This document shows, one piece after another, positions 1 through 64,000 of a DNA stretch of 64,000 nt (within the stretch, counting starts at the first letter, position 1; each line of letters starts with the position of its first letter). Below the pieces are notes generated by a model. That model saw nothing but the letters and a program-made list of their open reading frames with translations, was not told the origin of the DNA and did not search any database. Origin of the DNA: Candidatus Hydrogenedentota bacterium. GTDB taxonomy: Bacteria; Hydrogenedentota; Hydrogenedentia; Hydrogenedentales; JAGMZX01. The stretch spans positions 1-64,000 of the forward strand of contig JAKQEQ010000171.1 of the NCBI GenBank assembly GCA_029556545.1, written 5' to 3'. The position numbers and the translations under genes are program-made.

Positions 1-264
1 GTAGTCCGCGTGGCCCGGGCAGTCCACGTGCGCGTAATGCCGCGCCTCGGACTCGTACTCGACGTGCGCAATCGAGATCGTGATCCCGCGCTCCTTCTCC
101 TCCGGCGCCTTGTCGATCTCGCCGAACTCCATCACCTTCGCACGCCCCAGCTTCGCAAGCGCCTTCGTGATCGCGCTCGTCAGCGTCGTCTTCCCGTGGT
201 CCACGTGACCGATGGTCCCCACGTTTACGTGCGGCTTCGTTCGCTCGAATTTCGCCTTAGCCAT
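1..264 (-). CDS. tuf: Elongation factor Tu, N-terminal 88 residues (cut by window edge)
   Basis: EF-Tu is the GTPase that delivers aminoacyl-tRNA to the ribosome in the cytoplasm. Reading the minus strand from an ATG at 264 gives 88 codons without a stop to the window edge. Visible are the P-loop GHVDHGKT at residues 19-26, the switch I part GITI near residue 60 and the G3 motif DCPGH at 81-85, all as in bacterial EF-Tu. An AGAGGA Shine-Dalgarno sequence sits about 8 nt before the ATG. The gene is the last member of a tRNA-tuf cluster, 117 nt downstream of tRNA-Thr(GGT). The rest of the roughly 395-residue protein lies outside the window. Confidence 0.97.
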
Positions 265-380
265 GTCCTATTCCTCTTGCTCTGTGCCGCGTCCCAACGC
301 GATGCGGCGCGGCCCGGTGGACGTTTCTCCTCACCTTGCGAAAGCGTTTCAACCTGGTCGAAACGCGTTCCTGCATATAC

Positions 381-456
<76 letters not shown>

Positions 457-471
457 CCGGCGAAGCGCGCA

Positions 472-547
<76 letters not shown>

Positions 548-599
548 ACGGCGTAACCTCGCGCCGAAAACAGCGTCCTACGCTCGACAATATCTTACA

Positions 600-685
600 T
601 GGTGGTGGGTCGTGGATTCGAACCACGGTAGGCGCTAGCCAACGGGTTTACAGCCCGTCCCCTTTAGCCACTCGGGCAACCCACC
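600..685 (-). tRNA. tyrU: tRNA-Tyr (anticodon GTA)
   Basis: An 86-nt class II tRNA on the minus strand. The acceptor GGTGGGT pairs with ACCCACC, followed by discriminator A and an encoded CCA. The anticodon stem ACGGG/CCCGT encloses CTGTAAA (anticodon GTA, tyrosine). A long variable arm follows, as usual for bacterial tRNA-Tyr. It occupies the tyrU position in the cluster. Confidence 0.97.
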
Positions 686-731
686 ATACGATGGTTTCAA
701 CTGTATCGGGGTTCGGAGCCCTTCACAAGCC

Positions 732-807
732 TGGAGCTGGCGAAGGGAATCGAACCCCCGACCTGCTGATTACAAGTCAGCTGCTCTGCCAACTGAGCTA
801 CGCCAGC
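732..807 (-). tRNA. thrU: tRNA-Thr (anticodon TGT)
   Basis: A 76-nt cloverleaf on the minus strand: acceptor GCTGGCG, anticodon stem GCTGA/TCAGC with loop CTTGTAA (anticodon TGT, threonine), T-loop GTTCGAT and encoded CCA. It is the promoter-proximal member of the tRNA-tuf cluster and complements the GGT isoacceptor by reading ACA. Confidence 0.97.
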
Positions 808-830
808 CCGGCGAAGCTACAAAAATAACT

Positions 831-850
831 GCCGTCTGCTCGCAGACGGC
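831..850 (-). terminator. Hairpin with trailing U-tract between upstream gene and tRNA cluster
   Basis: GCCGTCTG and CAGACGGC form a perfect 8-bp stem with a 4-nt loop. Read on the minus strand it is followed by AGTTATTTTT, the look of a rho-independent terminator. It could end transcription from the 983-1951 gene. However, the candidate tRNA promoter at 857-886 would start a transcript almost exactly at this stem, so it may instead be a 5' leader hairpin of the tRNA-tuf transcript. Confidence 0.55.
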
Positions 851-856
851 ACAGTT

Positions 857-886
857 ACCCTAGCAAAAATTCGGCGGCATTGTCAA
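857..886 (-). promoter_or_regulatory. Sigma70-type promoter of the tRNA-tuf cluster
   Basis: On the minus strand a consensus -35 TTGACA (881-886) is followed after 18 nt by TAGGGT (857-862), which is preceded by TGC as an extended -10. The predicted start is near 850, about 43 nt before tRNA-Thr(TGT). The -35 match is perfect and the -10 is weak, a combination often seen at strong stable-RNA promoters. Confidence 0.6.
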
Positions 887-982
887 GGAGAACGACGAAT
901 TCCAGTTGTCCTACCGGGGCTCAGCGGCCCGCGCGGCGCGGGCGCGCCGATACTCGCGGCGGCCGTACGCCCCGCCGCAGCC

Positions 983-1951
983 TCAGATGCCGCGGGCCAG
1001 GGCCTTGCGCAACAGCGGCTCGAAGCCGCTCAGCGCCATCTTTGCCGTGATGCGCGCGGGCCCGGCTTCGATGGTGTAGACGAATTCCAGGCCGATTTCC
1101 GAGCGGAGCGCGCGGGCCAGCGCGTCGCCCGCCATCGCAAGCAGCCCGGCCAAGCGATCAATGTCCGCGGTCGTGCTGGTGTCGCGGCAATCCAGTACGA
1201 GGGACATGCGAATCGCGTCGTCGCTGGCGAGGTCCGCCGTGAACCGCAGCGAGGCGACGCCCGGCCAGACCTCGATCAGCGGGTCCAGCGCCGTCATGCC
1301 CGCCGACATGTGCGACCCGCTGATCGCGCCATGCAGCTCGTATAGCACGCCGTTACGATTGTCCGCCGATATCTCGAGCAAATGCGCGCCGGTCGCCGCG
1401 ACCGCGCTGACGGGATGATAATCCGGCCAGTGCGCCATCGCGCCGGAGGCCACATGGTCGGCAATGCGCACAAAACCTTCAGCAGTCATGGCGCCCGCGG
1501 CGCCGCGCACCGCGCGGGGAGGCTGCCAGATCACCGGGTAGGCCGCTTTGAAGAAGTCGGAATCGTTGAGCACGCCCGCGAAATTCGGCCCGTCCGGGTT
1601 CTCCTTCGCAAACAACAGAACGTCCAGAAGGCCTACCGTGTTCTGATGCACGAGAAACGTGAACTCGACCGGGAGATAGTGGACCCAATCCAGACGTTGC
1701 GAACGGGGCGCGACCGAACTCAGCCGCGGCATGGCGGGTATTACACGCAGCACCTCCGGCGCAAGACGGGAGACGTAGGACTGCACCCGTTCTGGGCAGC
1801 ACACAATACGCGCGGCCGTGTTCGGCGTGACGAAAGCCTCATGATTGAGCGCAGTCGTCCCCCGATGGAATACGGACCGATACGTCAGCCAGCCCGCCAC
1901 CATGGCCGCCAGAACCACAACGCCGACGGTGTACGCCTTGCGCAACTGCAC
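983..1951 (-). CDS. Hypothetical membrane-anchored protein
   Basis: A 322-residue protein of unknown function. The start is taken as a GTG at 1951 because AGGAGG lies 6 nt upstream on the minus strand; an upstream ATG at 1996 would put that Shine-Dalgarno inside the gene. Residues about 6-24 form one hydrophobic segment (VGVVVLAAMVAGWLTY), so the rest is likely outside the cytoplasmic membrane as a single anchored domain. The region just after the membrane segment (VTPNTAARIVCCPE) resembles the opening of the hypothetical protein at 57349-58836 (CPADTAVVVQASD), suggesting a related fold; this is inference. It is transcribed towards the tRNA cluster, separated from it by a hairpin and a promoter. 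Confidence 0.75.
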   Translation of the reverse strand: MQLRKAYTVGVVVLAAMVAGWLTYRSVFHRGTTALNHEAFVTPNTAARIVCCPERVQSYVSRLAPEVLRVIPAMPRLSSVAPRSQRLDWVHYLPVEFTFLVHQNTVGLLDVLLFAKENPDGPNFAGVLNDSDFFKAAYPVIWQPPRAVRGAAGAMTAEGFVRIADHVASGAMAHWPDYHPVSAVAATGAHLLEISADNRNGVLYELHGAISGSHMSAGMTALDPLIEVWPGVASLRFTADLASDDAIRMSLVLDCRDTSTTADIDRLAGLLAMAGDALARALRSEIGLEFVYTIEAGPARITAKMALSGFEPLLRKALARGI

Positions 1952-2351
1952 GACAACCCTCCTGAAACACGCGCCGGGAAGCCTCTTGCCCTGCAAAAGT
2001 TCCCGTCGCTACGATTATACCCGAGGCTGCACGGTGGCTTCGGCGTGTCCGCGATGTCGCTCCGGGTTGCCGGGCGGGCCGGTCGTCTCCTTCCTGTCAA
2101 GAGAGAGCCCCGTGCCAAGATTGCCTTGTGAAATGCTGGAAACGGCGCGAAAAGGGCCGGGAATTGTAACCCGCCTTACAGTTTTTTCGTTTCGAGACGC
2201 CCAGTATGTAATATAATTCCTGTGGAGAATGTAGCGTCTTAGGCAGCGAGCCACGGAGTTTGACAGCGCTTCTGAACGGGCATTCATGAGATCATCCCGG
2301 CCATTTTATTGAGTGTGTGTACATCGCCCGGAACACAGGAGCGCGGGAACT
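1952..2351. other. Intergenic region with divergent start signals
   Basis: About 400 nt between two divergently oriented genes. A consensus -10 hexamer TATAAT lies at 2212-2217 on the plus strand, with only a poor -35 (TTTCGA) 16 nt before it; it would give a leader of about 130 nt for the small gene at 2352. No convincing additional gene or structured RNA is seen here. Confidence 0.4.
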
Positions 2352-2540
2352 GTGGCTGTTTATCAGTATGTCGCCGTCGCCGTCAATAAGCACGGACACA
2401 CGGAACACGGGACCATCCTGGCCCGTGACAAGCTCGACGCTTTTGACAAGTTAAAGGGCCGAGATCTGACGGATATAAGTCTGAAACGCGTCCGGGGCTG
2501 GAGCGCGTTCCTCGGCAAACTCACAGCGACCATCCGCTGA
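2352..2540 (+). CDS. Free-standing GspF N-terminal-like small protein
   Basis: A 62-residue protein starting at GTG 2352, chosen because AGGAG at 2337-2341 lies 10 nt upstream. The pattern AVYQYVAVAVNKHGHTEHG, then an alanine/lysine helix (LARDKLDAFDKLKG) and a short strand ISLKRV, is that of the extreme N-terminus of GspF/PilC inner-membrane platform proteins of type II secretion and type IV pili, where it precedes the first helical domain. Here the reading frame simply ends after this segment, with no membrane helices and no secretion genes nearby. It may be a stand-alone adaptor or a relic of a longer gene. The resemblance is recognised by eye only. Confidence 0.6.
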   Translation: MAVYQYVAVAVNKHGHTEHGTILARDKLDAFDKLKGRDLTDISLKRVRGWSAFLGKLTATIR

Positions 2541-2556
2541 GTCCAAGGTCGTCCTC

Positions 2557-3354
2557 TTACGGGTCATGGCGGGGCACGGCCAGCGCCGCCGCCAGGACAT
2601 CCACCTCGAGAGCGCCCGCGCGGCGCAGCGTGGCGGCGCATTCCGTCACCGTGCTGTTCGTTGTGACCACATCGTCCACCAGCAGCACCCGCTTGCCCCC
2701 ACATGCGTCGCCCAGCACCGCGAACGCGCCCCGCACGTTTGCCCGGCGCTGCTTCTCATCCAAGCGGCTCTGCGTGCGCGTGGGACGAATCCGCTTGAGC
2801 GACGTGTCGAGTCTTGCGCGCGGAAAGACCGGCAGCACCCGCTCCGCCAGGAGGAACGACTGATTATAGCCGCGAAGCCGGTGTCGCACCCGGTGGAGCG
2901 GCACCGGCACGACCAAGTCATAGCGGTCCCGCTCCATCTCACGCTCGGCGAATTCGACGAGCAGTTGTCCGAGCGACCCGGCCAAGTGGGGTCGATCCCG
3001 GAACTTGAAGCGTTTGATGGTCTCGGCGATAGCGGCGTCGTAATATGCCGCGCCGAAAAGCCGCCGGATGTGGCGATTCGGGCGTTCCCGGCACGCCGCG
3101 CAGGGAAAATTCGAGCGCGTGCCGAATCCCACCGCGCCCGGATGCGGCCGCCCGCACAGCGTGCAGAAGGGTCGCGCAATCCGTGGGCTCATTTCCCAGC
3201 ATGTCGGGCAAAACAGCGTGTTCTCCTCGGTCAGCAGCCGTAAACCGCACTGTTGACAATAGATCGGCAAGAACAAATTCTTCAGTGCGAGGCCCCAACC
3301 GTCCAACCAACCACGCGCGCCACGTGCGGCGCGCGTCGCCTCTTGGGTCTGCAT
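2557..3354 (-). CDS. comF: ComF family phosphoribosyltransferase-like protein
   Basis: A 265-residue ComF-type protein; ComF is needed for natural DNA uptake in several bacteria, though many homologues lack a tested role. The N-terminal third holds CxxC zinc-ribbon pairs (YCQQCG, FCPTCW, FCTLCG, CAAC). The C-terminal half is a PRTase fold with DLVVPVPLHRVRHRLRGYNQ, the ComF signature, and the PRPP loop LLVDDVVTTNSTV. In most relatives this loop reads TTG, so TTN is a deviation. The start is ATG 3354 with GGAAGGTG upstream; an ATG at 3375 adds seven residues but has AAGG directly abutting it. It is convergent with the small GspF-N-like gene, 16 nt apart. Confidence 0.9.
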   Translation of the reverse strand: MQTQEATRAARGARGWLDGWGLALKNLFLPIYCQQCGLRLLTEENTLFCPTCWEMSPRIARPFCTLCGRPHPGAVGFGTRSNFPCAACRERPNRHIRRLFGAAYYDAAIAETIKRFKFRDRPHLAGSLGQLLVEFAEREMERDRYDLVVPVPLHRVRHRLRGYNQSFLLAERVLPVFPRARLDTSLKRIRPTRTQSRLDEKQRRANVRGAFAVLGDACGGKRVLLVDDVVTTNSTVTECAATLRRAGALEVDVLAAALAVPRHDP

Positions 3355-3470
3355 TTCACCTTCCGCTTCACACATCCTTATCCACTCGACGTCCTATCCC
3401 GGTCCGCGCGCGCCCGCTGTCAAGAGGACGGGTTTCGCCGCGGTCTTTCATTCCCGCGCCGCGCGGAAAT

Positions 3471-3500
3471 TTGACTGTGTTCCGCGCTCAATGGTACACT
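3471..3500 (+). promoter_or_regulatory. Promoter of tRNA-Glu
   Basis: TTGACT (3471-3476) and TACACT (3495-3500) with an 18-nt spacer lie 69 nt before the mature tRNA-Glu. Both hexamers match consensus at five or four of six positions. Confidence 0.65.
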
Positions 3501-3569
3501 GTGGTTCTTCGTAGCGCCACCGGCGACCGTCCACCTGACGTCCCGCCCCGTGGCGCGTGCGTTTTCAGC

Positions 3570-3647
<78 letters not shown>

Positions 3648-3649
3648 TT

Positions 3650-4013
3650 CGTCCTTCCCCCCGAATTCGCCCGAAAAAGCGCCATTATCCAATGAATCCG
3701 GGCTCTTTTGTTGGGAGGACGCTGCCTGAGTAGCATTGGGGTCTTCTGGTGCGATCTTGACAGCGGCGGACAGATTATGATGCGACAAGCCCCTATCGAG
3801 TGCAACGTCTCGCCGGGCCGCTTCCCGCCGTTCCAAGGACGGTAGCCCATCGACCGTCGCGCGCATGTCGTCAAGGTCCGGGCGAATTCAGCACTTCGTG
3901 GCCAGTTTCAGATCAGAATGCCGCATGAGCCCTCGTAGCACTTGCGACGGGGTTCCCGATCTTGCATGGCGCGTGGCGAAGGTGGGGAACCGATACAGCC
4001 GGCGGACCATGTG
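3650..4013 (-). pseudogene. Remnant of a tyrosine recombinase (integrase) at tRNA-Glu
   Basis: Read on the minus strand, the frame entering at about 4013 gives FPTFATRHARSGTPSQVL then RGLMRHSDLKLATKC, a stop, and LDDMRATVDGLPSLE. This is the C-terminal catalytic part of a tyrosine recombinase: the strand after RHTFAT (here FPTFAT), the HSD.KLATK box, and the tail in which a Y-T-x-L sequence should hold the catalytic tyrosine. A TGA stands where that tyrosine is expected, and the arginine box before TFAT is disrupted. Upstream (towards 4016) another stop closes the frame. The open tail continues to the tRNA. This is a dead fragment of an element that entered at the tRNA 3' end. Confidence 0.72.
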
Positions 4014-4041
4014 TTACACGCAGCAAGAGCAGCCCGGCGAA

Positions 4042-4383
4042 ATGTCTCGCTATGAGGCCCTCGACCCTGCCACGCGGCACCGCGTCCGCATGACGCTCGT
4101 GCGCCAGAAACACGAGGCGCGTTACGCGCCGCTCATGAATCAACACTGCGAATCGCTCCATGCGGGCGACGTTCCCCTCGCGAAGAGTGTCGAGGTGCCG
4201 GAACGTATAAGCGACTTCTTCGCGTGGGATGTTCCCAAGAAGGCACTAAAGGACTACGTACTGACCTTGCGCATCGAGACAACGCCGGACGCGGCCGCGG
4301 GCGACCGTGCAAGTGTCGAGCAATGGCGCAACTGCGGCAGTCGGGGCACGATTGTAGGCGAAGTATGGCTCATGCGGAAATAG
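4042..4383 (+). CDS. Hypothetical protein downstream of integrase remnant
   Basis: An open frame of 113 codons starting at ATG 4042 with third positions rich in G and C, like real genes in this window. I do not recognise a family. There is no hydrophobic segment; the middle contains VPERISDFFAWDVPKKALKD and the C-terminus ends WLMRK. The Shine-Dalgarno sequence is poor, and an in-frame ATG at 4009 is an alternative start. It lies inside the stretch between tRNA-Glu and the signalling island, so it may be cargo left from the integrated element. Confidence 0.45.
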   Translation: MSRYEALDPATRHRVRMTLVRQKHEARYAPLMNQHCESLHAGDVPLAKSVEVPERISDFFAWDVPKKALKDYVLTLRIETTPDAAAGDRASVEQWRNCGSRGTIVGEVWLMRK

Positions 4384-4553
4384 GGATCAGCCGCCCGCGG
4401 CGATCTTCCGCGTGGAGCGACAAATCTTCGTTCACTTCTTGTGGCGTTGGCGTCTGAATCCCTGAACGCTGCGGGACAGGGTCACTTTCCTAAGAGGAAG
4501 ACGTGTGAAGCGACCATGGAATCCGCGGACTACCACTCAGAGAGAGTATCTTC

Positions 4554-4559
4554 TATAAT
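4554..4559 (+). promoter_or_regulatory. -10 element before the receiver-phosphatase gene
   Basis: A consensus TATAAT 60 nt before the start codon of the 4619 gene; the -35 at 17 nt (TACCAC) is poor, so activation by a regulator is possible. The remaining stretch from 4384 to 4553 shows nothing else recognisable. Confidence 0.4.
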
Positions 4560-4618
4560 GAACAGGGGTGGGAAATGAAGCCGCGTCCGCTGGAGCGTTT
4601 GCCAAGGAGGCGCACGAC

Positions 4619-5797
4619 ATGCGTAATCCGCCGCGTATTCTCAGCATTGAAGATGAAGCCACGGTGCGCCGGAGCATGATGGTGTATCTGTCTGACAGTG
4701 GTTACGAGGTTCTTGAAGCAGAGAACGGCCGCATTGGCCTTGAGCGCATTCTTACCGATCAACCCGACCTGATTCTCTGCGACCTGCGCATGCCGGAAGT
4801 GGACGGTTTAAAAGTCCTGGACGAAGTCAAACGCCTCATGCCGGACACCCCTTTCATAGTTGTATCCGGGACCGGCGACATGCGCGACGTGATTCAGGCC
4901 TTGCGCCTGGGCGCATGGGACTACCTGATGAAGCCCATCGAAGATATGGGCGTGCTTGATCACGCCGTGACGCGGGCACTCCAGCAGGCCCGGCTTATTC
5001 AACAGAACCAGCGCTACCATGAGGAGCTTGTGGCCACCAACCGCCGCTTACAGCAGAGTCTCCAACAGCTTCAGGAGGATGAAACCGCCGCGCGTAACAT
5101 TCAATTCCAGTTGCTTCCGCAGCACCCATGGGCAGTGGATGACCTCGTGTTTGACTATTTCATCCGGACATCGGCGTTTCTCAGCGGGGATTTCCTGGAC
5201 TATTTCCGGATAGATGATTCGCGATTGGGTCTCTACGTGGCGGACGTATCCGGGCATGGAGCCTCCTCGGCTTTTGTGACCGTGTTGCTTAAGAGCACCG
5301 TCAGCCGCTTGTTGAACGAATACCGCGAGTTCAAGATTCAAACCGTGCTGCTCCCTGATCGTGTTTTGAGTCTTATTAACGATGCCATTGTGGAACGGCA
5401 GTTTAACAAGTATCTGACCATGTTCTACGCAGTAGTGGACACGGCAGCGGGTATCGTGAAGTATTGTAATGCGGGGCACTTCCCCTACCCCATCTACCAC
5501 GACGGACACGCCGCCCGTTTTCTCGAGGACCGAAATCTCCCGGTGGGCCTATTCGACGGTTCAACGTATGCCACCAAGGAACTCGCCTTTCAGGGACCGT
5601 TTACGCTGACCATGTTCTCGGACGGTGTACTGGAGGTCTTGCCGTCGGACCTGATTCCAGAGAAGGAAGCGCTCCTGCTTTCGCGGATGAACGCCGGAGA
5701 TCCCGATGTTGAAATGCTGGTGGAGACACTGGGTCTGACGCAACAGGATCAAGTTCCCGACGACATTACTCTTCTGCAACTCAGAAAAGGAGGCTGA
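4619..5797 (+). CDS. Response regulator with SpoIIE/RsbU-type serine phosphatase output
   Basis: A 392-residue protein. Residues 4-120 are a receiver (SIEDE acidic pocket, phospho-acceptor D55 in LCDLRMPE, lysine in YLMKPIED), followed by a glutamine-rich coiled coil at about 128-170 and a PP2C-like phosphatase of the SpoIIE/RsbU family. Metal-binding acidic sites are visible: SGDFLDYF, VADVSGHG, FSDGVLEV and PDDITLL. Such proteins dephosphorylate a STAS-domain antagonist to switch on a stress or developmental output; the gene 2 nt downstream encodes exactly such a protein. The start is ATG 4619 with AAGGAGG 8 nt upstream; a longer frame from 4568 lacks this. The receiver is a close paralogue of the one heading the hybrid kinase at 6370-8829. 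Confidence 0.93.
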   Translation: MRNPPRILSIEDEATVRRSMMVYLSDSGYEVLEAENGRIGLERILTDQPDLILCDLRMPEVDGLKVLDEVKRLMPDTPFIVVSGTGDMRDVIQALRLGAWDYLMKPIEDMGVLDHAVTRALQQARLIQQNQRYHEELVATNRRLQQSLQQLQEDETAARNIQFQLLPQHPWAVDDLVFDYFIRTSAFLSGDFLDYFRIDDSRLGLYVADVSGHGASSAFVTVLLKSTVSRLLNEYREFKIQTVLLPDRVLSLINDAIVERQFNKYLTMFYAVVDTAAGIVKYCNAGHFPYPIYHDGHAARFLEDRNLPVGLFDGSTYATKELAFQGPFTLTMFSDGVLEVLPSDLIPEKEALLLSRMNAGDPDVEMLVETLGLTQQDQVPDDITLLQLRKGG

Positions 5798-5799
5798 CG

Positions 5800-6315
5800 A
5801 TGGATACGGGGAACGTCCTGTATGCGCGGCAGGGGAATGTTGTCGTGCTCAGGTTTGTGGGGAAATTGGGTTTTGCAGAAAGCGGATCTCGGAGCACTAC
5901 GGCGGCGCTAAACGCATTTCTGAAACAACTCTTCGAGGCTAAGGACTTTGAAAACATTCTGCTCGACTTGACAGAAGCCACGAGCATCGACAGCACGACT
6001 CTCGGTCTGATGGCGAAGATTACAAAGTTCAGCATGGAGCATTTCGGGCGCAAGACGATGATTCTGTCGATGAATGAGAATATAGACCGTATTCTCGAAA
6101 GTGTGGGATTTGACCGAGTGTTTGTCATGGTTCACGAAGCGGCGAGTCCCTGTCCGGACATGATTGCCTTGCCGGCGGCAAACGATTCGGATCGCGAATG
6201 GATTTCCACAGTCCTGACCGCGCACCAAGAGTTGTGCAGATTGAACGAAAGAAACTACGCGACCTTCAAGTGCTTAGTGGAGATGCTCGAGAAGGAAACC
6301 GCGGCCGCAATTTGA
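5800..6315 (+). CDS. STAS-domain anti-sigma factor antagonist-like protein
   Basis: 171 residues. The first 110 form a STAS domain like SpoIIAA/RsbV, with the phospho-serine loop IDSTTLG (S65). These proteins bind and sequester an anti-sigma kinase when unphosphorylated. The last 55 residues (EWISTVLTAHQELCRLN...) form an added helical tail not found in minimal RsbV. The Shine-Dalgarno AAAGGAGG lies within the last codons of the upstream phosphatase gene, so the two are translationally linked and are a likely enzyme-substrate pair. No RsbW-type kinase or sigma factor is encoded in the window, so the partner must be elsewhere. It is convergent with the kinase gene ending at 6370. Confidence 0.88.
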   Translation: MDTGNVLYARQGNVVVLRFVGKLGFAESGSRSTTAALNAFLKQLFEAKDFENILLDLTEATSIDSTTLGLMAKITKFSMEHFGRKTMILSMNENIDRILESVGFDRVFVMVHEAASPCPDMIALPAANDSDREWISTVLTAHQELCRLNERNYATFKCLVEMLEKETAAAI

Positions 6316-6369
6316 CAGCAAGCTGCGAGGCTGGCGCTGCGGCATTCGCCCCAGGCTTCATGGTCGTCC

Positions 6370-8829
6370 TTATGATTGGCTTTCAGCGATGACGGCGCGC
6401 AGGAATAGCGCGAGTTCATCATAAGCCTCCCGCAATGGCTGAATAAGACCGTGGGCCTTGTCAAATTCTTTCCTGATTGCCATTTCCTCAAGTTCTAGAG
6501 CGATTGCCGCGAGCTTCTGTGCCTTGATGGACATGGCCCCGTTCTTGAGCGCATGCGCCTGAAATCCCATCTGCTCCGCATCGGACGTTTCGACGGCAGC
6601 GAGAAGTCTTTCGATCCGAGGATCGTTATCTTTCAAGAAAGCGGTGATCAATTCCTGAAGGAAGGTGACATCCTTGCCCGAATACTCCTGTAGATACTGT
6701 ATTTGCACGGGGAGAGCATCCGAACCCGCCTCGGCGGGCGGCACGCTTGGGGGCGTCCTATCCGGTGCGAGCCGAGGAGGGGTTTGGGCCTCCAGCCAGC
6801 ATTGCAGCGCGGCATAGAGATGCGTTCGAGTAACAGGTTTGGCGAGAAAGTCGTCCATGCCCGCGTTCAAGCACCGCTCACGATCTCCTTCCATCGCAGA
6901 TGCGGTCATGGCGATTACCGGCGTGTGTTTGCGTGATCCTTGCAGTTCACGAATTCTTCGCGTGGTCTCATATCCATCCATTTCAGGCATCTGGCAGTCC
7001 ATGAGGATCAAGTCGTAGTCCGTTTGGGACAGTTTTTCGAGGACTTCGCGTCCATTCGATGCGATGTCGCAAGGATAACCGGCGCGTACGAGTAACTGTT
7101 GCATGACTTTTTGGTTAGGGACAACGTCCTCGGCCACCAAGATGCGGACGCGTGAACGCATCTTCCGGTCAACGGTGGCTTCGGTCACAAACCTCGAGGG
7201 CTCCTGTTTCCGCTGTTTGTGTGAAAGCACCATCATCAGGCAGTCCAGCAGCATGGACTGTTTGAGCGGCTTACACAAGGCGCCTTCAAAACCGATCCGG
7301 GCGAGGTCCTGCATGCTCTTTCGGGTTCCCACTGAGGTCAGCAGGACCACTGAAATGTGCGACAGCAGAGGGTCTGCCTTAATGATCTGCGCGAAGGTTT
7401 CACCGTCCATTTCCGGCATCTGCCCGTCGACCAGCGCGAGACGGACAGCCTGCCCCGCGTGGTCTGTGTGCCGTAGAAGGGCGAGGGCCTCCTGTCCAGA
7501 TGCGGCTTCCAGGACGTGGCAGCCCCACCGTTCCAGATAGTTGTGCAGGATTCGGCGATTGGTCTGGTTGTCATCCACGACCAGTACGCGGAGTCCTTGC
7601 AATTCCACCGGCTCCATTTCGCCCTCCTTAGGTAGTCCTTCCTGAGTTTCCGGCAAAGGGATGCAGAACCAGAAGGTGGACCCGGAACCGGTTTGGCTTT
7701 CTACGCCGATCTGACCGCCCATCAGTTCGACGAGCCGGCGGCAAATCGCGAGTCCGAGGCCCGTGCCGCCAAACTTGCGTGTCATGGAAGAATCCATTTG
7801 GGTGAAGGGTTGGAACAGTTGGTGGATGCGCTCCGCTGGAATGCCCATGCCGGTGTCGCTCACTTCGAATCGAATCAAGGTTTCAGATCTTGCCTCTTCC
7901 GGCGGTTGCGGCAAGACGCGCAGGATCACCTCGCCCTGACTGGTAAACTTGACGGCGTTGTGAAGAAGGTTCAACAGGACTTGCCGCAGTCTTCCGGGAT
8001 CCCCCATCACCCATGCTGGAGTTGAGGGATCAATCAACACGCCCAGTTCCAGGTGTTTGGCGTCGGCCTGTTGCGCGACGGCGTCTACGGCGCGCTCGAT
8101 ATGTTCCCGGAAGGAGAATGGGATGCATTCGAATTCCATCCTGCCCGACTCGATCTTTGAAAAATCGAGGATATCATTCAGGATGCTCAAGAGCGCTTCG
8201 CCGGAGTACCGGATCGTCTCCACGAAGTCGCGCTGCTCCGCAGTCAGATCGGTATCGCAAAGAAGGTCAGCCATGCCGATGATGGCGTTCATCGGGGTAC
8301 GGATTTCATGAGACATGTTGGCCAAAAATATGCCTTTTGCCTGATTTGCCGCTTCGGCGGCCTCCTTGGCATCCTCCAGTCTGGCGAGGCTCTGCTCGAG
8401 TTGGCGGTTCACCCCCAGGAGGTGTTCGCGATACTCGCGGTTCTGCAACATGAGCCCGGCGCGATCGAGGGCCTTCTTGATGGAATCTTCAAGAACCGCC
8501 ATGTCCTGAATGGGCTTTGTAATGTAATCCCACGCGCCGAGACGCAACGACTGTACGGCATCCTGCACGTCGCCGGCGCCGGAAACCACGATAACGGGCG
8601 TGTCGGGCAGGAAGTTCCTGATTTCGGCTATCACGTTCAAACCGTCCAGTTCGGGCATACGCAGGTCGCATAGGACAACGTCGGGTTGGTCGATCAGAAC
8701 ACGTTCGAGGCCGATGCGCCCATTCTCTGCCTCCACCACCTCATAGCCGCTGTCCGTCAGATACGTCGCGATGCTGTGGCGAATCGTGTCCACATCTTCA
8801 ATAGTGAGAATTCGCGGCGGAGTATGCAT
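6370..8829 (-). CDS. Hybrid histidine kinase: receiver-HisKA-HATPase-receiver-receiver-Hpt
   Basis: 819 residues, no membrane segment, so a cytoplasmic phosphorelay in one chain. Order: receiver (about 4-120, D55 in LCDLRMPE, K105), coiled coil, HisKA with H174 in [10 protein letters not shown], HATPase with DTGMGIP and GGTGLGLAI, receiver 2 ([15 protein letters not shown]), receiver 3 ([15 protein letters not shown]) and a C-terminal Hpt domain with the histidine in AHALKNGAM. All three receivers keep their aspartates. The N-terminal receiver shares long stretches with that of the phosphatase at 4619-5797 ([16 protein letters not shown]), showing recent duplication. It is last in a minus-strand run of four signalling genes, 10 nt after the lone receiver. 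Confidence 0.94.
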
Positions 8830-8839
8830 GGCTGATTTC

Positions 8840-9211
8840 CTATGGTGTCAACAGGGCGCGCACCAGATCCGTCAGCGGGCGCAGGTCCGAGAGGGGTTTG
8901 CGAAAGAGTGCCTTCTCCGTGATCCCGATGGCGCGCAGGTCGTCGGTGAGCCCGTAGCTTAGTGACCCGGTATGAATGAGGAAATGTAATTCGGGCAGAC
9001 GCGCGTGCAGAGCGAGAATGGCGTCGTGGCCGTCCATTCCCGGCAGTCGCATGTCCATGATGCACACCCCGGGCCGGCAGCCGCGGTCCAAGGATGCTAT
9101 GGCCTCTTCGGCGCTTGCGGCGCACAGAACGTTCAAACCGTCATCCTCCAGATACGCGCCCAGCGTGGTACGCACCGTGATTTCATCATCGACGAGTAAC
9201 ACAGTTCTCAT
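8840..9211 (-). CDS. Single-domain response regulator
   Basis: A 123-residue lone receiver: VDDE acidic pocket at 8-10, phospho-acceptor D53 in [11 protein letters not shown], and lysine in FRKPLSDL. No output domain, so it acts as a phosphate shuttle or sink, or by protein contact. It lies 6 nt after the large PAS/GAF kinase and 10 nt before the hybrid kinase on the same strand, which suggests it relays between them. Confidence 0.92.
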
Positions 9212-9217
9212 GGCTCG

Positions 9218-12200
9218 CTATCCTTCCGCCCGGAACGGCAGCCGGATAATAAACCGGCTTCCCTCGCCCGGACCCGATTCGACGCTCATCGTGCCTTTGT
9301 GCTGCCGCGTGATGATGAAGTACGACACTGACAGTCCCAAGCCCGTTCCCACGCCGACTTCTTTGGTTGTGAAGAAAGGTTCGAACGCACGTCGGCGGAT
9401 GGTTTCATCCATGCCGGGCCCATTATCCGACACCTCGATACGGAGGTGACGGGGCTCTCTGGCCAGGCGGACGGTGATGACCGGCGCAATGGTTTTGTCC
9501 CGTGTCGCCAAGGCCTGCGCGGCGTTCTTTACCAGGTTCAGTAGAACCTGCTCGATCTTTGTCTTGTCACACTGGACCGGGGGAAGATTCGACTCGAAGT
9601 CCCGAACGATCTGGATGTTTCGGAAATCGTATTGCTTCTTAAGATCATAGTCGTTGGCGGCAAGCCGAAGGACCGTTTCAACGGCCTCACCCAAGTCCAC
9701 GGACGCCATCTGAGATGTACTTCTGCGGCTGAAAGCAAGCATGTCAGAGACGATCCGGGCGGCGCGCGCGCCGTCGGAACGGATTCCTGCGACGAATTCG
9801 AGGATCCCGCGCTCCCGGAGGTACTGGTGCACCAGCCCGAGATCTATGCCGAGCGCCTGCGCCACTTCGACATTCTTGGCCAAGTCCAGCGACGTGCGGC
9901 GTTCAATATTCTGGCAGGCCTGCAGGATGCCGCCAAGCGGATTGTTGATCTCATGGGCCATGCCGGCTGCCAACCCGCCTACCGACATCATCTTTTCGGT
10001 TTGCACCATCATTTCCTCGATTTGCACGCGGCTGGTGACGTCATCAAGCCGGAGCACGGCGCCCTGGGTGCCGTTCGCGATCAGCGGGTATACCATGAGG
10101 TCGTAGAATCGCATGTCTTGTTCCGAATTGCGCGCGCCGAAACGTTCGTTCTCCAGAGCCTGGCCTTCCCGAATAGCGGCGCGCACCTTCTCGAGTTGAC
10201 CCTGCAATTGCGGGAGTACGTCGCCGAAGTCGCGGCCTTTCACATCCGCTTCCTCCATTCCAGTCAGCCGGGCAGCCTCGCGATTCCAGTGGGTGACGGC
10301 GCCGTCGAGGTCGATGCCTACAAGAACGGAGGGCATCGAATTCACCACGTTCTGGAGGTAGGCACGCATGTGTCTTATGGCGTCTTCAGTGCGCCGTCGC
10401 TGAAGTATCCGCCACATGCCCTCCATGAGAAGCGTTAGTTGACGAGTATCGGATTCGTCATAGGGTTCGTCTTTGTTGCCGACACCGGCCACGGCGACAA
10501 TGCGCCCCTCGTCCATCACGGGAATGTTCATGTGCCGCAAGATCGGCACATGACCTTCGGGGAAGCCCTTCTTGAGGGGACTGGGCACTGTATAATCATT
10601 GGTAATCACCGGTCTGCGCTGGCGGACCGCCTCGCCCCAGAGGCCGGTATCTCTTACGGGATAGACGATCGGCTTCTCCTGAACGGTGCATTGCGACATG
10701 GCGCTACGCGACCACGAGTACATGGTCAGCACGCTCTCATCCTCGTTCATAAACGCTAGATAACCAATCTTGCTTTTTGTGAGCCGCACAGCCTCTTCCA
10801 GTGCGAAATCGGTGAGTTCCTTCATGGAAGCCCGGGTCATCTGATTCAGCCTCAGGAGCGCATCCAAACGCTGTTCGTCCAAATATCGCGCTTCTTCCGC
10901 GCGTTTTCGATCCGTAATATCCCGCAATGTCTCCACGGCGCCGATCACATCGCCCTCCGGCCCCCGGATCACCGCGGCCATGAAATACAACCACCGGCCT
11001 GCGTCTCCCAAATTTGGGAAGAAGTCAGTTGCTTCATACGCCCCTTCCACCAGTTCTGACGGTGTTACCTTGCTTCCATACCACTGCCGCATCTGTTCCC
11101 GCTCGCCCTCCAATAACAAGTCCGCCAGGCATGGCCGCTCTGAAGGGTAGAAGGCCCGCCATTGCTGGGAAGTGCCGAGCATCGTTTCAGCCTTGATTCC
11201 CGTGTATTCCTCCAGAGGTCTATTCCATGAAATCACGCTATGGTCGCGATCGATCACAAATTGCGCTACGGGGCTTCCATGCAAAATCGCCTGCAGGCGG
11301 CTTTCGCTCTCCCGCAGGGCTTGTTCCACCCGCGCCCGGTGCTGCACTTCTTCCACAAGCGCCCTGTTGGATTCTTCCACCTCCCGTGTCCTTTGCTGTA
11401 CCCGTTGCTCCAGCCCCCTATTGGCTCGTTCGAGGTCTTCTTGAGCAGCATCCCGGACACGTTCCAGGTGATGCACCACACGCGCGACGCCCGCAATGAT
11501 GGCGCCTATCAGTACGATTCGGATCAAAACAAACACCGAGGTGCCAGATTCCGAGGTGTAGAATCCGGCTTGCTCACCGGCCAGACGCAGCCAGCCCAGC
11601 ACTACGAGCATGATTACGGTTAAGGGAAAGAGCAGGCGCATGATCAGCCCGGCGGCTCCTCCACTTGTGACCAGTTGCATCCAGCCGCGGTTCGTACGCA
11701 TGAAGAGTATGCCCGTTGAAAGTACGAGGAAAGCAGCGGAAGTGTGGATTGCCATCGCTGTGTACCGATGGGTGTATCCTACGAGCGAGGAAACCCCATA
11801 GAGATATCCGGTGAACGGCAGCATGGCGATGCCAAAGGCGGTTAGCGCGAGGAATTCTGAGGGCCGGAACCAGCGAGTATGCCCAAAATCGGCCAGGAGC
11901 AGCGCCAGGCCAAGGAGTACAAAATTCGCCGCGCTATTGGGCGCCATGCGTCCCGGGTGCGAGGTTTGAACGGCGCTTTGGCTGTCGCGGAACAAGGCCT
12001 CGTCTATGCCCAGAGGAATATTGGAGACATATTCCGCGAGCGTGAGCAGGCCAAGCATCAGGGCCAGCAATGCGCAGGCGCGCCCCATCGTGGTCCTGAG
12101 CGGCGTTGTGGGAGGGTCTTCTCGAAGCAGCCACAGTGCGATTCCCGATAGAAGGAATGCAATGGCCGTATTGGCCTTCATTGCAACATAATCTGGCAGG

Positions 12201-12334
12201 ATATTCGTGAGTTCCGTAATGTCGCCGACCCAGCCAATAAGCACCATCCCGCCTACCAGCGCCACAATCATGCCCGCGCCGCGCGATACGATCCGAAAGC
12301 GCTGAATCAGCTTGTCCTGGCTTGCCCTATTCAT
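9218..12334 (-). CDS. Large membrane sensor histidine kinase with PAS-GAF-PAS
   Basis: 1038 residues. The first 290 or so contain about eight hydrophobic segments in a bundle (for example MIVALVGGMVLIGWV, ACALLALMLGLLTLAEYV), then a coiled coil rich in E and R. A PAS domain starts near residue 340 (SRLQAILHGSPVAQFVI), a GAF domain near 500 (FALEEAVRLTKSKIGYLAF) and a second PAS near 665. The HisKA phospho-histidine is in AGMAHEINNPLGG near 790, and the HATPase carries NLVKNAAQAL, SDNGPGM and GTGLGLSV. The membrane domain ligand is unknown. Its ATG overlaps the stop of the upstream receiver-kinase gene by 4 nt. Confidence 0.93.
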   Translation of the reverse strand: MNRASQDKLIQRFRIVSRGAGMIVALVGGMVLIGWVGDITELTNILPDYVAMKANTAIAFLLSGIALWLLREDPPTTPLRTTMGRACALLALMLGLLTLAEYVSNIPLGIDEALFRDSQSAVQTSHPGRMAPNSAANFVLLGLALLLADFGHTRWFRPSEFLALTAFGIAMLPFTGYLYGVSSLVGYTHRYTAMAIHTSAAFLVLSTGILFMRTNRGWMQLVTSGGAAGLIMRLLFPLTVIMLVVLGWLRLAGEQAGFYTSESGTSVFVLIRIVLIGAIIAGVARVVHHLERVRDAAQEDLERANRGLEQRVQQRTREVEESNRALVEEVQHRARVEQALRESESRLQAILHGSPVAQFVIDRDHSVISWNRPLEEYTGIKAETMLGTSQQWRAFYPSERPCLADLLLEGEREQMRQWYGSKVTPSELVEGAYEATDFFPNLGDAGRWLYFMAAVIRGPEGDVIGAVETLRDITDRKRAEEARYLDEQRLDALLRLNQMTRASMKELTDFALEEAVRLTKSKIGYLAFMNEDESVLTMYSWSRSAMSQCTVQEKPIVYPVRDTGLWGEAVRQRRPVITNDYTVPSPLKKGFPEGHVPILRHMNIPVMDEGRIVAVAGVGNKDEPYDESDTRQLTLLMEGMWRILQRRRTEDAIRHMRAYLQNVVNSMPSVLVGIDLDGAVTHWNREAARLTGMEEADVKGRDFGDVLPQLQGQLEKVRAAIREGQALENERFGARNSEQDMRFYDLMVYPLIANGTQGAVLRLDDVTSRVQIEEMMVQTEKMMSVGGLAAGMAHEINNPLGGILQACQNIERRTSLDLAKNVEVAQALGIDLGLVHQYLRERGILEFVAGIRSDGARAARIVSDMLAFSRRSTSQMASVDLGEAVETVLRLAANDYDLKKQYDFRNIQIVRDFESNLPPVQCDKTKIEQVLLNLVKNAAQALATRDKTIAPVITVRLAREPRHLRIEVSDNGPGMDETIRRRAFEPFFTTKEVGVGTGLGLSVSYFIITRQHKGTMSVESGPGEGSRFIIRLPFRAEG

Positions 12335-13566
12335 TCCGGACCTCCTGAGGCGATCTCCGGCGCTTTGTCCACCGAAGACGTCTCCCCATGTTGGCTCGAT
12401 CCTTCAACTGCCGGGCGCTGGGTATCTGGGGACCGGGGCATTACGGGAAGAGTAAAATGAAAGCAGGATCCGCGTCCCTCTTCGCTTTCAAATCCCACCG
12501 TGCCGCCATGCATCTCGACAAAATCCTTCACGATGGCCAATCCAAGACCGATCCCTCGTTTTCTGAATTCATAGTATCCGGAGGAGTGATGCATGACATC
12601 GAGGGTTGCGAAGAGCCGCTCAAACATGTGCGGTTTGTCCGCGTTCGAGATGCCTATGCCCGGGTCCTTCACGGACACCCGTATCGCACCTGAACCCTCC
12701 CGGCATACGCGGACCTCTATATTTCGGCCGTCGGGGGTAAACTTTATGGCGTTCATCAACAGATTGGCCAGAGCATCGCTGATCTTGCCCCGGTCTACTG
12801 AGATCTCCGGAAGGTTGGGTTCGATCTCGGCCTGGATCCGCTGTGACCGAAGCCCGGCGAAGGGTGCAACGCCGCTCATAGTGTCATGAACGAGAACGCC
12901 CAAATCCGAGCATTCGCGTTGGAGTTCCTTATCGTACTTGTCCTCCCGGCTCGCTTTTAGTACTTCCTCGACGATGCGCCAGAGCCGCTGCGCAGCGGCG
13001 GACAGCCCGTCCACTATTTCCTGGACTTCCTGACTTTGCTGCGCCTTGAGCGAAAACAAGATCTCAAGGTTCAGAAAGATGAGGGACAGCGGGCTCCGCA
13101 ATTCATGCGAAGTCATCGTGATAAACGCGGATTTCAATTGATCGAGTTCGCGGAGCTTTGCCGCAATGGCCGCCTGAACCTGAGCCTCCGTCTGCAAGTG
13201 AATCAGCCGTTCCGCGGAATGCATACGAACAAGCAGCTCTTCCATATCCAACGGTTTCGTCATGAAATCGTCCGCGCCGGCTGACATGCCCGCCACAAAA
13301 TTCTCCTTGCCCGACCGGGACGTCATGAGGACAATAAACACGTAATGGCCCCGGTTGAGGAGCCGGGTTCGTCGGCAGACTTCCAGACCGTCCAAGCCCG
13401 GCATCATCCAATCCACCAGTAGCGTATCCAGCGACGGGTCCTCCTCTATCATCCTCAGCGCCTCCTCCCCGTCGCCGGCCAATCGGACTTCATGTCCCCA
13501 CGCTTCAAGCTGGCGCTTGAGCAAAATCCGAATTACAGAATCATCATCCGCGATAAGGATCTTCAT
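12331..13566 (-). CDS. Receiver-histidine kinase fusion
   Basis: 411 residues: receiver at 2-120 (ADDD, D52 in VDWMMPGLDG, lysine in FMTKPLD), short coil, HisKA with H154 in MTSHELRSPLS, and a HATPase with NLLMNAIKFT, VKDPGIGIS and GIGLGLAIV. Relatives usually have DxGxGI, so the alanine-free KDPGIGI form is a mild deviation. The start is ATG 13566 because GAGGA lies 10 nt upstream; a GTG at 13593 has no ribosome site. First gene of the minus-strand signalling run, overlapping the next gene by 4 nt. Confidence 0.92.
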   Translation of the reverse strand: MKILIADDDSVIRILLKRQLEAWGHEVRLAGDGEEALRMIEEDPSLDTLLVDWMMPGLDGLEVCRRTRLLNRGHYVFIVLMTSRSGKENFVAGMSAGADDFMTKPLDMEELLVRMHSAERLIHLQTEAQVQAAIAAKLRELDQLKSAFITMTSHELRSPLSLIFLNLEILFSLKAQQSQEVQEIVDGLSAAAQRLWRIVEEVLKASREDKYDKELQRECSDLGVLVHDTMSGVAPFAGLRSQRIQAEIEPNLPEISVDRGKISDALANLLMNAIKFTPDGRNIEVRVCREGSGAIRVSVKDPGIGISNADKPHMFERLFATLDVMHHSSGYYEFRKRGIGLGLAIVKDFVEMHGGTVGFESEEGRGSCFHFTLPVMPRSPDTQRPAVEGSSQHGETSSVDKAPEIASGGPE

Positions 13567-14070
13567 GGCCGCAAAATCCTCAATAGAAACCACATTGCAC
13601 TACCCCGTTGCCCTCACATCCTCACTATAGCCCCCCCGACTCCATTTGGCAAGACGTTGAAATCCATATTGGTTATTAGATCATGGATGAGCGATAGATG
13701 CAACGATGCGCAAGCAGGGGAAGAGCGTCAATTGGCGGGCGTGGGGCCTTCTGTTCGCAGTACAGCGCGGAGCCGCTTTCATGATTCGCTGTGCCGCTCT
13801 TGCCCGAAATTGCTCCCGATTGCGTCCATAGGCCGCCTCCGAATGCAACACCTCGTGCAACATCTCGGTGGCCTGGCCCGGCGTCCAGGGAGGGCATCGC
13901 TCCGCCGCTCGGCCCGTTATTCGATGATGGAGCCCGAACCCACGCGTAGCATAGAGACAACGCTTGAGGAAACGCCGCGAAATCCGAGCCGCCGTGACGT
14001 GGAAGAGTCTTTCCGTGAACTTGCCGACCGTTGCTTTACGCAAGCCGGCGTGCGGTTCTATACTTGGCGC
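13567..14070. other. Gap between signalling island and GNAT gene
   Basis: About 500 nt without a gene I can name. Long frames stay open on both strands, which is expected at this base composition. One minus-strand frame (around 13950-13800) reads PPWTPGQATEMLHEVLHSEA and could be the tail of a decayed gene, but it has no start signal or family match I can defend. A promoter for the GNAT gene lies at its right end. Confidence 0.3.
14035..14064 (+). promoter_or_regulatory. Promoter giving a possibly leaderless GNAT transcript
   Basis: TTTACG (14035-14040) and TATACT (14059-14064) with an 18-nt spacer. The ATG of the GNAT gene is 7 nt beyond the -10, where transcription normally starts, and there is no Shine-Dalgarno sequence in between, so the mRNA may begin at the start codon. 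Confidence 0.5.
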
Positions 14071-14571
14071 ATGCCCGAGCCTGCAATCGAAATTCGACGG
14101 GGATACGTTCCGGGCGCCATTGGCCGCGTGGTCGAGCTCTCCGGCACGTATTATCATGACCACTGGGGATTCGGCCTGTTCTTCGAGGCGAAGGTGGCCG
14201 CGGACCTGGCCGAATTTCTTTCCCGATACGACCCGGCCCGCGACGGATTCTGGACCGCGTGGGTGTACGGGCGCATCGAAGGGCATATCTCGATTGATGG
14301 ACGGTATGCCGCGGACCAAGGCGCGCACCTCCGCTATTTCATTGTCTCGGATGTGCTGCGGGGCCACGGCATCGGAAACCGACTTATGGAGACCGCCATG
14401 GATTTCTGCCGCGAGGCAGGTCATAAGCGGGTCTTTCTTTGGACATTTGAGGGACTGCACGCGGCCCGACACCTCTACGAGAAACACGGATTCCGACTCG
14501 TCGAACAGCGACTGGGCTCGCAATGGGGCAAGGAAGTCACGGAACAGCAATTGGTGCGGGCTGTGGCCTGA
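14071..14571 (+). CDS. GNAT family N-acetyltransferase
   Basis: 166 residues with the acetyl-CoA binding motif A VSDVLRGHGIGNRLME (R97-x-x-G-x-G102) and the C-terminal strand ARHLYEKHGFRLVEQR typical of GNAT enzymes. It transfers an acetyl group from acetyl-CoA to an unknown amine. The opening MPEPAIEIRRGYVPGAIGRVVEL is the common first strand of one GNAT subgroup often fused to MarR regulators; here it is single. The start ATG 14071 has no ribosome site but stands directly after a good -10. It is followed after 124 nt by a methyltransferase gene. Confidence 0.9.
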   Translation: MPEPAIEIRRGYVPGAIGRVVELSGTYYHDHWGFGLFFEAKVAADLAEFLSRYDPARDGFWTAWVYGRIEGHISIDGRYAADQGAHLRYFIVSDVLRGHGIGNRLMETAMDFCREAGHKRVFLWTFEGLHAARHLYEKHGFRLVEQRLGSQWGKEVTEQQLVRAVA

Positions 14572-14695
14572 AGGCGTTGCGGATTGTCCGGATTCGCCGG
14601 CGCCCCCGTATTCCGCGCTCGTTCAACGTCTCGCTGTTGCACGCGCCGCGAATTACGGTTATGCTGGTTTGAAATCGGTAAAGGGGAGTGGTCCG

Positions 14696-15382
14696 GTGGG
14701 CAAGGGCCCAAGAGCGTTGCAGCGCAATCTGCGAACAAGACCTGCGGTGTTCTCCGCCCGTGAAGCCAACCGGCGGTACTTCCGGCACGCCTATCGCACC
14801 GGAGAACACGGCTGGGCGGTCGAGGAGCCGTCTCCCTATGCCGTGGATTTCCTGCGCCGACTCAGCAGCGTTACACCGGGCGGCGTCGTGTTGGACGTGG
14901 GCTGCGGCGAAGGCCGACACGCCATAGCCGCCGCCCGCCTCGGTTTCCGCGTTATCGGCATAGACTATGAGCCGCTCGCGTTGCGGCGGGCGCGACGTTT
15001 CGCCAAGGCAAACCGCATCAAGGAGATCGCGTTTCGCGTCGCGGACGTACTTGACCTGCCGTTTCCGAACGCAAGTTACGATGTCGTTCTGGATTACGGC
15101 TGCTTGCACCATCAAAAGAAGACCGACTGGCCGAGGTATAGGGGGAGTATTCTCCGAGTCCTGAAGCCGCGGGGCTATTACGTGCTTTCAGTGTTCAGTC
15201 CCCGATTTCGTCTGTTCCAAGGCGCGACCAGGAGCTGGCACATCGCATACGGCGCTTACAGGCGATGCTTTGCACAAGAGGAAATCCGCAAGCAGTTCGC
15301 CGCCGACTTCACCATCATCAAGATGATTGAAGAGAAGCGCGGCGGCTTCTGGCATGTCCTGATGCAGAGGCGTTGCGGCTAA
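14696..15382 (+). CDS. Class I SAM-dependent methyltransferase
   Basis: 228 residues starting at GTG 14696, with AAGGGGAG about 8 nt upstream. Motif I is VLDVGCGEG at 65-73, the acidic end of strand 2 is GIDYEP, motif II/III appear as VADVLDLPFPNASYD and ILRVLKPRGYYVLSV. This is the TehB/UbiE-like seven-strand fold. The N-terminal 35 basic residues precede the fold, and the substrate cannot be inferred. Close to the GNAT gene on the same strand but with a 124-nt gap, so probably separately started. Confidence 0.88.
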   Translation: MGKGPRALQRNLRTRPAVFSAREANRRYFRHAYRTGEHGWAVEEPSPYAVDFLRRLSSVTPGGVVLDVGCGEGRHAIAAARLGFRVIGIDYEPLALRRARRFAKANRIKEIAFRVADVLDLPFPNASYDVVLDYGCLHHQKKTDWPRYRGSILRVLKPRGYYVLSVFSPRFRLFQGATRSWHIAYGAYRRCFAQEEIRKQFAADFTIIKMIEEKRGGFWHVLMQRRCG

Positions 15383-15453
15383 GTGAGTGCGGAAACCGCT
15401 TACCTTATCCTCGCTCGGTTCGCTGATCCATGCCATGGCAGAAACGTCTTCGC

Positions 15454-15508
15454 GTGGCATGGGCATCTTGTCCATGTTCCTCAATCACGGGTGGGACGCC
15501 CGTGCCAC
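15454..15508. repeat. Imperfect inverted repeat, intergenic
   Basis: GTGGCATGGGC (15454-15464) and GCCCGTGCCAC (15498-15508) are inverted copies with one mismatch around a 33-nt loop. They sit in a non-coding stretch between the methyltransferase and the convergent HEAT-repeat gene. It may serve as a bidirectional terminator or be a REP-type interspersed repeat. Confidence 0.55.
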
Positions 15509-15532
15509 GATGGGGCCTGTCCCCGTCTTCCC

Positions 15533-15556
15533 GAGCTCCGCAATCCGCAGTCCGCA
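15533..15556. repeat. Short run of TTCCGCA-type heptads
   Basis: Three consecutive 7-nt units of the form (C/A)(A/G)TCCGC, the reverse complement of TGCGGA-type heptads that flank the four-helix-bundle gene at 21.0-21.5 kb. Here the heptads stand alone next to the inverted repeat, without a gene. Confidence 0.5.
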
Positions 15557-15569
15557 ACCCCCAATCAAC

Positions 15570-17885
15570 TCATTTCACCAGCACGCGGAGTTCGTCGATG
15601 GACCACCAGAAGCCGTCGTCGGCGCGGCCGGTCTGCACGATCTTGAGGTAGCGGGCGGTCACGGGCGGGAACTTCACTTCGAGGACGGGCCCGCTGCCGT
15701 CGCCTTGGGCCACGGGGTCGCCGGGGGCGGCCTCGTCGGTGTATGCGTAGACTTCGTAGGCGCGGGGATAGTCCTTGGACGAGCGCGACGTGTCGAGCAC
15801 GATGCCGGCAATCTCCGCCGGGTGGGTCATATCGATCACGAACCATTCGCCGCCGGCCTGCTGCGTGCCCGAGGTCCAGCGCGTGTCCACGTTTTTGTCC
15901 AGCGCCTGACGGAGCATTTCGAGGTTCGACGACGCGCTGAGTTCGTAGAAGTTGGCGCGGATACGCTCGGCGGCGACGGCGGCCTCGGTTCGCACGGCCT
16001 CGTCATCGAGATAGCGTTCGACGATTTCGAGGGCCTTGGGATCGGCCAGGTCCGAGAGTCCCGACAGGATGCGCCGCTTCGCGCTGGCGTTCGAGGCGAG
16101 CTGCAGCGCCTGTTCGTACAGGGCCGCGGTCTCGGCCGCCGGGCGGTCACTGGGCAGTCGAAGCATGCGCACGTACCCGTCGAGCGCCTTCGAGCGGAAC
16201 CGGTCCACGTCCGAATTCCGCGCGATGTCGATGAGGTCCGCCAGGGGCGCGGCGTCGGGCCAACTGCTGAGCGCGCTGACGGCGGCGTAGGCGATGTCCT
16301 CGTTCGAATGCTTGACCGCCGCGCGCAGCGTGTCCAGCGTCGCGGGGTCGCCAATCTCGCCCAGCGCCAGCAAGATCGCGGCTTTGAGACTGGGCGCCTC
16401 CGCCTTGTCCAGCGCCGCAACAACCGGCGCGGCCGCGTCCTCAGGCGCGCCCGCCTTGCGCGCGACCTGCACCACCGTCCGCGTCATCGCGCTCCGCAGT
16501 TCGTCCGGGCACTCCAGCAGCAGATCCGTCATCCTGGGCAAATCGGCGAACGCGGCGGTCCCGGCCAGCGCCTTGACCGCCGCCTCCCGGACGGCGGCGT
16601 CGTCATCGCCGACGCGCGCGACGAGCAGGTCGAGCGCGCCGGGTGTGGCGCGTTCGGCCACGGCGCGTATCAATTCGACGCGCACGGCTGCTTCCGCCCG
16701 CGAGAGTTCGTCGAGGATCGCCGCGTCGACCGCTTCCCCGGGGAGCCGGTAAAGACTGCTTCTCGCCATGCGCTGCTCTTCGCCCTTGGATTCCGCCGCA
16801 ACGCGGGCCAGCGCCGGCACGGAACTCGCGTCGCCGAAGACGCCGAGGCCCTCGAGTGCGGCGGCGCGCACGGCCTCGTGCTCGCTCGCGAGCGCCTTGG
16901 TCACGGCGGGCAGCGCGAAACGATCGCCCCGGTCCACGAGCGCCTTGATCAGGAGCGCCTCGTTCTCCGGCGGCAAGGATTCCGTTTCCAGGAGTTCGAC
17001 GAAGAACCGCGTCGCGGGCGTGCCGGGGATCGCGCGGACGTGGTGCATCGCCTGGAGCACGATTTCGAAGTCGGCCTCGGTCAGCATGATCATCAGGAGA
17101 CGCGCCGCCGACCGCGGGTCCGCCGTGATCCACCCCTGCGCCGCGGCCATAAATTGCGCCTTCGGCTCGGGCGCGTGGTGTATGGCGCGGAACATCTCGC
17201 GGGCGGAGTCGACGTGGCCCGCCGCGAGTTCCGCCCACGCCACCGCGAGATAGGCGTCCACGACGGTCTTGTGCAGCCCCTCGACCTCGTCGAGCATGAC
17301 CAGCATCAGTTCGCGCGCGGCGTCCGTCGTGCCGATGGCGCCAAGTGCGAGCGCCGCCGCCTTCGCGACCTCGAGGTCCTCGTCGCGCAGACACGCGGCC
17401 AGCGGCTGCATCGCCGGCTCGCACTTACGCACGCGCAGCGAATTGATGATCCCGATCTTGAGTTTCCCGGCGGTCTTCCCCATCGCTTCGATGAGCGCCC
17501 GGTCCACCGCCTCGCCGGGCATCGCCTCGATAGCGTACCGCGCGACGTGGCTCAGTTGTTCATCAAGCAGGAGCGGCGAGATCGCGGGCAGTTGTTCTTC
17601 CGTGCCGATGACGTAGAGTTGCCGGCACGCGAATAATTTGCCGTCGAACGTGGTGTCGCCATCGAGCAGCGCCGCGAAGCGGTTCGCGAGGTCGCGGCGG
17701 GCCTCGGTGTCGCCGTGGGATGCCATGACGCGGTCGACCAGGAACTGCAGCGGAGCGGCGTCCTGCCCGAGTTCATACGTCCGGACCGCCTCGAATGCTC
17801 GGTCAATTGTGATCGGTGTTTCCTGCGCCGCAAGGCCACTCGTCACGAGCGCCGCCACTAGAACAAACGCGTACCAGCGTTTCAT
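15570..17885 (-). CDS. Exported HEAT-repeat protein with C-terminal discoidin-like domain
   Basis: 771 residues. A signal peptide (KRWYAFVLVAALVTSGLAAQ) is followed by some fifteen degenerate HEAT-type helix pairs up to about residue 620, recognisable by repeats such as DEDLEVAKAAALALGAIG and SEHEAVRAAALEGLGVFG. The last 130 residues form an F5/8 type C (discoidin) domain: LDKNVDTRWTSGTQQAGGEW, then FPPVTARYLKIVQTG and WSIDELRVL. Such domains bind sugars or surfaces. A role as an extracellular or periplasmic scaffold is inferred. GAGGAG lies 8 nt before the ATG. It follows the oxidoreductase gene on the same strand by 36 nt, so both may act on exported carbohydrate. Confidence 0.88.
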   Translation of the reverse strand: MKRWYAFVLVAALVTSGLAAQETPITIDRAFEAVRTYELGQDAAPLQFLVDRVMASHGDTEARRDLANRFAALLDGDTTFDGKLFACRQLYVIGTEEQLPAISPLLLDEQLSHVARYAIEAMPGEAVDRALIEAMGKTAGKLKIGIINSLRVRKCEPAMQPLAACLRDEDLEVAKAAALALGAIGTTDAARELMLVMLDEVEGLHKTVVDAYLAVAWAELAAGHVDSAREMFRAIHHAPEPKAQFMAAAQGWITADPRSAARLLMIMLTEADFEIVLQAMHHVRAIPGTPATRFFVELLETESLPPENEALLIKALVDRGDRFALPAVTKALASEHEAVRAAALEGLGVFGDASSVPALARVAAESKGEEQRMARSSLYRLPGEAVDAAILDELSRAEAAVRVELIRAVAERATPGALDLLVARVGDDDAAVREAAVKALAGTAAFADLPRMTDLLLECPDELRSAMTRTVVQVARKAGAPEDAAAPVVAALDKAEAPSLKAAILLALGEIGDPATLDTLRAAVKHSNEDIAYAAVSALSSWPDAAPLADLIDIARNSDVDRFRSKALDGYVRMLRLPSDRPAAETAALYEQALQLASNASAKRRILSGLSDLADPKALEIVERYLDDEAVRTEAAVAAERIRANFYELSASSNLEMLRQALDKNVDTRWTSGTQQAGGEWFVIDMTHPAEIAGIVLDTSRSSKDYPRAYEVYAYTDEAAPGDPVAQGDGSGPVLEVKFPPVTARYLKIVQTGRADDGFWWSIDELRVLVK

Positions 17886-17921
17886 TGCTTTTTCTCCTCG
17901 TATCTCTGTGCCTTGCAGAAC

Positions 17922-19238
17922 TTAGACCTGCCACGGGCTGCGCATGGGCCGGTTGATCAAGCGGTTCGCCTCGGGATCGTCCACGAACACCTCGTTGGCG
18001 GGGTCCCACTTGAGCGAGCGTTTCAGCCAGTACGCAATGTTGCCGATGTTGCACACGTTCGCCGTGTGATGGCCGATCTCGACCGGGCAAATCGGCTCGC
18101 GGCGCGTGCGGACCGCTTCGAGCCAGTTGTCCTTATGGTTGTCGCTGGCGTAGAGATGGATTTCATTCGGCCCGATGGTCTCATGCGCGAGTTCCGGCGG
18201 GTCCGTCTTGAGGAATTGGCCGCGATTCACCAGGACGCGCCCCCGGTCGCCGATCCATTCGACCGCCGCGCCCGCGCCGCCGCCGCCGTGATGCATGCGA
18301 ACGCCGTTCTCGTATACGTAGGTGATCTTGCCGCCGTCCTCGGGATACAGCACCTGGACGGGGCCAGTGTGGTCCATACCGAGCCCCCACTGCGCGATGT
18401 CGTAGTGGTGCGCGCCGAAGTCGCACATGCCGCCGCCCGCGTAATCACGGTAGTACCGCCAACTCGGCCAGCCTTCGTAGCTTTCCGGCGGCGCGAAGGT
18501 CGCGTTATAGGGCCGCCACGGCGCGGGCCCGAGCCAGAAATCCCAATCCAAGCCTTCCGGCGTCGGCTCGGGCGGCAGGTAATCGTCCTCGGGCGGGCCA
18601 CCCACGTTCACGTGTACCGTGTGCACCTTGCCGATGCGCCCATTACGCACCAGTTCGCACGCGAAGCGGAACGTGCCGTCGGACCGCTGCTGGCTGCCGA
18701 CCTGGAGCATGCGGCCATAGCGCCGGACCGCCTCCACGACCGCCTGCCCTTCGCCGATGGTGCGCGTCATCGGCTTTTCGAGGTAGATATCCTTCCCGTT
18801 CATCGCGGCTTCGACCGCCGCCAGGCCGTGCCAGTGATCCGGTGTCGCGATCACGACGGCATCCAGGTCCTCGCGCGCGCAGAGTTCGCGGAAGTCGTTG
18901 TAGTGCTCACAGCCGCGGTAGCTGCCTTGCCCTTCCCGTTGCGCGTAGTGCTGATTCACGCGATCCGCCGCGCGTTCCCGCCGGAAGCGCTCGACGTCCG
19001 CGATGGCCAGCACCTGGACCCGTCCGTCGCCGAGGAAGCTGCCCAAGTGTCCCTTGGCCATCTTGCCCATGCCGATGAAGCCCACCGTGATGCGATCGCT
19101 CGGCGCGAGGACGTCCTCGCGGCCCAGCGCCGTCGCCGGGACGACGCAGGGCAAGCCGATGGCGGCGGCAAGGGCCCCGCCGCGTTTGAGAAACCCGCGC
19201 CGGCTGATAAGACCGCGACATCCGCCTGATGATTGCAT
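17922..19238 (-). CDS. TAT-exported Gfo/Idh/MocA family oxidoreductase
   Basis: 438 residues. The N-terminus has a twin-arginine signal (SRRGFLKRGGALAAAIGL), then a Rossmann fold VGFIGMGKMAKGHL, the VVIATPDHWH strand and the YLEKPMTRT motif of the Gfo/Idh/MocA family. These enzymes oxidise or isomerise sugars using NAD(P), with the cofactor pre-loaded before TAT export. The C-terminal alpha/beta domain has WRYYRDYAGGGMCDFGAHH, common in the large planctomycete-type paralogue group. The start is ATG 19238 with GGGAG 8 nt upstream. It is divergent from aidB across a 121-nt region. Confidence 0.92.
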   Translation of the reverse strand: MQSSGGCRGLISRRGFLKRGGALAAAIGLPCVVPATALGREDVLAPSDRITVGFIGMGKMAKGHLGSFLGDGRVQVLAIADVERFRRERAADRVNQHYAQREGQGSYRGCEHYNDFRELCAREDLDAVVIATPDHWHGLAAVEAAMNGKDIYLEKPMTRTIGEGQAVVEAVRRYGRMLQVGSQQRSDGTFRFACELVRNGRIGKVHTVHVNVGGPPEDDYLPPEPTPEGLDWDFWLGPAPWRPYNATFAPPESYEGWPSWRYYRDYAGGGMCDFGAHHYDIAQWGLGMDHTGPVQVLYPEDGGKITYVYENGVRMHHGGGGAGAAVEWIGDRGRVLVNRGQFLKTDPPELAHETIGPNEIHLYASDNHKDNWLEAVRTRREPICPVEIGHHTANVCNIGNIAYWLKRSLKWDPANEVFVDDPEANRLINRPMRSPWQV

Positions 19239-19359
19239 GAGACGTTCTCCCGGTTGACCCCGGCGGTTGACCTCCGCGCCCGCGCGGGGTAGCGTGTCGT
19301 ATAATAGACTCAGGCTGTTGTATTTGCCAGCGTCGCGCGACGCAAACGGGAGAAAACCC

Positions 19360-21030
19360 ATGTTGACCGAAGAACGCCAAGGTGTCTACCAGACCCACGA
19401 AGTGAAGAACCAGCCGACGCCGCTGGAGAACTACAACTTGTATCTCGAAGACCAGCCGCTGCGGGAGGCGGTCGAGCGGCACCATGCCTCCTGGATGGAG
19501 GACCGGCTGCGGGCGTTCGGCGAGCACATCGGTCGCGCCGAATTCCTCGAACTGGGCAACCTCGCGAACAAGTTCTCGCCCGTGCTCCAGACCCATGACC
19601 GCTTCGGGAACCGCCGGGACGAGGTCGAGTTTCACCCCGCGTATTACGAGTTGATGGGAACGGGCATCGCCGCCGAGATGCACGCGCTCCCGTGGAACCG
19701 GCCCGAGCGCGGCGCGCACGTCGCCCGCGCGGCGATCCATTACCTGCTGTCCCAGGTCGAGGCGGGCGTGGGCTGCCCGATCACGATGAGCTTCGCGTCC
19801 GTGCCCGCGCTGCGCATCCAGCTCGAGGTGGCCGACGAGTGGGTGCCTCGCGTGACTTCGACGAAGTACGACCGCCGCGTCATTCCCGCCGCCGAGAAGA
19901 CGGGCAGCATGATCGGCATGGCCATGACGGAGAAGCAGGGCGGCTCGGACGTGCGGGCGAACGACACGCGCGCGGTGCCCGTCGGCGCGGAAGGCCCCGG
20001 CCAGGAATACCTGCTCACCGGGCACAAGTGGTTCGTCTCGGGAATCATGGCCGACGCCTTTCTCGCCACCGCGCACACGGACAACGGCCTCACCTGCTTC
20101 TTTGTCCCGAAGTTCCTGCCGGACGGCACGAAGAACCGGTTCTTCATGCTGCGGCTCAAGGACAAGGTGGGCAATCGCTCGAACGCGACCGGCGAAGTCG
20201 AGTTGCTCGACACGTGGGCGCGCATGGTCGGCGAGGAGGGGCGCGGTGTGCCCACCATCATCGAGATGGTCAACCACACGCGGCTCGATTGCGCCATCGG
20301 CATGGCGTCCGTCATGCGCCAGGCGGTCTCCCAGGCCATGCACTACTGCGCCCATCGCGCCGCCTTCGGTAACACACTGATCGATCAGCCGCTCATGCAG
20401 AACGTGCTCGCGGATCTCGCCCTCGAGTCCGAGGCCGCCACGACGCTCATGATGCGCATGGCCCAGGCCTACGACGAGGTCCGCGAGGACCCGGAGGCGC
20501 GCCACTTCGCGCGCATGGTCACGGCGGTGGGCAAGTACTGGACCTGCAAGCGCGCGCCGCATTTCGTCTTCGAGTGCATGGAATGCCTCGGGGGCGGCGG
20601 CTACGTCGAGGAGTGCAATATGCCGCGCCTCTATCGCGAGGCGCCCGTCTGCGCTATCTGGGAAGGCTCGGGCAACGTCATCAGCCTCGACATGCTCCGC
20701 GCGCTGCATAAAGACCCGCAGACGCTGCCCGCGTTCCTCGCCGAACTCGACCATGCCCGCGGCGGCGACAAGCGGCTCGACGCGTTCCTGGATAAGCTGC
20801 CGGGCGAATTCGCCGGCCTCGACGGCATCGAGACCCGCGCGCGGCGCATTATGGAGAAGCTGGCCCTCGCGTTGCAGGCGACGCTCCTCATGCGCTTCGC
20901 GCCCGACTACGTGGCCGACGCCTTCATCGCGTCCCGTATCGCCGGGGATCACGGCCACGAATACGGGACGTTGCCGAAGAATACAGCGTTCCGCGACATT
21001 ATTGACCGCGTTCGACCGAAGACGGACTGA
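19360..21030 (+). CDS. aidB: AidB-like acyl-CoA dehydrogenase family flavoprotein
   Basis: 556 residues, close in length to E. coli AidB (541), which is induced by alkylating agents. Shared features run through the protein: an opening NQPTPLENYNLYLED, VEAGVGCPITMSFA, IGMAMTEKQGGSDVRAN (FAD-binding), TGHKWFVSG, LTCFFVPKFLPDG, LKDKVGNRSNATGEVE, LIDQPLMQNVLADLALE and REAPVCAIWEGSGNV. AidB binds FAD and DNA and is thought to protect promoters or destroy alkylating agents. ATG 19360 has GGGAG 8 nt upstream. A TATAAT at 19300-19305 is the likely -10, with no clear -35. It ends one base before the heptad repeats of the next element. Confidence 0.93.
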   Translation: MLTEERQGVYQTHEVKNQPTPLENYNLYLEDQPLREAVERHHASWMEDRLRAFGEHIGRAEFLELGNLANKFSPVLQTHDRFGNRRDEVEFHPAYYELMGTGIAAEMHALPWNRPERGAHVARAAIHYLLSQVEAGVGCPITMSFASVPALRIQLEVADEWVPRVTSTKYDRRVIPAAEKTGSMIGMAMTEKQGGSDVRANDTRAVPVGAEGPGQEYLLTGHKWFVSGIMADAFLATAHTDNGLTCFFVPKFLPDGTKNRFFMLRLKDKVGNRSNATGEVELLDTWARMVGEEGRGVPTIIEMVNHTRLDCAIGMASVMRQAVSQAMHYCAHRAAFGNTLIDQPLMQNVLADLALESEAATTLMMRMAQAYDEVREDPEARHFARMVTAVGKYWTCKRAPHFVFECMECLGGGGYVEECNMPRLYREAPVCAIWEGSGNVISLDMLRALHKDPQTLPAFLAELDHARGGDKRLDAFLDKLPGEFAGLDGIETRARRIMEKLALALQATLLMRFAPDYVADAFIASRIAGDHGHEYGTLPKNTAFRDIIDRVRPKTD

Positions 21031-21031
21031 A

Positions 21032-21080
21032 TGCGGAATGCGGAATGCGGAGTGCGGAGTGCGGAGTGCGGAGTGCGGAA
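21032..21080 (+). repeat. Left heptad array (7 x TGCGGAA/G)
   Basis: Seven perfect head-to-tail heptads, TGCGGAA or TGCGGAG, run from 21032 to 21080, beginning two bases after the aidB stop codon and ending 22 nt before the four-helix-bundle start. A degenerate array in opposite orientation lies on the other side of that gene. Confidence 0.9.
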
Positions 21081-21102
21081 TGGCAAGCTAGGGGAGGTCG
21101 GT

Positions 21103-21459
21103 ATGAGGGAAAAGGACGACCTCAAGAGACGGACGCGGGCGTTTGCGTTGCGAATCATCCGCTTGTGCGAGTCATTGCCGGCGGGTCGAACCGGCGAAGT
21201 GATTGGGAAACAGCTCTTGCGTTGTGGCACGTCGGTCGGCGCGAATTATCGCGCGGCATGCCGTGGCAGATCGATCGCCGAATTTATCGCCAAGCTCGGG
21301 ATCGTCGAGGAGGAATGCGATGAATCCATCTTCTGGATGGAAATACTGGCTGATTCCGGACTGATAAAGAAAGACCTTCTTGAACCTCTCATGCGGGAAG
21401 CCGACGAAATTCTCTCGATAACTGTCGCCTCGATCAAGACCGCGCGGAGGCGCTCCTGA
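21103..21459 (+). CDS. Four-helix-bundle protein (23S rRNA intervening-sequence / Avd-like family)
   Basis: 118 residues. The pattern AFALRIIRLCESLP, GKQLLRCGTSVGANYRAACR, FIAKLGIVEEECDESIFWME and ADEILSITVASIKTARR marks the four-helix-bundle family first seen in intervening sequences of 23S rRNA and related to the Avd accessory protein of diversity-generating retroelements. Members form basic pentamer-like barrels that bind nucleic acid; a cellular role for the free-standing genes is not known to me. The start ATG 21103 has GGGGAGG 5 nt upstream. The gene is framed by inverted heptad repeats (21032-21080 and 21464-21507), so gene and repeats look like one unit. No rRNA or reverse transcriptase is nearby. 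Confidence 0.9.
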   Translation: MREKDDLKRRTRAFALRIIRLCESLPAGRTGEVIGKQLLRCGTSVGANYRAACRGRSIAEFIAKLGIVEEECDESIFWMEILADSGLIKKDLLEPLMREADEILSITVASIKTARRRS

Positions 21460-21463
21460 TGGC

Positions 21464-21507
21464 CATTCCGTGTTCCGAAATCCGCATTCCGCACTTGACA
21501 TCCGCAG
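21464..21507 (-). repeat. Right heptad array, inverted relative to the left
   Basis: Degenerate units ATTCCGTG, TTCCGAA, ATCCGC, ATTCCGCA and a later ATCCGCA are the reverse complement of the left TGCGGA heptads. The inner ends of both arrays also match (GCGGAATGGC on the left, CGGAATGGCC inverted on the right), so the gene between them sits in a long imperfect inverted repeat. Confidence 0.75.
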
Positions 21508-21525
21508 ACTAGGACAACGTAGAAT
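21495..21525 (+). promoter_or_regulatory. Promoter partly inside the right heptad array
   Basis: A perfect -35 TTGACA (21495-21500) and TAGAAT (21520-21525) with a 19-nt spacer. The -35 lies among the heptads. An ATG stands 7 nt beyond the -10, so the first ORF would be leaderless. Confidence 0.5.
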
Positions 21526-21531
21526 CGAATC

Positions 21532-21678
21532 ATGCGCCGGGGAGTCACGCCTTGCGCTACGGATGCTGAGGGGCGGGTGAAGCGCCGCCCGGACGAAATC
21601 AACCGGGCGCAGGGCCTTCCCGTGACTACGATATGTACGCCAGAGGAAATGTTCTATGAAAGTGGCGAAGTGGCCTGA
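21532..21678 (+). CDS. Small ORF of 48 codons, possible gene fragment
   Basis: Begins at ATG 21532 directly after a promoter-like sequence and ends 23 nt inside the next gene. The C-terminal part DEINRAQGLPVTTICTPEEMF has the feel of the last strand and helix of PIN-type proteins, in which a phrase like TPEEF often closes the fold, so it may be the tail of a deleted toxin gene. This is a weak impression. No Shine-Dalgarno sequence is present. Confidence 0.3.
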   Translation: MRRGVTPCATDAEGRVKRRPDEINRAQGLPVTTICTPEEMFYESGEVA

Positions 21679-21841
21679 CCCCGTTGTCGCCGAAACGCGG
21701 AAATGGCGCGAGGGACTATTGGCCGAAGCCGATTACGACTTGGGACGTCTCGCGGCGCGACTTATGGAAAGCCAGCTCCGCCACGGCGACAAACTCGTGA
21801 GTTTCGAACCCGAGACGCCTGACGAGAAGGGTTCGGCGTAG
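21656..21841 (+). CDS. Small hypothetical protein, possible antitoxin-type
   Basis: 61 residues starting at ATG 21656 with AGAGGA 9 nt upstream. The sequence [19 protein letters not shown] followed by [15 protein letters not shown] matches a widespread family of 50-80-residue proteins (DPIV.E.R..R......YDL) often found next to PIN-domain genes. No function is established. It overlaps the preceding small ORF by 23 nt, so the two may be remnants or members of one toxin-antitoxin-like pair. Confidence 0.6.
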
Positions 21842-21903
21842 ACGAAGCGCGAGCGCGTGTCGGGCGGCGGCGAATCGCGCTAAGGGCCGTGAGAACCGCA
21901 AGC

Positions 21904-23481
21904 ATGCCGCGACAAGCCATCATCATCGGCGCGGGTCCCGCGGGGATCACGGCGGCCTATGAACTCGTGACGCGCACGGATATCGTTCCAATAGTCCTCG
22001 AACGGAGCGGTTACGTAGGCGGTCTGGCGCGAACGCACGAGTTTCGGGGCAACCGCATCGACATGGGCGGGCACCGCTTCTTCTCGAAATCGGACCGCGT
22101 GCTCGACTGGTGGTTCAACATCCTGCCGTTGCAGCGCTGCGCGGAAGACGCGGTCACGCTGCGGTATCAAAATCGCTCGCGGCACGTGCAGGGCGCGCTC
22201 GACGGTCCCGACCCGGATGTCGAGGACCGCGTCATGCTGCTGCGCACGCGCAAGTCGAGCATCCTTTTCGACCGCAAGCTGTTTCCCTACCCGCTGCGCT
22301 TGACGCCCGCCGTGCTGCGGCGGCTCGGCGCGCGGCGCATGACGCGGATCGGGCTGAGCTACCTCTGGCGCGTGGCCGCGCCGGTGCGGCCCGTCGAAAA
22401 CCTCGAGCATTTCCTCATCAATCGTTTCGGCGACGAACTGTACCGCACGTTCTTCGAGTCGTACACCGAAAAGGTCTGGGGGATGCCCTGCCGCGAGATC
22501 AGCGCCGAATGGGGCGCGCAGCGCATCAAGGACCTGTCCGTCGCGAAGACGCTCGCCCATTGGCTGCGCTCGCGGCTGGGTCTTGCGCCGCGGGACACGC
22601 CCGAAACCAGCACGTCCCTTGTCGAGAAGTTTCTCTACCCGAAACTCGGTCCGGGGCAACTCTGGGAAGAGGCCGCGCGACAGGTCTGCGAGCGGGGCGG
22701 GGTCCTGCTGCACCACCGCCGCGTCGTCGGGCTGACCCGCGCCGGCAACCGGATTTCGGAGGTCCGCGCCGTCGATGAAACCACCGGCGAGACGGAGACG
22801 TATCCGGCTGATTACGTCTTCTCGTCGATGCCGGTCTCGGAACTGGCGGCGGCGTTCGACGCGGCCCCGCCGGATGCCGTGCGCGACGTGGCCGCGGGCC
22901 TGTGCTACCGCGATTTCATCACGGTGGGCCTGCTGGTGCGGGAACTGCGGCTGCGCGACCCCGCCGCGCGCGGCCCGCTCACGGATAGTTGGCTCTACGT
23001 GCAGGAGCCGGACGTAAGGTTGGGCCGGCTTCAAATCTACAACAACTGGAGCCGCTACATGGTGGCGGACCCGCGGCAGGTCTGGCTCGGGCTCGAATAC
23101 TTCTGCATGAAGGACGACCACCTCTGGCGGCTCCCTGACGACGCCATGCTTGCCCTGGCCGCGGAGGAACTGGCGCGTATCGGGGCCGGCGCGCCGGGAG
23201 ACGTGATCGACGGCGTCGTGGTGCGCGTCGAGAAAGCCTACCCCGCCTATTGGGGGACCTATGGGCGCTTCGACGCGATTCGCGCGTATCTGGACCCGAT
23301 CGAGAACCTGTTCCCGGTCGGACGCAACGGTATGCACAAGTACAACAACCAGGATCACTCGATGCTCACGGCCATGAAAGCCGTGGATAACATCATCGCG
23401 GGGGTCACGGACAAGTCGAGCGTCTGGAACGTCAACACCGAAGGCGAATACCTCGAGGAACTCGGCGAAGGCGATGCGTAG
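21904..23481 (+). CDS. FAD-dependent oxidoreductase / UDP-galactopyranose mutase-like protein
   Basis: 525 residues. The N-terminus holds the FAD-binding Rossmann motif [16 protein letters not shown], then [12 protein letters not shown] and [12 protein letters not shown]. The middle [18 protein letters not shown] and the C-terminal [22 protein letters not shown] (FAD pyrophosphate contact) are typical of a large group of amine-oxidase-like flavoproteins near UDP-galactopyranose mutase and protoporphyrinogen oxidase, frequent in surface polysaccharide clusters. Two glycosyltransferase genes lie convergently next door, which supports a role in glycan precursor metabolism. The start is ATG 21904; a GTG at 21889 adds five residues and has AAGGG too close. 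Confidence 0.85.
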
Positions 23482-23485
23482 CGAG

Positions 23486-23590
23486 GGAAAGGCTTGGGGT
23501 GAGGGTGTATGGAGACCCTCGGTCGGGGCGGTGGCGCGGTCCCGCCTTCGCTGAAGCTACGGTGGGCACGCAGGAGACCGGCCACAACGA
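23486..23590. repeat. Probable interspersed repeat in a convergent gap
   Basis: The stretch between two convergent genes contains GGCTTGGGGTGAGGGTG and later CCGCCTTCGCTGAAGCTACGG. The first phrase recurs in degenerate form at about 40035-40065 (GGGTCGGAGTGAGGGTTG), suggesting an interspersed non-coding repeat. Confidence 0.4.
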
Positions 23591-23597
23591 CGCCACT

Positions 23598-24677
23598 TCA
23601 ATGCAGCAGCCGCTCGTAGGCGCGCATAGTTTCCTCGACCATGCGTTCAACGCTGAAGCGTTCGAGGACGAGCGCCCTGCCGCGCGCGGCCATGGCCCGG
23701 GCCTGCTCGCGATGACGCAGGCTCGAGACGATGCCGTCCGCCAGCGCCTCGGGATCGCGACACGGCACGAGCCAGCCCGTCTCGCCGGGGAGGACCATTT
23801 CCGCCGCGCCGCCGGCCATAGTGGCCACGACGGGCGTGCCGCCGGCGAGCGCCTCGAGGATCGAGGTGCCCAGTCCCTCGGACCAACTGGAGGACACGTA
23901 GACGTCCGCCGCGCGAATGATGCGGGGGGCGTCCTCGCGCCGGCCCAGCAGCGTGATGCGGTCCCGCAGGCCGAGGGCGGCGGTCTTCGTTTCGAGCCGG
24001 CGGCGTAGGCGTCCCTCTCCCGCGATGACCAGCCGCGCGTCCGGGAATTGGGCCAGCACGAGCGGCATCGCGTCCACGAGGTTGTTGTGGTCCTTGTGGC
24101 CCACAAGCGCGCCCGCCGTCGCAAGGAGCGGCGCGTCTTCGGGGACGCCGAGTTCCCGGCGGGGCAGCGGGTCCGCCTCGGCGCGCGGGATATCGACGGC
24201 GCTGTGCACGACGGCGCGCTTAGCCGCGGGCATGCCGTAGGCCGCGAGCACCTCGTCCACCTTGCGAGAGACGGAGAGGAACAAGTCCGGCGCGAGGTAT
24301 TTCCACCGATTGAGCGGGCCGCGTCGTGGGGGAAAGCTCACGCGGCGGGACACCACGACCTTGCCGCGCCTCGCAAAGCGCCGCGCGAGGCACGCGATCA
24401 TGTGGGCGTGGCTCGTGTGCGCGTGCAGGATGTCGACGCCGCGATCGCGCACGATGCGCGCAAGACGCCCCGCGGACCACAGGTCCCATTCCGCGCGCAG
24501 GGGGAGCGCAAGACGCTCGACGGGCGCGCCGCCGTGATCGGATTCGAGGAAAGCACAACCCGGTTTCCCCGCCACGATGACCGTGTGTCCGGCCTTCGCC
24601 AGACCTTGGATCAGCCAACTGGCCTGTTGCTCGCCGCCGCGCCAGTCTTGTTGTTCATCAAGGTGCAGGACAATCAC
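23598..24677 (-). CDS. Glycosyltransferase family 4 protein
   Basis: 359 residues of GT-B fold. The N-terminal half has DEQQDWRGGEQQASWLIQGL and the acceptor-side DILHAHTSHAHMIA. The C-terminal half has AGALVGHKDHNNLVDAM, LVIAGEGRLRRRLE and the E-x7-E nucleotide-sugar motif EGLGTSILEALAGGTPVVA. It moves a sugar from a nucleotide donor, retaining the anomeric form, probably onto a cell-surface glycan. Its ATG overlaps the stop of the upstream glycosyltransferase gene by 4 nt, so the two act in one pathway. Confidence 0.92.
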   Translation of the reverse strand: MIVLHLDEQQDWRGGEQQASWLIQGLAKAGHTVIVAGKPGCAFLESDHGGAPVERLALPLRAEWDLWSAGRLARIVRDRGVDILHAHTSHAHMIACLARRFARRGKVVVSRRVSFPPRRGPLNRWKYLAPDLFLSVSRKVDEVLAAYGMPAAKRAVVHSAVDIPRAEADPLPRRELGVPEDAPLLATAGALVGHKDHNNLVDAMPLVLAQFPDARLVIAGEGRLRRRLETKTAALGLRDRITLLGRREDAPRIIRAADVYVSSSWSEGLGTSILEALAGGTPVVATMAGGAAEMVLPGETGWLVPCRDPEALADGIVSSLRHREQARAMAARGRALVLERFSVERMVEETMRAYERLLH

Positions 24678-25870
24678 CGCTCTTTTACCCCGCGTACTTC
24701 GTGTATGGCCAGCGCGCGACGATACGCCTCGAGCGTGCGCGCGGCGAAGACTTCGACCGTGAATTCGCGCAATACCCTGGCTCGGCCCGCCGCGCCCATG
24801 CGCCGCCGTTCGGCTTCCGAGTCCAGCATCCGCAACAACGCGTCGGCGAGCGGGTCAACCGTCCCCGCCGGGACGATGTACCCTTCGACGCCGTCCGTGA
24901 GGATTTCCGTGAGGCCGCCGTAGTCCGAAGCGATCACGGGAACCTCGGCAGCCATCTGCTCCTTCAGGCTGAACGACGAGGTGTCGCAGTCGATGGACGG
25001 CTGCGCGCCCGCGTCGAACGCCTGCACGCAATGGGCCATATCGTCGCGGAAGCCCGTCCATGTGACAACGTCGGCGATGCGCAAGTCGCACGCGAGTTGT
25101 CGCAGGCGCGATTCGAGGTCGCCTTGCCCCAGAACCAGCATCCGGACTTGGGGATGCGTCTGCCGTACCTTTGCGACCGCGCGGAACAGGAACTCGTGAC
25201 CCTTCGCCGGCACCAGCCGCGCCGCAATCCCGCACACGAAGTCATGCTCTCCATAGCCGAACTCGGCGCGGGCGCGCGCCCGCGCGCCGGGATCGGGCCG
25301 GAACCGCGCCGCGTCCACGCCGTTATGGATCGAGCACATGCGGTCGCCGTCGAAGGCGCGTTGCGCGGCCAAGGTGCGGCGCACCACGTCGCACACGACA
25401 ATCTGATAATCCGTCCACGCCCGATTCAGCACCCGGTTGGCGAGATGGTCCCGCACGGGGTACGTATTGTGGCGTGTTCGGACAAGGCATGCGGGCCGTC
25501 CGAGGGCGCGAGTGGCGAGCGCGCACACCCAGTGGTCCTGGGAACCGCTCACGTGAATGAGGTCCGGTTTGGCCGATCGGATGAATGCGGCCGCCTGGCG
25601 CAGGTCGTGCATCCAGACGCGCGGCCGCAGCCCGCCCTTGAAGAAGAACGTGTCGCACACCGCCGCATTGGCCTCAGCCGCCCGCGCGACCAGCACGCTG
25701 CCCGGCTTGCAGCCGATGGTCACGCGCTGCCCGAGCCGCCCGAGTTCGCGCGCCAAGTTCGCGACATAGCGGACCTGTCCCCCGCCCGCGAGGTGCGGGT
25801 CCGTCATGAAGATATGCAGTGAATCACCGGCCACGGACGCCCTTCGCCCCCCGCCTCGCCCATTTTCCAC
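24674..25870 (-). CDS. Glycosyltransferase family 4 protein
   Basis: 398 residues, GT-B fold. Visible parts are TDPHLAGGGQVRYVANLARELG (split here as the donor-independent glycine loop), PDLIHVSGSQDHW, GIAARLVPAKGHEFLFRAV and VLGQGDLESRLR. The usual E-x7-E motif is changed to D-x7-E (DTSSFSLKE before QMAAEVPVIASD), a substitution that may alter donor handling. First gene of a two-gene operon; the 95 nt upstream show no strong promoter. An internal start near residue 18 is possible because the first 17 residues are low in fold content. Confidence 0.9.
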   Translation of the reverse strand: MENGRGGGRRASVAGDSLHIFMTDPHLAGGGQVRYVANLARELGRLGQRVTIGCKPGSVLVARAAEANAAVCDTFFFKGGLRPRVWMHDLRQAAAFIRSAKPDLIHVSGSQDHWVCALATRALGRPACLVRTRHNTYPVRDHLANRVLNRAWTDYQIVVCDVVRRTLAAQRAFDGDRMCSIHNGVDAARFRPDPGARARARAEFGYGEHDFVCGIAARLVPAKGHEFLFRAVAKVRQTHPQVRMLVLGQGDLESRLRQLACDLRIADVVTWTGFRDDMAHCVQAFDAGAQPSIDCDTSSFSLKEQMAAEVPVIASDYGGLTEILTDGVEGYIVPAGTVDPLADALLRMLDSEAERRRMGAAGRARVLREFTVEVFAARTLEAYRRALAIHEVRGVKER

Positions 25871-25965
25871 GTCGCACTCGAATCCAGAGCGGGGCGGCTT
25901 AACGCGACAAATCTCTTCCGACCACGACGGTGCATTCGTAATCTCGAGCCCTAAGTTAGAGACAA

Positions 25966-26178
25966 CTAATCTTCGCTCACGCTTACTTCCTCGCCCGATG
26001 CGTTCGATGCGGGGGGGCCGGGGGCGGCAACGGGCATATCAGGCTCCGGGACCGCTTGAAGCAGCGAGTTTACGCGGTCATTCACCGAATCCAGCAGCGC
26101 CATCGCCTCGGCGAGTTCCTGATCGACCGCCTCAAAATCCTCGGATCGGACCAAAGATACTTTGTCTTTCTTGGACAT
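25966..26178 (-). CDS. Small hypothetical acidic protein
   Basis: 70 residues: a predicted helix ADQELAEAMALLDSVNDRVN-like stretch in the middle and a proline/alanine/serine-rich acidic tail. GAGGA lies 12 nt before ATG 26178. It follows the HDOD gene by 46 nt on the same strand and may be an accessory of it. No family recognised. Confidence 0.6.
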   Translation of the reverse strand: MSKKDKVSLVRSEDFEAVDQELAEAMALLDSVNDRVNSLLQAVPEPDMPVAAPGPPASNASGEEVSVSED

Positions 26179-26224
26179 CTTGAATCGAATTCCTCAACAG
26201 GTTCAACGTCTCGTAACCGCCGGC

Positions 26225-27100
26225 TCAAAGCGGCAGTTCGGGCGCCTCGAGGGCATCCTTTGCGAAGCGCGCCAACACTTCGAGCCGCTGATCCGGCGGC
26301 AACGGCTTCTTCGCCGAGTCCAGGGCTTCCCAGGCCTCGGCGTCCTGCAACGACTTGATGTTCCGGTTATCCTCCGCCTCGAAATCATCGCGCGCCGCCA
26401 GCTTCGCCACACGAATAACGGCGGTTAGTTTCGGGTCAACCGCGCCGCTGATCGGCCGTTCCGGATTCGGGTATTGATGCCATAAGGCATCGGCCAGGGC
26501 CTGCGGCAGGTTCCAACGTCGGGCAAGCGCCATGGCCACGTCCGCGTTGGTGAAGCCGAACTCCTCCAGCTCGACCGTGTACAGCGTTTGTTGATCGTTC
26601 TTATATTCCTCATAGAAGCGCGCATAATCATCCCCCAACTGGCACAGCAGCACCATCTTGCCGATGTCGTGCAGTAGCCCCGTGATGAATTCCTCGCCCT
26701 GGAGCCCGAGGCCCATCTCCGTGCCGAGATTCTTCGCGATGGCGCCGACCCGCAGCGAATGAGCCCAAATCTCTTGGCCAATGCGCACGTCGGCGCCCTT
26801 GGCGCGCAACGTCTCGAACACGGAAATCCCGAGGACGATATTGCGAATCTCACGCACCCCGAGGATTACCAGCGCCAGCTTCAACGTGCCCACATATTGC
26901 TTCATGCCGTAATACGAGGAGTTTGCCACGCGCAGAATCTTCGCGGTCAACGCCGGGTCCGACTGAATCTTCTGGCTTACCTGCGACATCTCGGAGGCCG
27001 GGTCTTCCGTGATACGCAGGACATCCGACACCACCGCCGGCATGGCGGGCAGGTCCCCCACGGATGCTATAACAAGTTCGACGGACTTTTCCGCGTTCAT
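26225..27100 (-). CDS. HDOD domain protein
   Basis: 291 residues dominated by an HDOD domain at about 12-210: VGDLPAMPAVVSDVLRITED at the start, DPALTAKILRVANSSYYG, and FITGLLHDIGKMVLL. HDOD is an HD-like fold that usually lacks catalytic residues and acts in signalling, often with two-component or second-messenger systems. Here HDIGK keeps the HD pair. The C-terminal 70 residues are variable. It is followed by the small acidic gene and preceded by a 129-nt gap after the universal stress protein gene. Confidence 0.92.
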   Translation of the reverse strand: MNAEKSVELVIASVGDLPAMPAVVSDVLRITEDPASEMSQVSQKIQSDPALTAKILRVANSSYYGMKQYVGTLKLALVILGVREIRNIVLGISVFETLRAKGADVRIGQEIWAHSLRVGAIAKNLGTEMGLGLQGEEFITGLLHDIGKMVLLCQLGDDYARFYEEYKNDQQTLYTVELEEFGFTNADVAMALARRWNLPQALADALWHQYPNPERPISGAVDPKLTAVIRVAKLAARDDFEAEDNRNIKSLQDAEAWEALDSAKKPLPPDQRLEVLARFAKDALEAPELPL

Positions 27101-27229
27101 GGTTCTGCCTTCCTAAGTCCTCACACAGAGGAGTACACCGCCGTCACTTCCTCCCAATTCCCCACACGCGAAGCCGGCGTACCTCATTACCCGGCTCTTC
27201 AGCCAACGCGGGCCTGCGCCGCGCAATCG

Positions 27230-28060
27230 CTATCGGGTCAGTAGCGCCGGGCACGGGGCGTGATGAATGACGTAGTTCGTCGTACTGCCCAGCACGAGTT
27301 CGTGCATCTTGCTGTGCCCGTAAGCGCCCATTATCAATAAATCCGCCCCGCATGCGCCCGCATAGGCTACGATCTCCTCGCGCGGATCGCCCGGGCGAAG
27401 TTCCCATTGTCCCGCGACCCCATGTGCCTGCAAGTACTGTCGTGCGCCGGCGAGCGCGTCCTCTTGCACTTCCTCGCCGACCACCAGCACGTGCAAGGCC
27501 GCGCCCCAATTCGTCGCCAATTCGGCGGCCACCTGGAGCGCGCGATCCGCATATGCACTCCCATCGTAGGCCGCCAGCAAGCGTTGATCGCCGAGTTGAT
27601 CGACGCCCGTCACCAGAACGGGCCTGGAAGACCGACGGATGACCGACCTTGTGGTCGAGCCCAGCATGCCCTCGAGCCATGCGCTGTGCTCACCGCCGCG
27701 TCCCATTACCACCAGGTCGGCGAGGCTGCTGTGCTCGACAATCTCCCGTGCCACAATCCCCGTAGCCTGTGCCGTTTCGCAGGGCGCGCCCGCCTCTTCG
27801 CACACGCTTTGGAAGGCCGACAGCGCCGCGCGGCCCCGTTCCTCGAGCAGCAACGTGATGTTTCCCTGGTAATTTACGTAGGGCGCGGTCCCGAGCGACG
27901 CTGACAGGTCGCGCAGAAAGGGCCCCTCGAGCAGCTTCACATCGACCACGTGCAGGCCGCACAACGTCGCCCCACACCTGCGCGCCAGCGCGACGGCATA
28001 TCGGACGCCGACCATCGCGGCGTCGCTGCCGTCCGTGGGTACAAGAATACGCTTAATCAT
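27230..28060 (-). CDS. Tandem universal stress protein
   Basis: 276 residues with two UspA domains (1-150 and 155-276). The first opens KRILVPTDGSDAAMVGVRYA; the second opens RLLAAYDGSAYADRALQVA and carries the ATP-binding G-2x-G-9x-G(S/T) motif in MGAYGHSKMHELVLGST. The first copy has a similar but longer-spaced loop (GRGGEHSAWLEGMLGST). USPs bind ATP and aid survival under stress. Its ATG overlaps the hisH stop codon by 4 nt, an odd coupling to histidine synthesis. Confidence 0.93.
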   Translation of the reverse strand: MIKRILVPTDGSDAAMVGVRYAVALARRCGATLCGLHVVDVKLLEGPFLRDLSASLGTAPYVNYQGNITLLLEERGRAALSAFQSVCEEAGAPCETAQATGIVAREIVEHSSLADLVVMGRGGEHSAWLEGMLGSTTRSVIRRSSRPVLVTGVDQLGDQRLLAAYDGSAYADRALQVAAELATNWGAALHVLVVGEEVQEDALAGARQYLQAHGVAGQWELRPGDPREEIVAYAGACGADLLIMGAYGHSKMHELVLGSTTNYVIHHAPCPALLTR

Positions 28061-28686
28061 CGGCCCTCCTCGACGAGTTCCGCGAAGGCGCGCAGGATCG
28101 AAATGCCCGCACCCTGACTCTTTTCCGGGTGGAACTGGACCGCTAAGACGTTATCGCGTCCGACGATGGCGGGGAACTCGACACCGTGTTCCGACGTGGC
28201 GAGTACGAGGCTTGGGTCCGCGGGCTGCGCATAGTAGCTGTGCACGAAATACGCATAGGGCGCCGCACCGTTGCGGATCAGCGGGCAGGCGCCCGGCGCG
28301 ACGGGGCGCACGCGGTTCCAACCCATGTGCGGTACTTTGAGTCCTCGGGGCCGCAGGTCGGGAAACCGCACCACGCGCCCGGAGAACACGCCGAGGCCGC
28401 GAGAGCCCTCGCCTTCGTCGCTCCCCTCGAAAAGGAGCTGCAAACCGACGCAGATGCCGAGAAACGGCCGCCCGCTCGCGGCCGCGTCAAGCACCGGATC
28501 GACGAGGCCCCGCGAGGCGAGGCCGTCGTAGCAGTCCTTGAATGCGCCCACGCCCGGCAACACGACGGCGTCCGCAGCGGCGATCCGGGCCGGATCATCG
28601 GTGATCACGGCGTCCGCGCCGGCTTTTTCGAGGCCTTTCTGCGCGCTGCGCAGATTGCCCAGTCCATAGTCCACAATCGCGATCAC
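28057..28686 (-). CDS. hisH: Imidazole glycerol phosphate synthase, glutaminase subunit
   Basis: 209 residues, normal HisH length. HisH splits glutamine and passes ammonia to HisF to make IGP and AICAR in histidine synthesis. Visible are IVDYGLGNLRSA at the start, VLPGVGAFKDC, the nucleophile elbow GICVGLQLLF with the catalytic cysteine, and the catalytic His/Glu in QFHPEKSQ. It sits between hisB and a universal stress gene with 4-nt overlaps on both sides; hisA and hisF, which often follow, are absent here. Confidence 0.97.
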   Translation of the reverse strand: MIAIVDYGLGNLRSAQKGLEKAGADAVITDDPARIAAADAVVLPGVGAFKDCYDGLASRGLVDPVLDAAASGRPFLGICVGLQLLFEGSDEGEGSRGLGVFSGRVVRFPDLRPRGLKVPHMGWNRVRPVAPGACPLIRNGAAPYAYFVHSYYAQPADPSLVLATSEHGVEFPAIVGRDNVLAVQFHPEKSQGAGISILRAFAELVEEGR

Positions 28687-29273
28687 GCCTCAAGAATTCC
28701 TTTGGTCGATGGGATGTCCTTCACCCGCGGATCGAGGCATACCGCCTCGCGCAATGCGCGCGCGAATGCCTTGAACAACGCCTCGATGCAGTGATGCGCG
28801 TTCCTGCCGTGCCGCAGCAGCAGGTGCAGCGTCGTCTTGCTGTGGGTGGCGAAGGCGCGGAAGAACTCCTCCGTCAATTCCACGTCGAACTCGCCGACCT
28901 GCGACGTCGCGAACGCGGCGTCGAATACGAGGAACGGCCTACCGCAGAAATCGATCGCCGCCTCGGCCAGCGCGTCATCCATCGGAACCACCGCGTGTCC
29001 GAAACGGGTCAGCCCGACCGGCGCGCCCACCGCCTCGTGGAACGCTTTGCCAAGGCAGATGCCCACGTCTTCCACCGTGTGGTGCGCATCGGTCTCGAGG
29101 TCGCCCTTGGCGGCGACAGTGAGGTCAAAGAGGCCGTGGCGCGCCACGTGCGTCAACATGTGGTCGAGAAACCCGACGCCGGTACGGGCCTCGATCTTGC
29201 CTTCGCCGTCGAGCTTGAGGACGACCGAAATCGTCGTTTCGGCCGTACTGCGCGAAATATTTGCCTGCCGCAT
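28683..29273 (-). CDS. hisB: Imidazoleglycerol-phosphate dehydratase
   Basis: 196 residues, single-domain HisB that dehydrates imidazole glycerol phosphate to imidazole acetol phosphate. The metal-binding motifs are DAHHTVEDVG and the second-half HHCIEALFKAFARAL; FLDHMLTHVARHG is the family signature. The phosphatase domain fused in E. coli HisB is absent, as usual outside enterics. It is 4 nt overlapped with hisH and 17 nt after the phosphoesterase gene. Confidence 0.97.
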   Translation of the reverse strand: MRQANISRSTAETTISVVLKLDGEGKIEARTGVGFLDHMLTHVARHGLFDLTVAAKGDLETDAHHTVEDVGICLGKAFHEAVGAPVGLTRFGHAVVPMDDALAEAAIDFCGRPFLVFDAAFATSQVGEFDVELTEEFFRAFATHSKTTLHLLLRHGRNAHHCIEALFKAFARALREAVCLDPRVKDIPSTKGILEA

Positions 29274-29290
29274 AGTTCAAGGCCTCACTG

Positions 29291-30016
29291 TTATCGGCCC
29301 AAGGTCAATCGTTCGGCCAGAAACGGGGGCAGCCCCGCCTCGACCACGCGTGCGTACGCTTGGTCGACCGGATAGCTGACCCGAATCTGCTCGTACTCGG
29401 TCTTTTCCGTGTCCAACAAACCGAAAGCCGCCCGGGGGTCGCCGTCGCGCGGCTGCCCTACCGAGCCCGGATTGATGAAGAACGCCTTATCGCCCACCAA
29501 CGAAAACTTGCTGTCGTCATCCACGGTATATACACCGTCCGCCGAGTAGATCCCCGGCGTATGCGTATGCCCGAACAAACACAGCCGGCAGCCGCTTTCC
29601 TCGAGAAACGGCAGGTGCGCGATAATATCTTCCCAACCAAAGAGGTACATGTCCCGGTCGCCGGGGGCGCCATGCACCGCCATAAAGTGCTCCGTCTGGA
29701 TCTGTCCCGGCAATCCTTGCAGCCATTCCAGATTCTCCGGCGAAAGCTGCTCGCGCGTCCAGAGCGCGGCCGCCAACGCCACCTGGTTGAAGCCCCAGGG
29801 CTCCTCCAGGAGGCAGGCCACCGCGTCGTGATTGCCCATGATGGTGGGTATCCCGCGCTCACGTACGATGTTGGCGCACTCATTTGGGCTGGCATTGTAG
29901 CCCACCACGTCGCCGAGACAGACGGTCCGGTCCACGCCCAATGCGTCAATGCGGGCCAGCACGGCCTCGAGGGCCTCGAGATTCGCGTGGATGTCCGAGA
30001 TTACCGCGTACCTCAA
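29291..30016 (-). CDS. Calcineurin-like metallophosphoesterase
   Basis: 241 residues with all metal-ligand blocks of the calcineurin-like fold: SDIHANLEA, LGDVVGYNASP, MGNHDAV, VHGAPGDRDMY and GHTHTPG. These enzymes hydrolyse phosphomono- or diesters with two metal ions; the branch with GYNASPNEC is often annotated as a YfcE/diadenosine tetraphosphatase-like phosphatase. The start is a TTG at 30016 because AGGAGG stands 8 nt upstream; longer frames would bury it. Leads into hisB. Confidence 0.88.
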   Translation of the reverse strand: MRYAVISDIHANLEALEAVLARIDALGVDRTVCLGDVVGYNASPNECANIVRERGIPTIMGNHDAVACLLEEPWGFNQVALAAALWTREQLSPENLEWLQGLPGQIQTEHFMAVHGAPGDRDMYLFGWEDIIAHLPFLEESGCRLCLFGHTHTPGIYSADGVYTVDDDSKFSLVGDKAFFINPGSVGQPRDGDPRAAFGLLDTEKTEYEQIRVSYPVDQAYARVVEAGLPPFLAERLTLGR

Positions 30017-30325
30017 ACGTAGCACCTCCTCCGCGCACCGGCGCAGTCCGCATCGCATAAGCGTCCAGCGGGGCTCTCACAGGACCGAAATACATTCTCG
30101 CCGCGCACCGCATCATCCCAAGCCGTACAGTCTCAAGTCGGTCAAAAGCAACCGGCCTCCGGGACCCGTATTCTGCCTGCAAGCCCCCGATGGATTCAAG
30201 ATATGCCCAAAATTCCGCCTTGGCGCGCCCCTCGGGCGACGGCGCTCCCGGGCACTTGCGCGCGCCGCGCGTTTGATTTACGATGCGTGCCGGGTATTGA
30301 GGCGGTACCCCGGAAGGTGCGAACC
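30017..30325. other. Divergent intergenic region
   Basis: About 310 nt between the phosphoesterase and the kinase gene. Only weak plus-strand promoter-like hexamers are visible (TTGATT at 30273-30278 with TATTGA 16 nt on). No repeat or further gene is seen. Confidence 0.3.
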
Positions 30326-32653
30326 ATGAAACAGTTCATCGGCTGGTATTGGGACGGTATTCTGGGCAGGCTGCTGGGTATCATCCAGCAGTGGTTCTTC
30401 AAAGGGCAGCCTCTAGAGTCCCCGTGGCCCTTTGTGGTGAAGTGCCTGATTTCACTGGTCATCGTTTTCATCATTTACGAACTCTACCTTTACTTCCTGC
30501 GCATCACGCGCAAGCGAAAACTGCGCGACGCGGTGGTGTTGGATGGAACCAGTGCCTCGCCCCTCGGGCCGCAGGACTCCCAATTCGTGCAGTCGCTCGA
30601 GGCCACCAAGGACCTCGAAGGCACCATCGAACCCCTCAAGCGCGCGAGACGCTACGACCGGCTCGGCGAGATTTATTCCTCGCTGAACCGCCCAAAGGAG
30701 GCCGCGAAGTGGTTCCGCAAGGCGGGCGACAAGCGCCGCGCCGCGATGGAATGGGCGAAAGCAGGCAAGACGCTGAAGGCCGCCCGCATGTTGATGCGCA
30801 CGGGCGACTACGCGAACGCGGCGCGTTTCTACACGGAGAAGGGCAAGCACATGGCCGCCGCAAAGGCCCATAACAAGCTCGGCGACCTGCCCGGCGCGGC
30901 GGCGGCTTACGCGCGAGCGGGCCGCTATCCGCAGGCGGCGGGCATGTTCAAGGACTACTTCGCCCAGAGCCGCGACGGCATGGACGCGCAAGTCAAGGCC
31001 GCGGACCAGTGTTACGCCCTTCTGAACGACGCCGCCGGCAAGGACAAAGTAGACGAGGCGACGCGGCGCGGTCTGGCCCAAGCCGTGGCCGTGCGCTTCG
31101 AGGGCGCGCAACGCTTCGACCTCGCCGCGCGCCTGTTCATGGCCGCGGGTGACTTCAACCGCGCCGGGGACGTTTTCCTGCATATGGGCCGACTCGAGGA
31201 GGCCGCGCGGTGCAAGAAGCAGGCCGGGCACGAGCGGGAGGCGCTCCTGATCGGCGCCCGCTATTACGAGTCCAAACAACTGTGGAAAGAGGCCGGCATG
31301 GCCTACCGGGGCGGCCAGGAGTGGCGCAAGGCCGGCGACTGCTTCTCGAAGGCGCTCGACCCGATCAGCGCGGCGGACTGCTATGAGAAGGCGGGCGAAT
31401 ACTTCGGGGCCGCATTTGCGCTGGTCCACGCCGACAAGTGGGAGAGCGCGATTTCCCTCTTTCAGAAAGTGAAGGAGGACCATCAACACTTCAATGAATC
31501 GCGCGCTCTGCTGGGGCGCTGTTTTTACGAACTCCGCGACTACGCCCACTGTGCCGCCACGCTCGAGAACCACCTCATGGGCGAGCGCGTTCGCACCGGA
31601 AACGTCGAGTATTTCTGGATGCTTGCGCTGGCTTACGAACAACTCGGCGAACTCGAAAAGTCGAGGCAGGTTCTCCTCAAGATACAGAGCGTTAACGTTG
31701 GCTACCGCGACGTCAAGAACCGTCTCTCGAACATCGAATCCCGCATTTCGATGGGACATGGGCTCGGCGAGACCGCGTTTCCGGCGGCGACCCCGTCCGC
31801 GGTCGGCCGCGCCGCGAGCCCCGACGACGCCACCCAGATTATGTCGATGGTCGCCAACGCGATCGGGGCGCGATACCGCATCGAGAAGGAACTGGGCAGG
31901 GGCGGGATGGGCGTCGTATATCTCGCGCGCGACACCCAGCTCGACCGGCCCGTGGCGCTCAAGTTTCTCGGCACGCTTCTTGACGGTTCGGAGGAGTACC
32001 GCAAGCGATTCCTGCGCGAGGCCCGCGCGGCGGCCAAAGTCTCGCACCCGAACATCGTCAGCATATATGACATTTGCGACACCGAAGGCCGCGCGTATAT
32101 CGCCATGGAATACATCGAAGGCATGGACCTGCACCGCTACGTCCGCCGCAAGGAGCGCCTCGAACCGCGCGAGGCCGTCAACATCGTCATGCAAGCGTGC
32201 TCGGCGCTCCAAGCTGTGCATGACGCCGGCATTGTCCACCGCGACATCAAGCCGGACAATATCGTCGTCGCCCGCGGCGGCCTGGTGAAACTGATGGACT
32301 TCGGTCTGGCCAAAGGCGCCGACATGCGCCTGACCTCGCCAAACATGGTCATGGGAACGCCTTGTTACATGTCGCCCGAGCAATGCCGGGGCGAAGACGT
32401 CGACGCCCGGTCCGACATCTACGCGCTGGGCCTTGTCCTGCACGAAGCGCTAACCGGACAAACCGTGTTCGCGGACGGCGACGTGCTTCAACGCCAGCAG
32501 ACGGAGACGCCGCGTCGTCCCGGTGAAATAGTCGCGGGGATTCCCGAATTACTCGATCAGATCGTCATGAAGTGCATTGCGAAGGCCGCGGACGAACGTT
32601 TCCAGACCGCGCGCGAACTCGCGGCCAACCTGCGACAGGTCCGCTTCGCGTAA
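30326..32653 (+). CDS. Membrane-anchored TPR protein fused to Ser/Thr protein kinase
   Basis: 775 residues. One membrane helix at about 37-59 is followed by basic residues, then a long run of TPR-like helix pairs from about 90 to 480 (WFRKAGDKRRAAMEWAKAG, YTEKGKHMAAAKAHNKLG, CYEKAGEYFGAAFAL). The C-terminal 265 residues are a Hanks-type kinase: LGRGGMGVVYLARD, VALKFLG, IVHRDIKPDN, MDFGLAKG and MSPEQCRGEDVDARSDIY, all catalytic residues kept. In most bacterial kinases the order is kinase first and sensor last; here the TPR scaffold is N-terminal and the kinase is at the C-terminus, both on the cytoplasmic side. ATG 30326 has GGAAGGTG 7 nt upstream. A palindromic repeat follows the stop. Confidence 0.92.
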   Translation: MKQFIGWYWDGILGRLLGIIQQWFFKGQPLESPWPFVVKCLISLVIVFIIYELYLYFLRITRKRKLRDAVVLDGTSASPLGPQDSQFVQSLEATKDLEGTIEPLKRARRYDRLGEIYSSLNRPKEAAKWFRKAGDKRRAAMEWAKAGKTLKAARMLMRTGDYANAARFYTEKGKHMAAAKAHNKLGDLPGAAAAYARAGRYPQAAGMFKDYFAQSRDGMDAQVKAADQCYALLNDAAGKDKVDEATRRGLAQAVAVRFEGAQRFDLAARLFMAAGDFNRAGDVFLHMGRLEEAARCKKQAGHEREALLIGARYYESKQLWKEAGMAYRGGQEWRKAGDCFSKALDPISAADCYEKAGEYFGAAFALVHADKWESAISLFQKVKEDHQHFNESRALLGRCFYELRDYAHCAATLENHLMGERVRTGNVEYFWMLALAYEQLGELEKSRQVLLKIQSVNVGYRDVKNRLSNIESRISMGHGLGETAFPAATPSAVGRAASPDDATQIMSMVANAIGARYRIEKELGRGGMGVVYLARDTQLDRPVALKFLGTLLDGSEEYRKRFLREARAAAKVSHPNIVSIYDICDTEGRAYIAMEYIEGMDLHRYVRRKERLEPREAVNIVMQACSALQAVHDAGIVHRDIKPDNIVVARGGLVKLMDFGLAKGADMRLTSPNMVMGTPCYMSPEQCRGEDVDARSDIYALGLVLHEALTGQTVFADGDVLQRQQTETPRRPGEIVAGIPELLDQIVMKCIAKAADERFQTARELAANLRQVRFA

Positions 32654-32694
32654 GTATCCGCCGGAAACGCGCCGCGATCACGGAGAGCCGAGAG

Positions 32695-32764
32695 GTCCTA
32701 TGGGACAAATACGACCTATTGGGAGGGTTTTCTCCATAGGTCCCATAGGACTATAGGTCGTATT
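32695..32764. repeat. Compound palindromic element (A-B ... A'-B')
   Basis: Two 12-nt arms, GTCCTATGGGAC (32695-32706) and AATACGACCTAT (32708-32719), recur as exact reverse complements at 32740-32751 and 32753-32764. The order A-B-loop-A'-B' cannot nest as one hairpin. It fills the gap between the convergent kinase and dut genes. Confidence 0.85.
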
Positions 32765-32795
32765 CTTCGCCTCGAAGAAGCGGTTCGCGCGAGGT

Positions 32796-33251
32796 CTAGC
32801 GCCCCGTGTGGCCGAAGCCGCCCGCGCCGCGCGGCGTATCCTCGAGCGCGTTCACGAGTCGCCACCGCGCGTGCGTCACGGGCGCCACAATCATCTGGGC
32901 GATTCGGTCCCCACGACGAATGTGGAACGGTTCGTGACCGTGGTTGATGAGGATGACCTTAATCTCGCCGCGGTAATCCGCGTCGATGGTGCCCGGCGTA
33001 TTGACCATCGAAATGCCGTGATCGAGGGCGAGGCCGCTGCGAGGGCGAATTTGCGCCTCGTATCCGGGCGGGAGCGCGACGCGGAGGCCGGTCGGCACGA
33101 GCGCGCGTTCGCCGGGACCGAGCGCGAGCGGCTCAACGACCGCCGCGCGCAGGTCCATGCCCGCCGCGTGCTCGGTCGCGTAGGAGGGCAAGGGGATGTC
33201 CTCACAGCCCGGTTCGCGGGTGATGTAGACAATCACGTCCTCCGGGCTCAT
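32796..33251 (-). CDS. dut: dUTP diphosphatase
   Basis: 151 residues, standard homotrimeric dUTPase that turns dUTP into dUMP. All five motifs are present: [40 protein letters not shown] and the mobile tail [11 protein letters not shown]. It protects DNA from uracil and feeds dTMP synthesis. Its ATG overlaps the stop of the M16 peptidase gene by 4 nt, a pairing seen in several bacteria together with pnp. Confidence 0.97.
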
Positions 33252-34516
33252 AGTGGCACCGCGTCGCCTGGCCGCGCGTCGCCCGGTCCGAGTACCAACA
33301 GCGCGCAGTTCTCAGGGGTGAAGATACGCGCCGCGAGCGCCTGTACGTCCGCAGGCGTCACGGCGTCGATCTCGGTGATGATTTCGTCCACGGGCAGGAT
33401 GCGACGGTAGTAGAGTATCGACTTCGCCATCCGCGCCATGCGCGTGAATGTGCTCTCGAGCGCCATGAGGATATTGCCCTTGATTTGCTCGCGGTTCGAT
33501 TCGAGTTCGTCCTCCGGAACGGGCGTCTCGCGGAGGCGGCGCATCTCCCCGCAGGCCAGGTCGAGCGTGCGGCGGAGATTGGGCGGGGCGACCGCGGCGT
33601 AAATGCCGAATATCCCCGCCGTGAGGAACGAGGACTGAAAGCTGTAGATGGAGTACGCGAGTCCCTCCTGCTCGCGGATGCGTTCGAAGAGCCGCGAAGT
33701 CGAGCCGCCGCCCAGCGTATTGTTGAGCACCTCGCAGACATAGCGCTCGCTGTCTCCCACGCGCGCCCCGGGAAACCCGAAACACACGTGGGATTGGCTG
33801 ATGTCCCGCGCGCATTGCGCGATGCCCGCGCGGAATCGCGGCGGCGCACAGCCGTTGGGCGTCGGGTCGGAGGTCATTGCGCCGAACGCCTCGGTAATCT
33901 GATCGAGAACGGCGTCTTCGTCGAGATTACCGGCCACCGAGACGACCATGTTATGCGGGCGGTACCACGCATCGTGAAAGGCGCGCACATGCTCGATCGT
34001 CAAACCGGAAACGGTCGCCTGCCCGCCGAACACGGGTCGGCCCATCGGATGGTCGGGCCAATGCTGCGCGGTGAGCAGGTCGTGGGCGTATTCGTCCGGC
34101 GTATCCTCGACGCTGGCGATCTCCTCGAGAATGATGTTGCGCTCTTTCTCAAGATCGAGGAATCGCGAGCGGAGCACCACGTCGGCGAGAACCTCGATTC
34201 CCACATGAACATGTTTCGCGAGCATCTTCGTGTAGACGCACGTATACTCCCGGGAAGTAAATGCGTTGAATTGACCGCCGCGCCCCTCGATCTCCTGCAT
34301 CAGATCATGAGCCGAACGCGTGACGGTTCCCTTGAACATCAAGTGTTCGAGAAGATGGGCGAGTCCCGCCTCCGCGTCGCACTCGTCGGCTGACCCTGCC
34401 TTGACCCACACCCCGGCCGAGACGGTGTGCAGATACGGCAGGCGTTCGAGCGTGACCGTCAAACCGTTCGACAGGCGGTATACGTGCGCCGCTTCCTCCG
34501 TATGTGTGGTTACCAC
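33248..34516 (-). CDS. M16 family zinc metallopeptidase
   Basis: 422 residues, one pair of M16 halves as in processing-peptidase-like YmxG/PqqL relatives. The inverted zinc motif HLLEH is near residue 54 with the third ligand in [10 protein letters not shown]; the C-terminal half holds the R/Y-containing loop [19 protein letters not shown]. These act as dimers on peptides in the cytoplasm or envelope. No signal peptide is seen. It is in the classic order rpsO-pnp-M16-dut found in Gram-positive and other bacteria. Confidence 0.95.
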
Positions 34517-34550
34517 GTAGAAACCTCGTTCACGCGTTGGCGCGTCCTGG

Positions 34551-34605
34551 TTTGTAGTTCACGCTTCAGCGTGTTTTCAAGACAGCCTAAAGGCTGAACT
34601 ACAAA
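34551..34605. repeat. Inverted repeat element between pnp and the M16 peptidase gene
   Basis: TTTGTAGTTCA (34551-34561) and TGAACTACAAA (34595-34605) are perfect inverted ends. Inside are two smaller stems, CACGCTTCAGCGTG and AGCCTAAAGGCT. The 55-nt unit looks like a REP/MITE-type element inserted in the operon; as RNA it would form a branched hairpin downstream of pnp. Confidence 0.8.
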
Positions 34606-34611
34606 CATCTA

Positions 34612-36891
34612 TTATCTGTAGCCGCCGCCGCGTCCGCCGCGATCGCGTCCGCCACGATCACGCCCGCCGCGGTCGTCGCCACGGCCTCCGGATCGCGGTC
34701 TTCGCGAGTCGCGCCGAGGTCCGCCCGGTCCGTCCGGACCGATCCGCTGAACGCCGCTCGGGTCGACGCGCCCGAGTTCGATATCCGCCTTCAGTTTTGA
34801 CAGGTTGATGCGGCCCATACGGTCGATTTCGAGAACCTTTACATCCACCTCGTCGCCCACGTCCACAACGTCGGTGACTTCGCGCACGTGGCCGGGGGCC
34901 AACTCAGAGATATGAATCAGCCCCTCCTTGCCTCCCATGATCCGGCAGAACGCGCCGAAATTCATGATGCGCGTGATGGTTCCATGGTAGATCTTGTCGA
35001 CCTCGACGTCCGCCACGATCTCCTGGATCATGTCGATGGCGGCCTGGGCACTGGCCTGGTCGACGGCGGCCACATTGATGGTGCCGTCGTCTTCGATGTT
35101 GATCTCGGCGCCGGTCTGGGCCTGGATGGCGCGAACCACCTTGCCGCCCGGCCCGATGACGTCGCGAATCTTCTCGACGTCAATGCGAATCTGGTAGATG
35201 CGCGGGGCGTATGGCGAGAGGTCCGGGCGCGGCTCGGGCAGCACTTCCGCCATTTTCGCGAGGATATGCTCGCGGCCATCCTTCGCCTGAAGCAATGCCT
35301 GATACATGACGTCGCGCGAGATGCCCTTTATCTTCGTATCCATCTGGAACGCGGTGATGCCCTTGTGCGTGCCGCACACCTTGAAATCCATGTCGCCCAG
35401 ATGGTCTTCGTCGCCGAGGATGTCGCTCAAGACGCGCACCTCGTCGCCTTCTTTGATAAGGCCCATGGCGATGCCCGCCACGGGAGCGAGGGTCTGCACG
35501 CCGGCGTCCATGAGGCTCAGGCTGCTGCCGCAGACCGAGGCCATCGAACTCGATCCGTTGCTCTCCGTGATATCCGATACGACCCGCACCGTGTACGGGA
35601 AGTCGGTCATATCGGGTTCCTCCGCCGTGTTGAAGGGCAACACCGGCTCGATGGCGCGCTCGGCCAGCTTGCCGTGGCCGATTTCGCGACGGCCCGGCCC
35701 CATGATGCGGCGCACTTCGCCGACGGACCACGGGGGGAAGTTGTAGTGCAGGAAGAACCGGCGGAAGAAGTCCCCCGTCAGCTCATCCATGCGTTGTTCG
35801 TCGCGGCTGGTTCCCAGCGTGGTGGTCACGAGCGCCTGGGTCTCGCCGCGCGTGAACAAGGCCGAGCCGTGCGCCCGCGGCAGCACGCCGACCTCGACGG
35901 TGATAGGCCGAATGTCGGCGGGGCCGCGGCCGTCGATGCGCGTATTCGCCTCGACCACCTGCCGGCGCATGAGTTGTTTTCCCACGGCATCAAAGGCCTC
36001 GGAAACCTCACGGGCGCGCTGTTCATAAAGTTCCGCGCCGTATTTCTCCGCGAGAGACGCCTTCACCTCTTCCTTGATCGCGTCGATACTGTCGTGCCGG
36101 ACCTGTTTCTCGACGACACGCAGCGCCTCGGCGAGGCGTTCGCGCGCGATAGCCTCGACGTCGGCGATCACCTCCTCGTTGGTCTGGGGCGACTCGTAGG
36201 GCATCTTCTCGATGCCGCAGCGGCGCCGTAGTTCCTCGATCCCTTCGATGATCGTCTTGATATGGCGATGCCCGAATTCGAGCGCGCCCAGCATGACCTC
36301 TTCGGACACCTCGCGCGCCGATCCCTCGACCATGGTGATGGCGTCGCGCGTGCCCGCCATAACCACGTCAATCTCGCTCGATTCCATGTCCTCCATCGTA
36401 GGATCAACGATGAATTCGCCCTCGATGAGCCCGACGCGCACCGCGCCTATCGGTTCGAGCAATGGAATCTTCGAGATATGCAGCGCAGCCGAGGCGGCGT
36501 TGATCGAGATCACGTCCGGATCGTTGACGTTGTCCGCCGACAAAACGGTCTGGCACACCTGCATCTCATGATAGAACCCCTTGGGAAACAAGGGGCGCAA
36601 CGGTCGGTCGGTCAGCCGGCACACGAGAATCTCGCGTTCCGACGGACGCGCTTCGCGCCGGAAGAAATTGCCCGGGATTTGCCCCACGGAATAGAACTTC
36701 TCCCGGTAGTCCACCGTGAGGGGGAGAAAATCCTGCCCGGGGCGGACCTCGGGCGCGACGCATACGGCGGACAGCACCATGGTGTCGCCGATGCGGCAGA
36801 TAACGGCGCCGTGCGCCTGCTTTGCGATACGGCCGGTCTCAAAAACGAGTTCCCGATCGCCCACGTTTACGGTAATGCGTTCCACTGACAA
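34612..36891 (-). CDS. pnp: Polyribonucleotide nucleotidyltransferase
   Basis: 759 residues. PNPase degrades RNA 3' to 5' using phosphate. Order: RNase PH core 1, alpha-helical linker, RNase PH core 2 ([32 protein letters not shown]), KH domain with [17 protein letters not shown]1 domain with [15 protein letters not shown], and a C-terminal tail of RGG-type repeats ([17 protein letters not shown]) that may bind RNA or RNase E-like partners. The start is a TTG at 36891 with GGAG 9 nt upstream; a GTG two codons in (36885) is an alternative. It follows rpsO, as in most bacteria, across a 210-nt spacer that contains a hairpin. Confidence 0.97.
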
Positions 36892-37069
36892 TGTTCCTTA
36901 CTCCTTCTTCCTTCTTGCGTGGAACGCCTCCCGCCGCGTCCCACTGTTTCCTTCTTGCTTCCTCTTTTCCGATTCGTCACATCCCAACACGTCTCGTCGT
37001 CACACTTGCTCGCTGCCTGACCTGCATTTCGTGCAGCAACTTCCAATCGGGGCGGGAGGATATGTATGG

Positions 37070-37092
37070 CGGGGCGACCCCGGGCCGCCCCG
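37070..37092 (-). terminator. Hairpin between rpsO and pnp
   Basis: CGGGGCG (37070-37076) and CGCCCCG (37086-37092) form a 7-bp GC stem around 9 nt, about 10 nt after the rpsO stop. There is no U-tract, so it is more likely an RNA-processing or attenuating hairpin, as at the rpsO-pnp junction in E. coli, than a full terminator. Confidence 0.55.
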
Positions 37093-37102
37093 CGCGCGGG
37101 CA

Positions 37103-37372
37103 TTACTTTCTGAGGCCCAGTTCCTGAATCAGGCTTCGATAGCGTTCCAGGTCGTTCCGGCGCAGATAGTTCAAGAGATTGCGCCGCTTGCCGACCATCT
37201 TCAACAGTCCGATGCGGCCGGCGTGGTCCTTCTTATGGACCTTGAAATGCTCCGTGAGCTGGTTGATGCGTTCCGTCAGCAGTGCGATCTGCACTTCCGC
37301 CGATCCGGTGTCCGCCTCGCTCTTGCCGTGCTTGCCGATAAGCTCCAGTTTTCGTTCCTTCGTCAGAGGCAT
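37103..37372 (-). CDS. rpsO: 30S ribosomal protein S15
   Basis: 89 residues, the standard length. S15 binds 16S rRNA early in assembly of the small subunit. [22 protein letters not shown]-like helix, [19 protein letters not shown] and LLNYLRRND are the family core. It lies upstream of pnp, the common arrangement in which S15 and PNPase control their own mRNA. Confidence 0.98.
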
Positions 37373-37462
37373 TCCTTTACCCTCTCGCCCTGCGCCCAGG
37401 TCGCCGCACCCGATTCGCGCGCGCCCGAGTCGCGGGTCGTTGTTATGCCGCCGGCGCGGGGC

Positions 37463-38665
37463 TCACTTGTCCGTGAGCGCCGCCACCCCCGGCAGCGTTT
37501 TTCCTTCGATCATCTCCAGCGCGGCGCCGCCGCCCGTGGAGACATGAGACATCTTTTCGGCCAGGCCGAACTGGTCGACCGCCGCCGCCGTGTCGCCGCC
37601 GCCGATGATGCTTGTCGCGTCGCCCGCCGCCAGCGCTTCGGCGAGGGCGCGCGTGCCCCTGCTGAACGTCTCCATCTCGAAGACGCCCACCGGGCCGTTC
37701 CAGACGACCATCCGCGACTGCTTGATCACGTCGATGAAGTTTTCTGTGGTCTTCGGGCCGATGTCGAGCCCCTGCCAGCCGGGCTCGATGCCATCGATGG
37801 GGACCACCTTCACATTGGCGTCCGGCGCGAACCGGTCTGCCACCACTAGGTCCACCGGCAACTCGAGGGCCACGCCTCGGTCCTTGGCTTTGGCGAGCGC
37901 GTTCCGCGCCACGCTGAGGCCTTCCTCATCGAGGAGCGATTCGCCAATCTCGAGCCCCTGCGCCTTGAGAAACGTATAGGACATGCCGCCGCCGATCAGG
38001 AGCGTATCAACCAGGTTCAGCAGGTTGTCGATGACCCCGATCTTATCGGCCACTTTGGCCCCGCCGAGAATGGCGGTCAAGGGTCGGTCCGGATCGGTCA
38101 ACACTTTCGAGAAATACGCTATTTCCTTGGCTACGAGGAAGCCGGCGGCGTTCTGCGCGACATACTCGGTCACGCCGGCCGTCGAGGCGTGCGCCCGGTG
38201 CACCGAGCCGAAGGCGTCACTGACGTACACGTCCGCCAGTTGCGCCAGCGCCTGCGACAACGCGGGGTCGTTCTTCTCCTCACCGGGCTCGAAGCGCGTG
38301 TTCTCGAGCACGATGATGTCGCCCGGCTGCATCGCCGCGACCGCCGCCTCGACCTCGGGTCCAACGACCTGATCAAGTTTCGTGACGTTGCCGCCCACCA
38401 GTTCGCGGAGTCGCGCCGCGACATGGTCCATCTTCAGTTTCGCGAGCTTCGCCGGGTCGTCTTTCACCTTCTTCGGCCGCCCGAGATGCGACATGAGGAT
38501 GAGCTTTCCGCCCTGCTCCCGCACGTGGTTGATGCTCTTGAGCGCGGCCCGGATGCGCGCGTCGTTGCGCACCGATCCATCGTCGTTCTGCGGCACGTTG
38601 AAATCCACGCGCATAAGCACGCGCTTGCCGGCGACGTCCAAATCCTCGATGCTGAGCTTATTCAT
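37463..38665 (-). CDS. pgk: Phosphoglycerate kinase
   Basis: 400 residues, normal length. Pgk converts 1,3-bisphosphoglycerate and ADP to 3-phosphoglycerate and ATP. Visible are RVDFNVPQ at the N-terminus, [36 protein letters not shown] (substrate domain), and [10 protein letters not shown] and GGGDTAAAV (nucleotide domain). It follows gap by 28 nt in a glycolytic operon. Confidence 0.98.
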
Positions 38666-38693
38666 GACATTGCATTCCCTGAGTGCGCGGCGC

Positions 38694-39689
38694 TCAGGCC
38701 ATCTTCTTGAGCAGGTCGACGCAGCGGTTCGAGTACCCCCATTCGTTGTCGTACCAGGAAATCACCTTGACGAAATTGTCGCCCATGACCGAGGTAAGCG
38801 CCGCATCGAACACGCTCGAATGCGCGTTGCCGATCACGTCGCAGGATACGATGGGGTCTTCGCAGTACTGCAAGATGCCCTTGAGGGGGCCTTCGGCGGC
38901 GGCTTTCATCGCTTCGTTGATCGCCACGGCCGTGGCTGGGCGCTCCAACTCGGCGACCAGGTCCACGACCGAACCGTCGATGACCGGCACGCGCATGGCC
39001 ATGCCGTCGAGTTTCTTGTCAAGCGCGGGCAACACCTTGCCCACGGCACGCGCGGCGCCGGTGGTCGTCGGAATAATCGAGTAGGCGGCGGCTCGCGCGC
39101 GGCGCAGGTCGCTGTGCGGCATGTCCAGCACGCGCTGGTCGTTCGTGTAGGCGTGGATAGTCGTCATGAGGCCGCGCTTGATGCCGAACTTTTCATGGAG
39201 CACCTTGGCCATCGGCGCGAGGCAGTTCGTCGTGCAGCTCGCGTTCGACACTACCACGTCGCTCGACTTCAGGGTATCATCGTTCACGCCCACCACGATG
39301 ATGGCGTCCACCGCGTCCTTCGGCGGCACGGTCAGCAGCACTTTCTTCGCGCCGGCCTGTTTATGCAGGAGGCACTGCTCCTTCTTGCGGAACACGCCCG
39401 TTGATTCGACGACGAGATCGACACCGTCCGCGCCCCACGGCAGTTCGGCCGGATTCTTCAGCGCCGTTACCTTGACTTCCTTGCCGGCGACGACGATCGA
39501 GTTCTCCCGCGCTTCGACCGACTGCTTGTATACGCCCATTACGCTGTCGTACTTGAGCAAATGGGCCAACGTCTTCGCGTCGGTCAGGTCATTGATGGCG
39601 GCTACTTCAAGGGCCTCTTCCTCCATCAGCAGCTTGAAGACCGCGCGACCGATACGCCCGAACCCGTTGATTCCAACCTTTGTCGCCAT
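38694..39689 (-). CDS. gap: Glyceraldehyde-3-phosphate dehydrogenase, type I
   Basis: 331 residues from ATG 39689, chosen because GGAAG lies 8 nt upstream and the protein then begins with the standard ATKVGINGFGRIGR. The catalytic cysteine is in SNASCTTNC, the histidine in the later GLMTTIHAYTNDQ context, and the C-terminus ends WYDNEWGYSNR. It makes 1,3-bisphosphoglycerate from glyceraldehyde 3-phosphate with NAD. First gene of gap-pgk, with a long leader. Confidence 0.98.
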   Translation of the reverse strand: MATKVGINGFGRIGRAVFKLLMEEEALEVAAINDLTDAKTLAHLLKYDSVMGVYKQSVEARENSIVVAGKEVKVTALKNPAELPWGADGVDLVVESTGVFRKKEQCLLHKQAGAKKVLLTVPPKDAVDAIIVVGVNDDTLKSSDVVVSNASCTTNCLAPMAKVLHEKFGIKRGLMTTIHAYTNDQRVLDMPHSDLRRARAAAYSIIPTTTGAARAVGKVLPALDKKLDGMAMRVPVIDGSVVDLVAELERPATAVAINEAMKAAAEGPLKGILQYCEDPIVSCDVIGNAHSSVFDAALTSVMGDNFVKVISWYDNEWGYSNRCVDLLKKMA

Positions 39690-39942
39690 GACTCGCACTT
39701 CCTTTCCGCATTGCGCCAACGTTACGTAGACTCAGGCGCCGTCGGCGCCGGAATGCTCCGCGCGCACTTCACCCCGGCAGGCCTGACCGAAAACAGGTTT
39801 ACGAGATTGGGGAAAACCACAGACGACAACCCAGGCGGGAGGGGCGTCGCGGCCCCCAATTCCGGCGGGTATTCCACACGGACCGGATGCGCCCATAACC
39901 CCGCTTTGTCGGGGCGTGGTCTCCCGCTCTCCACGGAGAAGG

Positions 39943-39972
39943 AGTATTGCACACAAACGTCATACAAGTCAA
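39943..39972 (-). promoter_or_regulatory. Candidate promoter of gap-pgk
   Basis: On the minus strand TTGACT (39967-39972) and AATACT (39943-39948) are 18 nt apart. The predicted start near 39936 leaves about 245 nt of leader before gap. Confidence 0.5.
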
Positions 39973-40127
39973 ACTGCCAACGACAGAAGGGCCGACGACA
40001 GCGCGCGAGGCGGCGCCTGCTCCCTCTCCCCGAGGGATCGGGTCGGAGTGAGGGTTGCGTCTTCGGGGGTACGACGCCCTCGTGCCGGTGATGCTCGACA
40101 TCATCTCGCGACGCCGGGCCGCCATAA

Positions 40128-40136
40128 TGCTATAAT
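40128..40136 (+). promoter_or_regulatory. Extended -10 promoter of the antitoxin-toxin pair
   Basis: TGCTATAAT, a perfect extended -10, with no good -35; start predicted near 40143, 23 nt before the antitoxin ATG, with GGGAG in between as ribosome site. Confidence 0.6.
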
Positions 40137-40165
40137 TTCGATGTGCAAAAAGGGAGATACGTGAA

Positions 40166-40402
40166 ATGACATGTCGTGGACACGTCAAGGACGGCGTGGT
40201 CGTCTTGGACGAGCCGGCGCTGATGCCAGATGGCGCGTTGGTCGAGATCAGGGTGGTCGATGCCGATATCGAGACCGACGAGGATAACGACGTCGCCGCG
40301 CTCCAGCGAGACCTGCTCGAGTTCGCCGGGAAGTTTACCGGTCTGCCCGAGGACGCGGCCCGGAACGTCGATCATTACCTGTACGGGCATCCGAAGCGAT
40401 GA
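40166..40402 (+). CDS. Antitoxin, AF2212-like (DUF104) family
   Basis: 78 residues. The opening CRGHVKDGVVVLDEPALMPDG and the strand ALVEIRVVD belong to the AF2212-like antitoxins that partner PIN toxins; the C-terminal helix (LLEFAGKFTGLPEDAARNVD) would wrap the toxin. GGGAG lies 9 nt before ATG 40166. The toxin ATG overlaps its stop by 4 nt, so toxin synthesis depends on antitoxin translation. Autoregulation of the promoter is likely. Confidence 0.88.
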   Translation: MTCRGHVKDGVVVLDEPALMPDGALVEIRVVDADIETDEDNDVAALQRDLLEFAGKFTGLPEDAARNVDHYLYGHPKR

Positions 40403-40800
40403 CCGCCGTCTTCGCGGATACCGCTTTCTTCGTCGCCCTGCTGAATCCGCGTGACACCCATCACCAGGACGCGCTGGAAGCGTCGCGCACGCTGCGGCGG
40501 ACAGTGACCACCACGGATTGGGTTATCGTCGAGACCGGTAATTTCGTCTGCGATTCGCCGCAGAGACCGTTATTTCCGCCATTCGTCCGCCGCCTGCGAG
40601 CCAACCCGCGCTTCGCGGTACGGCGTGGCACGGCGCGGACATTGGAGGACGCGCTCGATCTCTACGCGGCCCGCCCGGATAAATCGTGGTCCCTCACGGA
40701 TTGCATCTCCTTCGTGGTGATGCGAGAGGAAGGGCTTACGGATGCGTTGACCACGGACCATCATTTCGCGCAGGCGGGCTTCAAGGCGCTGCTGTTGTAA
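40399..40800 (+). CDS. PIN-domain toxin (VapC-like ribonuclease)
   Basis: 133 residues of PIN fold. The conserved acidic residues that bind magnesium are present: D7 (FADTAFFVALL), E45 (VIVETGNF), D101 (SLTDCISF) and D120 (TTDHHFAQAGF). VapC-type toxins cut tRNA or rRNA when freed from the antitoxin. It forms a typical pair with the preceding gene, and ends in LLL. Confidence 0.9.
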   Translation: MTAVFADTAFFVALLNPRDTHHQDALEASRTLRRTVTTTDWVIVETGNFVCDSPQRPLFPPFVRRLRANPRFAVRRGTARTLEDALDLYAARPDKSWSLTDCISFVVMREEGLTDALTTDHHFAQAGFKALLL

Positions 40801-41094
40801 ACGGCGGTCGGTCGCGGGTCATGCGCCCGTTTTCGTGCCGGCATCTCCGCATGGGCTTGTGAAGCAGGGGGGCACGACAGCCCCACGGCGCGCTGAATTC
40901 CAGAAATCCCGCCAGCGGTCGCGATGCCGACACCGGACCGACAACGACAGGTTCATCAAACGCAGATGGGGCGTAGCTGCGATTGTCGCCTGATTTCGGG
41001 CAGGGCGCAAGGCTGGCGATGGATTCTAACATATTGTAAACACTGTATTTGCAGACTTCTGCGATTTGGGCATGATCTATGCTGTCTCTCGGAT

Positions 41095-41889
41095 ATGAAA
41101 CTGGTTTCCTGCATGCTTCGGTGGTCTGTCGTGGCGGGGATCGTCGTGTCCGCGCGGCTCGCGCTTGCGGCCCAGCCCGTCATCGAGCCGCCGCAGGCAC
41201 CGGCGCGCGCGCGGGTCGGAGAACCGGTGGAAATATCGTATGTCGTGCGTTGGGACGGCCCGCCCGAGACATACGTCATTAAACCGCCCACGGCCCCAAC
41301 GCTCGATTGGGGAAAAGCGGAGTTTGTCCGCCTGTCGGTGAAGGCTGAAGACGCCGCCACGGCGGCGACGCTGATATTGCGCGTGTTTCCGGAACAGGGT
41401 GGCCGCTTTGACGTGCCGCCCGTTTCGATTTCCCTGGCGGCGGAGGGCGGATCGGGCGCCGAAACGCCGCTCGAATCCGCCTCCGTATCGTTGACGGTGA
41501 AGGGACATGGCGGCCGCTGGGCTTTAGCGTTGCCGGTGGCCGTCGTGGGAGTCGTCGGCCTCGTGATCGCGGCGTTCCGATGGACGCGCCGCGGGCGGGA
41601 GACCGGCGGTGACGCGACCCTTTCGCCCCTCGAGCAGGCGCGCGAGGCCCTGCACGCGGCGCGTCGGCGCCGGCTGGACGGTGACTTCTACGCGTGTTAC
41701 CGGAAATTGGCGGAGGCGGCGGCGCGGTTGCCGGAGGACGAGGAGTCCCGGAGACTCAAGAAAACGCTCGAGGATCGCACCCGGCAGGTGGGCTATCAGG
41801 GGGTGCGGCCCAGCGATGATGAATTGGAAGGCGACATGCGCGATATCGAACGCGCGTTGGCGCGTTGGAAGGAGACAACGACACCATGA
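41095..41889 (+). CDS. Short BatD-like membrane protein
   Basis: 264 residues: a signal peptide (VSCMLRWSVVAGIVVSARLALA), an exported beta-sandwich of about 110 residues with PAPARARVGEPVEISYVV-type strand pattern, a membrane helix at about 146-166 (LALPVAVVGVVGLVIAAF), and a cytoplasmic helical tail (EQAREALHAARRRRLDGDFYACYRKLAEAAARL). This is the layout of BatD-like proteins reduced to one domain. No Shine-Dalgarno sequence precedes ATG 41095; a TATGCT at 41078-41083 is the best -10. It overlaps moxR by 4 nt and opens the Bat locus. The 294 nt before it contain nothing else recognisable. Confidence 0.78.
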   Translation: MKLVSCMLRWSVVAGIVVSARLALAAQPVIEPPQAPARARVGEPVEISYVVRWDGPPETYVIKPPTAPTLDWGKAEFVRLSVKAEDAATAATLILRVFPEQGGRFDVPPVSISLAAEGGSGAETPLESASVSLTVKGHGGRWALALPVAVVGVVGLVIAAFRWTRRGRETGGDATLSPLEQAREALHAARRRRLDGDFYACYRKLAEAAARLPEDEESRRLKKTLEDRTRQVGYQGVRPSDDELEGDMRDIERALARWKETTTP

Positions 41890-42872
41890 GCGTAAACGTG
41901 GAAGCGGTGCGGCGGAACGTCGAGCAGCAGTCTCAGTTTGTGACGCGGCTGCGCGCGGAGATTGGCCAGGTCATTGTGGGGCAACAGTACATGGTGGACC
42001 GGCTGCTGGTCGGCCTGCTGGCGAACGGCCACGTGCTGATCGAGGGCGTGCCCGGCCTGGCCAAGACGCTCGCGGTCAATACGCTGGCCCGGGCGATGGC
42101 GTGCGCGTTCAAGCGCATCCAATTCACGCCGGACCTGCTGCCGGCGGACCTGATCGGCACGCTGGTCTACAACCCGAAGACCGGCGACTTCACCACGAAG
42201 AAGGGCCCCATCTTCGGCAACATCATATTGGCGGACGAGATCAATCGCGCGCCCGCCAAGGTGCAGAGCGCGCTGCTTGAGGCGATGCAGGAGCGGCAGG
42301 TGACCATCGGCGAAGAAACGTTTCGCCTCGAGGAACCGTTCATGGTGCTCGCGACGCAGAACCCCATCGAGCAGGAAGGGACTTATCCGCTCCCCGAGGC
42401 GCAGGTGGACCGGTTCATGCTCAAGCTGCGCATCAATTACCCGACCCGCGCCGAGGAACGGGAGATCATGAGCCGCATCGACCTGCTCCACGCGCCGCAG
42501 GTGTCCCCGGTGGTGACGCGCCAGGAAATCCTCGAGGCGCGCGAGGTCGTGAACCGGATCTACGTCGACGAGAAGGCAAAGAACTACATCGTCGATATCG
42601 TGCACGCGACGCGCAATCCGGAGGCCTTCGGCCTGAAAATCAACCACCTGATCGAGTACGGCGCGTCGCCGCGCGCGAGTCTGTACCTGCAACAGGGCGC
42701 GCGGGCGCTTGCCTTTCTCCAGGGCGAGGGTAACGTGTTCCCGAACGACGTGAAACAGATCGCGATGGACGTGCTGCGCCACCGCGTGCGCGTGACTTAC
42801 GAGGCCGAGGCGGAGAACGTCGCCAGCGAAGACATCATCCGAAAGATTCTGGACACGGTGCCTGTTCCGTGA
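41886..42872 (+). CDS. MoxR family AAA+ ATPase
   Basis: 328 residues. Walker A is GVPGLAKT near 55-62, Walker B is ILADEINRAPAK, sensor 1 is VLATQNPIEQEGTYPLPEAQ and the arginine finger region is DRFMLKLRI. MoxR proteins act as chaperones with VWA partners, here the three VWA/DUF58 genes downstream. AAGGAGA lies 10 nt before ATG 41886. Originally the DUF58 gene would have followed closely; now an 815-nt repeat array separates them. Confidence 0.95.
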   Translation: MSVNVEAVRRNVEQQSQFVTRLRAEIGQVIVGQQYMVDRLLVGLLANGHVLIEGVPGLAKTLAVNTLARAMACAFKRIQFTPDLLPADLIGTLVYNPKTGDFTTKKGPIFGNIILADEINRAPAKVQSALLEAMQERQVTIGEETFRLEEPFMVLATQNPIEQEGTYPLPEAQVDRFMLKLRINYPTRAEEREIMSRIDLLHAPQVSPVVTRQEILEAREVVNRIYVDEKAKNYIVDIVHATRNPEAFGLKINHLIEYGASPRASLYLQQGARALAFLQGEGNVFPNDVKQIAMDVLRHRVRVTYEAEAENVASEDIIRKILDTVPVP

Positions 42873-42920
42873 GAGGGCAATTCACCACAGAGGCACGGAG
42901 GGCACAGAGGAAACACAGAG

Positions 42921-42980
42921 ATGAAGGAACGCGAACTAGACCAGTTGGCGCAGCGGAACGGAGACCCGCCATGCAAGTGA
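42921..42980 (+). CDS. 19-codon mini-ORF, internally deleted copy of the GxxExxY gene
   Basis: Encodes MKERELDQLAQRNGDPPCK: the first 12 residues and last 6 of the neighbouring full gene joined by one asparagine. It has the same leader with GAGGA 9 nt upstream, so it should be translated as well as the full gene. A nearly identical copy is at 43466-43525. Confidence 0.45.
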   Translation: MKERELDQLAQRNGDPPCK

Positions 42981-43023
42981 GGATTCACCACAGAGGCACG
43001 AAGGGCACAGAGGAAACACAGAG

Positions 43024-43422
43024 ATGAATGAACCCGAACTAAACCAGTTGGCGCAGCGGGTGATAGGCGCGGCGATCGAGGTCCACAGGGTGCTTGGGCC
43101 AGGCCTCTTGGAGCCCGTCTATGAGGATGCGCTCTGCCATGAACTCGCGTTGGCTGGCATAGGCCATGAACGTCAGGTTTCGATACCGGTGCGTTACAAG
43201 GGCATCGTGCTGAAGAACGCATTCCGCGTGGACGTCCTGGTGGAACGTCAGATCGTGCTCGAACTGAAATCGGTCGATGAGGTCCTGCCCATTCACAAGG
43301 CGCAGGTGCTCACGTACCTTCGAATGATGGACCTCTGGCTTGGATACGTGCTCAACTTCAACGAGGAAACCCTCGTCAAGGGGGTACGCCGCTTGGTGAG
43401 CGGAGACCCGCCGTGCGAGTGA
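43024..43422 (+). CDS. GxxExxY protein, PD-(D/E)xK nuclease-like
   Basis: 132 residues. The name-giving motif is GLLEPVY at 27-33. A PD-(D/E)xK-like site follows: D70 in FRVDVLVERQ, E80-x-K82 in VLELK, and Q94 in HKAQVLTYLRMM, the usual extra glutamine. So it is predicted to be a small nuclease or nuclease-derived protein; activity is not established for the family as far as I know. Relatives are very often found amid ACAGAG-type repeats. ATG 43024 has GAGGA 9 nt upstream, carried by the leader repeat. It is the only intact copy in the array inserted in the Bat locus. Confidence 0.88.
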   Translation: MNEPELNQLAQRVIGAAIEVHRVLGPGLLEPVYEDALCHELALAGIGHERQVSIPVRYKGIVLKNAFRVDVLVERQIVLELKSVDEVLPIHKAQVLTYLRMMDLWLGYVLNFNEETLVKGVRRLVSGDPPCE

Positions 43423-43465
43423 GGATTCACCACAGAGGCACGAAGGGCACAGAGGAAACACAGAG

Positions 43466-43525
43466 ATGAAGGAACGCGAACTAGACCAGTTGGCGCACCG
43501 GAACGGAGACCCGCCGTGCAAGTGA
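43466..43525 (+). CDS. 19-codon mini-ORF, second deleted copy
   Basis: Same structure as the mini-ORF at 42921-42980 with the same deletion junction (CGGAACGGAGACCC); it differs mainly by CAG to CAC at codon 11. Because both share one junction, they descend from one deletion event and were then copied to both sides of the intact gene. Confidence 0.45.
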   Translation: MKERELDQLAHRNGDPPCK

Positions 43526-43687
43526 GGACTCACCACAGAGGCACGAAGGGCACAGAGGAATCACAGAGATGAATGAACGCGAATTCGGACCGATGAGCAC
43601 AGACGCGGGAGCGACACGCTATGTGCGAGCCGCCTCCTCCGTGGCTCTCCGTGTTCTCTGTGTCTCTGTGGTAAGGATTAACCCGTC

Positions 43688-44578
43688 ATGCTGCCGTCGG
43701 AACTGATGCAACAGATACGCCGGATTCAAATCCGGACCAGTCGCATGGTGAACGACGTGCTGGCCGGCCAGTACGAGAGCGTGTTCAAGGGTCAGGGCAT
43801 GGAGTTCAAGGAAGTGCGCGAGTACGTGCCGGGCGACGACGTGCGCGCCATCGACTGGAACGTGACGGCGCGCACGGGTCACCCGCACGTCAAAGTGCTC
43901 GCGGAAGAGCGGGAAATGACGGTGATGCTGCTCGTGGACGCGAGCGGTTCGGGCCGTTTCGGCAGTTCGGCGCGCTTCAAGAACGAGGTCGCCGCGGAAC
44001 TGTGCGCCGTGCTCGCTTTTTCCGCTATTCATAATAACGACAAGGTCGGCCTGATCGTTTTCACGGACCGGATCGAGCTCTTCGTGCCGCCGAAGAAGGG
44101 GCGACAACACGTCCTGCGCGTGATTCGCGAAGTGCTCTTTTTCGAGCCGAAGGGCACGGGCACGAACATCCCTGAGGCGCTCCATTACCTGAATGGCGTT
44201 GTGAAACGGCGCGCCGTCGTGTTCCTGGTTTCCGACTTCATGGAGGAGAACTACGAGACGCCGCTACGCATCGCCAACAAGCGGCACGACGTAATCGCCG
44301 TGGCGATTACAGACCCGCGCGAAGAGGAATTGCCGAACGTGGGGCTTTTGTGTGTCCGCGACACGGAAACGGGACGCGAGACGCTGGTGGACACGAGCGA
44401 TCCGGAGGTGCGCCGGCAGTATGGGCTCGCGGCGCGTGGGCGCGCGGACCGCCGCAACAACATATTCCGGCGCACGGCGGTCGATGCCATGCACGTGCGT
44501 GTCGAGGAGGAGCGCTCCTATATCAACGAACTGCACCGTTTCTTCCGCATGCGCGAGCGGCGGAAGGCGACGGCGTGA
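43688..44578 (+). CDS. DUF58 VWA-like protein of the Bat locus
   Basis: 296 residues. The DUF58 signature is FKEVREYVPGDDVRAIDWN near 38-56, followed by a von Willebrand A-type fold with a MIDAS-like DASGS in LLVDASGSGRFG and VFLVSDFM. These proteins work with MoxR ATPases. The Shine-Dalgarno AAGGA 10 nt before ATG 43688 lies at the very edge of the inverted repeat that closes the array, so the insertion ends exactly at this gene's start signal. Confidence 0.94.
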   Translation: MLPSELMQQIRRIQIRTSRMVNDVLAGQYESVFKGQGMEFKEVREYVPGDDVRAIDWNVTARTGHPHVKVLAEEREMTVMLLVDASGSGRFGSSARFKNEVAAELCAVLAFSAIHNNDKVGLIVFTDRIELFVPPKKGRQHVLRVIREVLFFEPKGTGTNIPEALHYLNGVVKRRAVVFLVSDFMEENYETPLRIANKRHDVIAVAITDPREEELPNVGLLCVRDTETGRETLVDTSDPEVRRQYGLAARGRADRRNNIFRRTAVDAMHVRVEEERSYINELHRFFRMRERRKATA

Positions 44579-44588
44579 GGGTCCGCGC

Positions 44589-45518
44589 ATGATGCGTTGT
44601 ATGATATCGGCGCTGATTCTTGGCGGCGGCATCGCCGGCGCCGCACCCGTGCAGGTCGCGGTGACGCTCGAACCGCCGTCCGTGCCGTTTCACCGCGTCG
44701 CCCGCTACACGATCGCCGTCGAGGCTGTACCTGATGTCACGGTGGACATCCCGCGGCTTCCCGAGATCAAGGGCGTCGAGGCGACACTCCGAGATTCCTC
44801 GGAGGAAACGCTCGAAGACGGACGCCGGCGCATCCGTCGGGTGTATGCACTGGATGCGGTCCGCATCGGCAAATACCTTGTGCCGTCCCTGCGGATCGCT
44901 CATGGCGAAGGCGAACATGTCGCGACTGCCCCCTTGATGCTTGAAGTGCGCGATTTGACCGACGACGAGAAGGAAGCGATCGAGCGATTCGCGTTGACCG
45001 AGTCGCCGGAAGTGTTCTTGTCCCGCGCCGCGCGGGCTTGGCCCGCCCGCTTGGTGACGGCGCTTCTCGTGGTTCTGGCGATTGCGGCGCTCGTGATCGG
45101 CGTGGTGTGGTATCGCCGCCGCAAGCAGGTATTTGTGTCTCCGCCCGCGCCGCCTTGGGAAGTGGCGCGGCAGCGCCTGCGCGCGTTAGCGGCGCGGCAA
45201 CTGCCCGAGGCGGGCAAGCACGAGCCGTACTACGTCGACCTGTCGGCGATCCTGCGGTATTACATCGAGGACCGGTTTCAGGTGCGCGCGCCGGAGCAGA
45301 CAACGCCCGAGTTCCTGGAGACCGCGACGAGCAGCGGGCTCTTCACCGAAGCACAACAAGAGGCGCTGGCGGCGTTTCTGCGCCACTGTGACCGGGTGAA
45401 ATTTGCGCTTTATAAGCCGTCCTACCAGGAAATGGCGAACGGTTTCGCGCTTGTGGCGAAGTTCGTCGACGACACGGTCCCGCGACCCGAGACAACCGAG
45501 CGGAGGGCCGCGGCATGA
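44589..45518 (+). CDS. BatD-type membrane protein with DUF4381-like tail
   Basis: 309 residues. A signal peptide (MMRCMISALILGGGIAGA) leads an exported beta domain of about 120 residues (VTLEPPSVPFHRVARYTIA, YLVPSLRIAHGEG). A membrane helix spans about 152-172 (LVTALLVVLAIAALVIGVVW). The cytoplasmic part YYVDLSAILRYYIEDRFQVRA then TTPEFLETATSS is the motif of the DUF4381 / BatD C-terminal region. GAGGG lies 7 nt before ATG 44589. It is 4 nt overlapped with the BatA-like gene. Confidence 0.85.
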   Translation: MMRCMISALILGGGIAGAAPVQVAVTLEPPSVPFHRVARYTIAVEAVPDVTVDIPRLPEIKGVEATLRDSSEETLEDGRRRIRRVYALDAVRIGKYLVPSLRIAHGEGEHVATAPLMLEVRDLTDDEKEAIERFALTESPEVFLSRAARAWPARLVTALLVVLAIAALVIGVVWYRRRKQVFVSPPAPPWEVARQRLRALAARQLPEAGKHEPYYVDLSAILRYYIEDRFQVRAPEQTTPEFLETATSSGLFTEAQQEALAAFLRHCDRVKFALYKPSYQEMANGFALVAKFVDDTVPRPETTERRAAA

Positions 45519-46558
45519 ATCCGTGGGGAGTGTTCCGCTTCAACACGCTCAGCCATCCCTGGGTATTGCTCCTTTTGGGAGTCGTCGCGGTCGTGCTCGC
45601 CGTCGAGTGGCTTGCGCGCGCGCCCGGCGCGCTCAATATATCGACCGGCGAGACCATCGCGCGGCTGCCCGGCGGTCGGCGCGCGGCATTCGCGCGGCGC
45701 GTCCCCGCATTGCTGCGGGCCCTCGGCTTGGCGCTTCTCATCGTGGCGCTGGCGCGTCCGCTCAGCGGGGAACGCCTGCGCAAGGACCGCGCGAACATCA
45801 TCGACATCATGCTCTGTCTCGACGTTTCGGGCAGCATGACGCAGCAGGACTTGTATCTCGGCAATCGACCGCGCGACCGGCTTTACGTTGCGAAGGAAGT
45901 GGTACGCGACTTCGTCCAGAGCCGCAAGACGCGCGATTCGACGCGCTTCGGCATAGACCGCATCGGCCTGATCCTGTACGCGGGCTTCGCGTGGACGCAG
46001 TGTCCCCTCACACTCGATTATGAGGTGCTCGCGCGGGAACTCGAGCTGGCGCGCGTCAATGAGGAGGACCCGCGCAAGAACGGCACGGCCATCGGATCCG
46101 CCATCGGTCTTGCGGTACGACGGCTCACGCAGAGCGAGGCGAAGTCCAAGGTTATCATCCTGTTGACCGACGGCCTCAACAACCGGGGCGAGTTGGACCC
46201 AATCACGGCGGCCGAGGTGGCGAAAAGCTACGGCATCCGCGTCTATACCATCGGAGCCGGTTCCGCCGAGGAGGGCGTGACCGTCGGTCCCGGCGGCCTG
46301 CCCATGCTGGCGAACCCGATCGACGAGGAGGCGCTGGACAAGATCGCGCGAACCACGGGCGGTCGCTACTACCGGGCAACGAGTACGGAATTGCTGCGTC
46401 AGGCCTATGCCGAGATTAGCGCGCTCGAAACCACGGAGATCGAGATTGGCGATTTCTATGAATACAAGGAGGCCTTTGTCCCTTACGCGGTGCTGGGCGG
46501 ACTCGCGCTCCTCGCTTCCATTCTCTCCCGGCGACGCTGGTTCGATCCGATACCGTAG
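45515..46558 (+). CDS. VWA-domain membrane protein, BatA-like
   Basis: 347 residues. Two N-terminal membrane segments (WVLLLLGVVAVVLAVEWL and LLRALGLALLIVALARPL), a VWA domain with the MIDAS motif CLDVSGSMTQQD and a later ILLTDGLNN, and a last helix at the C-terminus (YAVLGGLALLASILS). BatA and BatB are placed in the inner membrane with the VWA domain outside or facing the periplasm and interact with MoxR partners. The family name comes from aerotolerance in Bacteroides. Confidence 0.93.
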   Translation: MNPWGVFRFNTLSHPWVLLLLGVVAVVLAVEWLARAPGALNISTGETIARLPGGRRAAFARRVPALLRALGLALLIVALARPLSGERLRKDRANIIDIMLCLDVSGSMTQQDLYLGNRPRDRLYVAKEVVRDFVQSRKTRDSTRFGIDRIGLILYAGFAWTQCPLTLDYEVLARELELARVNEEDPRKNGTAIGSAIGLAVRRLTQSEAKSKVIILLTDGLNNRGELDPITAAEVAKSYGIRVYTIGAGSAEEGVTVGPGGLPMLANPIDEEALDKIARTTGGRYYRATSTELLRQAYAEISALETTEIEIGDFYEYKEAFVPYAVLGGLALLASILSRRRWFDPIP

Positions 46559-46575
46559 ACAGGCAAGGTGATTGC

Positions 46576-47661
46576 ATGAGCGCATTGTTCTCCGATACGC
46601 AATGGCATCTCTGGCTGCCGCTGGGCGCGGCGGCGCTCGTCATGCTCGCCCTCGTGCTGCGCCGCATGGAAACGCGGCGTCGTGTGCGTCTCGAACGGGT
46701 TGTGGATGCGCGGCTGCTTCCCCGGTTGCTGCCGGGCTATGACGCGGGCGTGCGCAGGCCCCTGTTCTGGCTGACCCTGATCGGCTTCGCCGCGCTTATC
46801 TTGGCTATCACGCAGCCGCGTTGGGGCCAGGCTTGGGTCGAGGTCGAGAAACATTCGCGGGACGTGCTGGTGCTGCTCGATACGTCTGAGAGCATGAACG
46901 CCGCCGACCTGCGCCCGAGCCGGCTCGTGCGCGCGCGACAGAAAATCCAGTCGCTCCTCGAACGTTGCTCTGGCGACCGATTCGGACTGATCGCCTTCGC
47001 GGGCGGTGCCGCGCTGCAATGTCCCTTGACGCTGGACCACGCCTATTTCCGCGGCGTGCTCGATGCCGTGGACACGAACACGCTGAGCGCCAAGGGGACG
47101 GATATCGCGGCGGCGCTGCGCGAGGCGGCCGAGGTCTTTCGCGAGGACGCGGGCCGCACCGGCGACGCCGGCAAAGGCTCGCGCGCCATCCTCGTCGTGA
47201 GCGACGGCGAACATGTCTCGGGCGACGTACTCAAGGTGGCCGAAGAGGCGGCGGCCTACGCGGAAATCCTCGTCCTCGCCGTTGGGACAGAGGAAGGCGC
47301 CATCGTGCCGCCGCCCGTCACGCAGGGCCGCGAGCGCGTCGCGCCGGAGTTCCTGCAGCCGCACCACGCGCGGCTGGACGGCGAGACGTTACGCACCGTG
47401 GCCCGCGACTACAACGCCTATGTTGCGCTGTCGGCGAGTAATGATGACGTAGACCGGCTCCAGCGTGAACTCGAACGCCTGAGCGGCCGCGCCCAGGCGA
47501 GTGCGCTTCGCAACCGGCTGATCAATCGTTATCAATGGCCGCTGAGCGTGGCCATCGTGTGTTTCGTCGCCGAGGGACTCTGGCTGGGCGTCATGCCCTA
47601 TGTCCGCGTCTGGCGACTTCGACGCGCGGGCGGCGTCATGGAGCTCGGGCGCTATGCGTAA
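46576..47661 (+). CDS. VWA-domain membrane protein, BatB-like
   Basis: 361 residues, paralogue of the previous gene: membrane helices near 12-28 and 63-80, VWA with MIDAS LLDTSESMNAAD, TDIAAALREAAEVF and ILVVSDGEHVSGD, and a C-terminal helix (WPLSVAIVCFVAEGLWLGVM). It lies 17 nt after the BatA-like gene. Its last codons overlap the first codons of the following gene by 8 nt. Confidence 0.93.
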   Translation: MSALFSDTQWHLWLPLGAAALVMLALVLRRMETRRRVRLERVVDARLLPRLLPGYDAGVRRPLFWLTLIGFAALILAITQPRWGQAWVEVEKHSRDVLVLLDTSESMNAADLRPSRLVRARQKIQSLLERCSGDRFGLIAFAGGAALQCPLTLDHAYFRGVLDAVDTNTLSAKGTDIAAALREAAEVFREDAGRTGDAGKGSRAILVVSDGEHVSGDVLKVAEEAAAYAEILVLAVGTEEGAIVPPPVTQGRERVAPEFLQPHHARLDGETLRTVARDYNAYVALSASNDDVDRLQRELERLSGRAQASALRNRLINRYQWPLSVAIVCFVAEGLWLGVMPYVRVWRLRRAGGVMELGRYA

Positions 47662-48430
47662 CTGGCGAAAGATGACTTCACCACAGAGGCACGGAGGACA
47701 CGGAGCGTGCACGGAGAAGAGCTTTCTGTGCCTCCGCGGTTTCATTTGCGTTCTTGCTCTTTCTGCTCTCCTTATCGGTTTCTTGCCCGGCGCTTTCGCG
47801 GAAAGTCTCCATGACCGCCTGGCGCACGCGGAACAACTCCGACAGGACGGGAAATTCGACGAGGCGATGGGGGTCTATCGCGAGGTCCAGGTCGACGCGC
47901 CGGAACTCGAGTCGCTTCCGTACGCCCTGGCCTGCACCGCCTTCGGCAAGGCCGAAAGTCTGTTGTATGAGGCCCCCGATCAGGCCCTCGAAGCGTATCG
48001 AGCGGCGGCGACGGCGTTCCAGGCCGTCTTCGAGGCGCGCGACGACGCATTGCGGCGCGAGGCGCGCCTCGGGGCCGCCAACTGCGCGGCCCGCATCGCC
48101 GAAATCGAGGCGCGCCCCGAGGAATACCTCGAAACGCCGGACAAGAATGCCGTGCCGCCCGACGAGGTCAAGAAGCGCGTGAGCGTGCTGCGCCAGGCGT
48201 CGCTCGAATACGAGCAGTTCCTGCAACAATACCCCGATTCCGAGGCCGCGCGTCGGAACCTCGAACGGCTGCGCTACTACTGGAAGCGGATGGTCCAGGA
48301 AACGCCGCAACCCGTGCTGGTGCGCATCATCGGCGCGAGCACGGAGTACCCCGCCGCGGCGGCGCTGCCGTTGCCCGAGGAGGCCAGCGTCGTACTCGTC
48401 CCAAGAAGCACGCAAGGAACCGCGCCATGA
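47654..48430 (+). CDS. Exported TPR-like protein of the Bat locus (BatC-like)
   Basis: 258 residues if started at ATG 47654 (GGAG 10 nt upstream). The first about 28 residues (TSPQRHGGHGACTEKSFLCLRG) are translated from an ACAGAG-family repeat hairpin, then comes a good signal core FICVLALSALLIGFLPGAFA and the mature part with TPR-like helices (LAHAEQLRQDGKFDEAMGVYREV). So the repeat appears to have entered the 5' end of the gene, giving a basic extra stretch before the signal peptide. It overlaps the next gene by 4 nt. The original start may have been lost. Confidence 0.7.
   Translation: MRNWRKMTSPQRHGGHGACTEKSFLCLRGFICVLALSALLIGFLPGAFAESLHDRLAHAEQLRQDGKFDEAMGVYREVQVDAPELESLPYALACTAFGKAESLLYEAPDQALEAYRAAATAFQAVFEARDDALRREARLGAANCAARIAEIEARPEEYLETPDKNAVPPDEVKKRVSVLRQASLEYEQFLQQYPDSEAARRNLERLRYYWKRMVQETPQPVLVRIIGASTEYPAAAALPLPEEASVVLVPRSTQGTAP
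47677..47742. repeat. Hairpin copy of the ACAGAG repeat inside a coding region
   Basis: TTCACCACAGAGGCACGGAGG at 47677 matches the leader repeat of the 42.9 kb array, and TTTCTGTGCCTCCGCGG (47724-47740) is its inverted partner, so the pair can form a hairpin of about 15 bp. It lies in the N-terminal coding part of the TPR gene and keeps the frame open. Confidence 0.75.
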
Positions 48431-49257
48431 GCCTGCCGCTGTCCATACTGTTGCTGGCCGCCGCGCTTGCGCAGGCTACTGAAGGCCCGGTGGACGCCGC
48501 GCCCGAGGCGGCGCCCGAGCCGCCGCCGCTGATGATCAACATGGCCGCCATCCAGGCTGACGCCGAAGGGCGCGCGGAGCCGTATTTCGACGAGGAACTC
48601 GAGCCGCTGAAGGAACTGTTGTCCGCGTTGTCCTACGATACGTTCAAGAAACTGGCGTTGACGCAGATGGAATGCACCCCGGGAGAAGAGATCCTCTTGC
48701 CGATCGACGACACATTCGCGTGCGTGGTCCGCCCCGATCCGGTCGCCGCGCCTGAAGGCGCGCCGCCCGTGCCCGGCGGCGGCGGATTGACCTTGAATGC
48801 GATGGTGGTGGACCGGTCCGACCCCGATGCGCCGGTGATCGCCTTGGCCGCCGCCGCCGAGATGCCCCTGGGTCAGACGATTCTGTTCCGGGACATCCCC
48901 CGTGAGTCCGGCAAGTTGCTCGTGTTCCTCACGCCTTCGATGGGCCAATCGCAACAGCAGCAGCAACAGGAGCAGGACCGGAACGACGAGCAGCAACAGA
49001 GCGAACAACAACAAGATCAGGAAGACCAGCAAGAGGATACCGAACAGCAGGAGCAAAGCCCGCCGCAACCCGACAAGGAAAACCCCGAAGAACAGCAGGC
49101 CGCGCAGGAGGAGTCCCCGGCCGAGGAGCAGGACAAAGAACCCAAGGACATGCAGAATGTGCAGGCGGTCCTCGAAGCGCTCGAAGAACTCGACAAGCGC
49201 GAACAGAAGCTGATGCGAGACGCGCCCGCGCTCGATACACTCCGGGAGTGGTGGTAG
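48427..49257 (+). CDS. Exported protein with Gln/Glu-rich low-complexity region
   Basis: 276 residues. A signal peptide (LPLSILLLAAALAQA) precedes an ordered part to about 170 that I cannot assign. Residues about 175-245 are nearly only Q, E, D, N and P (QQQQQQEQDRNDEQQQSE), followed by a helix ending LDTLREWW. Such disordered acidic stretches occur in several Bat-locus proteins near the BatC position. Start ATG 48427 overlaps the previous stop by 4 nt. Confidence 0.75.
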   Translation: MSLPLSILLLAAALAQATEGPVDAAPEAAPEPPPLMINMAAIQADAEGRAEPYFDEELEPLKELLSALSYDTFKKLALTQMECTPGEEILLPIDDTFACVVRPDPVAAPEGAPPVPGGGGLTLNAMVVDRSDPDAPVIALAAAAEMPLGQTILFRDIPRESGKLLVFLTPSMGQSQQQQQQEQDRNDEQQQSEQQQDQEDQQEDTEQQEQSPPQPDKENPEEQQAAQEESPAEEQDKEPKDMQNVQAVLEALEELDKREQKLMRDAPALDTLREWW

Positions 49258-49260
49258 ACC

Positions 49261-51063
49261 ATGGCGCGCGGGATGTCCATAGCAATACTCGCGGCGCTGC
49301 TCATGATCGGCGCGGTCGCCCAGCCGTCGGTGCGCGTCGTTGTGGACAGCACGACCGTTGCCACCGGCGAGCCCTTCGCCGTAAGGGTCACGGCCAGCGG
49401 CGAGCGGGTGAGCCGTCCCGTCATCCCGCACGTCGAGGACCTGGTGATCAACCGGACGCCTTCCGGCACCAGTCAATCGATGCAGATTCAGTTCATCAAC
49501 GGTCGTGCGGTGACGAACCAGGTGCATGAATGGGTGTATTACGCCACGGCCAAGCGCGAAGGCGCGATCACGCTACCGCCCATCAGCGTGCGCATCGACG
49601 GGAAGGACTATTTCAGCGAGGAGATTCAACTGACCGCGCAAGAGCCCGCCCCGCCGCAGGTCGTTACACCGCCCCCGGCACCCGGCCGGCCCCAAAGGGG
49701 CGCGGCCCCGAGCACGCCGGACGGGCAGAAGGAAATCACCTGGGACGACGTGGTGCTCGTGGAATGCACGGTCGATAAGCGCCGCGCATATCAGGGAGAG
49801 CCGATTCAATTGACCCTGAGCATCTGGGAATTACAGTACTGGGGCCTCACGATACGTTACACCGGTCCCCGTAGCTTCGACATGCCCAAGTCGGAAGGTT
49901 TCTATGCGCTGCCGCCGGAGCAGCGCAGGCGCGTTGCCTCGCGCAATCGGTTTGACTATGAAGTCCAGGAATTCACGCAGCGCCTGTACCCGATGCGCGC
50001 GGGCATGCTCGACATTAGTACGTGGTCCTGGCAGGGCATGGCCACCGTCATGGCCCAGTTCGGCCCGAAGACGCACAGTTACCGCTTGACGACCCAGCCG
50101 GTTACCATTGAAGTACTGCCGCTTCCCGCGAGTCCGCCGGGCTTTACAGGCGCGGTCGGCCGTTTTCGGGTGCAAGCGCAGGTGTCCGCGAGAGACACCG
50201 AGCAGGGCGTGCCCGTCGAACTGCTGCTGCGCGTTTCCGGGGAAGGCAACCCGGACGCCATTGGCGCGCCGCAGTTGCCCGCCCTTTCCTGGGCGCATGT
50301 CTCCGGGCAGTTGTCGCAGGTCGAGCCGGACCCCGCCGGCGCGGCGGGCTTCACGAAGGTATTTCGCTACACACTCTCGCCCCATGAAATCGGCGAACAC
50401 GCGATTCCCCCCATCCCCTTCTGCTACTTCGATCCCGCATCCGAACGTTATCGCACCGAGGAAACACGCCCCATCGCGCTGCGCGTCGCGCCGCCGCGCG
50501 AGGGAGTCTACGCCTCGGCGGACCACCCTGCCGCCCCGCAGTATCGCGCGGACATCGAGGAGGATATCTGGTCCGTCAAGCCTGTCGCGGGCCGCTTGCG
50601 GATTCGGGGCGGCTCGGTGGCGCTGCCGACAACGGTGGTGGTGAGTCCGCCGTTGCTTTGGGGTGGGTTCTTCCTCTTTATGCGGCGTCGGCGGCGCTTG
50701 CTCACCGACCCCGAGTATGCCCGCAAGTATTACGCCCGCTCCCGGGGCCATAAGCGCCTGGCTCGGGTCGCGGCTTCGCCCGAGCCAGTCGAAGAGCTGT
50801 ACCGCGCCCTGATCGAGTTCCTGGCGGACGCCTGCAACGTGAACGCGGCCGGATTGACCTCGGAGGACGTGCGTGGACTGCTCGAAGGGCGCGGCCTGCG
50901 CGACGAAGCGGCGGAGAACCTGGTGAAGATATTGCGCGCGTGCGAGCGGGACCGCTACGCTGCCGCGAAGCTGAGTCCCGCCGAGATGGACGCGCTGACC
51001 CGCGCCGCCGTATCGTGCGTGGACCGCCTTGAAGAGGCGCTGTTGAAAGGGCGCGCATCATGA
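49261..51063 (+). CDS. BatD-like protein
   Basis: 600 residues: signal peptide (SIAILAALLMIGAVAQ), three or so beta-sandwich domains with the BatD pattern (VDSTTVATGEPFAVRV; KREGAITLPPISVRIDGKDY; VECTVDKRRAYQGEPIQLTLSI), a membrane helix at about 455-475 (TTVVVSPPLLWGGFFLFM) and a basic cytoplasmic tail with a helical domain at 510-600. It starts 3 nt after the preceding stop codon and overlaps the batE-like gene by 4 nt. It is the full-length member among three BatD-related proteins in the locus. Confidence 0.92.
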   Translation: MARGMSIAILAALLMIGAVAQPSVRVVVDSTTVATGEPFAVRVTASGERVSRPVIPHVEDLVINRTPSGTSQSMQIQFINGRAVTNQVHEWVYYATAKREGAITLPPISVRIDGKDYFSEEIQLTAQEPAPPQVVTPPPAPGRPQRGAAPSTPDGQKEITWDDVVLVECTVDKRRAYQGEPIQLTLSIWELQYWGLTIRYTGPRSFDMPKSEGFYALPPEQRRRVASRNRFDYEVQEFTQRLYPMRAGMLDISTWSWQGMATVMAQFGPKTHSYRLTTQPVTIEVLPLPASPPGFTGAVGRFRVQAQVSARDTEQGVPVELLLRVSGEGNPDAIGAPQLPALSWAHVSGQLSQVEPDPAGAAGFTKVFRYTLSPHEIGEHAIPPIPFCYFDPASERYRTEETRPIALRVAPPREGVYASADHPAAPQYRADIEEDIWSVKPVAGRLRIRGGSVALPTTVVVSPPLLWGGFFLFMRRRRRLLTDPEYARKYYARSRGHKRLARVAASPEPVEELYRALIEFLADACNVNAAGLTSEDVRGLLEGRGLRDEAAENLVKILRACERDRYAAAKLSPAEMDALTRAAVSCVDRLEEALLKGRAS

Positions 51064-51878
51064 ACGCCGCATGGATGCTGCTCTTGCTCTTGGGCGTGGA
51101 TTCGTTCGCGCGGACCTTCGAGCAGGCAAACGATGCCTATGCGCGGCAGGCCTATGCGGAGGCGGCCCAGGGCTATGAAAGTCTGATCGCGGAATCCATC
51201 GAAGATTCGGTGGTCTTCTTCAATTTGGGCAACGCCTACTACAAGCTTGATCGGCTTGGTTGCGCCATCGCCAACTACGAGCGCGCCTTGCGTCTTGATC
51301 CGGGTATGACGGATGCGCGGGAGAACCTTACCCGCACGCTTCTCAAGACGCGGCGGAAGCTCAACGCGCCCGCGCCCGCGCCTTGGGCGCGGAATCTCTT
51401 CTTCTGGCATTATGATATCTCCCATGACGCGACGCGCGTGCTTGCCGCGGCCTGCTGGACGCTGTTCTGGGCGTTGCTCGCGGTGCGGCTCTGGCGCAAG
51501 CTGCCGTATCTGCACGGGGCCATCATAGCCGCCGGCGTGCTCGCGCTCGCCTTCGGCGGGTCAGCGTGGGTCAAGGCGCACCCGGCCCAACGGGCCGTCA
51601 TCGCCGTCGAGCACGTCGCGCTGCGGTATGGCCCCGGCGAGCAGGAAGAAGTCGTGCTGTATACGCCTGAGGACGGCGGACGCAAGGCCCCCGCCGATCT
51701 ATTCGACGGCGATCGCGTGCGTGTCGAAGCGCGGCGCGACGGATGGGTCCGGGTCGCGACATCGGACGGTGCCCGCGGCTGGGCGCCCGAGAACGCGCTC
51801 GTGTTCGTGACGCCGCCTTACAACCGCCCGCCCGAGGACGCCGGCGCGATCGCGAATACGGAGGAGGCTTCCACGTGA
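51060..51878 (+). CDS. BatE-like TPR protein with SH3-type domain
   Basis: 272 residues. Signal-like start, then two TPRs (YARQAYAEAAQGYESLIAES, VVFFNLGNAYYKLDRLGCAI), two membrane helices around 120-170 (ATRVLAAACWTLFWALLAV, HGAIIAAGVLALAFGGSAW), and a C-terminal SH3-like domain (VALRYGPGEQEEVVLY, DGWVRVATSDGARGW). This is the standard BatE plan. Its stop overlaps the glnD GTG by 4 nt, coupling nitrogen control to the Bat operon. Confidence 0.92.
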   Translation: MNAAWMLLLLLGVDSFARTFEQANDAYARQAYAEAAQGYESLIAESIEDSVVFFNLGNAYYKLDRLGCAIANYERALRLDPGMTDARENLTRTLLKTRRKLNAPAPAPWARNLFFWHYDISHDATRVLAAACWTLFWALLAVRLWRKLPYLHGAIIAAGVLALAFGGSAWVKAHPAQRAVIAVEHVALRYGPGEQEEVVLYTPEDGGRKAPADLFDGDRVRVEARRDGWVRVATSDGARGWAPENALVFVTPPYNRPPEDAGAIANTEEAST

Positions 51879-54577
51879 AAGCCCTCTACGGAGAACTGGT
51901 GGCAATGGCGCAGCGGGGCGACCCCGCCCTGGCGCGCGTCTCGCGCGAAGCATGTATCGATGCGGCGCGGGAGTTCGTTCGCGCGCGCCACGTCGAAATC
52001 CGGGAGCGGCACCGCAGCGGCGAATCGGGCGGCAACGTGGTGCGCCTGCTGGCCGACGCCGCCGATACGCTGGTCCGCGGTGCGACGGTCATCGCCCTCC
52101 ACTTCACGAAGGCGGACCGCTCGCTGCTGTCCCGCATTGCCATATGCGGCCTTGGCGGATACGGCCGCGGCCAACTCTGCCCCCATTCCGACCTCGACGT
52201 CGGCCTTATCTACGATGGCCGCCTGAGCCAGGAACTTAAGGATCTGAGCCGATTCCTGATGACCTTCTTGTGGGACGTCGGATTCCATGTCGGGAGCACG
52301 GTGCACAGTATTGCCGAGGCCGTCGCCCTCGCCAAACAGGACCCCGAAGTCTTCACCACTTACAGCCAGGCGCGCCTGATCACCGGCGACAGCGCGGTTT
52401 TCGCTCGCTTACGCCTGCGGATGTCGGAAATCCGCGCGCGGCACCTGGACCAGACACTTGCGTATATCCGGCGGCGGGAAGACCCGGCGAACCTCGCACC
52501 GGAACACCGGGACCTGTACAACCCCGAGCCTAACGTCAAGGAAAACGTGGGCGGCCTGCGCGACTACCACGCCGCCATGTGGATGGTACAACTCAGCCGC
52601 GACGCCGCCTCGCTCGATGATCTGTCCGGCCTCGGCCTGGTTGCGCCCGAGGAACAGCTTGACGTGCTTGACGGCCTTGACTTCGTGCTCCGGGTGCGCA
52701 ACGAACTGCATTTCAGCGCGGGAAAGGCACAGGACCAACTGACGTTCGATCTGCAGCGGGAACTGGCTGAGCGCTTTGGATACGGCGTCGGCGGACAGCA
52801 CGCCATAGACCGGTTCATGCAGGATTACTACGCGGCCGCGCGCAGCCTGCGCGGGTTCCTCCAGACCGCCGGGCGTATCACGCGCAGCGTGGCGGAAATG
52901 GAGTTTCTCAGGGCGCCCGGCGTGGATTCTTCCGACATCGTCGTGCGCGAAGGCCTGCTATACGCCGGTCTGAGCGACCCCCGCTGGTTCGCCGAGCATC
53001 CGCCGCGGCTGATGCGCGTGTTCTGGGAGTCCGCCCGTCGTGACGTCCCGCTCAGTCCCCACACCGAACGGCTTATCGCCAGGAATCTCAACCTCGTGGG
53101 CGAGGGCTTTCGGTCCAACGACCTCGTGTGCCGCTTTTTCGTGGCCATCTGCAACCGACCCCTGCGCGCCGGGCGCGTGCTGCGCCAGATGGCCCAGTGC
53201 GGCCTGCTCGGCGCGTATTGGCCCGAGTTTGCCGCCATACACGACGTGGTCCGCTACGAGGACTTCCATCACTACCCCGTGGGGGAGCATACCCTGCGCG
53301 CTGTCGAGGCGCTCGCCCACGTGCCGAACATGGACAGCACCGTCGCGCGCATCCTCGAACGGGTGCTCCACCATGTCCGCAACTCGCACGTGCTCGTCCT
53401 CGCCATTCTCATGCATGATCTTGGAAAGGCTTCGGGCGAAGAGCACGTGGCCGAAGGCGCGCGGCTCGCGCGTCACGTCTGCGAGCGCATGGGCCTCCGT
53501 GACGAGACGACGGAACCGATCACCTGGCTCGTAGCGCATCACCTCGAAATGGTCAATATCGGTTTCTACCGCGATACCGACGACGTGGATATCATCCAGT
53601 CCTTCGCGCGGACCATGAAGTCCGACGAGCGGCTCTGCAATCTCCTCCTGCTCTCCTACGCGGACCTCTGCGCCGTCGGACCCGCGGTCTGGACGGAATG
53701 GAAGGGCGCGTTGCTGCTCAAGCTGTTTCTCAAGACCGAGCGGGTGCTGCTGGGCCGGGCGGAGGTCATCGAGGAGGAATTCTGGACCCTACCCAAAGCC
53801 GAAGCCGTGCGCAACGAGACGCCGCCCGCCTTACGCGAACAGGTCGAGGAACACCTGCGCGCGCTGGGCGAACGCTACTTCATCGGCTTTTCGCCTCGCC
53901 ACATCGCCGACCACATGGTCTGCCTTGACGAAGCGCGCTGGAGCGGGCTTGCCGTCCACTTCACCACGTGCGAAGAGACCGGCATGACCGAAGTCGTTGT
54001 CTGCACGCGCGATTGTCACGGGCTCTTCTCGCGGATTACGGGCAGCTTTACCTCGCAACTGGCGGACGTGTGGGCCGCCGCGTTGTTCACCCGGCCCGAC
54101 GGCTACGTCGTCGACTGTTTCACCGTCTTCGACGCCTCGCGGCGGCAGCCGCTCACCCCCGCGCAATGCGAGGGCGTGCGAAAGGTGCTTCATGCCGTGC
54201 TCGCGAACGGCGACAGCGTCGAGAAATACGTCGAAGCCTCGCGCCGCCGGCTCTTCGCGCTGCTTCAGTCGCGCGCGCCGCTGCGCACCACCGTCGACTT
54301 CGACAACCGCGCATCGCGCACGGATACTGTGATCGACATCGAGACCGGCGACCGCACCGGACTCTTGTACGATATTACCCGTGCCTTGGCCGAAGCGGGC
54401 GCGGACATTCAATCTGCTCGCATCGTCACGGACGCACGCCGCGTCCGGGACGCGTTCTACGTTCGTTTGGACAACAGGAAGCTGGAGGACCCCGCCGCGC
54501 AGGCGATGCTGCGGGAAGCGTTGATCGCGGCTATCGAGCGGCGGGCCCCGGCTGAAAGCAAAGGAGCTACGTCATGA
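51875..54577 (+). CDS. glnD: Bifunctional uridylyltransferase/uridylyl-removing enzyme
   Basis: 900 residues, normal GlnD length. GlnD attaches UMP to PII when glutamine is low and removes it when high. Order: nucleotidyltransferase with GGYGRGQLCPHSDLD at about 94-108, GlnD linker domain (NVKENVGGLRDYH), HD domain with LMHDLGKASGEEH near 510, and two ACT domains near 695-770 and 815-890 (DRTGLLYDITRALAEAGADI). The start is GTG 51875, with GGAGGAGG 7 nt upstream. No PII (glnB) or glutamine synthetase gene is next to it. It overlaps the protease gene by 4 nt. Confidence 0.95.
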   Translation: MKALYGELVAMAQRGDPALARVSREACIDAAREFVRARHVEIRERHRSGESGGNVVRLLADAADTLVRGATVIALHFTKADRSLLSRIAICGLGGYGRGQLCPHSDLDVGLIYDGRLSQELKDLSRFLMTFLWDVGFHVGSTVHSIAEAVALAKQDPEVFTTYSQARLITGDSAVFARLRLRMSEIRARHLDQTLAYIRRREDPANLAPEHRDLYNPEPNVKENVGGLRDYHAAMWMVQLSRDAASLDDLSGLGLVAPEEQLDVLDGLDFVLRVRNELHFSAGKAQDQLTFDLQRELAERFGYGVGGQHAIDRFMQDYYAAARSLRGFLQTAGRITRSVAEMEFLRAPGVDSSDIVVREGLLYAGLSDPRWFAEHPPRLMRVFWESARRDVPLSPHTERLIARNLNLVGEGFRSNDLVCRFFVAICNRPLRAGRVLRQMAQCGLLGAYWPEFAAIHDVVRYEDFHHYPVGEHTLRAVEALAHVPNMDSTVARILERVLHHVRNSHVLVLAILMHDLGKASGEEHVAEGARLARHVCERMGLRDETTEPITWLVAHHLEMVNIGFYRDTDDVDIIQSFARTMKSDERLCNLLLLSYADLCAVGPAVWTEWKGALLLKLFLKTERVLLGRAEVIEEEFWTLPKAEAVRNETPPALREQVEEHLRALGERYFIGFSPRHIADHMVCLDEARWSGLAVHFTTCEETGMTEVVVCTRDCHGLFSRITGSFTSQLADVWAAALFTRPDGYVVDCFTVFDASRRQPLTPAQCEGVRKVLHAVLANGDSVEKYVEASRRRLFALLQSRAPLRTTVDFDNRASRTDTVIDIETGDRTGLLYDITRALAEAGADIQSARIVTDARRVRDAFYVRLDNRKLEDPAAQAMLREALIAAIERRAPAESKGATS

Positions 54578-56004
54578 GAAACCTACGGAGAATCTCACTA
54601 ATCACCGGACTGATCGCGTTCGGCCTCGCCGGCGCGGCGGCGGCGCGGAGCGAGATGCTCAGGGAACTTGAGAATTCGTTCATTCAACTGCACGAGGAAC
54701 TGCGCCCCTGTGTCGTGAACATCGACACCCAAGGGTCCCTGGGCCAACTTCCCGGGCCGCAGGGCGTGCCGGAGGGATTGGAGGACCTCTTTCGGTTCTT
54801 CGGCCCGCTTGACGAGCGGATGAACCCGAGACAGCGTGTGCCCCGCACACGCGGGACCGGCTCGGGGTTTATCTACGACAAGGACGGCCACATCGTCACG
54901 AACAACCACGTCGTCGAAGGGGCCGACAAGATCACCGTCCGCCTCTGGGACGGCAAGGAATACGACGCCGAGGTGGTGGGGCTCGATCCCGACACCGATC
55001 TGGCGGTTATCAAGATCGATGCGGAAGGGGACTTGCCTGTGGCGCGCCTGGGATCATCAAGCGACTTGCGCGTGGGCCAGTTCGCCATCGCCGTAGGCAG
55101 TCCCCGCGGCTTCGAGGGCTCGTTTTCGTTCGGCCACATCAGCGCCCTTGGCCGGGAGAACCTCGCCGGCCTGGCGGCGCAGGGGCTTCGCTTCCAGAAC
55201 CTGATCCAGACCGATGCGGCAATCAATCTTGGCAACAGCGGCGGCCCGCTCGTCAACATCGATGGCGACGTCATCGGCATCAACATCGCCATTGTCTGGG
55301 GCGCGAACAACCTCGGGTTCGCCATTCCGATCGACACGGCCAAGAGCATCGTGCCGCAGTTGATCTCAGGGGGCAAGGTGACACGCGGCTATCTCGGCGT
55401 CCAGATTATGGACGCACGGGAATTCGCTGACAGCCTCGGCCTGCCCGACGCGCAGGGCGCCTTCGTCAAGCAGGTTCAGCCCGGCACGCCCGCGGAACGG
55501 GCCGGCCTCCAGACCTACGACGTGATCCTCAAGGTCAACAGCGAGGCCATCGAGGACGCCAACGATCTAGTGAAGACGATCTCGGCGCTTGCGCCGGGCG
55601 AGTCGGTCTCGCTCGAGGTGTGGCGCGATGAGAAGATCGTGCGAGTCGACGTGGACCTGGACGAGTGGAGTCCGCAGGAAGCCACGCCCGCGCGCGGACG
55701 CGAAACCCTTGGTATCCGGGTGCGCCCCCTCACGCCCGAGTTGGCGAAGCGCCTTGGGCTTGGCGACGACCAGAGCGGCGTGCTGGTGGCGGAGGTCGTC
55801 CCGGGCAGCGCCGCCGAGGAAGCGGGCCTCATGGAAGGCGACCTGATCATCGAGGTCGCGCGCGAGGCGATAAGCGATACGCGGGACTTCCATAAGAAAC
55901 TCGAAGAGGCTGCGATACCTGGGAAATCAGTGATGATCCGCTACATCCGCGCCGGACGAGAGCCGGATATCACCGTAATCAAGGTTCCCAAGACCTCGAA
56001 ATGA
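54574..56004 (+). CDS. HtrA/DegP-type periplasmic serine protease
   Basis: 476 residues. Signal peptide (ISLITGLIAFGLAGAAAA), trypsin-like domain with the triad H in TNNHVVEGAD (about 111), D in DTDLAVIKI (about 140) and S in GNSGGPLVN (about 220), and two PDZ domains (about 270-365 and 385-470). It degrades misfolded envelope proteins. The ATG overlaps glnD by 4 nt. An envelope protease coupled to the Bat locus fits a common envelope-stress role. Confidence 0.95.
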   Translation: MRNLRRISLITGLIAFGLAGAAAARSEMLRELENSFIQLHEELRPCVVNIDTQGSLGQLPGPQGVPEGLEDLFRFFGPLDERMNPRQRVPRTRGTGSGFIYDKDGHIVTNNHVVEGADKITVRLWDGKEYDAEVVGLDPDTDLAVIKIDAEGDLPVARLGSSSDLRVGQFAIAVGSPRGFEGSFSFGHISALGRENLAGLAAQGLRFQNLIQTDAAINLGNSGGPLVNIDGDVIGINIAIVWGANNLGFAIPIDTAKSIVPQLISGGKVTRGYLGVQIMDAREFADSLGLPDAQGAFVKQVQPGTPAERAGLQTYDVILKVNSEAIEDANDLVKTISALAPGESVSLEVWRDEKIVRVDVDLDEWSPQEATPARGRETLGIRVRPLTPELAKRLGLGDDQSGVLVAEVVPGSAAEEAGLMEGDLIIEVAREAISDTRDFHKKLEEAAIPGKSVMIRYIRAGREPDITVIKVPKTSK

Positions 56005-56091
56005 CCCATGTGATGGCGGGGTGCGCCCGAACTTGCCGGTTCGGGCCGCCCCGCCGCACGGATGCAAGGCGCGCCGCGCGTAGAGAGCGCT

Positions 56092-56544
56092 ATGGCCACC
56101 AAGTTCATTCGCAAACGTCGCGTCGACGAAGCGCCCGATTCGCGCGCCAGACTATTCGCGCGCGACAGTGCCTCGCGCGTCGTGACCCGGGGCCGGTTCT
56201 CGTTCTTTTCGATTGGCCTCCTTGCCGTGGTCATTTTCGCGCTTGCCCAGATGCGAGAGGCGCCCTCGTTTCGATTCTTGGGGCAACCGGTTGTGCGCGG
56301 CGACGGCATCATCGTCGACAAGACAACGACAGAGACGGGGGGTGTTGTTCGTTTCCATTTGCATATCGAGGCGGGGACGGGAGAAGGCGGACGGCTGCCC
56401 GGCGTGGCCGCGGTGGACGGCGACCAGTGGGAGCGCTTGGCGGTCGGCGATCGCGTTACTTTGCTTTATCAGGTAAACCGGCAGGGGACCGCCGTGCGTA
56501 TCCGGCAGGTGGGGCAGGTTGCACTGCCTGTCCCGATGCAGTAG
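56092..56544 (+). CDS. Hypothetical single-pass membrane protein
   Basis: 150 residues from ATG 56092 (an ATG at 56062 adds ten). A basic arm of about 40 residues is followed by one membrane helix (FSFFSIGLLAVVIFALAQ) and an exported beta-rich part with VVRGDGIIVDKTTTE and VGDRVTLLYQVNRQGTAVRI, a pattern like that of DUF3592-type domains. No clear function. It begins 88 nt after the protease gene. Confidence 0.65.
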   Translation: MATKFIRKRRVDEAPDSRARLFARDSASRVVTRGRFSFFSIGLLAVVIFALAQMREAPSFRFLGQPVVRGDGIIVDKTTTETGGVVRFHLHIEAGTGEGGRLPGVAAVDGDQWERLAVGDRVTLLYQVNRQGTAVRIRQVGQVALPVPMQ

Positions 56545-56574
56545 GCTGAGTTTGGAGGCTGGAATCGCGGGCTT

Positions 56575-57066
56575 ATGTCGCTCAGCGGCGAAGAGATGCA
56601 AGACCTGTACGAGCGCACGGTCATCGTGCGCCGCCCTACCTATGGGATTGTCAGCGGCTATCATGAACTGCCGTACATCTGCCTGGGCGCATCGTCCGAG
56701 GCGGGATTCGCGACCCTGCGCGTCCGAGGTCGCATCCACGTTTCGCCCCGGTTTGTGATCCGGCCCGCGCAGTATCTCCCGCAGTACCAGGAAATCTTCG
56801 GCGAGGAAAACGTCGATGTCGAGTTACAGGGACGCATGTTCGGGTTCCTCGGGTTCCGGCGGCGTCCCGTCGAGTGCAAGTCGGAATTCCTCGAAGTCCA
56901 GCGCATGCGCGAGCCCGTCGAGCACGTGTTGTCCTCGAGTCTCGATGAGTTGGAGCGACACGAAGACATCCGGACCGGCGTCATCATCGCGCCGGACACC
57001 CGGTACTATCCGGTTTCGGTGGAGCGGTTCATATCGAGTATTGTCGAGGACGAATTCAGCGTCTAG
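56575..57066 (+). CDS. Hypothetical cytoplasmic protein
   Basis: 163 residues without signal or membrane helix. Regions RPTYGIVSGYHELPYICLG and VRGRIHVSPRFVIRPAQY look like beta strands, and the end is VERFISSIVEDEFSV. I do not recognise a family. It lies 30 nt after the membrane protein and 13 nt before the coiled-coil gene, in the same operon. Confidence 0.65.
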   Translation: MSLSGEEMQDLYERTVIVRRPTYGIVSGYHELPYICLGASSEAGFATLRVRGRIHVSPRFVIRPAQYLPQYQEIFGEENVDVELQGRMFGFLGFRRRPVECKSEFLEVQRMREPVEHVLSSSLDELERHEDIRTGVIIAPDTRYYPVSVERFISSIVEDEFSV

Positions 57067-57079
57067 GAGCGAAGAGGTC

Positions 57080-57352
57080 ATGAAAAGCGCCTATGAAGTG
57101 GCCATGGAACGCCTGCAGCGCGAAGGCGGCCCCGTACGTTCGCTCACCGATGAGCAACGGGCCGAGATTAACGCCATCGAGAAGCGTTATGAAGCGAAAA
57201 TCGCCGAATTGCGCCTTACCTACGACCAGAAATTCGGCGAGGCGCAATCGGCGGAGCAATTGAACGCGCTTCAGGCCGAAATGGCCGCCGCCCTCGCCGC
57301 GCTCGAAGAGAAGCGCGACAAGGAAAAGGACGCCATCTGGGAACGGGCGTGA
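57080..57352 (+). CDS. Small coiled-coil protein
   Basis: 90 residues, almost entirely charged helix: EINAIEKRYEAKIAELRLTY and LQAEMAAALAALEEKRDKEK give two heptad-like stretches. It has GAAGAGG just before ATG 57080 and overlaps the next gene by 4 nt. No family assigned; a partner of one of the neighbouring hypothetical proteins is possible. Confidence 0.7.
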   Translation: MKSAYEVAMERLQREGGPVRSLTDEQRAEINAIEKRYEAKIAELRLTYDQKFGEAQSAEQLNALQAEMAAALAALEEKRDKEKDAIWERA

Positions 57353-58836
57353 CCGCGCATCCGTTCGTAGACCGGCCTTCAGGCCGGACGCGATTTCGTG
57401 CCGCGCGTCCGTGGCTCGCGCTGGTCGCCGTGCTGTTCGGCGCCGTTGTGCTGGCCGCTCTCGACCGCCACCTGAAGACGATCCCGCGCGCGGGCTTTTG
57501 TCCCGCCGATACGGCGGTAGTGGTTCAAGCCTCCGATTTTCCCTCTTTCCTGGACGCGCTCCAACGCACCCGCGCCGGCGTTGCGATCACGGAAGAATTA
57601 CCCGCCTTGGTGCACGACGCGGCGCTGGCCGTGCGGATCGAGACCGGCATCCGGCCCACGCCCTTGCGGTGGCGCGTGTGGCTCGGTTTTCCCTTGCTGG
57701 CCGGCGTACGCGAAGGCGAATGGGGCTTATGTGTTGCGCCGGGACTGCTTGCGCGCGGCGTGCATGCGCTCAACCGCTTGGTTGGCCGCGCCACGGATGA
57801 ACACGAAGCGGTGGCGGGCGTGGATACTCCGCGTCTCTACGCGTATGGCCGCTTCTACTATGCCTGGCGCGAGGGCTGCCTCATCCTTTCGCGGGACCCG
57901 GCTTACGTCAGGGATGCGCTGGACGCCCCCGCAACGCCGTTCGCGGGAGCGGCCCCGGACGAAATGCTCATCGCATGGAAAACCGATCCGCCGGGCAGCC
58001 TCCGCCTGCGCGCGGAAGACGGACTCCCGGTCTCAGGCGCGGTCACGGCGGAAATTACGCCCCGCGCCGCCCCGCTCACGCTCGCGGACGCCTGGCCGGA
58101 ATCGCCGCTGTTCTCGCTGACTGCCTCCCGGTTCGAGGACGCGGCGATGCCGGCCGCGTTATGCCGTGCCGTCCAACCTTTCATCAAGGGTTGCCTCGAT
58201 ACCTACGGTGTTACGCAGTTCCTTCGTTGTGTGCCGCCCCTCATCGACGCTTGGGGATGGAATCAACTCGTCCCCGATGGGCGGCAGGCCGTGGACGAGT
58301 GCTCGGTGGCGCTGCTGGGCCTCGAACTGGACGATGGCATTCTGCCCGCACCCGAACTGGCGTTTGCCATGCGCGGTCCCCGCGCGGGACGCGACCCCCA
58401 TCCCTTGACGCCGCTGATTCGCGAAACGTTATTCCCGTTCGAGTGGAACGGCGTTCCGGGCATGGTGTCGCCGGTGGTGGGGGAACGGTGGACCCTCTGC
58501 CTTGCGGCGTGGGAGGACACCTGGCTGGCCGCGACACGGGAAGCGGCGATGGCGCGTGTCGCGGGCAGGCTCGCCGAGAGGCCGGGCATTCGCGCGGACG
58601 TGGCGGTGCGCGTGGATTGGACGAAATGCGGGACATTCCTGGAACGGTTCCTGCGCCGCGCCGCGCAACTCGAACTCGTCCGCGGCATGGACGCGCGGGA
58701 AGCGGAGCATATCGTGTTGCCTTACACGAGGGCGCTGGGCCGCTTGGGCGCGTTGCGTCTCCAGGGGCGGATGGAGGGCGACCGCCTGCATTTCGAGGGC
58801 CGTCTGGCCGAAACGGTCGAGGAAACGGCGCCATGA
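57349..58836 (+). CDS. Hypothetical membrane-anchored protein
   Basis: 495 residues from GTG 57349. One membrane helix near 25-42 (LALVAVLFGAVVLAAL), then an exported region starting CPADTAVVVQASDFPSFLDAL. This opening resembles DUF3352-type proteins, whose function is unknown, and also the protein at 983-1951. No catalytic motif is visible. Overlaps both neighbours by 4 nt. Confidence 0.75.
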   Translation: MTAHPFVDRPSGRTRFRAARPWLALVAVLFGAVVLAALDRHLKTIPRAGFCPADTAVVVQASDFPSFLDALQRTRAGVAITEELPALVHDAALAVRIETGIRPTPLRWRVWLGFPLLAGVREGEWGLCVAPGLLARGVHALNRLVGRATDEHEAVAGVDTPRLYAYGRFYYAWREGCLILSRDPAYVRDALDAPATPFAGAAPDEMLIAWKTDPPGSLRLRAEDGLPVSGAVTAEITPRAAPLTLADAWPESPLFSLTASRFEDAAMPAALCRAVQPFIKGCLDTYGVTQFLRCVPPLIDAWGWNQLVPDGRQAVDECSVALLGLELDDGILPAPELAFAMRGPRAGRDPHPLTPLIRETLFPFEWNGVPGMVSPVVGERWTLCLAAWEDTWLAATREAAMARVAGRLAERPGIRADVAVRVDWTKCGTFLERFLRRAAQLELVRGMDAREAEHIVLPYTRALGRLGALRLQGRMEGDRLHFEGRLAETVEETAP

Positions 58837-60725
58837 CACGCCTGCTTTCACTGTTCATCGCGCTGGTGGCCTTTGCCGCCGCCGTGGAGGGCGCGACCTT
58901 CGACGAGGTCTTCGGATCGGCGGGCGTCACGGCCGTCTCCGGCAACGGCGGCCTCACGGTCGGGGTGGACGCCTCCGGGCGCGTCGTGTCGTGTCAGTGG
59001 CCCGGTCCCGGCCGCTTCGACCAGGTAACCTGTTTGACCGCTTCCGACCGCGACGTCCCGCCGCTCTGGCACGGATTGCATTGGGGCGTCTCGATGCGCG
59101 GCGAAACGCGCTGGTTGAGCGAGGGCGGCTCGAGCCTCGAACAACGGCGCATGGCGCAAGGTGTTCCGGTCATTATCACGGCGAAATCCATCGGAGAGGA
59201 CGGTGTGCTGGCCCGCCAGACGCTTTTTGTCCACCCGCACCTGGATGTGCTTGTCACCCGTCTCGAGGTGGAAGGACCGGAGCCGACGTCCGCCCTGCAC
59301 TTCTTCGCGAATTTTACGCCCTGCACGCGGCTGATCCCCGAACTGCCCCTGGCCGACTGGGCGCTGGATGCCTTCAACGATTTCGCGGTCTTCGCGGACG
59401 CGGATGCGGGAATTGTGACCCATTTCCGGCCCGCCGCGCCGAGTCGCCGCGACTGGGAGCGCGCGCGCGAACTCGCCGCGCGCGATGCCGGGCCCGACGC
59501 CTGGCAGGGCTTCCGCGACGGGACGTGGATCGCTTACGCCGCCGCGAATCCCCCGAGCGCAGTCATTCTCGGCGACGAGACTGCCTTGGGAGACGATGCC
59601 GGGCTGAAGTTCCCGGAGAATGACGTAGGTCGCGGTGGCGCAACAGGGCAGTGCTACTCCGCGGTAACACTGACGCCGGAGCCCCTCGGCGCCGGATGGT
59701 GCGCCACGGTGTTTGTCGCCTTCGGCCCGAATGCCGCCGAGACCCGCCGACTTCTGGCCGACGCGCGCCGGCAGGGTTATAACACGCTGCGGGATCAGAC
59801 CGCCGCTTCTTGGTCCGCGCGGCTTGCACGAACGCGCGCGGCGGAGTCGTTGAGCACGGACCGGGCCGCCGCGTTGCATGACGCCCTCGCCACGCTGCTC
59901 ATGGCCGCGGACCGTACCCACGGCGCCATTGTGCGCGCCCCTGTCACGCAGCCGCCGCTTGCGCTCGATTGGCCCCGCCACGGCGCGTGGATCAATCTCG
60001 CGCTTGACACAGCCGGCTTCCCGGAAACGGTCGAGCGGCATCTGTGGTTCCTCGCGGGGACCATACGGCGCACGCCCGCGCCCGGACGCCCCATCGGATC
60101 GCTGCCCGCCGCTTGCTACGGCGACGGCACGGAAGCGGCGCCGCGTGCTGTGCTCGATGCAGACGCGGCCGCGTGGTTCGCCGCGAGCGTCTGGCGACAT
60201 GGCATGTTGGTGGGTCCGGCGGAGCGGACGGCGTTCTTCGAGTCGCTCTGGCCCGATGTGACGCTCTGCGCCGACTTCCTCGCGCGGTGGAGCCGCGGCC
60301 CCTTCGGCGAACCGCCGCCGACCTTCGATCCCGCCATACTTCGTGACCGCGCCTCGCTGGAATCGCTTCTGGCGTTCTATCTCGGCATCGAGAGCGCGGC
60401 GCACATGGCCGCGGACATCGACGCGCCCCTGCCCGCGCCGTGGGAGCAACAGCAGCGCCAGTTGCAGTCGGCGATTCAACTCCGGCTCGCGCGCCTCGAT
60501 ACGCCCGAGGCGTGGCCGATGGGGCTCGGGCCGTGGCTCGACGCGGTGTTGCCAGCCGAACACTGGCTACGCAAGCCTATGCGGCTTGGCGGCGTGTCCT
60601 GGACCCCCCTGAGCGACCAGACGACGGGCATTCCCGAACCCGCCCCGGAAGCGGGCCTCGACGCGCTCGACGCCGCCTTTACCGTGCTGCGGCTAATCGG
60701 GACCGACCCCAGAACGGGACGGTGA
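58833..60725 (+). CDS. Exported six-hairpin-glycosidase-like protein
   Basis: 630 residues with a signal peptide (RLLSLFIALVAFAAAVEG). The N-terminal half is beta-rich (LTVGVDASGRVVSCQWPG, FFANFTPCTRLIPELPLADW) like the beta-sandwich of GH15-type glucoamylase relatives. The C-terminal half is helical with DWPRHGAWINLALDTAGFPE, in the place of the (alpha/alpha)6 barrel. The acid residues expected for catalysis are not confidently identified, so enzyme activity is unsure. The last 47 nt overlap the end of the convergent YfhO-like gene. Confidence 0.68.
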   Translation: MTRLLSLFIALVAFAAAVEGATFDEVFGSAGVTAVSGNGGLTVGVDASGRVVSCQWPGPGRFDQVTCLTASDRDVPPLWHGLHWGVSMRGETRWLSEGGSSLEQRRMAQGVPVIITAKSIGEDGVLARQTLFVHPHLDVLVTRLEVEGPEPTSALHFFANFTPCTRLIPELPLADWALDAFNDFAVFADADAGIVTHFRPAAPSRRDWERARELAARDAGPDAWQGFRDGTWIAYAAANPPSAVILGDETALGDDAGLKFPENDVGRGGATGQCYSAVTLTPEPLGAGWCATVFVAFGPNAAETRRLLADARRQGYNTLRDQTAASWSARLARTRAAESLSTDRAAALHDALATLLMAADRTHGAIVRAPVTQPPLALDWPRHGAWINLALDTAGFPETVERHLWFLAGTIRRTPAPGRPIGSLPAACYGDGTEAAPRAVLDADAAAWFAASVWRHGMLVGPAERTAFFESLWPDVTLCADFLARWSRGPFGEPPPTFDPAILRDRASLESLLAFYLGIESAAHMAADIDAPLPAPWEQQQRQLQSAIQLRLARLDTPEAWPMGLGPWLDAVLPAEHWLRKPMRLGGVSWTPLSDQTTGIPEPAPEAGLDALDAAFTVLRLIGTDPRTGR

Positions 60726-63087
60726 CCAGCGCCGCAAGCAACGTGGCGACGGACAGCCACAGGCCGATGCGAAAACTCAGCGGCTCGTAACGGAATTCGA
60801 CGACGTGCGCGCCGGCGGGAAGCAGCACGCCGCGAAAAGCGTAATATGCCGGGAACATCTCAGCGCGGCGGCCGTTCACGTAGGCGTTCCAGCCGGTGAA
60901 GTACCCGTCTGCCAATACCAGCGCGCAATCACGCTTCGCCTCGGCCCGCACCCGGACCCGCGTGAAACCATATTCCTCGATCACGGCTTCGCCCGGCGAT
61001 TCCGCCGTGTCGGACGCCGCGGGCAAGGGACCCGCCGGCGCGCGGTCGGTGACAACCTCGCGCGTCGGGTCGTAGTCTTCGCTCCGCATGGTCTCGAACA
61101 GTGCGTCGAGGTCCGCGATTTCGCGGACACCGCCCACCAGGTACGCGCGCGGCATCGCGCGCACGTTCTCGTAAACGGCCACCCCTTCGATCTCGGCGCG
61201 CAAGCGGAAGATACCGGTGTCGTCGAACGCGAAATAGGGACCGCCCATGCCGCCTCGGTCCATGCTTGGATGCCGCAGGTAGAACCGGATATTGCACATG
61301 GGCTCCATGCAATTCCACAGATCCGTGCCCAGCGTGCGCGCGAAATGAATGATGCGCTCGGGATACAGGCCGTCGTAACCCATCCATTCCTGCACGCCAT
61401 ATGCCGCCGTCACGCCCGGCGCGCCCAGCGCGCCGCCCGGCTCGATCCGCACGGGGCGGCCCTGTTCCCGCAAGTAGGCGAACAACTCCGGGTCCGGGAA
61501 TGCTTGCTCGCGCGGAGAAATGGGATTGATTCGCCAAGCCGCGAGGATAAGGTCCGCTGCCAGTACGGCGCACAGAAGCCACCCGAACACCGGTGAGACA
61601 CGTTTCGCCCAGCCGGACCGCATGGCATGCACGGCAAGCAAGAGCAACCCGAGGAATGCCGCGATGATACTGATGGTCACCTGTCGCCAGACATGGTCCG
61701 TCACCCCATACGCGCCAATCAGACGCCAATAGAAATAAAGCGCCCAACCGACTATGGCGCACGCCGGCAACAAGACGACGAGCGTCCAGCCAAGCGCCCG
61801 GACCCGCCTCGGGCGAGCGAGCCAGCCGTCGAGTCCCCGCGCTCCCAATACGGCCAGACCGAACAAGGCGAAGCCGATGTGGTAATTCTGGCGCAACGAC
61901 TCGAAACCGGGCAGTCGCTGCAACCAGGCCGAGTCAGGAGGGGCAAATGCGGACAGGATGGCGATGCCCACCGCAATGGCCAGCGCAATCAGCGGGCGTT
62001 CTTGTTTGCCGAGTTCCCGGCGTTGCGCGAAGAGCAATGTCGCGCTCATCCAGACCAGGATGCCGGGGTAGATAGCGTAACGGTTGCCGTCCTGATCACC
62101 CCAGATATTGTAGTGCGCCTCCGCGCCATAGAAACGGGGTACGAAGAACGCCACGGACGCATTTATCGGCAGTTCGGAGGTGAAATCGCCCGACTCGCGA
62201 TGGAAAAACGTGTAGCTGTGCAGCAGGTATTCGACGAAGGGCAGCCACTGTGCCGCCGATACCAGCAGCGCGATCCCCCAGCCGAGCGCGCAGGCCGCCA
62301 CGGGCCGGAGCAGGGCCGTGCCCGTCCGCCCTTCGAGAGCCAGGCGCAGCGCGAAATAGATACCCGCATTGAAACACATCGCGAACGCCGTCTCCGGGTG
62401 CCCAGCCAGCAGAATCAACGATCCGCCGGACGCAAGGGCCGCTACGGCGCGGCGGGACACGCGCGGCGCGGACGTCCCCGGCTGCGAATCCGTGAACGCC
62501 AGCTCGACGCCAAGAAATACGACCGGCAGCCAGGCGCTCACGTCGGTGAGCGGCCAGCACGCCCAGAACTGGTTGTACGTGGACAACATCCACGCCAAGG
62601 AAAGGAACCGTGCCGCCGTCGCGCCCAGGCCGATAGCTCGACCGCATAGATAGGCCGTCATGCCGCAAAGCCACAGCTTGAGCAGGATGTACAAGGAGGT
62701 CGCCAGCGGGACGTCGAAGAAAAGATGAAGCAGCCGGGGCGGATAGAAGACCGCACTCTGGCAGTTGGCCAGCAGCGGAATACCCGCGCATCCCGTGGGA
62801 TTCCACAGGGGCCATTCCCCCCCTTCGATTGCCGCGCGCGAAAGCACGTACACTGGGTGGAAGACGGAGACCACGTCCGCCGCCAACGGGTTTTGCGGGC
62901 GTTCCCATTCCGCGGGCTTGTACTGGTCAAACGGCGGTATATCGAACAGCAGGTCGGCGGCGGTGATTATCTCGCCTCGCAGGAATACCCCGGGAAACAC
63001 GATGCCCAGAACGGCGACAAGCAGCAGGCCGTGCAGCATCGCATCGCGAAGGCGCACGGACGCGGTATCGGATATCCGTGAGGGCAC
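60679..63087 (-). CDS. YfhO-like multispanning membrane protein
   Basis: 802 residues from GTG 63087, with GGAGG 6 nt upstream. About twelve membrane helices up to residue 520 are of the GT-C type; the loop GGEWPLWNPTGCAGIPLLANCQ is typical of YfhO family members, which decorate teichoic acids or other glycans with sugars from lipid carriers. The C-terminal 250 residues form an exported beta domain (VYENVRAMPRAYLVGGVREI, GYFTGWNAYVNGRRAEM) and a final helix. Donor and acceptor are unknown. It is convergent with the glycosidase-like gene with 47 nt overlap. Confidence 0.9.
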   Translation of the reverse strand: MPSRISDTASVRLRDAMLHGLLLVAVLGIVFPGVFLRGEIITAADLLFDIPPFDQYKPAEWERPQNPLAADVVSVFHPVYVLSRAAIEGGEWPLWNPTGCAGIPLLANCQSAVFYPPRLLHLFFDVPLATSLYILLKLWLCGMTAYLCGRAIGLGATAARFLSLAWMLSTYNQFWACWPLTDVSAWLPVVFLGVELAFTDSQPGTSAPRVSRRAVAALASGGSLILLAGHPETAFAMCFNAGIYFALRLALEGRTGTALLRPVAACALGWGIALLVSAAQWLPFVEYLLHSYTFFHRESGDFTSELPINASVAFFVPRFYGAEAHYNIWGDQDGNRYAIYPGILVWMSATLLFAQRRELGKQERPLIALAIAVGIAILSAFAPPDSAWLQRLPGFESLRQNYHIGFALFGLAVLGARGLDGWLARPRRVRALGWTLVVLLPACAIVGWALYFYWRLIGAYGVTDHVWRQVTISIIAAFLGLLLLAVHAMRSGWAKRVSPVFGWLLCAVLAADLILAAWRINPISPREQAFPDPELFAYLREQGRPVRIEPGGALGAPGVTAAYGVQEWMGYDGLYPERIIHFARTLGTDLWNCMEPMCNIRFYLRHPSMDRGGMGGPYFAFDDTGIFRLRAEIEGVAVYENVRAMPRAYLVGGVREIADLDALFETMRSEDYDPTREVVTDRAPAGPLPAASDTAESPGEAVIEEYGFTRVRVRAEAKRDCALVLADGYFTGWNAYVNGRRAEMFPAYYAFRGVLLPAGAHVVEFRYEPLSFRIGLWLSVATLLAALVTVPFWGRSRLAAAR

Positions 63088-63187
63088 AGTGATCCTCCCC
63101 GCCCCTTCTCCGTCGTTGTCCCGGGCGCCCGGGCCGGTCGCGCGGCATGGTCGCGCCGCGGGATCAGGCCGGACGCCAAAGGGTCGC

Positions 63188-64000
63188 CTACGCTATCTCC
63201 ACCGTGTTCTTGCCGGCGTTCTTGGCTCGATATAGCGCTTCGTCGGCGTGGCGGATGAACATCTCCGCCTGCTGTCCCTCCGAGTACAGGGCGACGCCGA
63301 TGCTCATCGAGGCGCCGTAATTCTTGATCTTCTGAAACTCCGCCCGCATCCGCTCCGCAACGTGCGCGCAGTTTTCCCGGTCCGCACCCATCAAGATCAC
63401 CGCGAACTCGTCGCCGCCGAGGCGGAACCCGTCGTCCGAGGTGGCCCGCACGCTCTTCCTGATGACGTCACTCACCACGACCAGCAGTTGATCGCCCACC
63501 TGGTGCCCGTGGGTGTCGTTGCAGGCTTTGAAATTATCAAGATCAATGAACATCAGGCCCAGCGCGAGACTGCGGTCGCGCGCGCGGTTGATGGCACCTT
63601 CGATCCGGTTCTGAAACGAGCGCTTGTTGAACAAGCCCGTCAAGGCGTCCTTCTCGGCCGCTTCCGCGAGTTGCTGCTCGAATTGGATCTTCTCAGTCAC
63701 GTCCTTGCACGACAGGAAAATGATGCGTTGCGACGCCACTTCGATGAACGTGGCCGTCACATCCACGTGCGCCAGCCTGCCGCTCGGGCACGCGATGGTC
63801 AGGTCCGCCATCGTGCCCTTGCCGCTGTGTGCGCAGATAGCCAACCATTGTTCCAGCCGGATGCGGTCCACGCCGTCGAAGAGTTCACACACCGGCACGC
63901 CCACAAGCGCTTCCGGAGTCCGTTCGGAGAGTTCGCGAAACGCCTGGTTCGCGTCCACGATAATCTGGTCTTCCGCGTTGACCAGGAGCATGCCGTCCAT
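63188..64000 (-). CDS. PAS-GGDEF diguanylate cyclase (cut by window edge)
   Basis: The visible 270 residues start in a PAS domain (VNAEDQIIVDANQAFRELSE; RIIFLSCKDVTEKIQFEQQL), followed by a GGDEF domain from about 105 with DALTGLFNKRSFQ, FIDLDNFKACNDTHGHQVGD and the intact active-site motif RLGGDEFAVIL. It makes cyclic di-GMP from two GTP. The RxxD inhibitory site is not obvious. The frame is still open at the window edge and the methionine there is probably internal, so more sensory domains likely lie beyond. Confidence 0.93.
   Translation of the reverse strand: MDGMLLVNAEDQIIVDANQAFRELSERTPEALVGVPVCELFDGVDRIRLEQWLAICAHSGKGTMADLTIACPSGRLAHVDVTATFIEVASQRIIFLSCKDVTEKIQFEQQLAEAAEKDALTGLFNKRSFQNRIEGAINRARDRSLALGLMFIDLDNFKACNDTHGHQVGDQLLVVVSDVIRKSVRATSDDGFRLGGDEFAVILMGADRENCAHVAERMRAEFQKIKNYGASMSIGVALYSEGQQAEMFIRHADEALYRAKNAGKNTVEIA

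Follow-up and report, generated by a model that had tools for sequence, protein, structure and literature searches.

Between the moxR and DUF58 genes of a Candidatus Hydrogenedentota bacterium, within the 64,000-nt stretch of DNA that was analysed (referred to as the window), a small gene of the GxxExxY family is found in an array together with drastically shortened copies of itself, raising the question of what kind of element gives rise to such an arrangement. As argued below, GxxExxY elements appear to form a little-known family of minimal selfish elements, and the window array is one of its members.

The array (42881–43673) comprises a full gene, two deleted copies and a stub, together with four left arms and an inverted right arm. 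On the forward strand, left arm 1 (42881–42920; units CACAGAG-G-CACGGAG-GG-CACAGAG-GAAA-CACAGAG) is followed by mini-ORF 1 (42921–42980), left arm 2 (42984–43023), the full GxxExxY gene encoding a predicted PD-(D/E)XK nuclease (TIGR04256/PF13366; 43024–43422, 132 codons), left arm 3 (43426–43465), mini-ORF 2 (43466–43525), left arm 4 (43529–43568), and a stub (43569–43638) in which the first ~5 codons of the gene run into unrelated sequence. A degenerate right arm of four units (43639–43673), inverted and on the reverse strand, closes the array, as the preliminary description of this locus had proposed. Its four 40-nt blocks were likewise confirmed when coordinates were checked directly in the sequence, each block lying immediately 5′ of an ATG (at 42921, 43024, 43466, and 43569). 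To be corrected in that description is the fourth unit, which is the stub; its ORF (43569–43706) continues across the right arm into the start of DUF58, so that its translation could be coupled to that of DUF58. A gene-less, degenerate solo element with the same arm type as the array is situated further downstream, at 47679–47743 on the forward strand.

The start-to-start distances within the array are 103, 442, and 103 nt, and the mini-units are 339 nt (i.e., 113 codons) short of the full unit. Both mini-ORFs comprise 19 codons plus a stop, namely 12 from the beginning and 7 from the end of the nuclease gene, with no catalytic residue left, and their junctions are identical, in agreement with what had been described. 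Since the mini-units share not only this junction but also substitutions that do not occur in the full copy (AAGGAACGC.., AACGG.., and TGCAAGTGA), they stem from a single 339-nt in-frame deletion that was duplicated or copied by gene conversion, as suggested earlier.

The full gene is, by its profile matches, an unambiguous member of TIGR04256 (139.9 bits against a cut-off of 35, E-value of 4.5e-41) and PF13366 (PDDEXK_3; 137.7 bits against a cut-off of 22, E-value of 2.9e-40). G27, E30, Y33, D70, E80, and K82 are all present in the full-length protein, and an alignment of 15 sequences revealed G27, E30, Y33, D70, and K82 to be invariant, with position 80 being E or D in most relatives. An AlphaFold2 model of the 132-residue protein (pLDDT of 91.6) adopts the PD-(D/E)XK (restriction-endonuclease-like) fold. 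This model was compared by VIA-align and against a viral library; its closest structures were SSO0001 (Z of 9.4) and the REase-like 3ijm (Z of 8.5), with Cas4, Holliday-junction resolvases (HJC), and restriction enzymes ranking lower. Family profiles, alignment, and model thus bear out the earlier assignment as a PD-(D/E)xK nuclease, the activity itself being predicted. Judging from a median dN/dS of 0.08 over 30 pairs, the protein is under purifying selection. No sequence relative was found in the PDB, no match among the PADLOC models (i.e., to a known anti-phage defence system), and none in a phage search, while plasmids yielded eight relatives, each below 60% identity. Moreover, PF13366 is the sole protein family of the full element, which contains this one ORF and neither a known transposase nor an HUH Y1 transposase.

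GxxExxY loci were sampled from 60 related genomes and supplemented with 22 loci from named genomes, 103 being usable, and the flanks of each locus were compared for their best inverted repeat, which was set against a threshold. Inverted arms exceeded this threshold around 78% of the 103 genes, which come from one order and several phyla, as compared to 3.9% when flanks were swapped between loci and none of 28 SmpB loci from the same genomes. By this comparison the gene and the arms are associated, and the blocks of the array therefore correspond to terminal inverted arms of an element, rather than to the 40-nt leaders with their own ribosome sites that had been described. The AGAGG located ~10 nt 5′ of each array ATG in fact falls inside the repeat units. 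Moreover, whereas the window arms abut their ATGs, arm-to-ATG distances elsewhere vary between a few nt and well above 100 nt, and it is this variation between loci that suggests any ribosome-site role of the arms to be incidental. A block of words 5′ of the gene with an inverted copy 3′ was seen in KSB1, Scalindua, Nitrospinia, Anaerolineae, Verrucomicrobia, and Prevotella, with differing words.

Each arm is built from three, sometimes four, 7-nt units spaced 1–3 nt apart (the window arms having four), and the units take the form C-R-C-N-R-A-(G/T/A), i.e., CACAGAG, CGCAGAG, CGCAAAG, CACGAAG, CACGGAA, CRCGAAT, or CGCAGAT, with ACAGGAT as a further arm unit. The word differs between elements but agrees in the two arms of one element, the unit letters of which are 94% identical.

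The word also follows the nuclease. In 95% of 104 cases, unit class agreed with that of the nearest protein in another genome, compared to 49% (maximum of 69%) after within-genome shuffling, although unit classes were set after seeing the data and the genomes are draft and related, which makes p-values here and below optimistic. When only non-orthologous nearest proteins from another genus were considered, the unit class was still the same in 89% (vs. 48% shuffled) below 70% identity and in 87% (vs. 47% shuffled) below 60% identity, the maxima over 5000 within-genome shuffles being 68% and 71%, respectively. Agreement in the finer CAC/CGC letters amounted to 86% and 66%, the latter inside the shuffled range, so this level of detail is conserved less deeply. 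Since flanking DNA would otherwise be randomised at such distances, the match implies constraint, and on this correlation nuclease lineages are each matched to their own word; co-inheritance of gene and arms would yield part of the correlation as well. A mutual-information scan that did not correct for phylogeny pointed to candidate word-reading residues, i.e., A10/Q11 with unit position 5, V62/N65/A66 with positions 2 and 4, and V118/V121 with position 7, although these couplings are a lead only.

Arms also occur without a gene. Pattern and family searches of the window's own genome recovered its arm blocks elsewhere without a gene, and arms were found in relatives too. The absence of repeat and mini-units elsewhere, named beforehand as what would speak against the earlier interpretation, was not observed, given these arms and the deleted copies described below; in the own genome, 103-nt units are confined to the array. 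Among relatives, the four genomes that have a matching nuclease contained 24, 23, 17, and 8 CACGGAA(2,3) arms, and none of the remaining 56 exceeded 5 (MWU p-value of 1.8e-7; 0 in a reversed-pattern control). Similarly, CRCGAAT(3,3) arms numbered 187, 77, 59, 23, 18, and 10 in genomes with the gene, against a mean of 4.2 in those without (p-value of 9e-6), and a weaker trend in the same direction was seen for CACRGAG(2,2) hairpins (p-value of 0.004). These counts include the arms of gene-bearing elements. Several genomes had CACRGAG(2,2) hairpins with the gene undetected, and CRCGAAT hairpins were abundant without a detected matching gene in G003 (88) and G026 (48). As for the window type, CACAGAG(1,2), at least 16 of the 60 genomes were positive above trace level among the matches listed, and its arms flank or adjoin a gene in G000, G002, G027, G034, G038, G042, G049, and G055. 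Taken by word and spacing, gene-less hairpins are thus enriched in genomes with the matching gene type. The solos of G003 are 69-nt hairpins, or longer hairpins with unrelated interiors; solo hairpins begin with TTGAACC... or TTAGCC..., without a GTAG-type tetranucleotide. Direct repeats flanking 19 hairpins averaged 2.00 compared to 1.82 for shuffled flanks, and no target-site duplication was seen among them.

Three loci with unusual arms were noted along the way. In G014 (L328, G014:C23:60200-60700), about a dozen head-to-tail 9-nt units (GCACAGAGA) carry the word of the arms with no gene. The paralogous L011 and L012 (G000:C159 and G000:C170) share an identical single left arm, the right arm being absent, and this left arm adjoins sequence that looks protein-coding (ATCACCACAGAGGCACAAAGAACACAGAGGAATCACAGAGGATAC...).

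Internally deleted derivatives with intact arms, which the preliminary description had led one to expect in relatives, were indeed recovered. G032 (L071) shows the order hairpin, internally deleted gene, hairpin, full gene, hairpin; G038 (L325) combines a broken gene with a second, truncated copy, both preceded by equal arms; G003 (L251, G003:C41) has a 326-nt element in which the gene's first and last codons are retained; and Scalindua rubra (L036) carries a copy that is internally deleted but retains both arms. In G042, two full copies, 98% identical, stand in tandem. Because deleted derivatives recur in other genomes, the mini-units of the window are one case of a general process, and the window array illustrates how the element makes gutted copies of itself. 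Alleles with and without the gene were found at orthologous sites. At one of these, G010 has arms and gene while G059 has the same arms without the gene (flanks being ~90% identical), and the missing gene lies between two CATGGACGG repeats. Between argF and argG, the gene is found in G055, a single arm in G049, a different hairpin in G047, and nothing in G010 and G059, and at a third orthologous site a hairpin of another word stands in place of the gene. These cases show both internally deleted derivatives and presence/absence at orthologous sites.

Nesting was observed as well: at L251 an unrelated repeat (GACGGTCATTCTGAGCGAAGCGAAGAATCTC and its inverse) sits inside the deleted GxxExxY element, and at the orthologous sites L295 and L292 hairpins of one word are nested within arms that belong to an element with a different word.

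The reading that we favour, at a probability of roughly 60%, is that the array is a small REPtron-like selfish element with an unrelated nuclease acting on its own arms. The nuclease would bind heptamers of its word in both arms and nick or cut there, after which repair or strand transfer would duplicate arms and hairpins, convert gene-bearing elements to gene-less ones or the reverse, and build tandem arrays and deletions. Less easily reconciled with this reading are the many CRCGAAT hairpins of G003 and G026, the scarcity of recently moved gene copies, and the lack of target-site duplications among the hairpins examined. In the window, an arm-plus-gene unit may have been duplicated in tandem and one 339-nt in-frame deletion later copied, producing the order mini, full, mini, stub and leaving the array with a single surviving right arm. 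Since the mini-units kept their arms while their active site is gone, they could only be acted on in trans. With regard to the proposed autonomous gene with non-autonomous derivatives, the derivatives recur and alleles with and without the gene exist, whereas autonomy, i.e., the nuclease moving the arms, is what we infer. More tentatively, and at somewhat less than even odds, these elements might form a separate class of minimal mobile element, in which a single 120-residue PD-(D/E)XK protein would read a lineage-specific 7-nt word, present three times per arm, and with no partner other than host repair would multiply hairpins and deleted copies.

Alternatively, some other trans-acting enzyme might move the hairpins, with GxxExxY being a passenger or a hairpin resident, e.g., a homing-type nuclease that would cut gene-less hairpins and be copied in by repair. 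Arm design is indeed not GxxExxY-specific, since the TIGR02436 four-helix-bundle genes in relatives share the 7-nt-unit architecture (24 of 28, or 86%, with the inverted-arm layout and differing words), and a hairpin of a different type was found inside, or instead of, the gene at one orthologous site. Moreover, gene copies seldom look recently dispersed: a search within genomes for a recently transposed whole element returned only tandem copies, and where gene-bearing copies are dispersed within a genome, they have mostly diverged, suggesting that the gene itself rarely jumps. TnpA-REP genes are likewise said seldom to look freshly moved (PMC8266576). A passenger, however, should neither have its word track it across genera nor see hairpins concentrate in genomes with the matching nuclease, and we therefore regard another enzyme as an unlikely driver.

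A role at the RNA or regulatory level, with arms pairing in the transcript into a hairpin that encloses the gene (cf. the S23p intervening sequences of 23S rRNA, which RNase III excises) or controlling nuclease expression, is one to which we give rather little weight. The elements are indeed frequently situated within or between genes of operons (moxR-DUF58, argF-argG), their arms are able to pair via the units, and in Coxiella the 428-nt S23p intervening sequence carries terminal inverted repeats as well as heptamers upstream (PMC4990558). Against this, spacer length is equal in 94% of arm pairs (vs. 56% for other elements with the same unit), whereas spacer letters agree in only 56% between the arms of an element, with a background of 40%. 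Arm mismatches showed no excess of G-U wobble (44 G-U vs. 61 A-C, p-value of 0.12). Among 19 hairpins of G003 and G037, most of which are tight with 9-nt loops of unrelated sequence, unit positions were mostly matched at 0.9–1.0 (the fourth letter in two of the units reaching 0.63–0.68), as against 0.32–0.47 for the second spacer. Since word and spacing are kept and spacer letters hardly matched, the arms resemble spaced protein-binding words rather than a stem selected for pairing, and on the aligned letters it is word and spacing, rather than base pairing, that are conserved. Furthermore, gene-less hairpins number in the hundreds, and no Rfam match was found in the array.

The moxR-DUF58 site itself has a longer history. 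In the same genus, G001 has a PF13366 ORF at this site (42.5 bits) without catalytic residues; these residues are likewise gone from the ORF of G008 (70.7 bits) and lost from the marginal one of G007 (23.1 bits against the cut-off of 22). G046 has an intact gene with arms, G010 a PF13366 match below threshold, and G009, G004, G006, and G002 have 1–54 nt between moxR and DUF58. Because homologues, intact or decayed, occur in several relatives, this is an old site rather than a fresh insertion, and the comparison of empty and filled alleles proposed earlier does not date a recent jump here. The locus would hold either an ancestral element that is decaying or domesticated, or a repeatedly hit site. 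At L258, L260, L259, and L264, PF13366 ORFs have remained open with their catalytic residues lost, possibly representing a domesticated nuclease in the moxR operon.

Ordinary decay of an old GxxExxY gene in the moxR-x-DUF58 slot, by local tandem duplication and deletion and with a common REP-like repeat, would fit these homologues in the same slot (G001, G008, G046, and marginally G007, some having lost catalytic residues), as well as tandem duplications of elements elsewhere (L067, L071). Nevertheless, it leaves the arms at unrelated loci and in other phyla, and the match between word and nuclease, unexplained, and it is compatible with the selfish-element reading for the moxR-DUF58 site alone, so we hold it to be very improbable as a full account. 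Finally, an assembly artefact or chance repeat can practically be dismissed: although the window comes from a single contig of a draft genome, mis-assembly is made unlikely by SNPs that distinguish the copies and a longest exact repeat within the array of 54 nt, the 40-nt block pattern is matched 5 times in the window vs. 0 times expected by chance, and analogous arrays occur in other genomes (L071, L325).

Compared to known systems, the proposed selfish element resembles the REPtron/RAYT (TnpA-REP) system in having a mostly single-copy gene between inverted repeat arms, tandem clusters, and co-evolution of enzyme and repeat (PMC8266576, PMC3116915), and REPtrons and REPINs in the many gene-less hairpin doublets of matching type per genome, the abundance of which follows the gene. 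It differs in that the enzyme is a PD-(D/E)XK nuclease rather than an HUH tyrosine transposase, in that the arms are three spaced 7-nt words rather than a GTAG-tagged stem-loop, and in that GxxExxY genes can reach up to 10 per genome, each with its own word. Like MITEs and their parent IS, internally deleted or gene-less derivatives retain terminal inverted repeats, but GxxExxY elements are without a transposase gene and their arms are modular repeats of one word. The 23S rRNA intervening sequence (S23p, TIGR02436) similarly measures ~430 nt, encodes one small ORF, is bounded by terminal inverted repeats, has short words in tandem ahead of the ATG (GACAGAT in Coxiella), and occurs in derivatives with a deleted ORF (PMC4990558). 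GxxExxY elements, in contrast, encode another protein fold, reside outside rRNA (here as a PF13366 ORF between moxR and DUF58), have a unit period of ~9 rather than 7, and leave many gene-less copies.

A literature search returned no account of arms around GxxExxY genes, which is weak evidence given that most subscription journals were outside its scope. To our knowledge, GxxExxY is a widespread family described only as a predicted nuclease, without an assigned role, and we know of no explanation for 'CCACAGAGGCACAGAG'-type intergenic repeats; joining the two gives each a testable function. If the nuclease does read its word, hundreds of natural protein/word pairs would offer an evolvable DNA-recognition code, and bacterial genomes would have a second, non-HUH route to REP-like hairpins. 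If this holds, the TIGR02436 four-helix-bundle elements with their 7-nt words would be a parallel class. The window itself contains a TIGR02436 gene at 21029–21496 (ORF 21031–21459), with about eight tandem 7-nt units (GAATGCG/GAGTGCG) on its 5′ side and an inverted copy on its 3′ side.
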